Source: Roseofilum capinflatum BLCC-M114
Lineage (GTDB): Bacteria > Cyanobacteriota > Cyanobacteriia > Cyanobacteriales > Desertifilaceae
Reading direction: 5' to 3'
Length of the DNA: 42,168 bases
Assembly (NCBI RefSeq): GCF_030068505.1
Contig: NZ_JAQOSO010000036.1
Span: forward strand, 1 to 42,168
Of this stretch, positions 1-42,168 are shown in pieces (the stretch's first letter is position 1; every line of letters starts with the position of its first letter). The notes beneath the pieces were generated by a model. It did no database searches. It was not told the DNA's origin and worked only from the letters and a program-made list of their open reading frames with translations. The translations under genes and the position numbers were made by a program.

Positions 1-92
1 TCAGGGCAAGCAGGACAGCGCCTGCGGGAGAAGGGGGCAGGGGGATGAGGGGCAGCCATTACACAACTCATTTAGGTTTGCTATATACCTTT
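1..92. repeat. Partial MITE-like palindromic repeat (family 1)
   Basis: This stretch is the reverse complement of the left half of the elements at 19825-19991 and 20041-20187. It shares the CCTGCGGGAGAAGGGG block, the GATGAGGGGCAGCCATTAC block and the ACTCATTTAGGTTTGCTATA terminus. It is cut by the window edge. It carries no gene and would sit between proX and the transporter genes expected upstream. Confidence 0.8.
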
Positions 93-122
93 TTTGTCCT
101 AGATAAAACTTTTAAGAAGACT

Positions 123-1172
123 GTGAAAACCCAATTATCTCCCCAAACTATCTTCCTTACCACTTGTGTGTCGCTGTTTCTGGGATTAACGTCCTGTCAA
201 CCCACCTCGGAGTCTAGTTCTTCGAGTTCGAGTGGTAGTTTACCCCCTGAAGAGGTGACCATTCGTTCAGGACATAGTAGCTGGGTGGAAGAAAGCTTTC
301 AAACTCAGGTGGTTAATATTGGTCTGGAACAGCTCGGTTATCAGATTGATTCGGTCAAAGAGTTGGAGTATCCCGGTATTTATCTTTCTGTTGCCAATGG
401 AGATTTAGATTATAGTGTGGTCTATTATCAGCCTGGGCATGAAGAGTTTTTTAACAATGCTGGAGGTGAAGAAAAATTAACAGGTGTAGGACTTTTAATT
501 GAATCAGGAACCCAAGGATATCTGATTGATAAAAAAACAGCCGATGAATATGGAATTACAAATATAGAGCAGTTTCAAGACCCGGAAATTGCCCAGTTAT
601 TTGACTTTGATGGAGATGGAAAAGCTAATTTAACGGGATGTAATCCGGGTTGGGGTTGTGAAAAAAATACCAATCATCATATTGAAGTCTATGAACTTGA
701 AGATACCGTAGAACACGATCAAGGAAGTTATACGGCTTTGTTAGCAGATGCTATTACTCGTTACGAAGAAGGAGAGCCGATTTTTTACTATGCTTATAAT
801 CCCCATTGGGTGGGTGCTGTTTTAAGGCCAGGTGAAGATGTAATTTGGTTAGAAGTTCCTTTTACGTCTTTACCAGAGGAGATGACTAATATATCAGAAG
901 CAGATACCACATTTAATGGTAAAAATTTGGGCTTGCCAGCAACCACTCAGCAAGTGATGTCTAATCCTGAGTTCTTAGCACAGAATCCAGTAGCGAAACG
1001 CTGGTTTGAGTTGGTGCAAATTTCCCTGGAAGATATGAATGAAGCGAGTCTAAAGATTAAAGAAGGGGCAAATACATCGGAAGCTATTCGCCGGTTGGCA
1101 GAAGAATGGGTTGCTGAAAATCAAGAGCAGTTCGATCGCTGGATCGAAGAGGCGAAAGCGGCGGGGGAGTAA
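123..1172 (+). CDS. proX: Glycine betaine/proline betaine ABC transporter substrate-binding lipoprotein (ProX-like)
   Basis: The product binds compatible solutes such as glycine betaine and delivers them to an osmoprotectant ABC importer. It is about 349 residues from a GTG start at 123. This start gives a clean lipoprotein signal: a hydrophobic stretch ending in LTSC, with the lipidated Cys at residue 25, then a Ser-rich linker. An upstream start at 45 would lie inside a repeat and add a non-signal extension. The body closely resembles E. coli ProX, including QGYLIDKKTADEYGITNI, the NPGWGCE segment (Trp177) and the NPHWV segment (Trp229), which match two of the three betaine-binding tryptophans. 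The third aligned position is Tyr102. The ATPase and permease genes are probably left of the window. Family assignment is firm; the exact ligand is inferred. Confidence 0.9.
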   Translation: MKTQLSPQTIFLTTCVSLFLGLTSCQPTSESSSSSSSGSLPPEEVTIRSGHSSWVEESFQTQVVNIGLEQLGYQIDSVKELEYPGIYLSVANGDLDYSVVYYQPGHEEFFNNAGGEEKLTGVGLLIESGTQGYLIDKKTADEYGITNIEQFQDPEIAQLFDFDGDGKANLTGCNPGWGCEKNTNHHIEVYELEDTVEHDQGSYTALLADAITRYEEGEPIFYYAYNPHWVGAVLRPGEDVIWLEVPFTSLPEEMTNISEADTTFNGKNLGLPATTQQVMSNPEFLAQNPVAKRWFELVQISLEDMNEASLKIKEGANTSEAIRRLAEEWVAENQEQFDRWIEEAKAAGE

Positions 1173-1427
1173 ACCCAGGGAAAATGAATGTCGTTACAGC
1201 TAACAAGAGCTAATAGCATTTGCTTCAGTCGTGCCACTCAGTTAATTCTTGAGAGACAAGAGAAAAAGCAATGGTATAATCAGAAAGTTACGGCGCTTGG
1301 CGCTATAGCGATCCATCGGGCCATTGTCGTGATATGGTTACTGAAATGAGGTGGCTATGAGAAATTGAGTTAAGTCACCCGTAAATCATCCTCACTCTAA
1401 CTGAGCAAACTTTAAGACTACGATCGC

Positions 1428-4400
1428 ATGACAATTTTACATGGGAGTTGGTTAACTCAACATCAATTTGTGATTTGGGCAGAAACTTGGCGCAGAGTTC
1501 CCCCCCAAGAGTGCGATCGCTCATTGTGTGCCATGCATCCCTTAGCTCTCAGTGCCGAAGATCTGCAAACTTGGTTACAGTCGAGTCCAATACCAGAGTC
1601 GGTGCAACAGGCTTTGGCTGATTGTAAGACAGTCTCGGTAGAATTGGCTCTGCCCACCTCAATCGAGTTTCCTGAAGCTGCACCCAAGTCCAAATCAAAA
1701 CGGAAGCAAACGCCGGGGATTGCTTGTACACCGTTATACTCGATCGCCTCCAGTATCGATCCCCCCTTAGAAAGCGGGACTTCCTCTACTGCCCCCCTTT
1801 CTAAGGGGGGTTGGGGGGATCTTAATGTCGCTGATGAAAGCGAAAATGGCTGTATTTTCCTGCATCCTTGGCGCATTGAAGCCCTCTGTCTAACTCCTGC
1901 ACAAACTTTACCCTTTCTGCACAGTCTGCCTCTGGGGTTATTAGACTCTCAACCCGCTTGGTTGGGGGCGGATCTGCGCTTTTGGTCTCATATTAGCCGG
2001 TGGTGTTTGGATCTACTCGCTCGGTGTAAGTTTTTGCCCACTCTTGAGGCTGGTGCGGAAGGTTCTTTAATTGCTCAATGGCAACCGTTACTCGATAGTC
2101 AGAGCGATCGCCACCGCTTTACTGAGTTTAACAGCCTGATGCCGGGCAGTTGCCACACCTATCAACCGGTTGAAGAGTGCCTAAAATTGGATTTTCCCAC
2201 AGCTCCTAAACCCTTGCTGTGGGACTTTTTGAGCCAAATTCTCAACGCCGAGATCCAGAAGCAGGAGACTCCCCTGCCGAATCTGAAAGGGGCGATCGCC
2301 CAATGGCTGCAAGGCTTAAATGGTACGGGTAATGCTCTCTCCCCCACCCGCGAAATAGAGAAGCTCAAAACCCAGTTAACGGAATGGATAGCTCCCCTGC
2401 AACACCTAGATCGGGAGAGCGCCTTTACCACCGTCTTAAAACTCCATCCTCCCCAGGGAAAACGCCAAGATTGGTTACTCGAATATGGATTGCAATCTGT
2501 GGAAAATCCCGATTGTGTCGTGGATGCTAATACCATTTGGAGCAATCCCGTAGAATCTCTGATCTATGAAGGCTATACTGTTCGCTATCCGCAAGAAACC
2601 TTTCTAGCCGGATTAGGATTAGCCTCGCGCATTTTTCCCCCTTTAGAAGAGAGCTTAAACACCTCCCAACCCCTCTTTTGTCGCCTCAATCCCCAGCACG
2701 CCTATGAATTGCTGAAAACGGGAGTGGGGCGATTGCGAGAAAGTGGATTAGGCGTAATTTTGCCCCCGTCTCTTGCACCGGAACAAGGATTTTCTAATCG
2801 CTTAGGATTAAGCTTAGTTGCTGATACGCCCAAACGGAAGAAAACCGATCGCTTAAGTTTACAAAGTTTATTGCAATTTAAGTGGGAATTAACCCTAGGA
2901 GGGCAACGGGTTTCCAAGAAAGAATTTGACCAATTGGTGGCTCTCGATTCTCCCTTGGTGGAGATTAATGGGGAATGGGTGGAATTGCGCCCCCAAGATG
3001 TGCGCGTGGCTCAGGAGTTTTTCAGCAAGCGTAAAGACCAAATGAGTTTATCCCTCGAAGATGCCCTTCGCATCAGTACGGGGGATACGCAGATGGTGGA
3101 AAAGCTGCCGGTGGTAGACTTTCAGGCTTCCGACCAGTTGGGTGAATTACTGACTCGTTTGATGGAGCCGCGCACCATTGAGGCGATCGCCCCTCCAGAG
3201 ACGTTTAACGGACAGTTGCGCCCCTACCAATCCAGGGGTGTGGGGTGGTTGGCGTTTCTAGAACAATGGGGCTTAGGAGCCTGTTTAGCCGACGATATGG
3301 GGCTGGGAAAAACGATTCAGTTTCTAGCATTTTTGTTGGTTTTGAAACAGGAGAAAAAGCTGCAAAAACCGACTTTATTGGTCTGTCCCACCTCCGTTTT
3401 AGGCAATTGGCAACGGGAAGTTAAACGGTTTTCTCCCAGTTTGAACCTGTTACTTCACCATGGGGATAAGCGAGTTAAAAACAAGCAATTTATTAAAGCC
3501 GTTGAGAGAAAAGATCTGGTGATTACCAGCTATCCTTTGGTATTTCGAGACCAGAAAGACTTGCAAGCAGTAGAATGGCAAGGGGTGGTGTTAGATGAGG
3601 CGCAGAATATTAAAAATCCCCAGGCGAAACAGTCGCAAGCAGTGCGCGAGCTAACCTCAGAGTTTCGCATTGCCTTAACGGGAACACCGGTAGAAAATCG
3701 CTTGCAAGAACTTTGGTCAATTATGGACTTTCTCAATCCCGGTTATTTGGGCACTCGGCAGTTTTTCCAGCGCCGGTTTACGGTTCCGATTGAGAAATAC
3801 GGCGATCGCGAATCCTTGCAAACCCTGCGATCGCTCTCCCAACCCTTTATCCTGCGGCGTTTGAAAACCGATCGCACCATTATCGAAGACTTGCCCGAAA
3901 AACAGGAAATGACCGTATTCTGCGCTCTCTCTGATGAGCAGAAACAGCTCTATCAAGACGCGGTAGAGAAAGCCTTAGCAGAAATCGAGCAAGCCGAAGG
4001 CATTCAACGCCATGGGGAAGTCTTGGCATTGCTGACGAAGTTAAAGCAGATTTGCAACCATCCAGAGCAGTTCCTGAAGAAGCGCAAACTCAAGCAGCCA
4101 GAGAACTCCGGGAAACTGATGCGGCTGCGGGATATGCTGGAGGAAGTGGTTGATGTCGGCGATCGGGCCTTAATTTTCACCCAGTTTGCCGAATGGGGTA
4201 AATTGCTCAAACCCTATTTAGAACAAGAATTCCAATCCGAAGTTTTCTTCTTATACGGAAGCACCAAAAGATCGCAACGAGAAGAAATGATTGACCGTTT
4301 TCAACACGATCCCCAAGGGCCAAAACTATTTATTTTATCCTTAAAAGCAGGCGGTGTCGGCTTAAATTTAACCCGCGCCAATCATGTCTTTCACTTTGAC

Positions 4401-4643
4401 CGATGGTGGAATCCAGCCGTAGAAAACCAAGCCACCGACCGAGTATTTCGCATCGGTCAAACCCGCAATGTACAAGTGCATAAATTCGTTTGCGAAGGTA
4501 CATTAGAAGAGAAGATTAACGATCTGATAGCCAGCAAGCAGGAACTCGCCGAACAAGTTGTAGGTTCAGGCGAAAATTGGTTAGCCAGTTTGGACTCGAA
4601 CCAACTGCGAGATTTATTATTATTAGAACAGTCGGAAGACTAG
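1428..4643 (+). CDS. SNF2/Rad54-family DEAD/DEAH-like helicase
   Basis: This is a 1071-residue SNF2-type ATPase, expected to move along double-stranded DNA and remodel protein-DNA complexes. The N-terminal half is the bacterial SNF2-associated region. The first ATPase lobe starts near residue 590 with RPYQSRGVGWLAFLEQWGLGACLADDMGLGKT (given here as two joined motifs: the Q-like RPYQ segment and the Walker A DDMGLGKT near 621-628). The Walker B box is DEAQ rather than DEAH, near 723. LTGTPVENRLQELWSIMDFL follows. The second lobe has LSLKAGGVGLNLTRA and the DRWWNPAVENQATDR and RIGQT boxes near 970-1030. In cyanobacteria this gene commonly lies next to a SWIM zinc-finger gene; here that partner is displaced to 9495. 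Residues 111-132 are encoded by a palindromic repeat inserted in frame. Confidence 0.93.
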   Translation: MTILHGSWLTQHQFVIWAETWRRVPPQECDRSLCAMHPLALSAEDLQTWLQSSPIPESVQQALADCKTVSVELALPTSIEFPEAAPKSKSKRKQTPGIACTPLYSIASSIDPPLESGTSSTAPLSKGGWGDLNVADESENGCIFLHPWRIEALCLTPAQTLPFLHSLPLGLLDSQPAWLGADLRFWSHISRWCLDLLARCKFLPTLEAGAEGSLIAQWQPLLDSQSDRHRFTEFNSLMPGSCHTYQPVEECLKLDFPTAPKPLLWDFLSQILNAEIQKQETPLPNLKGAIAQWLQGLNGTGNALSPTREIEKLKTQLTEWIAPLQHLDRESAFTTVLKLHPPQGKRQDWLLEYGLQSVENPDCVVDANTIWSNPVESLIYEGYTVRYPQETFLAGLGLASRIFPPLEESLNTSQPLFCRLNPQHAYELLKTGVGRLRESGLGVILPPSLAPEQGFSNRLGLSLVADTPKRKKTDRLSLQSLLQFKWELTLGGQRVSKKEFDQLVALDSPLVEINGEWVELRPQDVRVAQEFFSKRKDQMSLSLEDALRISTGDTQMVEKLPVVDFQASDQLGELLTRLMEPRTIEAIAPPETFNGQLRPYQSRGVGWLAFLEQWGLGACLADDMGLGKTIQFLAFLLVLKQEKKLQKPTLLVCPTSVLGNWQREVKRFSPSLNLLLHHGDKRVKNKQFIKAVERKDLVITSYPLVFRDQKDLQAVEWQGVVLDEAQNIKNPQAKQSQAVRELTSEFRIALTGTPVENRLQELWSIMDFLNPGYLGTRQFFQRRFTVPIEKYGDRESLQTLRSLSQPFILRRLKTDRTIIEDLPEKQEMTVFCALSDEQKQLYQDAVEKALAEIEQAEGIQRHGEVLALLTKLKQICNHPEQFLKKRKLKQPENSGKLMRLRDMLEEVVDVGDRALIFTQFAEWGKLLKPYLEQEFQSEVFFLYGSTKRSQREEMIDRFQHDPQGPKLFILSLKAGGVGLNLTRANHVFHFDRWWNPAVENQATDRVFRIGQTRNVQVHKFVCEGTLEEKINDLIASKQELAEQVVGSGENWLASLDSNQLRDLLLLEQSED
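1758..1822. repeat. GGGGGGATC-type palindromic repeat inserted in frame in the SNF2 gene
   Basis: The segment starts GATCCCCCCTTAG and ends GGGTTGGGGGGATC, with two C-rich/G-rich arms around a short spacer. This is the common cyanobacterial repeat type built from CCCCCC and GGGGGG blocks. It stays open in the gene's frame and encodes a DPPLESG...APLSKGGWGDL insertion between the N-terminal segments of the helicase. A related fragment lies at 8356-8388. Confidence 0.75.
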
Positions 4644-4669
4644 GATGGATAAAGTTTGGAGGTGGAGTG

Positions 4670-5086
4670 ATGCCTGCTAAGGATATTTATCACAATGCGG
4701 TAAAGAATGCTTTAATTAAGGATGGGTGGACAATTACCGACGATCCCTATATTTTGAATATTGGGCGTAGAGATTTATTTGTCGATATCGGAGCAGAAAA
4801 GTTGCTTTCTGCGGAAAAAGGCGAGAAGAAAATAGCGGTAGAAATTAAGAGTTTTATCGGTAAGTCACGGGTTAATGATTTGGAGAATGCGTTAGGTCAG
4901 TATACTTTGTATAGCGACATTATGCGGGATATCGATCCAAACCGGATACTTTATCTTGCTATTACCAAAGATGTATTTGACACTCTTTTTCAAGAAGCTA
5001 TTGGAGAAATTTTATTAAGAAATCAGCGTTTTAATTTGCTAATTTTTGAGAAAAAACAGGAGGTTATCGAGCGATGGATTCCCTAA
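4670..5086 (+). CDS. xisH: XisH family protein (fdxN-element excision controlling factor-like, PD-(D/E)XK fold)
   Basis: The 138-residue product belongs to the XisH family, first named in Anabaena as one of the factors controlling excision of the fdxN element. ATG at 4670 is chosen because GGAGGTGG precedes it and the family starts with MPAKDIYHNAVKNAL. Longer in-frame reading overlaps the helicase gene. The segment RRDLFVDIGAEKLLSAEKG...KKIAVEIKSF carries the spaced Asp/Glu and the E-x-K signature of the PD-(D/E)XK nuclease fold. It overlaps the following xisI by 13 bases, the usual arrangement of this pair. No fdxN element or site-specific recombinase is visible here, so the original excision role should not be assumed. 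Confidence 0.9.
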   Translation: MPAKDIYHNAVKNALIKDGWTITDDPYILNIGRRDLFVDIGAEKLLSAEKGEKKIAVEIKSFIGKSRVNDLENALGQYTLYSDIMRDIDPNRILYLAITKDVFDTLFQEAIGEILLRNQRFNLLIFEKKQEVIERWIP

Positions 5087-5406
5087 ACTATTATTACATT
5101 ATCAAGGAAATTTTAGAAGATTACGCCAAGTTGCCCTATGCTCATGGGAATTTACAACGAAAATTGGCGATCGCAGAAGACCATCAGAATTATGTGCTGT
5201 TGACGGTGGGGGATGTGAATGGTAAGCGGGTTCACGCTTGCATCGTTCATTTGGAGGTGGTGGGGGATAAAATTTGGATTCATGAGGATGGGTTAGAGGA
5301 TGGCATCGCCGATGATTTGTTACGAGCAGGTATCCCGAAGGACAAGATTGTTTTAGGATTTCATCCCCCAGAGGTCAGACCTCATACCGGGTTTGCTGTG
5401 GGTTAA
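5074..5406 (+). CDS. xisI: XisI family protein, copy 1
   Basis: This 110-residue protein is the expected partner of XisH. It starts inside the end of xisH, with CAGGAGG upstream of the ATG. It begins MDSLNYYYIIKEILEDYAKL and carries the family core around KIWIHEDGLEDGIADDLL and KIVLGFHPPEVRPHTGFAVG. Residues 56-110 match the copy at 10341-10676 in 54 of 55 positions, while residues 1-55 are clearly diverged from it. XisI proteins are small, abundant in filamentous cyanobacteria and of unsettled biochemical function; an antitoxin- or partner-like role with the nuclease-fold XisH is an inference. Confidence 0.9.
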   Translation: MDSLNYYYIIKEILEDYAKLPYAHGNLQRKLAIAEDHQNYVLLTVGDVNGKRVHACIVHLEVVGDKIWIHEDGLEDGIADDLLRAGIPKDKIVLGFHPPEVRPHTGFAVG

Positions 5407-5471
5407 GAAGTGATTAAAGATAATCGAGTTTTGTTAATTGTAGTAGATACAGCGAAGGAGGAACTGGTCAA

Positions 5472-5825
5472 ATGGCTGACTTAGAACATTACCGCCGGAT
5501 CATAAAACGAATCTTGACTGAATATTATGGTATGAAGATTCATCAAGTCCAGAAAAATCCTGAATGTGAAGTCAGCGATCGCCTAGCCTTAGATGAAATT
5601 AGAGATGAATATCTTTGGTTTCGCTTTGGTTGGAAGGATAAGAAGCTAGTACAGCATATCATTATCTATTTGAAAATTAAAGATAGCAAAGTTTGGGTGG
5701 AACAAGACTTAACAAATTTATGTATTGTCGATGATTTACTCGCTGCGGGCATTCCTCAAAATGATATTGTTTTAGGGTTCCATCATCCTAGCAAACGGCA
5801 TTTGACCGAATTTGCCACAGCTTAA
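5472..5825 (+). CDS. xisI: XisI family protein, copy 2
   Basis: This is a second, more diverged XisI of 117 residues, starting MADLEHYRRIIKRILTEYYGM after a GGAGG ribosome-binding site. It keeps the fold signature VWVEQDL...IVDDLLAAGIPQNDIVLGFHHPSKR, but ends TEFATA instead of TGFAVG. It lies 65 bases after the first xisI and has no XisH of its own. An orphan second copy next to a complete xisH-xisI pair could act as an alternative partner for the same XisH; that is inference. Family membership is clear from the shared LGFH-P-R core. Confidence 0.87.
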   Translation: MADLEHYRRIIKRILTEYYGMKIHQVQKNPECEVSDRLALDEIRDEYLWFRFGWKDKKLVQHIIIYLKIKDSKVWVEQDLTNLCIVDDLLAAGIPQNDIVLGFHHPSKRHLTEFATA

Positions 5826-5879
5826 TTAGTTGGCTTAAAATAAAATTGACCTTCAGCAACTAGACTTTCGGAAAAAATC

Positions 5880-6254
5880 ATGACCAACCCATCCAATGAA
5901 CAAACCGGAATTATCCGTACAGAACGAGGACTAACTATCGCTGGGACAAGGATCACGATCTACGATATCATGGACTATGTTACTGCTCAATATCCCCCCA
6001 AGTTTATCCGGGGATTATTTGACCTAACAGAACAACAAATCAACGACGCTTTAACGTATATTGAAGAAAATCGCGCTCTGGTTGAAGCGGAGTATCAGCA
6101 AGTTTTGAAGGAAGCGGAAGAACTGCGGCTATATTATGAAGAAAAAAATCGCGATCTGATTGCCAAAATTGCCGCCATGCCCCCAAAACCCGGTCAAGAA
6201 GAGATTCGAGCAAAAATTAAAGCAGCTAAAGCCAAACGTGAGGCTAAAAAATGA
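5880..6254 (+). CDS. DUF433 domain protein (antitoxin-like)
   Basis: The product has 124 residues. Residues 12-65 form a DUF433 domain (RGLTIAGTRITIYDIMDYV followed by FDLTEQQINDALTYIEENR), a small helix-turn-helix-like module often found as the antitoxin of a DUF5615/PIN-like toxin. The C-terminal half is a charged, probably coiled-coil tail rich in Glu, Lys and Ala. The usual DUF5615 partner is absent. Instead the stop codon overlaps the start of the nucleotidyltransferase gene by four bases (ATGA), implying translational coupling. Function is therefore inferred only as DNA-binding or antitoxin-like. Confidence 0.8.
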   Translation: MTNPSNEQTGIIRTERGLTIAGTRITIYDIMDYVTAQYPPKFIRGLFDLTEQQINDALTYIEENRALVEAEYQQVLKEAEELRLYYEEKNRDLIAKIAAMPPKPGQEEIRAKIKAAKAKREAKK

Positions 6255-6544
6255 TGCAACGGGACAAAGTATTGGAGATTTTGGCAGAACACCAGCAAGC
6301 CTTAAAAGAGTTTGGCATAACTTCGCTGGCCATATTTGGCTCTGTTGCTAGGGATGAAGCTAGACCCGATAGTGATGTGGATATTTTAGTAGAATTTGAC
6401 GGATTGGTGACCTTCGATCGCTATATGGATGTCAAGTTTTATCTAGAGGATCATTTAGGGACGCGAGTCGATTTGGTGAGTCGAGTAATGCTCAAACCTT
6501 TGATTCGTTCTACCGTAGAACAGGAGGCAATTTATGTCGCGTAG
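6251..6544 (+). CDS. MNT-type minimal nucleotidyltransferase (antitoxin of a HEPN/MNT pair)
   Basis: This 97-residue protein has the minimal nucleotidyltransferase signature: FGSVARDEARPDSDVDILVEF gives GS-x10-D-x-D, and a third Asp lies in RVDLVS. In established HEPN/MNT toxin-antitoxin pairs the MNT protein AMPylates or otherwise neutralises a HEPN ribonuclease. The start overlaps the DUF433 stop, and GAGG lies upstream. Its 3' end overlaps an ATG at 6534 that opens the expected HEPN gene, but that gene breaks off after about 15 codons. This MNT gene is therefore probably an orphan antitoxin. Confidence 0.9.
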   Translation: MMQRDKVLEILAEHQQALKEFGITSLAIFGSVARDEARPDSDVDILVEFDGLVTFDRYMDVKFYLEDHLGTRVDLVSRVMLKPLIRSTVEQEAIYVA

Positions 6545-6611
6545 TGTGCGTCTGTACTTGGAAGATATCCTCCGCGCCTTTCTCTTCTGCTCCGAAATTA
6601 CCCAAAAAAAT
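6534..6611 (+). pseudogene. Truncated HEPN (HepT/DUF86) toxin remnant
   Basis: The reading frame starts MSRSVRLYLEDIL, typical of the N-terminus of HepT/DUF86 HEPN ribonucleases, and overlaps the end of the MNT gene exactly where this toxin gene normally begins. Similarity stops after about 15 residues. The frame then runs through a 33-bp hairpin repeat and ends before the oppositely oriented DUF697 gene. The catalytic R-x4-6-H motif and nearly all of the fold are missing, so no active toxin is made. Confidence 0.75.
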
Positions 6612-6644
6612 AGAAACCGGGTTTTTTGGAAAAACCCGGTTTCT
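6612..6644. repeat. 33-bp AGAAACCGGGTTTCT-type hairpin (family 2), copy 1
   Basis: Inverted repeat with arms AGAAACCGGGTTTT and AAAACCCGGTTTCT around a short centre. The same 33-bp unit occurs at 30319-30351, 33395-33427 and 34381-34413. It lies exactly at the break point of the HEPN toxin remnant and between two convergent genes, where it may also act as a terminator. Confidence 0.85.
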
Positions 6645-6675
6645 GGTTCTCGTCTAAGAATAGCCGTAATGAATA

Positions 6676-7059
6676 TTATTGATTTTCGTAATATTCAACA
6701 ACTGCCCAACCCAGAGTCTCAGTGACAGAACTAGCAGTCACCATATTAGCTACATTTCCTATTCCTGGAGCATATTTGATGATACCATTAAATACCTCAA
6801 CTCCTATAAAAGCTGCTACACCTGAAGTTATTAGAGACATCGCTGCTGCTCTATCAAGATCTGCTCCGAACTCAGCCGCTAATTCAATTACCATATTGAT
6901 TTGAACAGCACCAATCACAAAGCGGTCTCCCGGAATTTGAGCAGTAGCAAACCCAATTGCCATGCCTTCTGTTGCTGCTGTGTGAATAATAGTATGTAAA
7001 CGCGCTCTGCTGCGACGAGGCATGAAATGTTTAATGTGATTAAGAATTACCAAAAGCAT
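6676..7059 (-). CDS. Small DUF697-like membrane protein
   Basis: The 127-residue product resembles the DUF697 domain: an Ala/Gly-rich helix ending IPGDRFVIGAVQINMVIELAAEFG, then a second hydrophobic region GVAAFIGVEVFNGIIKYAPGIGNVANMVTASSVTETLGWAVVEYYEN. Both regions look membrane-associated. DUF697 is usually fused or linked to GTPases; here it stands alone and is the only minus-strand gene of this cargo region. The start at 7059 is supported by AAGGAG about nine bases upstream. Its DNA and flanks are AT-rich and lack HIP1 octamers, unlike the neighbours, which hints at separate acquisition. The function is unknown. Confidence 0.7.
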   Translation of the reverse strand: MLLVILNHIKHFMPRRSRARLHTIIHTAATEGMAIGFATAQIPGDRFVIGAVQINMVIELAAEFGADLDRAAAMSLITSGVAAFIGVEVFNGIIKYAPGIGNVANMVTASSVTETLGWAVVEYYENQ

Positions 7060-7263
7060 AAGATTTTCTCCTTATTGAATTTGCTCTTGATTGTTGCCTT
7101 AATTTTAGCTTGTAGTATTTATGTGCGACCATGCTAAAATAGTATATCTAGTACACAATTTTTCTAATTATCCTGAGTCAATTTAGTGGGATTTGGTATA
7201 ATTAGGTTGACAAAGTAGCATTTAGTAGAGTATGTTACAAGAAATCTCTAGATGTATCTAGTT

Positions 7264-8670
7264 ATGAACGATCTTGAAGATATACTACAATGGGTTGACC
7301 AGTTGATGTTGGATAAAACAGGAAAAAATTTGACATCTATACAGTCAGCTATCTTGAGAGGTTCGTGGGAAGGGAAAAAATATCCTCAAATTGCTGAAGA
7401 TTTTCATTGTAGTGAATCTCATATTAAGAAAGAAGCTTCTAAATTATGGAATAAGCTGCGGGAAGAATTAGGAGATGACCTGAATAAGTTTAATTTTCGT
7501 TCTAAGGTAGAAAAACAGCATAGAGTTTCCCCGTGTTCTCAATCAGGTCACTGTTTAGTACAAGTTGATAATGTGAATATTGGAGGTGAACTTATACAAA
7601 CAATTAAAGATAGCCAACAGCGATCGCCATCTCCCCCAGACTCCAGCACCCAACATCCCTCACCCATCATCGACTTAAGCGACGCACCAGAACTCACCGA
7701 CTTCTACAACCGCACCACAGAACTCTCCACCCTGAAACAGTGGATATTAGAAGATCGGACGCGCTTAATCACCATTTACGGTGTGAGCGAAATTGGCAAA
7801 AGCACCCTCACCCTGAAACTCATCGAAGACATCCAGACCGAATTTGACGCTATTATTTGGCGCAGTCTGAGCCAGACTCCCACCTTATCGACGCTGCAAA
7901 CTGAACTGAAAGAATTTTTAGCCCCCTCTCCAGCGAACCCATCAGCAACGGTTATTGACATTTTTCGCCAGACTCGCTGTTTAGTCATCCTGGATGATGT
8001 GCAAAATATTTTTGCAAGCGGTCAACTGGCGGGTGAATATTTAACGGACTATAAAGACTATGGCAAATTCTTTAAACAAATTGCTAGAACGCAGCACTAC
8101 AGTTGTGTCATTCTCCTGAGTTGGGAAAAACCGAGAGAAATCGCTACCTTAGAAGGAACGCATAGACCGACGCGAAGTTTGCACCTGAAAGGATTAGATT
8201 CAGAGGCTGAGGCCATTTTTAGAGAACAGGAATTAACCGATGAGGAACACTGGCCAGAGTTAATTAACTTGTATCAAGGTCATCCCGTCTGGTTAACCAT
8301 TATCGCGGCAACTATTCGGGAACTTTTTGAGGGTCAAGTTGCCCAATTTTTAGCCGATCCCCCCCAACCCCCCCTTGAAAAGGTGGGGCACAGAAAAGAG
8401 CTATATTTAGGAGATTTAGAACCGATTTTAGAGGCTCAATTAGAACGGTTATCAGAAGTAGAACAACGGGTGATGGCTTGGTTAGGGAGTCAGGAGGAAG
8501 GGGTCGATCTTTCAGTACAATTGACCCATAGTGAGTTCTCTAGGTCTGAATTGTTGGAAGGGATGCAATCCTTGGGGAGACGGGGGTTAGTGGAAAAAAG
8601 ATTAGTAGAGGAGCGATCGCACTTTTACCTCCATCCCCTCTGGCAACAGTATCTCCTTGAGATACAATAG
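7264..8670 (+). CDS. STAND-type ATPase with vMAP-like N-terminal HTH and NB-ARC domain
   Basis: The protein has about 468 residues. Residues 1-75 (ILQWVDQLM...LTSIQSAILRGSWEGKKYPQIAEDFHCSESHIKKEASKLW) match the N-terminal helical/HTH domain common in cyanobacterial NB-ARC proteins of the vWA-MoxR-associated type. After a linker an NTPase follows, with Walker A GVSEIGKST near residue 175 and Walker B CLVILDDVQN near 240, then a winged-helix-like end. The WD40 or TPR sensor repeats usual in such proteins are absent, so this is a short form. ATG 7264 fits the family N-terminus better than ATG 7252, four codons upstream. A repeat-derived DPPQPPLEK peptide is inserted near residue 366. A signalling or conflict role is inferred from the family. 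Confidence 0.8.
   Translation: MNDLEDILQWVDQLMLDKTGKNLTSIQSAILRGSWEGKKYPQIAEDFHCSESHIKKEASKLWNKLREELGDDLNKFNFRSKVEKQHRVSPCSQSGHCLVQVDNVNIGGELIQTIKDSQQRSPSPPDSSTQHPSPIIDLSDAPELTDFYNRTTELSTLKQWILEDRTRLITIYGVSEIGKSTLTLKLIEDIQTEFDAIIWRSLSQTPTLSTLQTELKEFLAPSPANPSATVIDIFRQTRCLVILDDVQNIFASGQLAGEYLTDYKDYGKFFKQIARTQHYSCVILLSWEKPREIATLEGTHRPTRSLHLKGLDSEAEAIFREQELTDEEHWPELINLYQGHPVWLTIIAATIRELFEGQVAQFLADPPQPPLEKVGHRKELYLGDLEPILEAQLERLSEVEQRVMAWLGSQEEGVDLSVQLTHSEFSRSELLEGMQSLGRRGLVEKRLVEERSHFYLHPLWQQYLLEIQ
8356..8388. repeat. GGGGGGATC-type repeat fragment in frame in the STAND ATPase gene
   Basis: GATCCCCCCCAACCCCCCCTT is followed by GAAAAGGTGGG, one arm and a partial second arm of the same repeat type seen at 1758-1822. 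It is translated as DPPQPPLEKVG without breaking the frame. Confidence 0.7.
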
Positions 8671-8731
8671 CGGGTAGCGGGTAAGGTGGGCAGGAGGGTA
8701 AGCGATAGTATTCAATTTTCTGTAATCCGCA

Positions 8732-9085
8732 ATGAAACTCAAAGAACTAGTTGATGAGATCTTTATCGATCCTCGCAAACTGACTCATTATGCCCTAGAC
8801 CCAGACAATCCTAAAGGAAAAAATAAGGCCTTAATGTTTGCCAAATATTTAGGTTATACAAAAGATAATTATCAAGCTTTACTCGACCAAATTTATCAAA
8901 AAGTTCCTGATGCAGAAGCTATCCCCCAAAGTCAAGACCAATATGGCACAAGATATCAAATCGATCTGGAAATTCAAGGAATCGAACCCGAACAAATCGA
9001 AACCGTGCGAACGGGTTGGTTAGTTCCCGAAAACTCCCAACACGCTCGACTAACTACCCTTTTTATTAAAAAACGATCGCCATGA
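8732..9085 (+). CDS. DUF6883-like protein
   Basis: This 117-residue protein starts MKLKELVDEIFIDPRKLTHYALDP and contains NPKGKNKALMFAKYLGYTKDNYQALLDQI, features I associate with the DUF6883 family, also seen as a C-terminal module in some polymorphic toxins. Its end reads VRTGWLVPENSQHARLTTLFIKKRSP. It overlaps the next gene by four bases (ATGA), so the two are probably translated together. The pairing with a DUF4926 gene is a recurrent cyanobacterial arrangement as I recall it. A toxin/partner role is inference; no catalytic residues can be assigned. Confidence 0.65.
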   Translation: MKLKELVDEIFIDPRKLTHYALDPDNPKGKNKALMFAKYLGYTKDNYQALLDQIYQKVPDAEAIPQSQDQYGTRYQIDLEIQGIEPEQIETVRTGWLVPENSQHARLTTLFIKKRSP

Positions 9086-9393
9086 AACCCGAACTGTTCG
9101 ACCTTGTAGAACTGCTGGTCAATGTACCAGAATATAACCTATCCATCGGCGATCGCGGTGCGGTTGTCGAATATTTAGACGAAACTCACTTTGAAATTGA
9201 GTTTGCTAACCCAAAGGGAGAGACCACAGCCCTTTGTCCTCTGTCTACTGAGCAATTTATCGTCGTTTGGCAGAGTGAAACACAACAATGGCTCGCTACT
9301 GCCGATAAAATAAAGTGGATGAGCGATCGCTTACCTGAAGCAAAACGGGAAGAACTCTTAAACTTTGCCTGCTTTCTCTATCAAAAGGTATAA
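9082..9393 (+). CDS. DUF4926-like protein with DUF2281-like tail
   Basis: The 103-residue product begins with a DUF4926-like beta-rich domain (FDLVELLVNVPEYNLSIGDRGAVVEYLDETHFEIEFANPKGET). Residues 77-103 (IKWMSDRLPEAKREELLNFACFLYQKV) look like the helical LP-x5-E-L/V-x-F-x2-FL motif of DUF2281 antitoxin-like proteins. It directly follows and overlaps the DUF6883-like gene, suggesting a two-gene module. Which partner is toxin or antitoxin cannot be read from the sequence. Confidence 0.7.
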   Translation: MKPELFDLVELLVNVPEYNLSIGDRGAVVEYLDETHFEIEFANPKGETTALCPLSTEQFIVVWQSETQQWLATADKIKWMSDRLPEAKREELLNFACFLYQKV

Positions 9394-9494
9394 GGTCGGT
9401 AGGGTGGGCAGGAGAAGGTGTGAGATTCTTCAGATTTTACAATGATTTGCTGCGAAATTTATTATTGAAACAGTTAGGAAACTAGGAGAGAAAC

Positions 9495-10289
9495 ATGAAA
9501 TCTTATGGCATCGAGCGGGAATGGTGGACACAACAATGGTTAGATTTGCTCAACTCTTATCGGTTTAAAAAACGACTGGAGCGGGGGCGAAATTATGCAA
9601 GAGAAGGGAATGTGTTATCGATTCAGTTTCGCGATCAAAAAGTGGTTGCAGAGGTGCAAGGAACTGATCCTGAACCCTATCATCTTTCGATTTGGTTGGA
9701 TGCGTTTACGTCGGAAGATTGGGAGCATGTAATTGAAACTTTATCAGAAAAGGCGATTTATGTGGCGAAGTTGTTAGCGGGAGAAATGCCGGATAATATT
9801 GAATCGGTGTTTGCGGCTAATGGGTTAAGCTTATTTCCGTTTACGTTGGGTGAAGTTCATTCTCGCTGTAGTTGTCCGGATAAGGCGAATCCTTGTAAAC
9901 ATATTGCGGCGGTGTATTATTTGTTGGGCGATCGCTTCGGAGCCGATCCCTTTGTGCTGTTTCAATTGCGCGGCAAAAGTAAGGATGACATCATCTCTGC
10001 ACTGCGCGACAAGCGGGGAATTGCACCAGAAAACGCCAGCAATGAACCCGCACCCCTGACCTATCCCCAGGTCGATCTAGACCAGTTCTGGCAATACGAT
10101 CGCGAGTTAGAGTCCGCTTTGGTCGTCATTGCTCCCCCCGCGAACCCAGAAACGGTGTTAGATGTGCTAGGGCCGATTATCAATGAGCGCACCAAAATCA
10201 CCGAATCTAAACAGTTAATGGCTTACCTAAGCACCCTATATCAGGAGGTGAGCCAGAATGCCACGCGATCGGCCTTGCGCGGAGACTAG
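9495..10289 (+). CDS. SWIM zinc finger protein (SNF2 helicase partner)
   Basis: This 264-residue protein carries a SWIM zinc finger near residues 122-140: CSC, ten residues on a Cys, then KH (CSCPDKANPCKHIAAVYYLL), giving the CxC...CxH ligand set. The N-terminal part (KRLERGRNYAREGNVLSIQF) is typical of bacterial SWIM proteins. The start is supported by TAGGAGA shortly upstream. Genes of this family are normally adjacent to the SNF2 helicase and probably act with it on DNA. Here 4.85 kb of accessory genes separate the two. Confidence 0.88.
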   Translation: MKSYGIEREWWTQQWLDLLNSYRFKKRLERGRNYAREGNVLSIQFRDQKVVAEVQGTDPEPYHLSIWLDAFTSEDWEHVIETLSEKAIYVAKLLAGEMPDNIESVFAANGLSLFPFTLGEVHSRCSCPDKANPCKHIAAVYYLLGDRFGADPFVLFQLRGKSKDDIISALRDKRGIAPENASNEPAPLTYPQVDLDQFWQYDRELESALVVIAPPANPETVLDVLGPIINERTKITESKQLMAYLSTLYQEVSQNATRSALRGD

Positions 10290-10340
10290 GGTCATAAAAA
10301 ATTATCTCAGGCTTAGTCTAGATTGGGAGGTTATTCTAGA

Positions 10341-10676
10341 ATGGATACAATAGCTCAATACTATTCAATCATTTATCCCATTTTAAAAGAATATGCAGAC
10401 CTTCCCTATCGTTTCGGTAAAGTAGAACGCCGCTTGATTGTGAGTGATGATAAAACACACTATTTTTTTATGACTTGGGGATGGGAACGTGGACTTAGGG
10501 TTCATGGTTGTATTGTTCATTTAGAAGTGGTGGGGGATAAAATTTGGATTCATGAGGACGGGTTGGAGGATGGAATAGCCGATGATTTGTTGCGAGCAGG
10601 AATTCCCAAGGAGAAGATTGTTTTAGGATTTCATCCCCCAGAGGTGCGTCCTCATACGGGCTTTGCAGTGGGTTAA
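10341..10676 (+). CDS. xisI: XisI family protein, copy 3
   Basis: The third XisI has 111 residues from ATG 10341, which follows GGGAGG; a TTG at 10323 would place the ribosome site inside the gene. It starts MDTIAQYYSIIYPILKEYADL and is a mosaic relative to copy 1. From Cys57 onward the two proteins differ at a single residue (Asp to Glu), whereas the first halves are strongly diverged. It has no xisH beside it and lies just outside the SWIM gene, on the opposite side from the complete xisH-xisI pair. It probably arose by duplication or recombination with copy 1. Confidence 0.9.
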   Translation: MDTIAQYYSIIYPILKEYADLPYRFGKVERRLIVSDDKTHYFFMTWGWERGLRVHGCIVHLEVVGDKIWIHEDGLEDGIADDLLRAGIPKEKIVLGFHPPEVRPHTGFAVG

Positions 10677-10783
10677 GGATGTGGGTGAGCGAGGGGAAGG
10701 AATTTAGACGAAACAAACTATAGTTGTTGCTTAATCGAGAAATTATTCCCAGTCAAATAAGTAAAAATAAGAAACAAAAACTT

Positions 10784-12196
10784 ATGCTAAACAGACGAAA
10801 GTTCATCACTTATATGGCAGGCGCAAGCGGTACAGTGCTGCTCAGTCAATGTGGTCAGAAAACGATTAGCCAAGCGCCAGCTATGGCCAATACCCATATT
10901 AGTCAAGATGGATTATTATCTGTGAATTTAGTTGCCCAAGAAACACCGATACAGCTTGGCAGAAAAAGGTTGATACAATGGGGATATAATGGACAAATTC
11001 CGGGGGCAAGACTAGAAGCAAAGCCGGGAGACACGATTAAAATTAATTTTCAAAATCAGTTACCGCAAACGACTAATCTACACTATCATGGGTTGCATAT
11101 TCCGCCCACAGGAACGGCTGATAATGTGTTTCTTTCGGTTCCTCCCGGTGAAACATTTAATTATGAATTTAAATTGCCTGAAAATCATCCGGTAGGAACC
11201 TTTTGGTATCATCCCCATTATCACGGACAAGTAGCGGAACAGGTTTTTAAGGGATTGGCGGGATTGTTTATTGTGCGGGGTGAATTAGACGAAATCCCAG
11301 AAATAAAATCGGCTTCTGAAGAGTTTTTAGTCATCAAAGATTTTACCGCTAATCCCAATTCTCACGTCTCTCATGGAGCGATCATGTTAGGGCGAGAAGG
11401 GGAATTTGTGACAGTTAATGGCACAATGAAACCAGAGTTTTCTATTCCTGCCCAAGGTTTGGTGCGCTTACATCTGTTGAATGCGTCGAGTTCTCGCTTT
11501 TATCGCTTATCCTTAGCAGAACATCCCTTTTATTTAATAGCTACCGATGGGGGCGCAATTGCGGAGCCGGTAGAATTAAAAGAGTTACTCTTAGCACCAG
11601 GGGAGCGGGTGCAAGTTTTGGTGAAAGGCGATCGCCCCCCATCTCAGTATACGTTGTTAAGTTTACCTTACGATCGGGGAACCCTGGGCATGATGGGCCA
11701 TATGAGATCATCCTCTAGCAGTAACCAAACTCAGGCGATCGCCACCTTTAAGTATACCGAAGCCGTCGCCCCCCTTCCCCTACCCAAAACCCTGATCCCC
11801 ATCACTCGGTTACCTGAACCCCAAACCCTGCGCCGGTTTACCCTCAATCATGGCATGAATCCAGGCATGGGTATGGTATTTTTCATTAACAATCAAGCCT
11901 TTAATCATCAACGCATTGACGTTAAGGCCAAATTAAATCAAATTGAAGACTGGGAAATCATCAATCAAGGTGCAATGGATCATCCCTTTCATATCCATGT
12001 CAACTCATTTCAAGTCATCAGTCGCAATCAAACCCCCGAACCCCTTTTAGCCTGGAAAGATGTGGTGAATGTGCGTCGTGGGGAAACCCTTCGCGTGCGG
12101 ATTCAGTATCAAGATTTTATCGGCAAAACCGTTTACCACTGTCATATCCTCGATCATGAAGATCAAGGCATGATGGGCATGTTAGAGATAGGGTAA
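10784..12196 (+). CDS. Multicopper oxidase (Tat-exported, possibly lipoprotein)
   Basis: The product has about 470 residues from ATG 10784. The N-terminus NRRKFITYMAGASGTVLLSQC has a twin-arginine pattern and a possible lipobox ending in Cys22, which suggests Tat export and periplasmic anchoring. All four copper motifs are visible: LHYHGLH near residue 85, WYHPHYHG near 125, HPFHIH near 395 and YHCHILDHEDQGMMG near the C-terminus. It therefore keeps a type 1 site plus the trinuclear centre, and should couple oxidation of a substrate (metal ion or phenolic) to reduction of O2. A Met-rich stretch (MNPGMGM, MMGHM) resembles those of copper-handling oxidases. The natural substrate is unknown. Confidence 0.9.
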   Translation: MLNRRKFITYMAGASGTVLLSQCGQKTISQAPAMANTHISQDGLLSVNLVAQETPIQLGRKRLIQWGYNGQIPGARLEAKPGDTIKINFQNQLPQTTNLHYHGLHIPPTGTADNVFLSVPPGETFNYEFKLPENHPVGTFWYHPHYHGQVAEQVFKGLAGLFIVRGELDEIPEIKSASEEFLVIKDFTANPNSHVSHGAIMLGREGEFVTVNGTMKPEFSIPAQGLVRLHLLNASSSRFYRLSLAEHPFYLIATDGGAIAEPVELKELLLAPGERVQVLVKGDRPPSQYTLLSLPYDRGTLGMMGHMRSSSSSNQTQAIATFKYTEAVAPLPLPKTLIPITRLPEPQTLRRFTLNHGMNPGMGMVFFINNQAFNHQRIDVKAKLNQIEDWEIINQGAMDHPFHIHVNSFQVISRNQTPEPLLAWKDVVNVRRGETLRVRIQYQDFIGKTVYHCHILDHEDQGMMGMLEIG

Positions 12197-12306
12197 GTAG
12201 AGATGAGGTAATTCCTGCATCAATAACCAGGGTTAACGATTCAAGAAACCGTCAGCAAAGATTCTAAAGTCTAGTGCAAAGTGCTGTATCCATTTAAACG
12301 CAGATT

Positions 12307-12561
12307 ATGGCTAAAAAACAAAAATTTCCCTTTCTGGTTGGCTCTAAATGGACAGCCCAGCAAACGACTTGGGGATGGCGACATTTTCAGGTCACTAACC
12401 GTAAAAACCAGGGAAAGTTTGTTTTTGCCGAAATGGTTGCTTCTTGCGATCCTAATGTGCGCTTTTGGTTAAATGCAGCTCAACTCAAAGACCGTGACCT
12501 ATGGCAACCCGGATGGCAAACGCTCCAGGAGATGGGGGAATTAAGGAATGGGGACTTTTAA
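12307..12561 (+). CDS. TIGR02450-type Trp-rich small protein
   Basis: The 84-residue protein has seven tryptophans in a conserved spacing: SKWTAQQTTWGWRHFQV, FWLNAAQLKDRDLW and PGWQTLQEMG. This matches the TIGR02450 family of small Trp-rich proteins found in cyanobacteria and marine bacteria, for which no function is established. It lies 16 bases from the convergent end of the TIGR04282 gene. Confidence 0.8.
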   Translation: MAKKQKFPFLVGSKWTAQQTTWGWRHFQVTNRKNQGKFVFAEMVASCDPNVRFWLNAAQLKDRDLWQPGWQTLQEMGELRNGDF

Positions 12562-12577
12562 GAGAACCGATTACCCA

Positions 12578-13225
12578 TTACCTATTACAGCGACAATACA
12601 AGTCTTCTGGGCGGTCAATATCGGTGAGAACGGGTAAGAGAGAATAGGATAAGTCTAGAGAGTCAGCAATATTTAGGGTTTGGGTGAACACTTCTGAGGT
12701 TCCCCAATCAATGCCTTGAAATAATGCAGAGATGGGGCGCGATAGACCAATTAAGTAATAACCTCCATCGGCGGCTGGCCCGATGACTAAATCGTGGGAA
12801 GCTAAAGCATGAAAGGCTTGAGCTAAAAGAGTTGGGGTGAGACTGGGGCAGTCAGTTCCAATTACCACGATGCGCTCCGTTTCTTGGGCAAACCCTAGAT
12901 CGATAGCTCTGTAGAGCTTTTCCCCTAGATCGCCTTGTACCTGACTGCGATAAACTAGATCAGCACCTAACCAGGTCTGCATGGCCTGAATCGTTGAGCC
13001 TGTAAAATAAACCACGAGCTTAATAGACTCCCTATGCCGATCTTGTAGCTGCCTTCCTTGGGCGATCGCCCATTCGGCCAGTTGACGGTGTAATTCAGTT
13101 GCCCCCTCAGCTCCTAATGCAGGAATTAAGCGGGTTTTAGCCTTGCCCAATTCTGGATATCGAGTAAAAACTAGGAGTTGGCATGGGCTAGATAATTGGG
13201 AAGATAAATCAGGAAAAGCGCTCAC
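12578..13225 (-). CDS. TIGR04282 family glycosyltransferase-like protein (DUF2064)
   Basis: This 215-residue GT-A-like protein has the family hallmarks: FTRYPELGKAKTRLIPALG near the N-terminus (nucleotide binding), GDLGEKLYRA, VVIGTDCPSLTP and GPAADGGYYLIGL. TIGR04282 proteins are linked to arsenosugar biosynthesis in some bacteria. No arsM or arsS gene is nearby, so that role is not shown here. The start is a GTG, with AAAGG just upstream. It is divergent from pgl with a 24-base gap. Confidence 0.85.
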   Translation of the reverse strand: MSAFPDLSSQLSSPCQLLVFTRYPELGKAKTRLIPALGAEGATELHRQLAEWAIAQGRQLQDRHRESIKLVVYFTGSTIQAMQTWLGADLVYRSQVQGDLGEKLYRAIDLGFAQETERIVVIGTDCPSLTPTLLAQAFHALASHDLVIGPAADGGYYLIGLSRPISALFQGIDWGTSEVFTQTLNIADSLDLSYSLLPVLTDIDRPEDLYCRCNR

Positions 13226-13249
13226 TAGACCTTTCTTATTGTTAGGAAC

Positions 13250-13981
13250 ATGACTAAAATTGTAGAAGTTTTACCAGATAAAAGCGCCCTTGTTAGCCGC
13301 GCCCTTTCTTTAGTCAAAGAAAAAATCCAAACGGCGATCGCCTCCCAAGGCTACTGTACCATTGCCCTCGCCGGAGGCAGCACCCCCAAACCCCTGTACG
13401 AGTTCCTGAGCCAAGAAAATCTCCCTTGGGACAAAATTCATATTTTTTGGGGAGACGAGCGCTACGTTCCCTCCGATCATCCCGATAGTAACGAAAATAT
13501 GGCTCGCCAAGCCTGGCTCAATCAGGTTCCCATTCCCCCAGAAAATATCCATCCCATGCCCACCGGAGCGCAAGACCCCCAACAGGATGCCCAAACCCAC
13601 GAGACTCAGTTACAGCAGTTTTTTGGCAACGCCTCTGGAGATTTCCCCACCTTCGATATTATTCTCTTAGGGATGGGTGATGATGGCCATACCGCGTCCC
13701 TGTTTCCCCAGACTGAAGCCTTGGCGGTCGGCGATCGCCTAGTGACGGTCGGCAATAAAGAGGGCCAACCCCGTCTCACCTTTACCGTTCCCCTGATTAA
13801 TCACGCTCGCTGTGTCGTTTTTCTCGTCGCAGGAGCCAATAAAATCAATGCTTTAACCCAAGTCTTTGCCCCAGAAGGAGATAGCCAACAGTATCCCTCT
13901 CGTTTAATTGCTCCCAAAGGCGAACTTTGGTGGCTCTTAGATGAAGCAGCCGGAGATCGCTTAAGAGTGACATCGAATTAA
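13250..13981 (+). CDS. pgl: 6-phosphogluconolactonase
   Basis: The 243-residue enzyme hydrolyses 6-phosphogluconolactone in the oxidative pentose phosphate pathway, the main route of dark sugar oxidation in cyanobacteria. Characteristic motifs are ALAGGSTPKPLYEFL, the WGDERYVPSDHPDSNENMARQ segment (read as WGDERYVP plus SNENMARQ) and LLGMGDDGHTASLFP. Length is normal for the DevB-type family. It is divergent from the minus-strand TIGR04282 gene. Confidence 0.95.
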   Translation: MTKIVEVLPDKSALVSRALSLVKEKIQTAIASQGYCTIALAGGSTPKPLYEFLSQENLPWDKIHIFWGDERYVPSDHPDSNENMARQAWLNQVPIPPENIHPMPTGAQDPQQDAQTHETQLQQFFGNASGDFPTFDIILLGMGDDGHTASLFPQTEALAVGDRLVTVGNKEGQPRLTFTVPLINHARCVVFLVAGANKINALTQVFAPEGDSQQYPSRLIAPKGELWWLLDEAAGDRLRVTSN

Positions 13982-14026
13982 ATCTTTTTAATTAAATCTT
14001 TCCCCGATTGCCTTCCCATTGATCCT

Positions 14027-14707
14027 ATGATTGTTTGTCCCAATTGTACTCACCAAAATCCTGACGGCGCTCAAGTTTGTGAAGCCTGTTATACTGACCT
14101 CCCTGCCCTGACCACCTGTTTCAACTGTGGAGCCACAGTGCAGCAAGATGCGACCTTTTGTGGGCAGTGCGGAACGCCCTTAAATCCTACTCCTCCTGCT
14201 CCAGATGCTTCTGAAGAAGAAGAATCTGTAGAGATTCCTGCCTTGGTCGAACCCGATCCCCTAGTCGTTCCCGATCCGATTACCCCTTCTAGCTCAGAAT
14301 CATCAGAATCATCAGAAATAGAATCTGAAGCCTCAGAAGCCTCAACTCCACCCTCAGTCAATCGATCGACCGAACTGCAATCACCAAGCGCTTCCTTGGT
14401 GCATGTTTCGACCGGTCAGAGCTTCGAGCTATCGACCCATCTTCCGGTGTTAAACATCGGCAAACCCAATGACCGCCTGCCCCCAGAAATAGACGTTTCT
14501 GGATTTGCCCATTCGGATGTGGTCTCACGGGTTCATGCTGCCATTCGCATTGAAGAGGGTCACTATTATATAGAAGATCTGGGCAGTTCTAATGGAACCT
14601 ATATTAATCACCTTCCCTTAAGTCCAGGCGATCGCCATCAATTACAAGCGGGCGATCGCATTACATTAGGTAAAAATGATCTGGTAACTTTTTTGTTTCA
14701 AATGTGA
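14027..14707 (+). CDS. Double zinc-ribbon protein with C-terminal FHA domain
   Basis: This 226-residue protein has two zinc ribbons at the N-terminus (CPNC...CEAC at residues 4-20 and CFNC...CGQC near 32-48) and a long acidic, Ser/Glu-rich linker to about residue 120. A C-terminal FHA domain follows, with the phosphothreonine-binding residues in SRVHAAI and GSSNGTYIN. FHA domains recognise phosphothreonine, so the protein probably reads the output of Ser/Thr kinases. It is the first of three consecutive FHA genes. Confidence 0.88.
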   Translation: MIVCPNCTHQNPDGAQVCEACYTDLPALTTCFNCGATVQQDATFCGQCGTPLNPTPPAPDASEEEESVEIPALVEPDPLVVPDPITPSSSESSESSEIESEASEASTPPSVNRSTELQSPSASLVHVSTGQSFELSTHLPVLNIGKPNDRLPPEIDVSGFAHSDVVSRVHAAIRIEEGHYYIEDLGSSNGTYINHLPLSPGDRHQLQAGDRITLGKNDLVTFLFQM

Positions 14708-14772
14708 CAATCTCTAAATTATTTTTGAACTGAAAAGTACCAACAATTCTTTCCTTATTCTTCGTTATTTCT

Positions 14773-15192
14773 GTGTTATTTAATGTGATCACCCTAACCT
14801 TATTGCATCCTCTTAAAGATACCCCCATTCAGCATTGGGAATTCCAACAAGAATCTGTCGTGCGGATCGGACGTTCTACAGATAATCATGTAGTTCTCTA
14901 TAGTGCAGTGGTTTCCCGTCACCATGTGGAACTCCGTTTAGGAGAGGGGGCTTGGGATGTGGTGAACCTGGGAACCAATGGCACTTATTTGGAAGGTCAG
15001 CGAATTGAGCAAATGCCGATTACCGGTGAAGTGGTGATCCGACTGGCTCGCTCTGGCCCCAAGATTCAGATTAAAACTGATTTTGAAGCGGATCAATCTT
15101 CTCCTTCTCCTGGAGACCGCAAATCTGTGAATCAATCCCAGATCCCCGTTAAGCCGGTGAATAGCAAAATTATTACGGCGATCGATCCCTAG
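14773..15192 (+). CDS. FHA domain protein
   Basis: This 139-residue protein is almost entirely one FHA domain: VVRIGRSTDNHVVLYSAVVSRHHVEL and LGTNGTYLEGQRI carry the conserved GRS, SRHH and NGT residues. A charged tail follows. The start is a GTG at 14773 or 14785; both fit the alignment to the neighbouring paralogue at 15461, with which it shares the IRIGRS-D-N-VVYS-VVSRHH-EL core. Tandem duplication is likely. Confidence 0.85.
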   Translation: MLFNVITLTLLHPLKDTPIQHWEFQQESVVRIGRSTDNHVVLYSAVVSRHHVELRLGEGAWDVVNLGTNGTYLEGQRIEQMPITGEVVIRLARSGPKIQIKTDFEADQSSPSPGDRKSVNQSQIPVKPVNSKIITAIDP

Positions 15193-15460
15193 GGATGGGC
15201 CGATCTTGCATAAAGCCCAATAGAGTGAGGATAGAAATATGAAACAAAAATAGTTTTTGAACTTTTTATCAAGAAAAAAAACAATCATTACCTATTCGCT
15301 ATTACCAGTGCAAAGTGGGGATATTTATTTTTTCAATAAATAGAAACCGATGGCCTGATTGAGTGAGTCGAGTTATAATAATTATCTTAATGAGTTCCCC
15401 GATTTTTCAGGTTTTTGACCTAGTAGTTGTGCTTCATTTAAACTCCATCAGGATAATTTT

Positions 15461-15877
15461 ATGTCAACGATTACCATATCTCTGATGCATCCGACCCAAC
15501 CGATCGCGATGCATAGTTGGACATTTGAGCCAGATCGCGATGAACCCATTCGCATTGGTCGTTCTCACGATAACGACATTGTAGTGTATAGTTCTGTGGT
15601 TTCCCGCCATCACGCGGAGTTATGGCCCAGTGAAGAGGGTTGGAGTCTCAAGGGATTTGGTGCAAATGGTACGTTGGTTAACCAACAGTTGGTTACACAA
15701 GAGGTCTTAGAGGATGAAATGATTATCCGTCTGGGCCATTCTGGGCCGAGATTGCGAATTCGTCTAGGAGTAAGCGATCCGAAGGCGAAGCTGGTTAGAA
15801 AAGGCGATCGCAAACCGAATGCAGAACCGAGTGAAGCAGAAAAACATAGTACGTTTATCAATGGGCCTCAAGCCTAA
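15461..15877 (+). CDS. FHA domain protein (paralogue of the preceding gene)
   Basis: This 138-residue FHA protein has EPIRIGRSHDNDIVVYSSVVSRHHAEL and GANGTLVNQQL, and a charged tail. It follows its paralogue after a 268-base gap in which I see only AT-rich sequence without a clear gene or hairpin. In the NGT box the preceding residue differs from the neighbour (GFGANGT against NLGTNGT), but the binding residues are kept. Confidence 0.87.
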   Translation: MSTITISLMHPTQPIAMHSWTFEPDRDEPIRIGRSHDNDIVVYSSVVSRHHAELWPSEEGWSLKGFGANGTLVNQQLVTQEVLEDEMIIRLGHSGPRLRIRLGVSDPKAKLVRKGDRKPNAEPSEAEKHSTFINGPQA

Positions 15878-15896
15878 TCCGATCATTAGGGTTGCA

Positions 15897-16658
15897 CTAT
15901 TGAACGATGCCTGACCACTGGACAGATTTTAGCCGATCGCGCCGATAAGAAAAGAACAAATCGGGATTTTGATAGGTACAATAGGGGGCGATCGCCACTT
16001 GCTCTACATCAATACCTAACTGTTGCAGTTGCCTGAGATTCACCTGACGCACATCTAAGCGGATGCGATCGGGTTCAGAATCGGGCAACAATACCGGGTT
16101 TTCCCCCACGGATAAACCCTCCATCCAATCTGAGGGAGTCCCACCCTGAATCAGGGTTTTCCCCACCTGTTGGGCTACATCTAAGCCCACCTGATACTGA
16201 GAACCAGAAATAGCTGGCCCAAGAGCAATTCGCAGATCCTCCAGTCGAGTGCCGAATGCTTGAAAACGGGCGATCGCCTCCGGGACAATTTCCGCCGCCG
16301 TCCCCCGCCACCCCGCATGGAGCGCCGCCACCCGACCCGTTCCCAAATCTGCCATTAACACCGGCACACAATCGGCCGAACAAACCCAAACCGCATCATG
16401 GGCATGTTCCGATAACAAGCCATCCGCCTCTGGACGCTCAACCCCTAACGCTTTAACTTCTGAAGGGGTCAAAACCCGTTGACCATGGACTTGTTTCACC
16501 CGATACACCTGGGCCTGCTCATCCAGAAGAAGCGCTAAAGATTCAGGGGTTTGGGGTGCAAACTGGCGAGTAAAAAATCCATGTTTCCAAGGGTCGAGTA
16601 AGCTACAGGTCAGATAGGTCAATCCCTGAGCCATTTGCCAATGCCAAACTGAACTCAT
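15897..16658 (-). CDS. pgeF: Peptidoglycan editing factor PgeF (YfiH/laccase-domain family)
   Basis: This 253-residue protein of the DUF152/YfiH family contains the metal-binding residues of the family in VKQVHGQRV, VCSADCVPVLMAD and ALHAGWRGTAAEIV, and the C-terminal CTYQNPDLFFSYRRD. PgeF in E. coli removes wrongly incorporated L-Ser from peptidoglycan precursors; other members show purine nucleosidase activity. The start codon lies at the edge of a heptad repeat shared with the divergent birA gene. Confidence 0.92.
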   Translation of the reverse strand: MSSVWHWQMAQGLTYLTCSLLDPWKHGFFTRQFAPQTPESLALLLDEQAQVYRVKQVHGQRVLTPSEVKALGVERPEADGLLSEHAHDAVWVCSADCVPVLMADLGTGRVAALHAGWRGTAAEIVPEAIARFQAFGTRLEDLRIALGPAISGSQYQVGLDVAQQVGKTLIQGGTPSDWMEGLSVGENPVLLPDSEPDRIRLDVRQVNLRQLQQLGIDVEQVAIAPYCTYQNPDLFFSYRRDRLKSVQWSGIVQ

Positions 16659-16691
16659 TACTCATTACTCATTACTTATTACTCATTACTC
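16657..16691. repeat. Five tandem ATTACTC heptads between divergent pgeF and birA
   Basis: Five consecutive 7-base units (ATTACTC, ATTACTC, ATTACTT, ATTACTC, ATTACTC) fill almost all of the 36 bases between the two start codons, and both ATG codons sit at the edges of the array. This is the short tandem repeat (STRR) type known from filamentous cyanobacteria. It leaves no room for normal promoters or ribosome-binding sites outside the repeat. Confidence 0.9.
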
Positions 16692-16694
16692 ATT

Positions 16695-17486
16695 ATGACT
16701 CTGAATCGAGAACGAATTCATCAAACCTGGGAACAGATTACCCAAAAACTGAACCTAGAACCCCATGCTCTGCCCCCGATCCATGGGTTTGAAACCTTAG
16801 AATCCACCAATCAAACCCTGTGGCAACTGCTCAGGGAAGGGGCCCCACCCGGTACAGTGGCGATCGCCCGTCAGCAAACCTCTGGCCGAGGACAATGGGG
16901 AAGATCCTGGTCGTCTGCGGCTGGGGGTTTATATCTCTCTTGGGCGATCGCCCCGAACCTGCCCACAGAGCAAGCCTTGTTACTCACCATCAGCAGCGCT
17001 TGGGGAATCGCGACTATCTTGCGCCAACACCAAAACCTGCCCATTCAAATCAAATGGCCCAACGACTTAATCCTTCATCAAAGAAAACTGGGCGGCATTC
17101 TCACCGAAACTCGCCTGCATCAAAACCAAATTCACCAGGCCGTGATTGGTGTGGGCATTAATTGGGACAACCCCGTTCCTGAACCCGGAATTAGCCTCAA
17201 AGAAGGATTCACAGAGCGATCGGTTGCTAGAGATGTTACTTGCCTAGAAGACCTTTTAGCCCTAACCTTAAGGGGTTTAATCTCCGGATATGAGGCGATC
17301 GAGCAGAAAAAAGGAGCAACCCTAATCTCTGCTTACAATCAACTGCTGATCCATCGAGGACAGGCGATCGCCATCCAAGGGCAACAGGGCAAGATTAGAG
17401 GCATTACTCCTACGGGTCAGCTCTGTATTGACTTTAACTCTTCCCAACGGCTCCTCAACCCTGGTGAAATTCAATTAGGCTATTAG
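16695..17486 (+). CDS. birA: Biotin--[acetyl-CoA carboxylase] ligase
   Basis: This 263-residue enzyme activates biotin with ATP and attaches it to the biotin carboxyl carrier protein of acetyl-CoA carboxylase. Motifs are LESTNQTLWQL, the biotinyl-AMP loop SGRGQWGRSW, the WPNDLILHQRKLGGILTE catalytic Lys region and VIGVGINWDNP. There is no N-terminal DNA-binding HTH, so it is the monofunctional type and not a biotin repressor. It is divergent from pgeF. Confidence 0.94.
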   Translation: MTLNRERIHQTWEQITQKLNLEPHALPPIHGFETLESTNQTLWQLLREGAPPGTVAIARQQTSGRGQWGRSWSSAAGGLYLSWAIAPNLPTEQALLLTISSAWGIATILRQHQNLPIQIKWPNDLILHQRKLGGILTETRLHQNQIHQAVIGVGINWDNPVPEPGISLKEGFTERSVARDVTCLEDLLALTLRGLISGYEAIEQKKGATLISAYNQLLIHRGQAIAIQGQQGKIRGITPTGQLCIDFNSSQRLLNPGEIQLGY

Positions 17487-17564
17487 AATGCCTACAGAAG
17501 TTAAGAAATATATGATAAAACTTGTCAGAGACCCAATAATGGGATAAAGATCCAACCCCTAATC

Positions 17565-19055
17565 GTGAAAACACTTAACCGACAACGAATCCAGATGAGT
17601 ACGGATAAGACAACACCAACCCCCAATCCCAACCCAGATCGCCAATATACTCGCACCTTCTTTTGCCTCACCTGTCACCGTTCCCTGCTCATGCAAGGAC
17701 TCGGTTGGTTAGGGGCCCTGGGTTTACTCAGTGGCACCATGGTTTGGACTCCTAACCGAGGAGCTGCCTACGAACAAGACTCCATTGACCCCATTGCCTA
17801 TGACGCAGTTCCTGAAGCGGAATGGACGGAACCCGCTTATGAACCGAGCTATGAACCGAGCTATGAGCCGAGCTATGAGCCGGCTTATGAGCCGCAATGG
17901 ACTCCCGAACCAGAACCAGCCGCCTATGAGCCGCAATGGACTCCCGAACCGGAACCAGCCGCCTATGAGCCAGAATGGACTCCCGAACCGGCTGCCTACG
18001 AGCCAGAATGGACACCGGAACCAGCCGCCTACGACCCAGAACCGATTGATGATACCTCTGTACCGGTGGTGGTAGAAACCCGTGAAGAGGCTCCCATTTC
18101 CTATTCTGCTGAGGACTTGATGCCGGAAAACACAACGACGGCTCAAGACAATACAGCTCAAGAAAGTGCCTATATTGACACCTCTAACGACTTTGATACA
18201 GGGGCAACGGCGGGAGCAACGGCTGTTTATGAAGAACCCACGGAAGTAGTAGTTTATGAGCCGACTGCTCCGGCTGCTCCGACACCGGTGAATCAGACGG
18301 CTTCAGCTCCCGCGCCTAGCGCCCCATCGGAACCCATCCCCGCTTGGTCTCCAGACAATCATCAGCCGGCTCCCTCCGGTGGAACCAGCAATGAAGGCTA
18401 TACTGCTGCACCTGCACCTGTACCTGCACCAGTGGCTGGCGGAACGACGGCAAGTGGTCGGTCTTATTTCAATTCTCGCCAACCTGTCGGTCGTCCCGGC
18501 AATGGCAATGTGAGTTTGTTATATCCTCTGGCTATTCCTGCTCAAATTACCTCCCATTTTGGTTGGAGATTACATCCCATTCATGGAGATTGGAGATTAC
18601 ATAACGGTACGGATATTGCGGCAGCTACGGGAACCCATGTGTTGGCCGCTTTAGCAGGACGGGTGGCGATCTCTAATTTCTTAGGCGGATATGGCTTAAC
18701 TGTGGTTCTCGAACACAGCAATGGAACCCAAGAAACTCTTTACGCTCACTTGTCGGAAGTGTTTGTAGAACCGGGCGAAGAAGTGGAGCAGGGAACCGTC
18801 ATTGGCAGTGTGGGCAGTACCGGTAATTCTACCGGGCCCCATTTGCACTTTGAGCTGCGAGAAAAAACGGAAGAGGGCTGGGTAGCCGTAGATGCTGGGG
18901 CGCAGTTGGAATATGCCTTAGCTCGGTTAATCCAATCTTGGGAAACGGCCTCGGCAACCCCCTATACTGGCGGCAACGCTAAGGAGTTGCAAGTCTTACC
19001 GGCTCCAGAATTGGCGGTAGAAGAGTTGCCTTTTGTGAACATTCGCCCGATGTAG
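17565..19055 (+). CDS. M23 family peptidoglycan metalloendopeptidase with YEP/WTPEPEPA repeats
   Basis: This is a 496-residue exported peptidase; the start may be GTG 17565 or ATG 17595, ten codons later. A hydrophobic segment (LLMQGLGWLGALGLLSGTMVW) near residues 45-65 is a signal or anchor. Residues 80-165 are low-complexity repeats of YEPSYEPS and YEPxWTPEPEPAA, then a Pro/Ala/Thr-rich spacer follows. The C-terminal LytM/M23 domain (about 325-440) has all zinc and catalytic residues: RLHNGTD near 344-350, YAHLSE and GPHLHFEL near 424. It should cut cell-wall cross-links during growth or division. The repeat spacer probably spans the wall. Confidence 0.9.
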   Translation: MKTLNRQRIQMSTDKTTPTPNPNPDRQYTRTFFCLTCHRSLLMQGLGWLGALGLLSGTMVWTPNRGAAYEQDSIDPIAYDAVPEAEWTEPAYEPSYEPSYEPSYEPAYEPQWTPEPEPAAYEPQWTPEPEPAAYEPEWTPEPAAYEPEWTPEPAAYDPEPIDDTSVPVVVETREEAPISYSAEDLMPENTTTAQDNTAQESAYIDTSNDFDTGATAGATAVYEEPTEVVVYEPTAPAAPTPVNQTASAPAPSAPSEPIPAWSPDNHQPAPSGGTSNEGYTAAPAPVPAPVAGGTTASGRSYFNSRQPVGRPGNGNVSLLYPLAIPAQITSHFGWRLHPIHGDWRLHNGTDIAAATGTHVLAALAGRVAISNFLGGYGLTVVLEHSNGTQETLYAHLSEVFVEPGEEVEQGTVIGSVGSTGNSTGPHLHFELREKTEEGWVAVDAGAQLEYALARLIQSWETASATPYTGGNAKELQVLPAPELAVEELPFVNIRPM

Positions 19056-19100
19056 GGTAAAACCTGGGAACGCGGAGAATGGGATAATTCCCCCATTCCC

Positions 19101-19778
19101 CTATCCCCCCATCCCATAGCCATGTTCGCTCAAGAAATCAGCAGTGATCGGACTTTCTGGTTTCTGATGGGGCGCGGAGCATCGCAATAACCCTTCTACA
19201 TATTTGCCTAAAATGTCCCCTTCCAGATTCACCACATCCCCAGGGTGAAGATACTGTAAATTCGTATTTTGGAAGGTATGGGGAATCACGGCGACCTTAA
19301 AAGTGTGAGTTGCGCCTTGATCTTGGGCTAGGGTTAAGCTAATCCCGTTTACCGCGATGCTGCCTTTGGGGACAATATAGCGGGCGAGACTGGGAGTTTG
19401 GAGATCAAAAACCATTTCCCAGGCGATCGCCGTCTGTATAATCGAAAGGACTTCCCCCGTACCATCCACATGACCCGTGACAAAGTGACCCCCTAGTTTA
19501 CTCCCCACCCGGAGAGAAGTTTCTAGATTAACAGGCACTTGGCTCATGGCTCGATGTTTCAAGGTAGTACGACTGAGGGTTTCCGGCGAAACAGCAGCGA
19601 TAAATCCCTGGGAAAGTAGTGTTTCTACGGTCAGGCATACGCCATCGACTGCTACACTATCGCCTATAGCTAAATCCGCCAAAATTAGCCGTCTCCCTTC
19701 TGGAGAACAGATAATTTGGACTTGGTAATCATTCAGAGGGGTGAGAGTCCCTAGGCCTTGAATTAATCCGGTAAACAC
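19101..19778 (-). CDS. ribE: Riboflavin synthase alpha subunit
   Basis: This 225-residue enzyme converts two 6,7-dimethyl-8-ribityllumazine molecules to riboflavin. It has the two lumazine-binding domains in tandem: MFTGLIQGLGTL...GDSVAVDGVCLTV and then GGHFVTGHVDGTGEV...GSIAVNGISLTLA. Length is normal. No FMN riboswitch is visible upstream; the space there is taken by two repeat elements. Confidence 0.95.
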   Translation of the reverse strand: MFTGLIQGLGTLTPLNDYQVQIICSPEGRRLILADLAIGDSVAVDGVCLTVETLLSQGFIAAVSPETLSRTTLKHRAMSQVPVNLETSLRVGSKLGGHFVTGHVDGTGEVLSIIQTAIAWEMVFDLQTPSLARYIVPKGSIAVNGISLTLAQDQGATHTFKVAVIPHTFQNTNLQYLHPGDVVNLEGDILGKYVEGLLRCSAPHQKPESPITADFLSEHGYGMGG

Positions 19779-19824
19779 GAGTAAAGTTCTGGAAAAGTGA
19801 GCTTAAGATGAGAAGGAGAGATTT

Positions 19825-19991
19825 TATAGCAAACCGAAATGAGTTATGTAATGGCTGCCCCTCATCCCCCAGCCCCTTCTCCCGCAGGAGAAGGGGAGCA
19901 GAAGTCCCTCTTCCCGTGGGAGAGGGATTTTCCTGCGGACATGAAAGGGAGAGGGCATTTCCTGTGATACAACTCATTTAGACGAGCTATA
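19825..19991. repeat. MITE-like element (family 1), full copy
   Basis: The 167-base element has imperfect terminal inverted repeats (TATAGCAAACCGAAATGAGTT at the left, the complement of AACTCATTTAGACGAGCTATA at the right). Inside are nested hairpins CCCCTTCTCCCGCAGGAGAAGGGG and CCCTCTTCCCGTGGGAGAGGG (described by their arms). It has no coding capacity. Confidence 0.85.
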
Positions 19992-20040
19992 TATAAACTT
20001 ATGGTCTAATTAGGATAATCGATTTTAAGGTAGAGAATAC

Positions 20041-20187
20041 GATAGCCAACCTAAATGAGTGATAAACGATTGCCCCTCATCCCCCTACCCCCTTCTCCCG
20101 CAGGAGAAGGGGAAAGTCCCTCTCCCGTGGGAGAGGGATTTAGGGAGAGGGACTTTCCCATTGAACAACTGATTTAGACTAGCTATA
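20041..20187. repeat. MITE-like element (family 1), second copy in tandem
   Basis: The 147-base copy lies in the same orientation, 49 bases after the previous one. It shares the GATAGCCAACCTAAATGAGT end, the CCCCTCATCCCCCTACCCCC block, both internal hairpins and the ACTGATTTAGACTAGCTATA end. Confidence 0.85.
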
Positions 20188-20309
20188 TAGGCGTTTCCTG
20201 AATCAGTTTATCCTTTAGGAAACCCCCGACAAAACCCGATCTTATCTACGAGCAACGCAGCCCAAGGATAAGCGTCCCTTGCCAGAGAGTGATCTAGAGG
20301 CTTTACCCG

Positions 20310-20816
20310 ATGATTGAAATGAGAGTTGCTGGAATTGCATTAGATGCGGGCACGCGCAGCCCCATTGTTTTGTTAAAGGATACGACTGAGCGCCGCGCCT
20401 TGCCGATTTATATTGGCCAAGACCAGGCACGGGCGATCATTAATGCTCTGGAGAGGCAAAAACCCCCTCGACCCCTGACCCATGATTTGATGGTGAATGT
20501 GCTGGAAACTTGGGAGATGTCCCTGGAGAGAGTGGTGGTTCACGCGCTCCATGATAATACGTTTTATGCTCTGTTGACGGTTCGCCAAGGAGAGGTAACC
20601 CGTGATATTGATGCTCGTCCCTCGGATGCTATTGCCTTAGCTTTGCGTACCGGTACGTCGATTTGGGTGATGGAAGAGGTGATCGCCGATGCTTCTATTC
20701 CGGTGGATCAAGAGGCGGATGAAGCGGAACAGGAGGCCTTTCGCGATTTTGTGTCGAGTTTGCGACCGGAGGATTTTGCCCAACGGGGTAAAGGGCGATC
20801 GGTGAATGGTGAGTAG
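20310..20816 (+). CDS. Bifunctional nuclease family protein (DUF151/BFN)
   Basis: The 168-residue product has the BFN domain: MRVAGIALDAGTRSPIVLLKD, LPIYIGQDQARAI and IDARPSDAIALALRTGTSIWV are diagnostic. An acidic C-terminal region (UvrB/UvrC-like in some members) follows. Plant BFN proteins were reported to degrade DNA and RNA; bacterial members are uncharacterised in most cases. The next gene starts nine bases after its stop, so the two form an operon. Confidence 0.88.
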   Translation: MIEMRVAGIALDAGTRSPIVLLKDTTERRALPIYIGQDQARAIINALERQKPPRPLTHDLMVNVLETWEMSLERVVVHALHDNTFYALLTVRQGEVTRDIDARPSDAIALALRTGTSIWVMEEVIADASIPVDQEADEAEQEAFRDFVSSLRPEDFAQRGKGRSVNGE

Positions 20817-20824
20817 GAGAGCGG

Positions 20825-21946
20825 GTGCAATATCGGCGCTTTGGTAAAACGAATCTGGATTTATCGGTTTTTTCCCTGGGGACAATGCGACCTTTGGGAT
20901 CGGAGGAAGGGTTTGGCCAGATTGTTTTACGGGCACTCTCAAGAGGAATCAATCATATTGAGACGGCGAGAGGATATGGTAAAAGTGAGGTTTATTTAGG
21001 CCGGATATTGGGTCAGTTAGACCGGGAGTCTGTTTATCTGACGACGAAACTACCGCCGACTCCTGACCCGAAAATGATGGCAGGATGGATCGATGAGTCT
21101 TTGTGCCGTTTGGGGATAAACCGAATTGATTGTTTGGCGCTCCATGGTGTCAATACTAGGGAGCATCTGGAGTGGATACAGAGCGATCGCGGCTGTATGC
21201 AGGCGGTGCATGAGGCGATCGCCGACGGTAAGATCGATCATGTGGGGTTTTCCACTCATGGTTCCCTGGAGTTAATCCAATCGACCCTAGAAACGGGTTT
21301 ATTTGAGTTTGTCAATTTACATTATTATTGGTCTTTTCAACGCCATGCTCCCCTGTTGGCGATCGCCCATCAGTTAGATATGGGTGTTTTTATTATCTCT
21401 CCAGCCGATAAAGGGGGACGCTTGTATAGTCCTCCTGCTCAATTCAAAGCCTTGTGCGAACCCTTTTCACCCCTAGAATTAACCTATCGGTTTTTACTCG
21501 GCGATTCTAGGATTACCACCCTCAGCATCGGCCCCGCTACTGTAGACGAGTTGGGGCCATTCCTAGACATCGAGGATCATCCCCTCACAGAAGCAGAACA
21601 ACAAGTTTTATCCCATCTAGACCAGCACATGAGCGACAGCTTGGGGCCAACCCAATGTCATCAATGCTATCAATGCTTACCTTGTCCTGAAGACATTAAT
21701 ATTCCGGAAGTTTTACGCCTACGGAATTTGGCGATCGCCTATAATATGGTCGAGTATGGAAAATATCGCTACGGCATGTTTGAAAATGCCGGTCATTGGT
21801 TTCCGGGAAACAAGGCTTCCCGATGCACCGAATGTGGGGACTGTTTACCCCGATGTCCCTCTCAACTCAATATTCCTGAACTGCTCAATGAAACCCACGA
21901 GTTACTCAAAGGAAAACAAGGGCGCAGACTGTGGGAAGATGAATAG
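20825..21946 (+). CDS. Aldo/keto reductase with C-terminal [4Fe-4S] ferredoxin-like domain
   Basis: The 373-residue protein starts with GTG after AGGAGA; the family begins (M)xYRxFGKTxLxLSVFSLGTMR, which fixes this start. Residues 1-270 are an aldo/keto reductase barrel (HIETARGYGKSEVYLGRIL, KLPPT, LALHGV). The C-terminal part carries cysteine clusters CHQCYQCLPCP and CTECGDCLPRCP, typical of iron-sulfur binding. Such fused reductases are widespread in cyanobacteria; the substrate is not known. It is probably co-transcribed with the upstream BFN gene. Confidence 0.9.
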   Translation: MQYRRFGKTNLDLSVFSLGTMRPLGSEEGFGQIVLRALSRGINHIETARGYGKSEVYLGRILGQLDRESVYLTTKLPPTPDPKMMAGWIDESLCRLGINRIDCLALHGVNTREHLEWIQSDRGCMQAVHEAIADGKIDHVGFSTHGSLELIQSTLETGLFEFVNLHYYWSFQRHAPLLAIAHQLDMGVFIISPADKGGRLYSPPAQFKALCEPFSPLELTYRFLLGDSRITTLSIGPATVDELGPFLDIEDHPLTEAEQQVLSHLDQHMSDSLGPTQCHQCYQCLPCPEDINIPEVLRLRNLAIAYNMVEYGKYRYGMFENAGHWFPGNKASRCTECGDCLPRCPSQLNIPELLNETHELLKGKQGRRLWEDE

Positions 21947-22035
21947 CACTTTGCGCTGGTCATGGACAACGGAAGGTAATACCATACCTGGCTAATTCGT
22001 TATGATTAAGTCATTGCCAATATAAATCATTGACT

Positions 22036-22278
22036 ATGCCACCAACCATAAAAGCTATTTACCATAGTGGTACATTTATCCTTCAGACAGCTTGTGATTT
22101 ACCTGAAGGAGTTGAAGTTGAGCTATTAGTACAATCTACTCCAGCACTTCCACCAAAAATTTCCAATACCAATGCCAGAGAGGATTTTTTAAGGCAACTG
22201 GTTGAAAAAATGCAACACAACCCAATTCCCTCCAATGCCCCCCGGTTTACACGAGATATGCTGTATGAGAGCCGTTGA
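22036..22278 (+). CDS. DUF104 (AF2212-like) antitoxin
   Basis: This 80-residue protein begins MPPTIKAIYHSGTFILQTACDLPEGVEVELLVQ, the small beta-barrel DUF104/AF2212 motif of antitoxins that pair with PIN-domain toxins. A C-terminal region (LRQLVEKMQHNPIPSNAPRFTRDMLYESR) is the likely toxin-binding tail. ATG 22036 is chosen over TTG 22030 because it matches the family start. Its stop overlaps the start of the PIN gene remnant that follows. Confidence 0.85.
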   Translation: MPPTIKAIYHSGTFILQTACDLPEGVEVELLVQSTPALPPKISNTNAREDFLRQLVEKMQHNPIPSNAPRFTRDMLYESR

Positions 22279-22413
22279 CACAAACATCTTAATTTACATT
22301 CAATGGTAGTTGCTGCTTGTTTAGAAGCAAATGTTAGCACTCTTTATACAGAAGATTTTGGGTACTCAGAGATTGATGGACTCAAAATTGTCAATCCTTT
22401 TGACAGTGCGTAA
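22265..22413 (+). pseudogene. PIN-domain (VapC-like) toxin with internal deletion
   Basis: ATG 22265 opens the typical PIN start MRAVDTNILIYIQW and stops at TAG 22307. A second frame from 22303 then reads MVVAACLEANVSTLYTEDFG and continues YSEIDGLKIVNPFDSA to TAA 22411, which is the usual VapC C-terminus (TEDF...I-GLKIVNPF). The middle of about 80-90 residues, with two of the acidic catalytic residues, is gone, and the two ends are in different frames. The antitoxin gene just upstream is intact. Confidence 0.85.
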
Positions 22414-22438
22414 ACTTTTTCCAATATTAACTTTGACT

Positions 22439-23536
22439 TTACCCAGCCCGATAAAAGGGTTTTTTCACCACTTTCATGGGATAACGTTTACCGCGAATTT
22501 CCACTTCAATTTCTTGGCCAGTTTTAGCCCATTTCTTCGGTAGGTAAGCCATAGCAACGGGATAACCGAGGGTGGGGGAAAGGGTTCCACTGGCCACTTC
22601 AGAAACGACTTCTCCTCCGGCTAAAAGGGGATAGCCATGACGAGCAATGCGACGACCTTCTCCTTGCAGTCCGACTAAGCGTTTAGAGACTCCATTGGTT
22701 TGCTGGTCTTCTAAGACGGAGCGACCGATAAAATCACCTTTGGTTTTGAGGTGGACTAACCATTTTAAGCCCGCTTCTAGGGGGGTGGTGGTGCGATCGA
22801 TGTCTTGACCGTAGAGGGCTAAGGCGGCTTCTAAGCGTAGGGTATCTCTGGCTCCTAAACCGCAGGGAGTAACGCCTGCTTTCAGGAGGGTGTCCCAAAG
22901 TTGAATGGCTGTTTCTGGATCGAGCATAATTTCGACTCCATCTTCGCCCGTGTAGCCGGTGTGAGCGAGGAATGCGGAGCTACCGAGCAGGGGAAGGGTG
23001 GCGTGACCGAAGCGGGGAATGGATGAGAGATCGGTTTTGAGGAGGGGTTGTAGGGTTTCTATGGCTTTGGGGCCTTGCACAGCGATCAGCGCTTGAGTGA
23101 GGGTTTTATTGTCGAATTGGATTTTATCGCGATCAAGGTGTTGCTCGATCCATTGGCGATCGCCTTCACAAGTGGCAGCATTGACGATAATAGCCACTTT
23201 TTCCTCTCCGTTGGCCTCTTGGCTTTGCAGATAGACAATAATATCGTCAATAATTCCGCCCTCTGGATTTAGGAGTACCGTATATTGGGCTTCACCCGGT
23301 TTTAAGCGAGCCAGATCTGAGGGGACAAGGGTTTGTAAGCTGGCAATGACTGAAGGGCCGCTGAGGAAGAATTTACCCATATGGGAGATGTCAAACATTC
23401 CGACTTGGGTTCTGACCGCTTCATGTTCTTGTTTGATTCCCGAAAACTGTACCGGCATTTCCCAACCGGAAAATTCAGTCATCTTTGCCTTGAGTTTTAC
23501 ACACGAGTCAAACAGTGGAGTATGAAGTAAAGCCAT
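22439..23536 (-). CDS. gcvT: Aminomethyltransferase, T-protein of the glycine cleavage system
   Basis: The 365-residue protein transfers the methylene group from the aminomethyl-lipoyl H-protein to tetrahydrofolate and releases ammonia. In cyanobacteria this contributes to photorespiratory glycine turnover. Motifs are TPLFDSCVKLKAKMTEFSGWEMPVQF (split here as TPLFDSC and FSGWEMPVQF), MFDISHMGK, GYTGEDGVEIM and CGLGARDTLRLEAALALYG. Length is normal. It lies divergently beside the RuBisCO operon, whose phosphoglycolate by-product feeds the same pathway. Confidence 0.95.
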   Translation of the reverse strand: MALLHTPLFDSCVKLKAKMTEFSGWEMPVQFSGIKQEHEAVRTQVGMFDISHMGKFFLSGPSVIASLQTLVPSDLARLKPGEAQYTVLLNPEGGIIDDIIVYLQSQEANGEEKVAIIVNAATCEGDRQWIEQHLDRDKIQFDNKTLTQALIAVQGPKAIETLQPLLKTDLSSIPRFGHATLPLLGSSAFLAHTGYTGEDGVEIMLDPETAIQLWDTLLKAGVTPCGLGARDTLRLEAALALYGQDIDRTTTPLEAGLKWLVHLKTKGDFIGRSVLEDQQTNGVSKRLVGLQGEGRRIARHGYPLLAGGEVVSEVASGTLSPTLGYPVAMAYLPKKWAKTGQEIEVEIRGKRYPMKVVKKPFYRAG

Positions 23537-24030
23537 AAGTTACCGTCTCAACGATCCTAGAGGCACTATACCAAAAGATGGCCCCATGCTAGAAGCACTT
23601 CAACTGGTCAGACTCATCATAAGGAGCGATCGAACCTTTAGCTTGATTCTTAGCATTTACTTATCTTTTTGTCAAAAATCATGGCCAGGTTGTAACAATT
23701 CTCTCTAGTATTGCTCTTGGTAAAGATAACGTTATATTGCGTTGACTGAGGAGTAAAAATAAGGATTTTTACTCATTTATCTCTAGGAAACTGAAGTTTA
23801 CTGGCGATCGCCAACCTGACCCCCAAAATCGAGTTTTATATTTTCTTAATAAAGATACACTTTTGTCAATCTTGTTGTGATAAAGCTTAACAATCCCTGT
23901 AAACATAAGTAAGGATTATTTGCAAAACAAGTAGAAGTGAACAAAAAGAGGCCCGAATCTTGATATATTCTTAAACATCTAGCCAATCGGCACAAAACGT
24001 ATTAAGTGCTAGTTTTTAGGAAGGGATTTC
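23537..24030. promoter_or_regulatory. Divergent gcvT-rbcL control region
   Basis: No gene is seen in these 494 bases. The region is AT-rich and must hold the promoters of gcvT (leftward) and the rbc operon (rightward). A ribosome-binding site AGGAAGGG lies about eight bases before the rbcL ATG. An inverted repeat lies at 23751-23774. I could not fix a start of transcription or a RbcR/CbbR site by eye. Confidence 0.6.
23751..23774. promoter_or_regulatory. Perfect inverted repeat upstream of rbcL
   Basis: GAGTAAAAAT and ATTTTTACTC form a perfect 10-base inverted repeat around AAGG, about 257 bases before rbcL. It could be an operator, or a short hairpin in a long rbc leader; the sequence alone does not decide. 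Confidence 0.5.
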
Positions 24031-25461
24031 ATGTCTTACGCTCAAACTCAAGCCCAGTCTAAATCTGGGTATCAAGCTGGTGTAAAGGATTATAAGTTAA
24101 CCTACTACACACCAGATTACACACCGAAAGATACCGACGTTCTAGCCGCATTCCGGATGACCCCCCAACCGGGCGTTCCTCCCGAAGAAGCAGGCGCTGC
24201 GGTAGCTGCGGAATCATCCACCGGAACCTGGACAACCGTATGGACTGACCTATTAACCGATCTCGATCGCTACAAAGGTCGTTGCTACGATATTGAATCG
24301 GTTCCCGGAGAAGATAACCAATACATTTGTTATGTAGCTTATCCTCTGGATCTATTTGAAGAAGGTTCCGTAACCAATATGTTGACCTCCATTGTAGGTA
24401 ACGTATTTGGTTTTAAAGCCTTGCGTGCCCTGCGTTTAGAAGATATGCGGATTCCCATCGCCTATCTGAAAACCTTCCAAGGCCCTCCCCACGGAATCAC
24501 CGTAGAACGGGACAAACTCAACAAATATGGTCGTCCCCTGCTCGGTTGTACCATTAAGCCCAAACTCGGTTTATCCGCTAAAAACTACGGTCGTGCGGTA
24601 TACGAGTGTCTGCGCGGTGGTCTAGACTTCACCAAAGACGACGAAAACATTAACTCCCAGCCCTTCATGCGCTGGAGAGACCGCTTCCTGTTCGTTCAAG
24701 AGGCGATCGAAAAAGCCCAAGCGGAAACCGGTGAAATCAAAGGTCACTACCTGAACGTAACCGCTCCCACCGTAGAACAAATGATGCAACGGGCCGAATT
24801 CGCCAAAGAAATCGGAACCCCCATCATCATGCATGACTACCTCACCGGAGGATTCACCGCCAACACCACCCTCGCCAGATGGTGTCGCGACAACGGCGTA
24901 CTGCTGCACATTCACCGCGCCATGCACGCCGTTATCGACCGTCAAAAAGCCCACGGTATCCACTTCCGCGTTCTCGCCAAATGCTTACGCATGTCTGGTG
25001 GCGACCACCTGCACTCTGGAACCGTTGTCGGTAAACTCGAAGGTGAAAAAGGCATCACCATGGGCTTCGTTGACCTCATGCGCGAAGACCACATCGAACA
25101 AGACCGTCAACGCGGAATTTACTTCACCCAAGATTGGGCTTCCATGCCTGGTGTAATGCCCGTTGCTTCCGGTGGTATTCACGTATGGCACATGCCAGCT
25201 CTGGTTGAAATCTTCGGCGACGACTCCTGCTTACAGTTCGGTGGTGGAACCTTGGGTCACCCCTGGGGTAACGCTCCCGGTGCAACCGCTAACCGGGTCG
25301 CTCTCGAAGCTTGTATCCAAGCTCGTAACGAAGGTCGTAACCTCTTCCGTGAAGGCGGAGATGTCATCCGCGAAGCTTGCAAATGGTCTCCTGAATTGGC
25401 CGTTGCTTGCGAACTCTGGAAAGAAATCAAATTCGAGTTCGAGGCCATGGATACCGTCTAA
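24031..25461 (+). CDS. rbcL: RuBisCO large subunit (form IB)
   Basis: This 476-residue catalytic subunit fixes CO2 onto ribulose 1,5-bisphosphate in the carboxysome. Active-site segments are present: [16 protein letters not shown], the carbamylated lysine motif [35 protein letters not shown]-like [21 protein letters not shown] (read as SGGDHLHSG) and the loop 6 region. The N-terminus [28 protein letters not shown] (first residues MSYAQTQ) is of the cyanobacterial form IB type. Codon use is strongly biased to C-ending codons, as expected for high expression. It heads the rbcL-rbcX-rbcS operon. Confidence 0.98.
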
Positions 25462-25586
25462 TCTCTGCCCAGAGTTAGAGCATCCGTTAAGAGGAAGAAA
25501 AGGCAAGAGTGTTGTTGATAACAATCTTGCCCCAGTTCTCCCTCTAAAATCGGGGATTCTTCCATCTTAGCGGCCGAGATCAGGAC

Positions 25587-25973
25587 ATGGATATTAAAAA
25601 CGTTGCCAAAGCTACTAGCCGTGTACTGGCGAGTTATCTCACCTATCAAGCGGTCAAAGTAGTCACGAACCAGTTAAGAGAAACCAACCCCGGTGAAGCC
25701 GTTTGGCTCAGTGGATTTTCCTCAACAGGGAAAATTCAGGACGGAGAAGCCTATCTTGACGAGCTGTTCCAAGCCAAACCAGAGATGGCCTTCCGGGTGA
25801 TGACAGTACGAGAACATCTTGCCCAAGAAGTTACTGATTTCTTACCTGAAATGGTTCGCAGTAATATTCAACAAAGCAATATGGAACATCGCCGTCAATA
25901 TCTCGAACGGGTAACGCGACTTAATATCCCTGATTCTTCTTCTGATACCGAATCACCAGCCGATTCAGATTGA
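25587..25973 (+). CDS. rbcX: RuBisCO assembly chaperone RbcX
   Basis: The 128-residue chaperone clamps the RbcL C-terminus and helps assembly of the L8 core before RbcS binds. The sequence [24 protein letters not shown], with [26 protein letters not shown] (key segments NPGEAVWL and [11 protein letters not shown]), is typical. Its position between rbcL and rbcS is the classic beta-cyanobacterial order. The 125-base gap after rbcL shows no further gene. Confidence 0.96.
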
Positions 25974-26025
25974 TAATTGCTGGATCACTTCGAGTCCAAA
26001 TTCTAGACACAACTGCTTAAAAACC

Positions 26026-26367
26026 ATGCAAACTTTACCTAAAGAGCGCCGTTACGAAACGCTTTCTTATCTGCCTCCTCTGACTGATGCCCAGATCAAG
26101 ATGCAAATCCAATACATTTTGGATCAAGGCTACATTGCTGGCGTGGAATTTAGTGAAGATTCCAGCCCCGAAATGCACTACTGGACGCTGTGGAAACTTC
26201 CCCTGTTCCACGCCAGAACCGTGAATGAAGTGATGGCTGAAATTGATGCTTGTCGTGCAGAATATCGCGAAAGCTATGTGCGGGTTATGGGATTTGACAA
26301 CATTAAACAATGTCAAGTTCTGAGCTTCATTGTTCACAAACCCAATGCTAACCTCCGTCGTTACTAA
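26026..26367 (+). CDS. rbcS: RuBisCO small subunit
   Basis: The 113-residue small subunit completes the L8S8 enzyme. It shows the family features [44 protein letters not shown] (segments GYIAGVEF and [10 protein letters not shown]) and [22 protein letters not shown] (FDNIKQCQ). It ends the operon and is followed by a strong hairpin at 26397. Confidence 0.97.
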
Positions 26368-26396
26368 GTTCTAACTTAGTCAATTAATCGGATTTG

Positions 26397-26426
26397 AGGA
26401 GGGGTAAGTCGCTTACCCCTCCTTTG
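26397..26426 (+). terminator. Rho-independent-like terminator of the rbc operon
   Basis: A perfect 12-base stem, AGGAGGGGTAAG and CTTACCCCTCCT with a three-base loop, lies 30 bases after the rbcS stop. Only a short T run (TT then GCT) follows, so it may also serve as a 3' mRNA stabiliser. Confidence 0.75.
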
Positions 26427-26463
26427 CTGATCGAGCGGGATGAATCAGGAGTGATGCCATATT

Positions 26464-26480
26464 ACAGCGCTTTGCGCTGT
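26464..26480. terminator. ACAGCGC-TTT-GCGCTGT hairpin
   Basis: A short perfect inverted repeat with 7-base arms lies just after the 3' end of the minus-strand epimerase gene. It resembles the GCGC(N3)GCGC repeats at 34619-34633 and, less perfectly, near 1292, so it may be a dispersed repeat used as a terminator. Confidence 0.5.
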
Positions 26481-26491
26481 ATTACTACAAC

Positions 26492-27445
26492 TTAAAACTC
26501 TTGGCGAAACCATGCTAGAGTTCCTGATAAGCCATCTGATAGCGATCGCTCCAAAGAAAAGCCAGTGCCGAGCAGTTTTTGATTGCAGCCAATCCAGTGG
26601 ATGGGATCGCCGCTTCTGCGATCGCCCGTAAAGACAATGCGATCGGGATGGCGATCGGCTAAAGTAACGATGAGGGTGGCTAGGTCGCGGATCGTGATTC
26701 CTTCAGCAGAGCAAACATTGAAGATTGGCGCATTGATTTTGGCTTCGTTCGCCAGCCATATCAAAGCGCGAGCGGCATCACTGACGTGAACGAAATCCCG
26801 CATTTCGCAACCATCGCCAAACAGCTTTATCGCCTCGTCAGAAAGCAGCGTTTTACACAAAATATCAAATATCACTTGTTTCTGTTGCCTCGGCCCGTAG
26901 AGAGAAAAAATCCGGGCGATCGCGCTTTGAAAGCCGTAGCACTGGGAAAAGACGCGAATGTACTCCTCAGCAGCCAACTTGCTCGCGCCGTAAGGAGAAA
27001 TCGGTCGAGTCGCTGTCTGTTCGTCAATGGGAACTTGTCGGGGTTCCCCATAGACTGCTGCGGTTGAAGCATAGACCAAGCGACCGGAAAACCCACTGCT
27101 GCGGAGGGCTTCGAGCAGGTTAAAAGTTGCTACCAAATTTTGATTAAAATCCAGAGCCGGAGTTTTCACGGAATCGGCAAAATAAACGAATCCTGCCAGG
27201 TGGAAAACAGCATCAAAGTGCTGGTGAGCCAAAAGATCCAACAAATTTGGGCTAGTCAGATCCAGTTGGATAAAGTCCTGGGGCAACATCAAGGGTTCGG
27301 CTGCTGGCTCTTTTGCTTCCGGTGGATTTCTATCCATACCCGTCACATATCCGCCATGCTTTCTCAGTTGCTGGCAGACTACCCGTCCTAAAAAACCGCT
27401 TACTCCGGTTACGAGAATGTGCTTACCTTGAATTGCGATCGCCAT
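26492..27445 (-). CDS. NAD-dependent epimerase/dehydratase (UDP-glucose 4-epimerase-like)
   Basis: This 317-residue extended short-chain dehydrogenase acts on nucleotide sugars. The Rossmann motif GVSGFLG is at residues 14-20, the catalytic YGASK follows SPYG near residue 150, and ARIFSLYGPRQQKQVIFDIL and GDGCEMRDFVHVSDAARAL (segments RIFSLYGPRQ and MRDFVHVSD) are typical for GalE-like and related enzymes. The exact sugar cannot be read from sequence. It may supply a sugar donor for surface polysaccharide or for the nearby SPINDLY-type glycosyltransferase; that link is only positional. Confidence 0.85.
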   Translation of the reverse strand: MAIAIQGKHILVTGVSGFLGRVVCQQLRKHGGYVTGMDRNPPEAKEPAAEPLMLPQDFIQLDLTSPNLLDLLAHQHFDAVFHLAGFVYFADSVKTPALDFNQNLVATFNLLEALRSSGFSGRLVYASTAAVYGEPRQVPIDEQTATRPISPYGASKLAAEEYIRVFSQCYGFQSAIARIFSLYGPRQQKQVIFDILCKTLLSDEAIKLFGDGCEMRDFVHVSDAARALIWLANEAKINAPIFNVCSAEGITIRDLATLIVTLADRHPDRIVFTGDRRSGDPIHWIGCNQKLLGTGFSLERSLSDGLSGTLAWFRQEF

Positions 27446-27478
27446 TAATCTTTGTCATTAGCCTTACAATTGCCCCTC

Positions 27479-27507
27479 ATATCAAGTCCGTTGCATCAGT
27501 TTAGTAT
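27479..27507. repeat. ATATCAAGTCCGTTG(C/G)ATCAGTTTAGTAT unit, copy 1
   Basis: This 29-base unit recurs at 27663-27691 with one difference. Its ATATCAAGTCCG start is the complement of the GGACTTGATAT end of the tandem repeat further right, so the units form the ends of a larger composite palindromic element. Confidence 0.8.
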
Positions 27508-27570
27508 AGTCAATTGGATTAAGGTTGAGACACGACGATACACACACAACCTGTCTAGAATACCCGTATC

Positions 27571-27600
27571 TGTAGGGGCGAGCGGCCGCTCGCCCCTACA
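27571..27600. repeat. Perfect 30-bp palindrome TGTAGGGGCGAGCGG/CCGCTCGCCCCTACA
   Basis: The two 15-base arms are exact reverse complements with no loop. The TGTAGGGGCG...CGCCCCTACA ends are a dispersed repeat type common in cyanobacterial genomes. Confidence 0.9.
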
Positions 27601-27662
27601 AAAATGTCTCACTGTTATTTGAATTGACTATATGTCATTGCGAAGGTCGCGCAAGTGGAATG

Positions 27663-27691
27663 ATATCAAGTCCGTTGGATCAGTTTAGTAT
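27663..27691. repeat. ATATCAAGTCCGTTG(C/G)ATCAGTTTAGTAT unit, copy 2
   Basis: Second copy of the 29-base unit. It is followed by TGTCATTGCGAATGGAACGAAGTGG, the start of the GTCATTGCGA-type repeat that continues in the tandem units. Confidence 0.8.
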
Positions 27692-27715
27692 GTCATTGCG
27701 AATGGAACGAAGTGG

Positions 27716-27885
27716 AATGAAGCAATCCCAACAATCTCGGAATCTTGGCGATTGCTTCCCTGCGGTCGCAATGACAAGTGTTTAACCGGACTTGATATGA
27801 AATGAAGCAATCCCAACAATCCCGGTAATCTTGGCGATTGCTTCCCTGCGGTCGCAATGACAACTATTTAACCGGACATGATATC
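27716..27885. repeat. Two tandem 85-bp units of a GTCATTGCGA-type repeat
   Basis: Units at 27716-27800 and 27801-27885 are nearly identical. Each reads AATGAAGCAATCCCAACAAT..., then CTTGGCGATTGCTTCCCTGC, GGTCGCAATGACAA and TTTAACCGGAC(T/A)TGATAT. The GAAGCAATC and GATTGCTTC arms make a hairpin in each unit. The second unit overlaps the 3' end of the glycosyltransferase gene and supplies its stop codon. Confidence 0.88.
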
Positions 27886-29526
27886 ACCCCTGACAGCATG
27901 TTCTAGAAAGTGTTCTAAGCCCTCAATGCAAGCCCTATCTGCATAAATCTTATGCTTGTTTTCCGCCATTCGCGCCCTCACCTGCTCTCGGAAAGGGGCA
28001 TCTTTGCCCAGACGAATCGCGATCTCGACATAATCTTCCGGGGAGCTGGCAATAGTTTCCCTAACTCCCATGTGTTGCAGAATGCCACTGCTCACGCGCC
28101 CGCGCAAAAACTCCCCTGGCAGGGTGACAATGGGCAAATTGTAAGCAATTCCTTCTAGGGTAGTTGTAGTGCCAGCTACACCGATGCTGTCCAGGAAAAT
28201 ATCGGCGATATCGTTCAGGCGATGGTAACTGGCATGGGATAGGGCTGGCTGCATGACGACGTATTGTTGCATGTCCAGACCTTCAAGCGCAAACGCATTC
28301 TGCAATCGTTTGGTAAAGATTTTCGTCAGCGCTTCTGACGTTTTGTGCTTCAGAAAGATAAACTGACAGTCGCCCACTGCTTGGGCAATGCGCGGGTAGA
28401 ACCAATCGTATTGTGGTAAATATTTAAACAGGGACTGGGTACAGAAGTAGGCTACGGCTGAAGAACGCAAGCCAAAGTCCTGGCGTTGCTCCGATGAAAG
28501 GGTTTCCTCTAGCGGGGTGTAGTACATGGAGAGATTGGGCAGTCGAACCAATTTTTCAGTGTACTGTTCTTCTGCCTGCTCTGGTTCGAGGAGCGCTGCG
28601 CTTAAACAATAATCAATCGTGGGCAAACCACTGGTAACATAGGTCGCCCAAGTGGTGACTTGAACCGGAGCCAGTCGCAAGGCTGAAAGCTGAATGCCCT
28701 TGGTAGTCATGCTGACTTCGGGATAGAGCAGGATATGGGACTCGTCGGCTTGGATGAGCTGTCCCCATTCCTCAATGGTATGAGAGCCGGTGACAAATTT
28801 GGCTAAACAATTCCGGGCAAATTCGGTTTCTTCATCCTCGGTTTTGTTGAGCGCGTAGCCAATGAGGTGAAATTTCTGGCGATCGAGTTGAGCGATCCAG
28901 CCTTTGAGAATATCTTTCCAGATCGAATGGCGATAAAAATGTCCCGAAACTATGCCGACTCGGATGGCTTCGTTTGGTTTGGGGGCAACGCTTGGCAGAG
29001 ACTGCGCCCACTGGGGATAGCGATCGGCCATGATCCGGGTGATTATCTGCCCGTAAAGGCCCATTAAGTCTAGATCGTCCTGGCCCTGGTAAGCGAGATA
29101 AAAGGGCGCAATGCGGCCAACTGCGTATGCTAGAGCGGCGATCGCCTCTGGTTGAGCTTGGTCGATTTTCTCGCCCAAGGCGATCAACTGTTGCTGGTAT
29201 TGCTGGCGACTGTGCCATACTTCCTCTGGCTGCCGATAGACAATGGGCAATTGCAGCATACAGCGATAAAAGTCCGGCTGTAGGGATTCTGGGTCAATTG
29301 CTGCTGCTTTGTGGCAACAATCCCATGCTTCTGGTAATTGACCGATCTGGTGATAGGCTTGTGCTAAAGCCAGATGGGTTTTGATACAGTTGGGTTCCAC
29401 CTCCAGAGACCGCCGATACCAAGCAATGGCTAGGGCGCTGAGTTTGGGGTCTGGTGGATGCCGAAGAAAGGAAGCCGCTATGCGGTTGTATTCTGCTGCT
29501 TGGGCTGGTGGGTTGGGGTTAAGCAA
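27868..29526 (-). CDS. SPINDLY/O-GlcNAc transferase-like glycosyltransferase (GT41 type) with TPR repeats
   Basis: The protein has 552 residues. The first 110 residues hold TPR-like helices (ALAIAWYRRSLEVEPNCIKTHLALAQAYHQIGQLPEAWDCCHKAAAIDPES, seen as repeating A-x-Y/L-x2-A-L...P patterns). From about residue 195 a GT-B catalytic region follows: IRVGIVSGHFYRHSIWKDIL, LRLAPVQVTTWATYVTSGLPTIDYCLS and the hallmark DIFLDSIG, GTTTTLEGIAYNLPIVTLPG and RVSSGILQHMGV. Such enzymes move GlcNAc, fucose or another sugar to Ser/Thr of proteins. The last residues and stop come from a repeat. It lies on the same strand as the lasso cluster, separated by a toxin-antitoxin pair, so a tailoring role is possible but unproven. 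Confidence 0.85.
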   Translation of the reverse strand: MLNPNPPAQAAEYNRIAASFLRHPPDPKLSALAIAWYRRSLEVEPNCIKTHLALAQAYHQIGQLPEAWDCCHKAAAIDPESLQPDFYRCMLQLPIVYRQPEEVWHSRQQYQQQLIALGEKIDQAQPEAIAALAYAVGRIAPFYLAYQGQDDLDLMGLYGQIITRIMADRYPQWAQSLPSVAPKPNEAIRVGIVSGHFYRHSIWKDILKGWIAQLDRQKFHLIGYALNKTEDEETEFARNCLAKFVTGSHTIEEWGQLIQADESHILLYPEVSMTTKGIQLSALRLAPVQVTTWATYVTSGLPTIDYCLSAALLEPEQAEEQYTEKLVRLPNLSMYYTPLEETLSSEQRQDFGLRSSAVAYFCTQSLFKYLPQYDWFYPRIAQAVGDCQFIFLKHKTSEALTKIFTKRLQNAFALEGLDMQQYVVMQPALSHASYHRLNDIADIFLDSIGVAGTTTTLEGIAYNLPIVTLPGEFLRGRVSSGILQHMGVRETIASSPEDYVEIAIRLGKDAPFREQVRARMAENKHKIYADRACIEGLEHFLEHAVRGDIMSG

Positions 29527-29544
29527 TATTAGTAATTCCTTACG

Positions 29545-29934
29545 CTATGGCAACAGTATTTCAATCTCCCTCAACACATCCTCCAAAATTGGAGCATTTG
29601 CAGAAACGATATTATCCTCGCTACCCTCATGCTTGTGATGGGGAAAGTTAGCTAAATTAAGCTTGTGATGATGTTCGGCATTATCATAGCGAAAAATCAG
29701 ATGTTTTGAAGCATCCATATACTGGTACGAATACATATCGCGCTCTATGCCGTATTCAATATCTACATACTCGCGCCAGTGGAGAATCGAGCCATCCTTA
29801 AAAAGTATATTGCCACGAACAAAACCCTCATACTCAGTCCGCTTTTGGGAAAAGAACTCGAACGACTGCACTCCGGGATATCCTTCAATTGTGACGCGAA
29901 TTTGCTGAAAATAATTCTCAATCGACAAACTCAA
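29545..29934 (-). CDS. tumE: TumE/DUF6516-family toxin
   Basis: This 129-residue protein matches the DUF6516/TumE family: YFQQIRVTIEGYPGVQSFEF, GFVRGNILFKDGSILHWREYVD and YSYQYMDASKHLIFRYDNAEHH, with a Leu/Glu C-terminal helix. TumE is the toxin part of TumE-TumA type modules. The start is a TTG inside the end of the upstream gene; the overlap is 17 bases, which implies coupled translation. The partner, encoded upstream on the same strand, does not look like an HTH antitoxin. Confidence 0.8.
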   Translation of the reverse strand: MSLSIENYFQQIRVTIEGYPGVQSFEFFSQKRTEYEGFVRGNILFKDGSILHWREYVDIEYGIERDMYSYQYMDASKHLIFRYDNAEHHHKLNLANFPHHKHEGSEDNIVSANAPILEDVLREIEILLP

Positions 29935-30250
29935 TACCTTTCAATTGCTCTGCCTTTGCTCGCAAGCGCTTTAGCATCCGAGATTCGCCAATCCACTCAT
30001 CAAAGTCAAAGGTATGCTGTAGCTCGTCGTTCTTGAAACGACGCAGAAACTCCTCAGTAGATTGCTGATACTTGGCCTCAAATTCCTGCAAGCGGTCTTC
30101 AGTTTGCCGAATTCCATCTGAGAGAGAACGCAATCGTTCTGCCATGGTTCTCTCTATGAATATCTTGAGCGCTTCTGGATCGCTACATCTAATCTTGAGT
30201 TCTGCCTTATCGCGTTTTTGTGCAACTACTCTATCGCTTGTTTCTAGCAT
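29918..30250 (-). CDS. Probable antitoxin partner of TumE (coiled-coil protein)
   Basis: The 110-residue protein is from ATG 30250, which has AAGG eight bases upstream; a GTG at 30265 is the alternative. It is highly charged and mostly helical, with a central coiled-coil-like stretch (RLRSLSDGIRQTEDRLQEFEAKYQQSTEEFLRRF, heptads of hydrophobic residues) and a C-terminal FDFDEWIGESRMLKRL segment. No DNA-binding HTH is visible. It precedes and overlaps tumE as an antitoxin gene would. The family is not one I can name; the role comes from gene order. Confidence 0.65.
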   Translation of the reverse strand: MLETSDRVVAQKRDKAELKIRCSDPEALKIFIERTMAERLRSLSDGIRQTEDRLQEFEAKYQQSTEEFLRRFKNDELQHTFDFDEWIGESRMLKRLRAKAEQLKGIEFVD

Positions 30251-30318
30251 CTGATTTACCTTCACTCCGCTCGAAAAACAATGGCTCTGATCGCAATTGG
30301 GGCCTAGAAACAGGGTCT

Positions 30319-30351
30319 AGAAACCCGGTTTCTTGAAGAAACCGGGTTTCT
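30319..30351. repeat. 33-bp hairpin (family 2), copy 2
   Basis: AGAAACCCGGTTTCT, a three-base centre, then AGAAACCGGGTTTCT: two palindromic arms that can fold into a strong hairpin. It lies 38 bases downstream of the lasso precursor stop codon on the minus strand and could end or protect the cluster mRNA. Confidence 0.88.
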
Positions 30352-30388
30352 AATAGATCAAACCCTACTCAAGGGAGGTAATCCTGCA

Positions 30389-30535
30389 TTAAGAAGGGAC
30401 GGGTTGACATGCACCACTTTCAGCATTGGGTTGGAACGGACCGCTTTCTGTTTCTCGTACCGCAATTTTATTCAGCTCGGGGGCCAGCCAGATTTTTTTT
30501 GCCTGTTGCGGCTGGTTGTTTGGATCTGCATTCAT
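30389..30535 (-). CDS. Lasso peptide precursor, paeninodin type (newly recognised small gene)
   Basis: This 48-codon gene starts at ATG 30533-30535, with AAGGAG nine bases upstream, 40 bases after the cyclase gene. The leader has W16, P19, L21, I24, V26 and T29, the WxxPxLxxLxVxxT pattern of paeninodin-like precursors. By the rule that Thr is at position -2, cleavage after Glu30 gives the 18-residue core SGPFQPNAESGACQPVPS. The core can close a nine-residue ring between Ser1 and Glu9. A Gly1-Glu8 ring is the alternative if cleavage is one residue later. The tail has one Cys and ends in Ser, the residue modified by kinases of this cluster type. All neighbouring genes on this strand encode matching enzymes. 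The product has not been seen; cleavage site and ring are inferred. Confidence 0.85.
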   Translation of the reverse strand: MNADPNNQPQQAKKIWLAPELNKIAVRETESGPFQPNAESGACQPVPS

Positions 30536-30575
30536 AAGATTGAACTCCTTTCTCAGATTAAAGTGACGAAACTGA

Positions 30576-32477
30576 TTAAATTCTAAAGCAATTGACGCAG
30601 GCTAGGGTAATCAACAGGACTTCTACATCCCGTTTCATTTCTTTGGTTTGGGATATCACCTCCTCTAACTTGTTTAAGTCTACATATTTAGCTGCTGGAA
30701 GATCGCCCTCCTTCCGGCAAAGCCGATCGCTCAAAACAGGTAGAGCTGCCGGCCATACGCGATCGAGGACGGCAAAAGCAGCAGCTTCTCGTTTAGAGCG
30801 GTTCCATTGTACTGCGGCTGGCAATATACCTTCAACGGCTCTACGCATCAAGGATCGTCCGCACCCCTGCTGTACGAACTGCTCTGGGGGCGTGCCAAGA
30901 CAAAACTCCAGGATGCGTCGGTCGAGTAGGGGGTAAGAATAGAGCAGCCCCTGGCGATCGCCATTGACTGCCCAGGCTTCAATTCGTTTGGTCAAATGCC
31001 CGTTATTGAGCCAACGCCACTGATTTTCTTGAACTCCCGGACTCTCCTGCAAGGAGGGCCCACGCATTGACAAAACGGCATCTTCATGCTGCTGGGCAAA
31101 GCTGGGATTGATGCAGGTTATGGGGTAGCAACTGCTTCTACTGTTCCGGCCGTACCGCCAAGACCAGATCGCTTCGGGAATCAGGGGCAGTAAGACTTTC
31201 TTGTAGGCGACACGAGCATCTAATCTGAGAGCGTATAATAGGTTAGCGCCCTCCTGTTGGGACAAGCAACGAATTTCTCGATGCAGTTTCCTCCAACGTC
31301 CCCGCAAAAATAGCTCTGACCAAAAGCCCCAACCATGACCCGTAATCGCTTCGTCTCCACCCCAGCCCGAAAGCATGATGCGAACGTCATCTTGGGCGGC
31401 TTGCTTCTGGACGAGTTGTTCGCGAAACATCATCTCTGCTGGGTCGCGGCTGAAGTCTCGCATATAAGTTCTGACCACATCCTCCACCTTTAAGTCGATA
31501 TATTGGCATTCAATGCCTTCTTGCTGACAAACGGCCTGGATTAACCGGCGCTCGTCATCGGGGCATTCACCTGTAGCTGGGGGCGGCGGAGACCAGGAAT
31601 AGGCGGTGGGGGTTTTACCTTGCTGGCGGAGCAATTGGGCGGCGATCGCCGTTACACTAGAGGAATCTAACCCACCACTGAGGTGGCAGCCTACCGGGAA
31701 AGGGGTGCGAATGCGGCACTGCACCGCCTCCAAAAGTAACTCGCGCAACTGCTCTGCATAAGCTTCATCCGAGGGAAGACGCACTTCTCTTACATTATTG
31801 AGAGACCAGTATTGAGTCAGTTGGCTACTCTTTGCCGTCACCGTCAATTGATGAGCTGGCGGCAATTTGACAATATCGGCCAAAAACGTCTGGCGTTTTT
31901 CGGGAAAATAGGTGTCTTCCTGCAAATAAGCGGCTAGTAAAGGTTCGTTGGGGCGGTGCGGAACCTCCGAGCGAGCCAGCACCCCCTCAATATCGGAAGC
32001 AAAGATAAAGCTGCGATCGTTTTCGTAGTAATAAAATGGCTTAAAGCCCATATGGTCTCGACCGCAAAAAAGGATCTGCTCTTTTCGATCCCAGAGGGCA
32101 AAAGCAAATTCGCCGATGAGCCGACTTACACAGTCTTGCCCCCATTTTTCGTAAGCCAATAAAATTAGAATACTGTCGGGCATAGTTCGACCCTCGGCAG
32201 GTGGCACGTTTAGCGCTGCCAATAGTTCCTGCCGATTATCGATGCGGGCATCGGCGGTCATCACCCAATTGGGATTCTGCCGATGGGCAATAGGCAATTT
32301 TTCGTGGAGAGATTCGGGAGTGGAGTGTAACATCAAATGACCCAACCCGACGGAATTTTCACACCAAGAACCTTGACCATCTTTACCCCAAGCTGCCATA
32401 GCTCTTCGCATCGGCTCGATGGTCTCTGGGGTGACTGCTGTACCGTCTTTATAAAAAATGCCGTAGATTCCGCTCAA
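30576..32477 (-). CDS. Lasso peptide cyclase (asparagine synthetase B-like, C protein)
   Basis: The 633-residue protein activates the side-chain carboxylate of the precursor with ATP (adenylation) and closes the macrolactam. It begins (M)SGIYGIFYKDG from a TTG start, preceded by GGGAGA. The residue after Met is Ser instead of the Cys nucleophile of true glutamine-dependent asparagine synthetases, as expected for a cyclase that needs no ammonia. The ATP-pyrophosphatase motif SGGLDSSS lies near residue 270, and LSGWGGDEAITGHG near 373. The precursor gene follows directly. The upstream gap of 159 bases to the B2 gene contains a repeat fragment. Confidence 0.92.
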   Translation of the reverse strand: MSGIYGIFYKDGTAVTPETIEPMRRAMAAWGKDGQGSWCENSVGLGHLMLHSTPESLHEKLPIAHRQNPNWVMTADARIDNRQELLAALNVPPAEGRTMPDSILILLAYEKWGQDCVSRLIGEFAFALWDRKEQILFCGRDHMGFKPFYYYENDRSFIFASDIEGVLARSEVPHRPNEPLLAAYLQEDTYFPEKRQTFLADIVKLPPAHQLTVTAKSSQLTQYWSLNNVREVRLPSDEAYAEQLRELLLEAVQCRIRTPFPVGCHLSGGLDSSSVTAIAAQLLRQQGKTPTAYSWSPPPPATGECPDDERRLIQAVCQQEGIECQYIDLKVEDVVRTYMRDFSRDPAEMMFREQLVQKQAAQDDVRIMLSGWGGDEAITGHGWGFWSELFLRGRWRKLHREIRCLSQQEGANLLYALRLDARVAYKKVLLPLIPEAIWSWRYGRNSRSSCYPITCINPSFAQQHEDAVLSMRGPSLQESPGVQENQWRWLNNGHLTKRIEAWAVNGDRQGLLYSYPLLDRRILEFCLGTPPEQFVQQGCGRSLMRRAVEGILPAAVQWNRSKREAAAFAVLDRVWPAALPVLSDRLCRKEGDLPAAKYVDLNKLEEVISQTKEMKRDVEVLLITLACVNCFRI

Positions 32478-32499
32478 TGTTTGCCATCTCCCAAGAAAT

Positions 32500-32575
32500 T
32501 AATGAGTTGTACAACGGGAAATGCCCTCTCCCTACATCCCTCTCCCACGGGAGAGGGACTTCTGCTTAAAAAGGG
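32500..32575. repeat. MITE-like element (family 1), partial copy
   Basis: TTAATGAGTTGTACAACGGG and AATGCCCTCTCCC, then the hairpin CCCTCTCCCACGGGAGAGGG, match the right half of the full copies near 19.9 kb in reverse orientation. It is inserted between the B2 protease and the cyclase genes of the lasso cluster. Confidence 0.75.
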
Positions 32576-32636
32576 GGATTTAGAGAGCTGAAGTGTTGGA
32601 TAATGAAGTATAAATAGTATAAGGTTTGACACAGCC

Positions 32637-33098
32637 CTAGCTACCGAAAAAAGAAATAACCTTAAATTGAGATTCAATTGCGCCACCAGTGATAATTTCT
32701 TGGCCGACTCTGAGCCACGCATGGGCTTCGAGTTTATCGGCATTTTTTTTCAGACCCAGATAGAGGGTGCTGGCAATCTTGCGCCGCCGCAACATGATCT
32801 TAGCGGCGATCGCCTGTGCCAAACAGTTGCTGCGCCAGGGGGTATAGCGGCTGCTGGTGGCGATCGCCCAAGCGATCTGCTCAACTACTGCCTGTTCTGC
32901 TGGCTGAATGCCGTCTTCTGAGGTTTCTTGGTTGAGACCCCCCAAATAGGGCGCGATCCACCGAAAAGGAAAAAGCAGCACGCAGCCTCGCGCTAAACCG
33001 AGCCAGAGAAACGCTTCTAGGAAAGCCATTTTTCTGTGGCTCGGTTGTTGCCAAAATAGAGCGGCTTTATTCTGCAATAATGCGAACCAGTTTTTCAT
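32637..33098 (-). CDS. Lasso peptide leader protease B2 (transglutaminase-like)
   Basis: This is a 153-residue cysteine protease (ATG 33098; ATG 33128 would add ten residues). The family catalytic Cys is in WRSNCLAQAIAAKIMLRRR and the His in AHAWLRVG. The third catalytic residue, normally Asp, lies within the C-terminal half but is not certain. The N-terminal part (FLEAFLWLGLARGCVLLFPFRWIAPYLG, segments AFLWLGLARG and LLFPFRW) is the usual B2 helical region. It cuts the leader from the precursor, guided by B1. The start overlaps the B1 gene, so the two are coupled. Confidence 0.92.
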   Translation of the reverse strand: MKNWFALLQNKAALFWQQPSHRKMAFLEAFLWLGLARGCVLLFPFRWIAPYLGGLNQETSEDGIQPAEQAVVEQIAWAIATSSRYTPWRSNCLAQAIAAKIMLRRRKIASTLYLGLKKNADKLEAHAWLRVGQEIITGGAIESQFKVISFFGS

Positions 33099-33363
33099 CG
33101 ATGATCTTCTGGATAAAAGGCAACACATCTTGCTGACAGGTTCGAGCGTCTACGTCAAACTCCTCTTGCAGCAGGCCGCAGAGTTCGGCCACACTCAAAG
33201 GTTGCTCCAGTAGCTCCCAGATGCGCGTGCCGACTGGGTTCGTACCGTAGTAGCTATCGCTCTCTATGTTCATCATCACCAGTTCGTCCTCCAGATTGGA
33301 GGCCAAAATATCTGGGTTGCGAACGAGTTTTTGAGTCAGAGTAATGGTTTGATTCGATCCCAT
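33067..33363 (-). CDS. Lasso peptide B1 / PqqD-like RiPP recognition protein
   Basis: The 98-residue protein has the PqqD-like RiPP recognition fold: ELVMMNIESDSYYGTNPVGTRIWELLEQPLSVAELCGLLQEEFDVD (segments YYGTNPVGTRIWELL and VAELCGLLQEEFDVD). It binds the leader of the precursor and presents it to B2. ATG 33363 is chosen for its AAGGTG ribosome-binding site; a TTG at 33387 would extend it into the preceding kinase gene. Its 3' end overlaps the B2 start. Confidence 0.92.
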   Translation of the reverse strand: MGSNQTITLTQKLVRNPDILASNLEDELVMMNIESDSYYGTNPVGTRIWELLEQPLSVAELCGLLQEEFDVDARTCQQDVLPFIQKIIDEKLVRIIAE

Positions 33364-33379
33364 AAAAAACACCTTATTT

Positions 33380-34351
33380 TTATTCAAACTCCAGAGAAAC
33401 CCGGTTTCTTTGAGAAACCGGGTTTCTAGCGTTTATAGCCATATCTTCTTCCAGACATTCGATCACTTGGCCGAGGGAAAAATAGCTTTGTGGTCGAACC
33501 ACCCGTTTTACCTTCCTAGAGCCGAGGACTTGAGAAATTTGTTGGAAAACGTTTTCTCTCACGCCCAGACCTTTAATAAATTCTACTCGGAATACATTCT
33601 TCATCAATGCCTCAAACTGTTCCACTTTGGTTAAAGAGGTGACTGAAACCGTGGACACATCAGCAGGGTTGAGCCAATAGATACGGTACAATTTGCTGGG
33701 ATGGCTGGCCAGCAACTCTGGCAAATATTTCGTATATTTGTCTTCTTTGTGCCACACCCGTTGCATGGTCTGGCGATCGTAGTCGAGCTGTTGTAAGGTA
33801 TCGTTCCACAAGCGAATTTGAGCCAAAGCAGGACAAACTTGCGGCCCTTGGTCTGGAGAACAGTCGATCGCACACAAGTCATCGGCTAACATCTGATAAC
33901 CGGTTTTTAGGAATCCAGCCGCTAAGGTTGATTTGCCTGCACCCGAACGACCCAGAAATATAATAGCACCGCGATCGCTCTCAACAGCGCTGGCATGGAG
34001 GATTAAACGACCGCGTTGGTGCAGCAAGGAGCCGAAACCTTGGGAGAAAAGATAGAGACGTATGAGTTCTTCAGGACAACCGGCAGCAGGATCGATGATA
34101 ATCTCTTTGCCATCAAGCACCAAATATTTGGCAATCTCATCCACTTTTAGCAGATAAGCTCCTGGTTTGATTTGACTGAACCAGTCCTCATAGACCGGTT
34201 CTATGAGGCGATCGCTGACAGGGCCAACAGAAATGCGGACATCAAAATCGGAGTCATTGCCAGAGTAGGGGCGCAATTCAGGACAGACTAGCTCAGAGGC
34301 AATATTCAAGCCACAAACCGTATATCGATAGAGAGTGTTCGATTCTTTCAT
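33380..34351 (-). CDS. HPr-kinase-like lasso peptide kinase
   Basis: This 323-residue protein has an HPr kinase-type ATPase core: the HASAVE motif near residue 122, the P-loop GRSGAGKST near 133-141 and LADDLCAID near 157. There is no HPr/PTS context. In paeninodin-type clusters such kinases phosphorylate the C-terminal Ser of the precursor, and the candidate precursor here does end in Ser. The final residues RNPVSQRNRVSLEFE are encoded by a 33-bp hairpin repeat and its flank, so the natural C-terminus may have been extended by insertion. It is the first gene of the minus-strand lasso operon. Confidence 0.88.
   Translation of the reverse strand: MKESNTLYRYTVCGLNIASELVCPELRPYSGNDSDFDVRISVGPVSDRLIEPVYEDWFSQIKPGAYLLKVDEIAKYLVLDGKEIIIDPAAGCPEELIRLYLFSQGFGSLLHQRGRLILHASAVESDRGAIIFLGRSGAGKSTLAAGFLKTGYQMLADDLCAIDCSPDQGPQVCPALAQIRLWNDTLQQLDYDRQTMQRVWHKEDKYTKYLPELLASHPSKLYRIYWLNPADVSTVSVTSLTKVEQFEALMKNVFRVEFIKGLGVRENVFQQISQVLGSRKVKRVVRPQSYFSLGQVIECLEEDMAINARNPVSQRNRVSLEFE
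33395..33427. repeat. 33-bp hairpin (family 2), copy 3, inside the kinase 3' end
   Basis: AGAAACCCGGTTTCTTTGAGAAACCGGGTTTCT (quoted as its arms AGAAACCCGGTTTCT and AGAAACCGGGTTTCT) lies in frame before the kinase stop codon and encodes RNPVSQRNRVS on the minus strand. Confidence 0.88.
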
Positions 34352-34681
34352 AGCAATCCGCTTGTTGAATGTGATGGCTTAGAAAACCGGTTTTTTGAAA
34401 AAACGGGGTTTCTTGCTCCGGCAATATCTGCGCTATCCATTTTTACCTAACCTCTCCATTTTCTCCAACAACGGGGCGATCGCGGTCAATTTTGGCCCAA
34501 TCGATAAGATAGATAAACCGCTCAGATATACTGGTTTAGAGATACAGCAGTTTTCGCTGTTATGGTGTACAGTCTTAACGGCTCAAAGCCATGTACCACA
34601 ACCCTATTCCCTATTCCCTAGCGCGAAGCGCTATATCCGTCTCGGTCACCCATTCAAGTCCCTGTTCAATTATTCCCCATT
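34352..34681. other. Divergent promoter region of the lasso operon and ABC exporter, with repeats
   Basis: I see no convincing gene in these 330 bases. They hold a 33-bp hairpin copy (34381-34413), CCCTATT heptads (34602-34620) and the palindrome TAGCGCGAAGCGCTA (34619-34633). Promoters for the kinase-to-precursor operon (leftward) and the ABC gene (rightward) are expected here. Confidence 0.7.
34381..34413. repeat. 33-bp hairpin (family 2), copy 4, imperfect
   Basis: AGAAAACCGGTTTTTTGAAA followed by AAACGGGGTTTCT matches the other three copies with a few changes. It lies just upstream of the kinase gene, so two copies bracket that gene. Confidence 0.8.
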
Positions 34682-36475
34682 TTGAAAGATAAACTGCAAC
34701 TGCTCAAAAATCTGAAAAGAGCGATCGGTCTAGTGTGGCAGAGTACACCATTTTGGACATCTTGTACGATTATTCTCGTGTTTTTACAAGGTGTATTACC
34801 CTTAGCCTCCCTGTATTTAATGAAGTTACTCATCGATACAGTGACTGCGGGGATTGGCAATGGCATGTCGGCCTTTTATGATGTCCTGAAGATCGTTCTT
34901 CTGGTGGGAATAACGGCACTCATCACCAATCTTTTACGGTCTTTATCGGGATATGCTACCCAAGCTCAATCCCAGATTGTTACCGATTTTGTCAATGATA
35001 TTTTACACAGTAAATCCGTTGAACTTGACTTAGAATATTACGAAAACGCTAATTTCTATAATTCCCTGCACCGCGCTCAACAAGAAGCCAGCTATCGACC
35101 GCAAAACTTACTGAATAATTTGCTACAGTTGGCTCAAAATGCGATTTCTCTGGTGGCGATCGCCGGATTACTGCTTTCCCTCCATTGGTCAATTAGTATC
35201 GTCTTATTAGCCGCAGCACTTCCAGTCTTATTCGTTCGCTTACAGCAGAGCAAAATACTCTATCGACAGCAAAAAACTTGGACAGCAAAAGAACGTATGG
35301 CCTGGTACTTTCACTGGATGCTGACCATCGAAAGTTATGCCAAGGAAGTCCGGCTATTCGATCTCGGAGCTTTGTTCCGAAGACGCTACCATAACCTACG
35401 ACAGGACATTCGTCAAGAAAAGTTAGCTCTGGCTCGAAAACGGGCGATCGCCGATTTTTTAACTCAACTCAGTGGAATTCTCGCTCTTTTTGCCGTATTT
35501 AGCCTTATTGCCTATCAAACCATTCAAGGACAGATCACCCTAGGAAGTTTGGTGATGTATTATCAAGGTTTTCAACGGGGACAGGCATTTTTAGGCCAAC
35601 TTCTGTCTAGTTTTGCCGGTTTATACGAAAATAGTTTATTTCTTTCCCATCTTTACGAATTCCTAGACTTAAAACCCACGATTGCTAATCCGATCTATCC
35701 CCAATGGGTTCCCCAACCCATCAAACAGAGCTTGAAATTTGAAAATGTTTCTTTTCAATATCCCCATAGCAGTCGTCCCTTACTCCAAAACATTAATCTC
35801 ACCATTCCCGCAGGAGAAACAGTCGCCTTAGTCGGAGAAAATGGAGCCGGAAAAACCACCCTAATTAAATTATTATGTCGCCTCTACGATCCGACTTACG
35901 GACGAATTACCATTGATGGCATTGACTTACGGGAATTCAATGTTGTAGATTGGCGACGACAAATTAGTGTGGTATTTCAAGATTATGTCCGCTACAGTTT
36001 AACCGTTCGAGAAAATATTGGTTTGGGAAATATTGCCCACATGGACAATCATCCTGATATTATCGAAGCCGCCCAAAAATCAGGAGCAGAGAAGGCAATT
36101 TCTAGACTCCCTAAAGGCTATGATACCATGTTAGGAACCCAATTTGAGGAAGGAGAAGAATTGAGTATTGGGGAATGGCAAAAAGTAGCGATCGCCCGCG
36201 CCTTTTTGCGTCATGCTCAACTGCTGATTCTCGACGAACCCACCAGCGCACTCGATCCTGAAGCAGAATATGAAGTGTTTGAAAAATTCCGTCAACTGAT
36301 TGAAGGAAAAACGGCTATTCTAATCAGCCATCGCTTGTCTACCGTTAAGATGGTCGATCGCATCTTTGTTTTAGCTAATGGTAGAATTGTAGAAACAGGT
36401 TGCCACGAAGAGTTGTTACATCTCGGTGGAACTTATGCCCGTTTATTTTCTATTCAATCCAAGTATTATCAATAA
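34682..36475 (+). CDS. ABC exporter with fused membrane and ATPase domains (probable lasso peptide exporter)
   Basis: The 597-residue protein starts at a TTG (a start further upstream is possible). It has an N-terminal domain of about six membrane helices (residues 20-310) and a C-terminal ATPase domain with Walker A GENGAGKTT near 395, the signature LSIGEWQKVAIARA near 490 (Ile in place of the second Gly) and Walker B LLILDEPTSALD near 515, then the ISHRLSTV switch His. It is divergent from the lasso operon, and its stop is two bases from the convergent nucleotidyltransferase gene. Export of, and immunity to, the lasso peptide is inferred from context. Confidence 0.88.
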   Translation: MKDKLQLLKNLKRAIGLVWQSTPFWTSCTIILVFLQGVLPLASLYLMKLLIDTVTAGIGNGMSAFYDVLKIVLLVGITALITNLLRSLSGYATQAQSQIVTDFVNDILHSKSVELDLEYYENANFYNSLHRAQQEASYRPQNLLNNLLQLAQNAISLVAIAGLLLSLHWSISIVLLAAALPVLFVRLQQSKILYRQQKTWTAKERMAWYFHWMLTIESYAKEVRLFDLGALFRRRYHNLRQDIRQEKLALARKRAIADFLTQLSGILALFAVFSLIAYQTIQGQITLGSLVMYYQGFQRGQAFLGQLLSSFAGLYENSLFLSHLYEFLDLKPTIANPIYPQWVPQPIKQSLKFENVSFQYPHSSRPLLQNINLTIPAGETVALVGENGAGKTTLIKLLCRLYDPTYGRITIDGIDLREFNVVDWRRQISVVFQDYVRYSLTVRENIGLGNIAHMDNHPDIIEAAQKSGAEKAISRLPKGYDTMLGTQFEEGEELSIGEWQKVAIARAFLRHAQLLILDEPTSALDPEAEYEVFEKFRQLIEGKTAILISHRLSTVKMVDRIFVLANGRIVETGCHEELLHLGGTYARLFSIQSKYYQ

Positions 36476-36477
36476 AG

Positions 36478-37707
36478 TTAACCTTTGAATGAATTCCAGA
36501 GAGATGATATTTTTTTGGGGTCAATCTTATAGGTTTTGATTAACCTAACTATCCGCAGGGGATAATAGAGAAAGAACAAGAACCTGGGCAGAGCAAGAGC
36601 TTCTCGATCGCTTGCATTTACACGAAAAGTAATCTTCAAAACATATTGCAGCTTACTCCATAACGTGATTTCTCTTTTCTCCCACAAACTGACAATATAG
36701 AAGATATAGCTATATTCCATGTTTTTATGATACATATATGCTTCATGTTGTCTGGCAAGTTTCACCACTTCTGGAAACTGCTTCAGCTTTTCTGAAAATC
36801 TTTCAGGAAGGGAAACTTGTAGATAGGTTTGGGCGATCGCAATTCCTAGCAAAAATACGCGATCGTTCTCATCCGTTCCACATTGAGCGATGACTTTCTG
36901 CCAATTTGCTTCTGGATAAGTCTGAATTAAGGCTCCAAAATCACAGATTCTTTTTAATGAATTCCAACTGTCTTTTGCTCCCTGTAGATAACCAAGAGCG
37001 AGACAATTTTCTGGAGAGAAGGTGGCGACTTCTTTACCCGAAAGAGATAAAGTTTGCAAGTTATCGAAAAACGATTCCTTCTCGATCTGTAGATAAAAGT
37101 TTTGTGGCGTTAACTTATAATGCAGGTCGATATTGACTCGGCCATCGGGTAACACCATCTGAGCTTCTCCAATACTCTCTTCAAGTCCACCAAAGTGTTT
37201 GTCATAATACCCTTGCTCGATCAGTACATCTTTAGCTTTAGAATAATCTTCAGGACGCACTAAAACATCCAAATCAGAAAACTCTCGAAGTCCCATATTG
37301 CCATAGGCTAAGTGTGCCCAGATTGGCCCCTTAAAAGGAATAGCTTGGATCTTATGTTCTGCAAATAATTTAAGCGTTTGTAACAATTTATTGGTCAAAA
37401 ATAAATTATACGTCATCCGTTTTTGAGCTTCGTTTTCTATTCTCTCAAATACAGATAAAGGCACGCCCTGTGACTGATTTTGTTTTAGGGTTCGATAGAG
37501 CAGCATAAATACATTCTGATTCACTGCATTTTGAAGCAGAATATCCCAATCTAAATCAGTTCTTAGCAAATCTTGAACGTCAGAAGCCTTGGCTGAATTG
37601 AGTTGAGAACGAATACAGCACAACAGGAATTGATTTTCAGATGAATCAATTTTAGTGGGAGTGGATATTTGCAAGTCTAAGGATGGTTGGTCTATTTTTT
37701 TAATCAT
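36478..37707 (-). CDS. Nucleotidyltransferase-like protein (NTP_transf_5) of the lasso cluster
   Basis: The 409-residue protein has FKGPIWAHLAYGNMGLREFSDLDVLVRPEDY (the GxxxR-x2-SDxDxLV type motif) and NIDLHYKLT, typical of the PF14907 nucleotidyltransferase family seen near RiPP and capsule genes. As I recall the pseudomycoidin pathway of Bacillus, a protein of this kind acts after the kinase and attaches hexose to the phosphorylated C-terminal Ser. A similar step here is an inference. Its DNA is AT-richer than the flanking ktrB gene. It is convergent with the ABC exporter. Confidence 0.82.
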   Translation of the reverse strand: MIKKIDQPSLDLQISTPTKIDSSENQFLLCCIRSQLNSAKASDVQDLLRTDLDWDILLQNAVNQNVFMLLYRTLKQNQSQGVPLSVFERIENEAQKRMTYNLFLTNKLLQTLKLFAEHKIQAIPFKGPIWAHLAYGNMGLREFSDLDVLVRPEDYSKAKDVLIEQGYYDKHFGGLEESIGEAQMVLPDGRVNIDLHYKLTPQNFYLQIEKESFFDNLQTLSLSGKEVATFSPENCLALGYLQGAKDSWNSLKRICDFGALIQTYPEANWQKVIAQCGTDENDRVFLLGIAIAQTYLQVSLPERFSEKLKQFPEVVKLARQHEAYMYHKNMEYSYIFYIVSLWEKREITLWSKLQYVLKITFRVNASDREALALPRFLFFLYYPLRIVRLIKTYKIDPKKISSLWNSFKG

Positions 37708-37835
37708 GTTTTAGTATTATACATTAAAATTGAAATCTATAGTAACCTGATTAACTTAAGGGAAAGTGTTCGGTCACAGATGCAGTGATGGAACCCTTGG
37801 TGATTTATAATGAGCATTGAATCCTAAGCCCATTT

Positions 37836-37856
37836 TTAATTGTTAATTGTTAATTG
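37836..37856. repeat. Three tandem TTAATTG heptads before ktrB
   Basis: Three exact copies of TTAATTG end two bases before ATG 37859. This is the same design as the ATTACTC array at birA, with a different heptad. Confidence 0.85.
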
Positions 37857-37858
37857 AT

Positions 37859-39214
37859 ATGAGTGTTGCCCGTACCATTTGTCTTGGTTTTTTGGCCGTC
37901 ATTGCGATCGGTACACTGTTACTGATGCTACCGTTTGCCATCACCTCAGAAGGTTTCGCCACCATCGACGGGCCCCTCGATTACATGATGAAAGCTCTAT
38001 TTACGGCCACCTCCTCCGTCTGTGTCACCGGCTTATCCATTGTTGATGTCAGTCAATTCTATACTTTTTGGGGACAACTGTTTCTCTGCTTGCTCTTCCA
38101 AGTCGGGGGGTTAGGCTACATGACGGCAACCACCTTTCTGCTGCTGTTGTTGGGGCGACAGTTGGGACTCAGGGATAAACTCGCCATTCAGCAGTCTCTG
38201 GACACTCAGGGGATGGAAGGGGTGGGGCAGTTGGTGCGATCTATTATTGCTGTGACCTTAATTTTTGAGATTACCGGTATCTTTCTCTTAATGCAAGTGT
38301 TTCAACCCGATTATGGCGATGCCCAAGGCTTATGGTTAGCCATTTTTCACAGCATTAGCGCCTTCAATAATGCCGGATTTAGCCTCTTTAGTGATAGTCT
38401 CTCTTCCTATGCTACGTCCACTCCCCTAGTCACTGTAATTACCGCCTTAATTATCCTGGGGGGCATTGGCTATCAAGTGATCATGGAACTCTATACTTGG
38501 TTCTATCGGCGCGTGATTAAGCGCAATCAAGGATTTACTTTTTCCCTCCATTTTAAGATTGTCACCAGTACCAATATCGCCCTGTTTGTGATTGGGGCAC
38601 TCGCCTTTTTTCAAACCGAATTTTATAATCCAGCTACTTTAGACTCCTTGGATCTCTGGGAAAAGGTTTTAGCCGCTTGGTTCCAATCTGTGACCACGAG
38701 AACGGCTGGATTTAATACCATTGATATTGGTCAAATGACCATCACTTCCTTATTTATCACCATTCCCTTAATGTTTATTGGCGCGAGTCCCGGTAGCACC
38801 GGGGGAGGAATCAAAACCACGACCTTTAGAATTTTACTCAGTGCAACTAGAGCCGCTCTGCAAGAGCGAGATCAAGTCTTGTGTTATAAACGGCAAATTC
38901 CCAATGTTTTACTCATTAAGGCGGTAGGGGTGATTATTGCTTCGCTGTTTGTGATTATTTGTGGCACAATTTTAGTCAGCATTGCTTCTGAAGATATTGA
39001 ATTTTTAGCTATCTTTTTTGAAGTTGTTTCTGCCTTTAGTACGGTTGGTTTATCTACGGGAATTACGGCTAGTTTATCTCAATTTTCTAAGCTAGTGATT
39101 ATCCTGATTATGTATATCGGTAGAGTGGGTATTTTATTGCTTATGGCTTCTTTTTATCAAAATACGAAACCCAAGGTTATTCGCTATTCTGAAGAAGATT
39201 TATTAATTGGATAA
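37859..39214 (+). CDS. ktrB: Potassium/sodium-type uptake channel subunit KtrB (TrkH family)
   Basis: The 451-residue membrane subunit forms the K+ pore. The four pore-loop repeats of the Trk/Ktr family are visible: SVCVTGLS near residue 55, AFNNAGFS near 172, TTRTAGFNT near 280 and FSTVGLSTG near 395, each with the filter Gly. The start ATG 37859 follows TTAATTG heptads; the upstream TTG 37847 lies within the repeat. It is followed by its regulatory subunit gene after 213 bases in which I see only AT-rich sequence. Confidence 0.92.
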   Translation: MSVARTICLGFLAVIAIGTLLLMLPFAITSEGFATIDGPLDYMMKALFTATSSVCVTGLSIVDVSQFYTFWGQLFLCLLFQVGGLGYMTATTFLLLLLGRQLGLRDKLAIQQSLDTQGMEGVGQLVRSIIAVTLIFEITGIFLLMQVFQPDYGDAQGLWLAIFHSISAFNNAGFSLFSDSLSSYATSTPLVTVITALIILGGIGYQVIMELYTWFYRRVIKRNQGFTFSLHFKIVTSTNIALFVIGALAFFQTEFYNPATLDSLDLWEKVLAAWFQSVTTRTAGFNTIDIGQMTITSLFITIPLMFIGASPGSTGGGIKTTTFRILLSATRAALQERDQVLCYKRQIPNVLLIKAVGVIIASLFVIICGTILVSIASEDIEFLAIFFEVVSAFSTVGLSTGITASLSQFSKLVIILIMYIGRVGILLLMASFYQNTKPKVIRYSEEDLLIG

Positions 39215-39427
39215 TATTAAGTTCGGGTAATCAATTAAACTATACCAGTCAGGTGGGCAGGGTCTGGTTGTAGAATTGGCTGATGTGGTGAAGAAATTTG
39301 GTTTCTGAGGTCTTGCCCTCTTGAATCCTACCCATCCTTAGATTATCCTAGAAATCATGGACAATAAAAATATAAACTCTAAACTTGAAATTTGGAGTAC
39401 CCATATGAACTCAGGGGAGATCGTGCA

Positions 39428-40126
39428 GTGAAAAAAGAATCTTTCGGGTGGTTTCGTCGCTTGCGTCAAAATAATCAACAGTTTGCGGTGATTGGTTTAG
39501 GACGGTTTGGGCAAGCTGTTTGTTTAACCCTGTATAATATGGGCTATGAGGTTATGGGGATTGATTCGAGCGAACATCAAGTCAATCAAGTCATCAATAG
39601 TCAGATTGCAACCCATGTTTTGCAGTTAGACTCTACCGATCCAATGGCATTGAAACAGGCGGGTGTATTTGAGTTTGATACGGTGATTGTGAGTATTGGC
39701 AACTATGTGGAAGAAAGTATAATCACTACATTAAACTTGAAAGAAGCAGGAGTTAAATTTGTGGTGGCGAAAGCTTCTTCTAAAATTCATGAAAAATTAC
39801 TGAATAAGGTGGGAGCGGATTGGGTGGTGTTCCCGGAATATGAAATGGGATGTAATTTGGCGATTTCTTTGACGAAACCGAATATTTTAGAGCGGGTAGA
39901 ACTCGATCCAGAGAATAGTATGGTGGAATTGTTGGTTCCTGAAGAGTTTGCGGGGAAAACGTTATTAGAGTTGGATTTGAGAAATGAGTATGGGTTAACG
40001 ATGATTGCGATTAATCATCAGGGGCAGAAGCTGGAGGTGAACCCGACTGCGACTCAACGGATGGAAAAAGGCGATTCTATGGTGTTAATTGGCCATAATA
40101 AGGCGATTAATCGACTGCCGGTTTAG
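39428..40126 (+). CDS. ktrA: Potassium uptake regulatory subunit KtrA (TrkA-N/TrkA-C)
   Basis: The cytoplasmic gating ring subunit has 232 residues from GTG 39428, which follows AGGGGAGA; an in-frame TTG at 39392 lacks such a site. The RCK N-terminal domain has FAVIGLGRFGQAV with GxGxxG and the acidic GIDSSE at the end of strand 2 for nucleotide binding. The C-terminal TrkA-C domain covers residues 155-230. It controls KtrB in response to bound nucleotides, for K+ uptake in osmotic adaptation. Confidence 0.93.
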   Translation: MKKESFGWFRRLRQNNQQFAVIGLGRFGQAVCLTLYNMGYEVMGIDSSEHQVNQVINSQIATHVLQLDSTDPMALKQAGVFEFDTVIVSIGNYVEESIITTLNLKEAGVKFVVAKASSKIHEKLLNKVGADWVVFPEYEMGCNLAISLTKPNILERVELDPENSMVELLVPEEFAGKTLLELDLRNEYGLTMIAINHQGQKLEVNPTATQRMEKGDSMVLIGHNKAINRLPV

Positions 40127-40148
40127 GAATGAATAAATTCGTGGTAAA

Positions 40149-41306
40149 ATGATGCATATTATTGGTTTAATTAGTGGAACATCAGCAGATGGGATTGATG
40201 CGGTGCTGGTGGAAGTTTCTGGGGAAGGATATGATTTAAGGGTGAATTTGATGGCAGGGGAAACCTATGCTTATGGGGAGGAGCTGCAACGGGAAATTTT
40301 GGCGATCGCCTCTGGCGCATCCCTCTCCCTTCCCCAACTGGCTAATCTTGATGACCAAATTGCCCACGCCTTTAGCCAAGCTGCCCTTAACATACAGCAA
40401 GGACATCCCCCCGCCCAACTCATTGCCTCCCACGGGCAAACCGTCTTCCATCGTCCCCCCAATGGAGGACTCGGTTATAGCCTGCAACTCGGACGCGGAG
40501 AGGCGATCGCCTACAATACCCGTATTCCCACCATCAGTAACTTTCGCCAAGCCGATATGGCCGCCGGTGGCCATGGGGCCCCCCTTGTCCCCCCCGTAGA
40601 TGCCTGCCTCCTCAGCCATCCCACCCACAGCCAATGTATCCAGAATCTAGGCGGCATTGGCAATCTAACCTATCTACCCGCCAACAGTCATCAACACCTC
40701 GACCAAGTGCGGGGATGGGATACCGGCCCCGGAAATAGCCTCCTAGATCTAGCCGTAGAGCAGCTCACCAACGGCGCTCAACACTATGATAATCAGGGCG
40801 CATGGGCCGCCAGTGGAACCCCCTGCCAACCCCTAGTCAACCAGTGGATGCAAGACCCCTATTTTCAGCAACCGCCCCCCAAATCCACCGGCCGCGAATA
40901 TTTTGGGCTAGACTTCTGGCAGCGCTGTTGGCAACAGAGCCAAGCCTATGACCTCTGTGATGCCGATCGCCTAGCCACCCTCACCGAATTTACCGCCGTT
41001 TCCGTCGTCCAAAACTATCGCCAATTTCTGCCCCAGATGCCCGATCGCGTGCTACTGTGTGGGGGAGGTAGTCGTAATCTGTACCTCAAAGACCGTATAC
41101 AACACCACCTAAATCCCATTCCAGTCCTCACAACTGAAGAAATGGGCTTAAATGCCGAATTTAAAGAAGCGATCGCCTTTGCCATCCTCGGTTATTGGCA
41201 TCATCTCGGTATTCCCGGTAATCTCCCCCAAGTCACCGGGGCCAACTCTTGGCAAATTCTGGGACACCTGCACCCCGTTGGGAGCAACCTGCCAACAATG
41301 TTATGA
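40149..41306 (+). CDS. anmK: Anhydro-N-acetylmuramic acid kinase
   Basis: This 385-residue enzyme phosphorylates and opens 1,6-anhydro-MurNAc during recycling of cell wall fragments. Family motifs are [54 protein letters not shown] and [10 protein letters not shown]. The first two codons are both ATG and either may be used. A KtrA gene lies 22 bases upstream, so they may share a transcript. Confidence 0.94.
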
Positions 41307-41379
41307 TTAGTAACCATATCATAAGCACTGTTGCTTAAAACTTGAACCCATCTGAGACAACGATTTAGAGGCGATCGAC

Positions 41380-41829
41380 GTGGCTCATACATTCTTAATG
41401 GAACCAGGACGCTGGACAATTGAAGGGAACTGGCTAGAAAAAGATGGTCTACCCCTCGCCATCCGAGGAGCCACCTTAGTCCGATGGTCTCAAGATAATT
41501 GGTTTACCATGGTCATGAAACTAACCTTTACCGACAGCGATCGCCCCCCCATCTCCTTTCAGTACAAAGGCCGCCTCGACAGTGGCGAACGCCAATATAC
41601 CTTTGTTCTCCAACACAGCGTCCTCGGAAAAGTCGAAGGAGAAGGTTGGGTCGCCCCCGACTCCATTATTCAGCGCTATTGGGTTCTCGGAGATAAACAA
41701 CGCCGTAGTAGCTTTGAAACCCTCTATCGCATCGACTACGACACCTATCATCTCTCCAGTGCAGTCATGGCAGGACACTACTTAACCAGTGCCATGGAAG
41801 CCCGATTAGAACGACAAACCGAAACCTAA
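41380..41829 (+). CDS. Conserved cyanobacterial protein of unknown function
   Basis: I do not recognise a named family. The 149-residue product starts with GTG 41380 (ATG 41398 is an alternative) and has a beta-rich pattern (RWTIEGNWLEKDGLPLAIRGATLVRW, FQYKGRLDSGERQYTFVLQHSVLGKVEGEGW in segments) that resembles a lipocalin-like or beta-sandwich fold. No signal peptide or membrane segment is seen. Coding character is strong: HIP1-like codons, one open frame, and normal composition. It stands alone between anmK and a kinase gene. Confidence 0.75.
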   Translation: MAHTFLMEPGRWTIEGNWLEKDGLPLAIRGATLVRWSQDNWFTMVMKLTFTDSDRPPISFQYKGRLDSGERQYTFVLQHSVLGKVEGEGWVAPDSIIQRYWVLGDKQRRSSFETLYRIDYDTYHLSSAVMAGHYLTSAMEARLERQTET

Positions 41830-42102
41830 ACCGGGTAAACCCCTCCGAACTCAAGCTACAATAAAAGGATAATGATCGACTGTCACGATCGTCGAACCCA
41901 TTACAATTGAAAAATCCAACACCCTTCTCAAACCGATCTCCTATATCTGAGGGAGTAGCGATCGGTCTGTGGGTTAGAGTAGACGGTAAAACGCAAAAGG
42001 AACAGCAGAATTTAGATTAGGTGCATTTGCTCTCCTTACCCAATACCGTCATTAAGTATAAGAATAATTCCAGTTGATTCCAGTATTCTGGTGTAACGTC
42101 TA

Positions 42103-42168
42103 ATGAGTGACCCCAATATTGGCCGTGTTCTATTTAATCGCTATGAGCTTGTCGAACTTCTTGGTAAG
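42103..42168 (+). CDS. Serine/threonine protein kinase, N-terminal fragment (cut by window edge)
   Basis: Only 22 codons are in the window: MSDPNIGRVLFNRYELVELL then GK. The RYEL-x-x-LLGKG type start is typical of Hanks-type kinases in cyanobacteria, with the first glycine of the P-loop at the edge. The rest lies outside. The preceding 273 bases contain no other gene. Confidence 0.8.
   Translation, partial: MSDPNIGRVLFNRYELVELLGK

Follow-up and report, generated by a model that had tools for sequence, protein, structure and literature searches.

The window, by which we mean the whole 42,168-nt stretch of DNA analyzed, contains genes for a kinase (K), a RiPP recognition element (B1), a leader peptidase (B2), and a lasso cyclase (C), followed by a short open reading frame (A), a TumA/TumE-like pair, a glycosyltransferase, and a sugar epimerase/dehydratase. 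Genes for an exporter (D) and an NTP_transf_5 protein (N) lie beyond K (Table 1). Other frames in the window are presumably rbcL, rbcX, and rbcS. The preliminary description of this DNA did not mention the kinase, the NTP_transf_5 protein, the transporter, the glycosyltransferase, or the epimerase.

Table 1. Features of the predicted lasso-peptide locus and its surroundings in the window.
Feature	Position	Strand	Matches and remarks
NAD-dependent sugar epimerase/dehydratase, candidate sugar-nucleotide supply	26492..27445	-	PF01370 1.5e-55
TPR + GT41 glycosyltransferase (SPINDLY/OGT-like), candidate tailoring enzyme	27868..29526	-	PF13844 5e-30; PDB 7y4i 1.3e-28
TumA/TumE-like pair between A and glycosyltransferase	29545-30265	-	TumE PF20126; TumA match weak
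Hairpin and palindromic repeat, predicted	30319..30351	-	Downstream of A; second copy 33395-33427
A, predicted lasso precursor	30389..30535	-	Leader 1-30, core 31-48 SGPFQPNAESGACQPVPS; predicted ring Ser31-Glu39
C, lasso cyclase (asparagine-synthetase type)	30576..32477	-	SGGLDS, TTG start; NF033535, PF00733
B2, transglutaminase-like leader peptidase	32637..33128	-	NF033537, PF13471
B1, PqqD-like RiPP recognition element (RRE)	33067..33387	-	PF05402, NF033536; 98 aa from internal ATG
K, HPr-kinase-like lasso kinase	33380..34351	-	HprK_rel_A, Hpr_kinase_C; BsfK-type residues
D, ABC exporter	34682..36475	+	PF00005, PF00664; beside alternative cassette in sister species
N, NTP_transf_5 protein	36478..37707	-	PF14907 7.9e-47

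A is a real frame of 48 codons from ATG to TAA, with the product MNADPNNQPQQAKKIWLAPELNKIAVRETESGPFQPNAESGACQPVPS, and its coordinates are exactly those given in the preliminary description. The other details of its setting were also borne out: the ATG (30535) lies 40 bases from the end of the cyclase frame (30576), and an AAGGAG site is found 9 nt ahead of it. The claim that the gene falls below usual gene-calling limits is doubtful, since its 147 nt exceed common minima (90 nt for Prodigal). A 106-nt stretch downstream of A holds the predicted hairpin (folding z -4.6), which may end transcription. The second copy of the repeat lies at the 3' end of K, and the kinase frame runs into the palindrome. 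Promoter-like sites (8 in the window; shuffle mean 4.3, sd 2.3) and terminator-like sites (7; shuffle mean 5.6, sd 2.7) were not used as evidence.

The leader residues that had been singled out (W16, P19, L21, I24, V26, and T29) are all at the positions described, which are -15, -12, -10, -7, -5, and -2 if the cut falls after Glu30. The glutamate said to lie nine residues past this cut is Glu39, or core residue 9. The published RRE-binding leader motif is [Y/W]xxPx[L/V/I/A/F/Y] (PMC13381572), and lasso leaders are described as having Thr, rarely Ile or Val, at -2 (PMC10368454). A satisfies both, the latter assuming the cut after Glu30. The pattern W..P.[LIVMF]..[LIVMF].[VLIM]..T is found in one of the 361 open reading frames of 30-90 aa in the window, compared with two of 98,918 when the window was shuffled 200 times with dinucleotides preserved; none of the shuffled frames combined it with Asp or Glu at core position 7-9. 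Around B2-family matches at 36 further loci from the phylum, none of the 4,146 frames had the pattern. No NCBIfam or Pfam model matched A.

Six genomes of the genus were compared, including that of the window (G000). A cyclase with at least 85% identity is present in three of them, namely G000, G213 (taken to be Roseofilum acuticapitatum BLCC-M154), and G386, and A is found downstream of C in all three. A search for relatives in other cyanobacteria had been suggested in the preliminary description, and each of the two other genomes with this cyclase holds an ortholog behind it. The leaders of these orthologs differ from that of the window at three (R. acuticapitatum) and two (G386) of the 30 positions, with the W, P, L, I, V, and T of the motif kept. 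The cores are SGPFQPNAESGACQPVPS in the window, SGPLLPNPESGACSPPPVLPS in R. acuticapitatum, where the precursor has three additional in-frame codons, and GGPFQPNAESGACQPVPS in G386. Gly32, Pro33, Pro36, Asn37, Glu39, Ser40, Cys43, and the C-terminal Ser are invariant in the three orthologs, and the remaining core residues differ. Between G000 and G386, the codon differences are seven synonymous vs. three non-synonymous (binomial 0.0017); neither of the other two pairs reaches significance (0.17 and 0.06). In G386, the gap between C and A is about 280 bases, about 240 more than in the window (L090 5130-5406). This insert bears short inverted ends (GACTGTTTA/TAAACAGCC), and G386 has no AAGGAG ahead of A.

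In a sample of 386 genomes from the phylum, which does not include G386, matches to the precursor at E <= 0.01 were found in four genomes: those of the window and R. acuticapitatum, and two with weak matches (G153 and G245; E 0.006-0.009) that were taken as chance. The weak match at L004 is antisense to a frame of more than 1,000 aa, presumably polyketide-synthase-like, and the letters at L005 are nearly identical there. Apart from the match to A itself, no match to a cluster gene below E 0.05 was found within about 1.5 kb at these two loci. In the genome of the window, the search with A found no second copy, and the next match (C74, E 0.33) was dropped as it sits within a 600-aa frame. A could in principle be a chance frame, with the true precursor elsewhere in the genome, as its shortness and a further lasso-like gene set in the same genome (C114; see below) would allow. 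Given the conserved orthologs, the codon differences, the chance control, and the single copy, this explanation is scarcely credible.

The enzyme set B1, B2, and C, which had been claimed to adjoin the precursor, was matched to the expected families, with B2 well over the model cut-off (NF033537, 103.2 bits; cut-off 33) and C and B1 just under theirs (NF033535 lass_lactam_cya, 522.1 bits, cut-off 525; NF033536, 79.3 bits, cut-off 80). B1 scores 68.7 bits against PF05402 (cut-off 23.4). Cys102 and His136 of B2 are candidate catalytic residues. The nearest solved structures of B1 are PDB 9x90_B (7.5e-15) and TbiB1 (5v1u, 2.6e-11). The former was deposited as a lasso PqqD-family chaperone and, judging from its residue numbering, probably corresponds to PbaB1 (PMC13381572), although this PDB code does not occur in the main text of that paper. 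K matches HprK_rel_A (2e-11) and Hpr_kinase_C (2.3e-4) and lies below every HprK family cut-off. It has the residues His119-Gly134-Gly137-Gly139-Lys140-Ser141-Asp157-Asp158 with the spacing found in BsfK, for which the eight lasso-kinase residues have been published (PMC10368454). The R. acuticapitatum K is broken in two by a frameshift (L006 6001-6949), and the glycosyltransferase frame of this strain carries an inserted stretch (L006 10399-12243), suggesting that the cluster of this strain is perhaps decaying or misassembled. A second B2-family match in the genome of the window (G000:C11:4309-4683; L064) has no B1, C, or K match in the stretch fetched around it.

With a kinase, an NTP transferase, and a transporter, the locus has components common to clusters of the LPP family of Bacilli (PMC13381572), and the product of A may be considered an RRE-guided phosphorylated peptide that stays linear; LPP clusters typically also encode a SipW-like peptidase. 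However, the locus encodes B2 and a lasso cyclase, with 80% and 85% identity, respectively, between the window and G386, which makes a linear product very improbable. Taken together, the orthologs with a conserved leader and variable core and the adjacent B1, B2, and C support the lasso reading of the preliminary description, and it is very probable from the sequence that A encodes a lasso-peptide precursor, whatever the ring size.

For this precursor, a pathway can be proposed from what was read in the sequence, i.e., the gene and its orthologs, the enzyme families, the leader motif, the kinase residues, and the synteny; its cut site, ring size, phosphorylation, glycosylation, and export are predictions, as would be any biological activity. 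B1 would bind the leader (residues 1-30) through W16, P19, and L21, and K would phosphorylate the C-terminal Ser48. B2 would cleave after Glu30, leaving Thr29 at -2, and C would activate the Glu39 side chain and couple it to the Ser31 amino group, so that a tail of nine residues threads a ring of nine. D would export the product, and N, as well as the GT41 enzyme with the epimerase, may add sugar. The computed [M+H]+ of the dehydrated core (18.011 Da below linear) is 1754.78 for the cut after Glu30; phosphate would add 79.966. With free Cys, the calculated monoisotopic values are 1834.75 for the phosphorylated form, 1996.80 with phosphate plus hexose, 1916.83 with only hexose, and 1957.86 with HexNAc; for the unmodified cores of G386 and R. 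acuticapitatum they are 1724.77 and 1998.00. A variant of the same lasso reading places the cut after Ser31 and closes a ring of eight residues between Gly32 and Glu39 (1667.75). Lasso cores usually begin with Gly, and Gly32 is invariant in the three orthologs, in which residue 31 is Ser, Ser, and Gly. This later cut would move Thr29 to -3, which conflicts with the Thr(-2) rule, and is unlikely. As for the site of phosphorylation, the paeninodin kinase targets the C-terminal Ser, which is described as extremely conserved in kinase-bearing clusters (PMC9266682). However, BsfK phosphorylates Ser3 of the core instead (PMC10368454), and a kinase by itself therefore does not settle the site.

We compared 40 loci (L054-L093), consisting of 39 of the 40 B2-family places in the phylum (that of the window excluded) and G386. 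In 24 of these loci, 45 frames have a long register, Y..P.L...G.V...T, with Tyr at -17 and a leader two residues longer than that of A; the first motif residue is Tyr in 40 and Trp in five. The short register was found in three loci: G386, R. acuticapitatum, and L066, where the frame is hydrophobic and does not look like a precursor. All three window-type cores end in Ser, whereas only four of the 45 other precursor-like frames do so; many of these 45 also adjoin a K homolog. Like the window, the other cyanobacterial loci have B1, B2, C, K, D, and often N, and the precursor follows C in many of them. However, their order is often B1-B2-C-A(n)-K-D, and their cyclases are 24-39% identical to C of the window.

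The preliminary description had called the leader paeninodin-type. This is apt for the WxxPx[V/L] leader, whose Trp sits at -15 like that of PbaA, for Thr at -2, and for the HPr-like kinase and the C-terminal Ser, all of which are shared with paeninodin-like systems. In addition, the paeninodin ring closes at core residue 9, as predicted for A, and the construct name padeCAB1B2D suggests that A directly follows C, as in the window. The Trp of the motif is described as nearly invariant in paeninodin-like precursors, and paeninodins as restricted to Bacillota, with RREs in which a conserved Gly takes the place of the Pro-fixing Asn of other RREs (PMC13381572). The host of the window, in contrast, is a cyanobacterium, the core is different, and the gene order is K-B1-B2-C-A, with A last. 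Moreover, B1 of the window has Asn50 at the place of the paeninodin Gly and Asp87 at that of PbaB1 Gln79, according to a presumed mapping of the PbaB1 numbers onto 9x90_B. These residues are also found in B1 of R. acuticapitatum and G386; the B1 of Candidatus Thiomargarita nelsonii, treated below, has Gly/Asp. In PbaB1, changing G42 to Asn and Q79 to Asp, the residue that binds Tyr, widened binding; the place of Gln79 is described as not strongly conserved among paeninodin RREs (PMC13381572). Since the leader is paeninodin-like but the RRE is not, and no NCBIfam or Pfam precursor model matched, we did not file the cluster as paeninodin. A short-register WxxP leader paired with an RRE in which the paeninodin Gly is missing is a new combination.

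The genes behind A may extend the pathway. The best solved match of the TPR-GT41 glycosyltransferase is SPINDLY. This gene is present at 80% identity or more in the same three of the six genus genomes as the cyclase, and the best matches in the others are 28-31%; at E <= 1e-40, the epimerase is found in those three and, in fragmentary form, in G389. A comparable arrangement occurs in Candidatus Thiomargarita nelsonii, which we take to be a proteobacterium. Its K (61%, residues 95-304 only), B1 (54%), B2 (61%), and C (67%) match those of the window. Next come an unrelated 203-aa frame, the glycosyltransferase (65%), and the epimerase (66%), so that the cluster genes stand in the order seen in the window; the epimerase match reaches the end of the fetched stretch. 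The precursor search found no A in either Thiomargarita or UBA2566, and no leader-like frame lies behind the Thiomargarita cyclase. Within the Thiomargarita class, the window-type cyclase was found in one of 369 genomes (E <= 1e-100), and within the Thiomargarita order in one of 42 (E <= 1e-80), in both cases Thiomargarita itself; in the window's order, it was found in three of 378 genomes (E <= 1e-150), all from the genus of the window.

TPR-GT41 enzymes are common in the window's order (163 of 378 genomes; E <= 1e-90), so the presence of GT41 says little by itself. Rather, the evidence for linkage comes from the synteny and from the drop in identity, from at least 65% within the cluster to 46% for the best match in the order outside the genus. 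The short flanks of 17 glycosyltransferase loci (L113-L129) hold no homolog of other cluster genes. The synteny in Roseofilum and Thiomargarita suggests that the glycosyltransferase and the epimerase are likely members of the cluster, as candidate tailoring enzymes. Between A and the glycosyltransferase, R. acuticapitatum retains only the TumA-like antitoxin, and in G386 the glycosyltransferase is next after A with no TumA/TumE match in between, suggesting that the pair is perhaps a later insertion. In UBA2566 (L008 5889-6931), which looks like the same assembly as G389, K residues 1-86 are joined to epimerase residues 88-316. This junction could reflect a single deletion of the block, or else a join made in assembly.

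To our knowledge, no lasso pathway with a dedicated SPINDLY/OGT-like (GT41) enzyme has been described, and this candidate enzyme is the most novel aspect of the system. In one review, lasso glycosylation is treated for pseudomycoidin from Bacillus pseudomycoides, in which the C-terminal Ser is phosphorylated and PsmN adds hexoses to the phosphorylated Ser (PMC9266682). The pseudomycoidin cluster has a kinase and a nucleotidyltransferase homolog; the window has K and the NTP_transf_5 protein N, which is perhaps a PsmN-like tailoring enzyme. Unlike pseudomycoidin, the window also has a separate GT41 enzyme and an epimerase, and N lies beyond D and is possibly common to another cassette.

N is present at 63% identity or more in five of the six genus genomes, including some without a window-type cyclase. 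In R. acuticapitatum, a cyclase-like gene (34%), a kinase-like gene, and a long-register precursor lie between K and D-N (L109 9131-12448). Such a cassette also adjoins D-N in G388 and G389, which have either no window-type cluster or a remnant of one; G000 and G386 lack the cassette at this locus, and there K adjoins D-N. The cassette occupies the same slot at L109, L110, and L111. Its position beside D and N in these sister genomes weakens the view that the two belong to the window cluster alone. D and N may serve either system, and their roles in the window cluster are predictions. A small frame elsewhere at L109 (3741-4127) has a C-terminal half that is presumably Nif11-type leader-like, and we take the frames beside it to be P450- and methyltransferase-like.

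A cyclase-like gene (37%) together with an NTP_transf_5-like gene (30%) is found elsewhere in the genome of the window (G000:C114:32734-40042). This pair is present in all six genus genomes and is accompanied by B1, K, and D homologs in G387, so a further genus-wide Roseofilum lasso-type cluster is possible.

A lasso cluster in Roseofilum is itself a known kind of system. In MAGs of this genus from Siderastrea siderea, a cluster with a 98-aa RRE, a 135-aa B2, and a 633-aa cyclase has been reported, and other Roseofilum strains compared in that study lacked it (PMC9967302). The window shares the sizes of the RRE and the cyclase and the ABC-transporter flanks, but no ATG, GTG, or TTG in its B2 frame gives 135 aa. 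The word "precursor" does not occur in the main text of that paper. The earlier label "overlooked" may be apt in so far as the main text names no precursor for the published cluster. The core and leader strings were not found in a literature search, which is weak evidence given that most subscription journals lie outside it. What is new here is the precursor, the synteny of the GT41 enzyme and epimerase in Roseofilum and Thiomargarita, and the alternative cassette in the slot. The fullest interpretation is a transferable K-B1-B2-C-A-GT-epimerase block that would produce a lasso peptide both phosphorylated and GT41-glycosylated, with an exporter and nucleotidyltransferase common to the alternative cassette. 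We offer this interpretation tentatively, as a possibility that falls somewhat short of probable.

The isolated lasso peptides named in one review come from other phyla (PMC8498205), and the class has been called underexplored in cyanobacteria (PMC9967302). Because the WxxP leader occurs with an Asn/Asp-type RRE, the pair lends itself to testing the leader-discrimination rules of 2026. Likewise, the GT41 enzyme linked to the cluster is a candidate, open to experiment, for the enzymatic glycosylation of a lasso peptide. With a precursor named, the product of a kind of cluster flagged in black-band-disease Roseofilum becomes searchable by mass.
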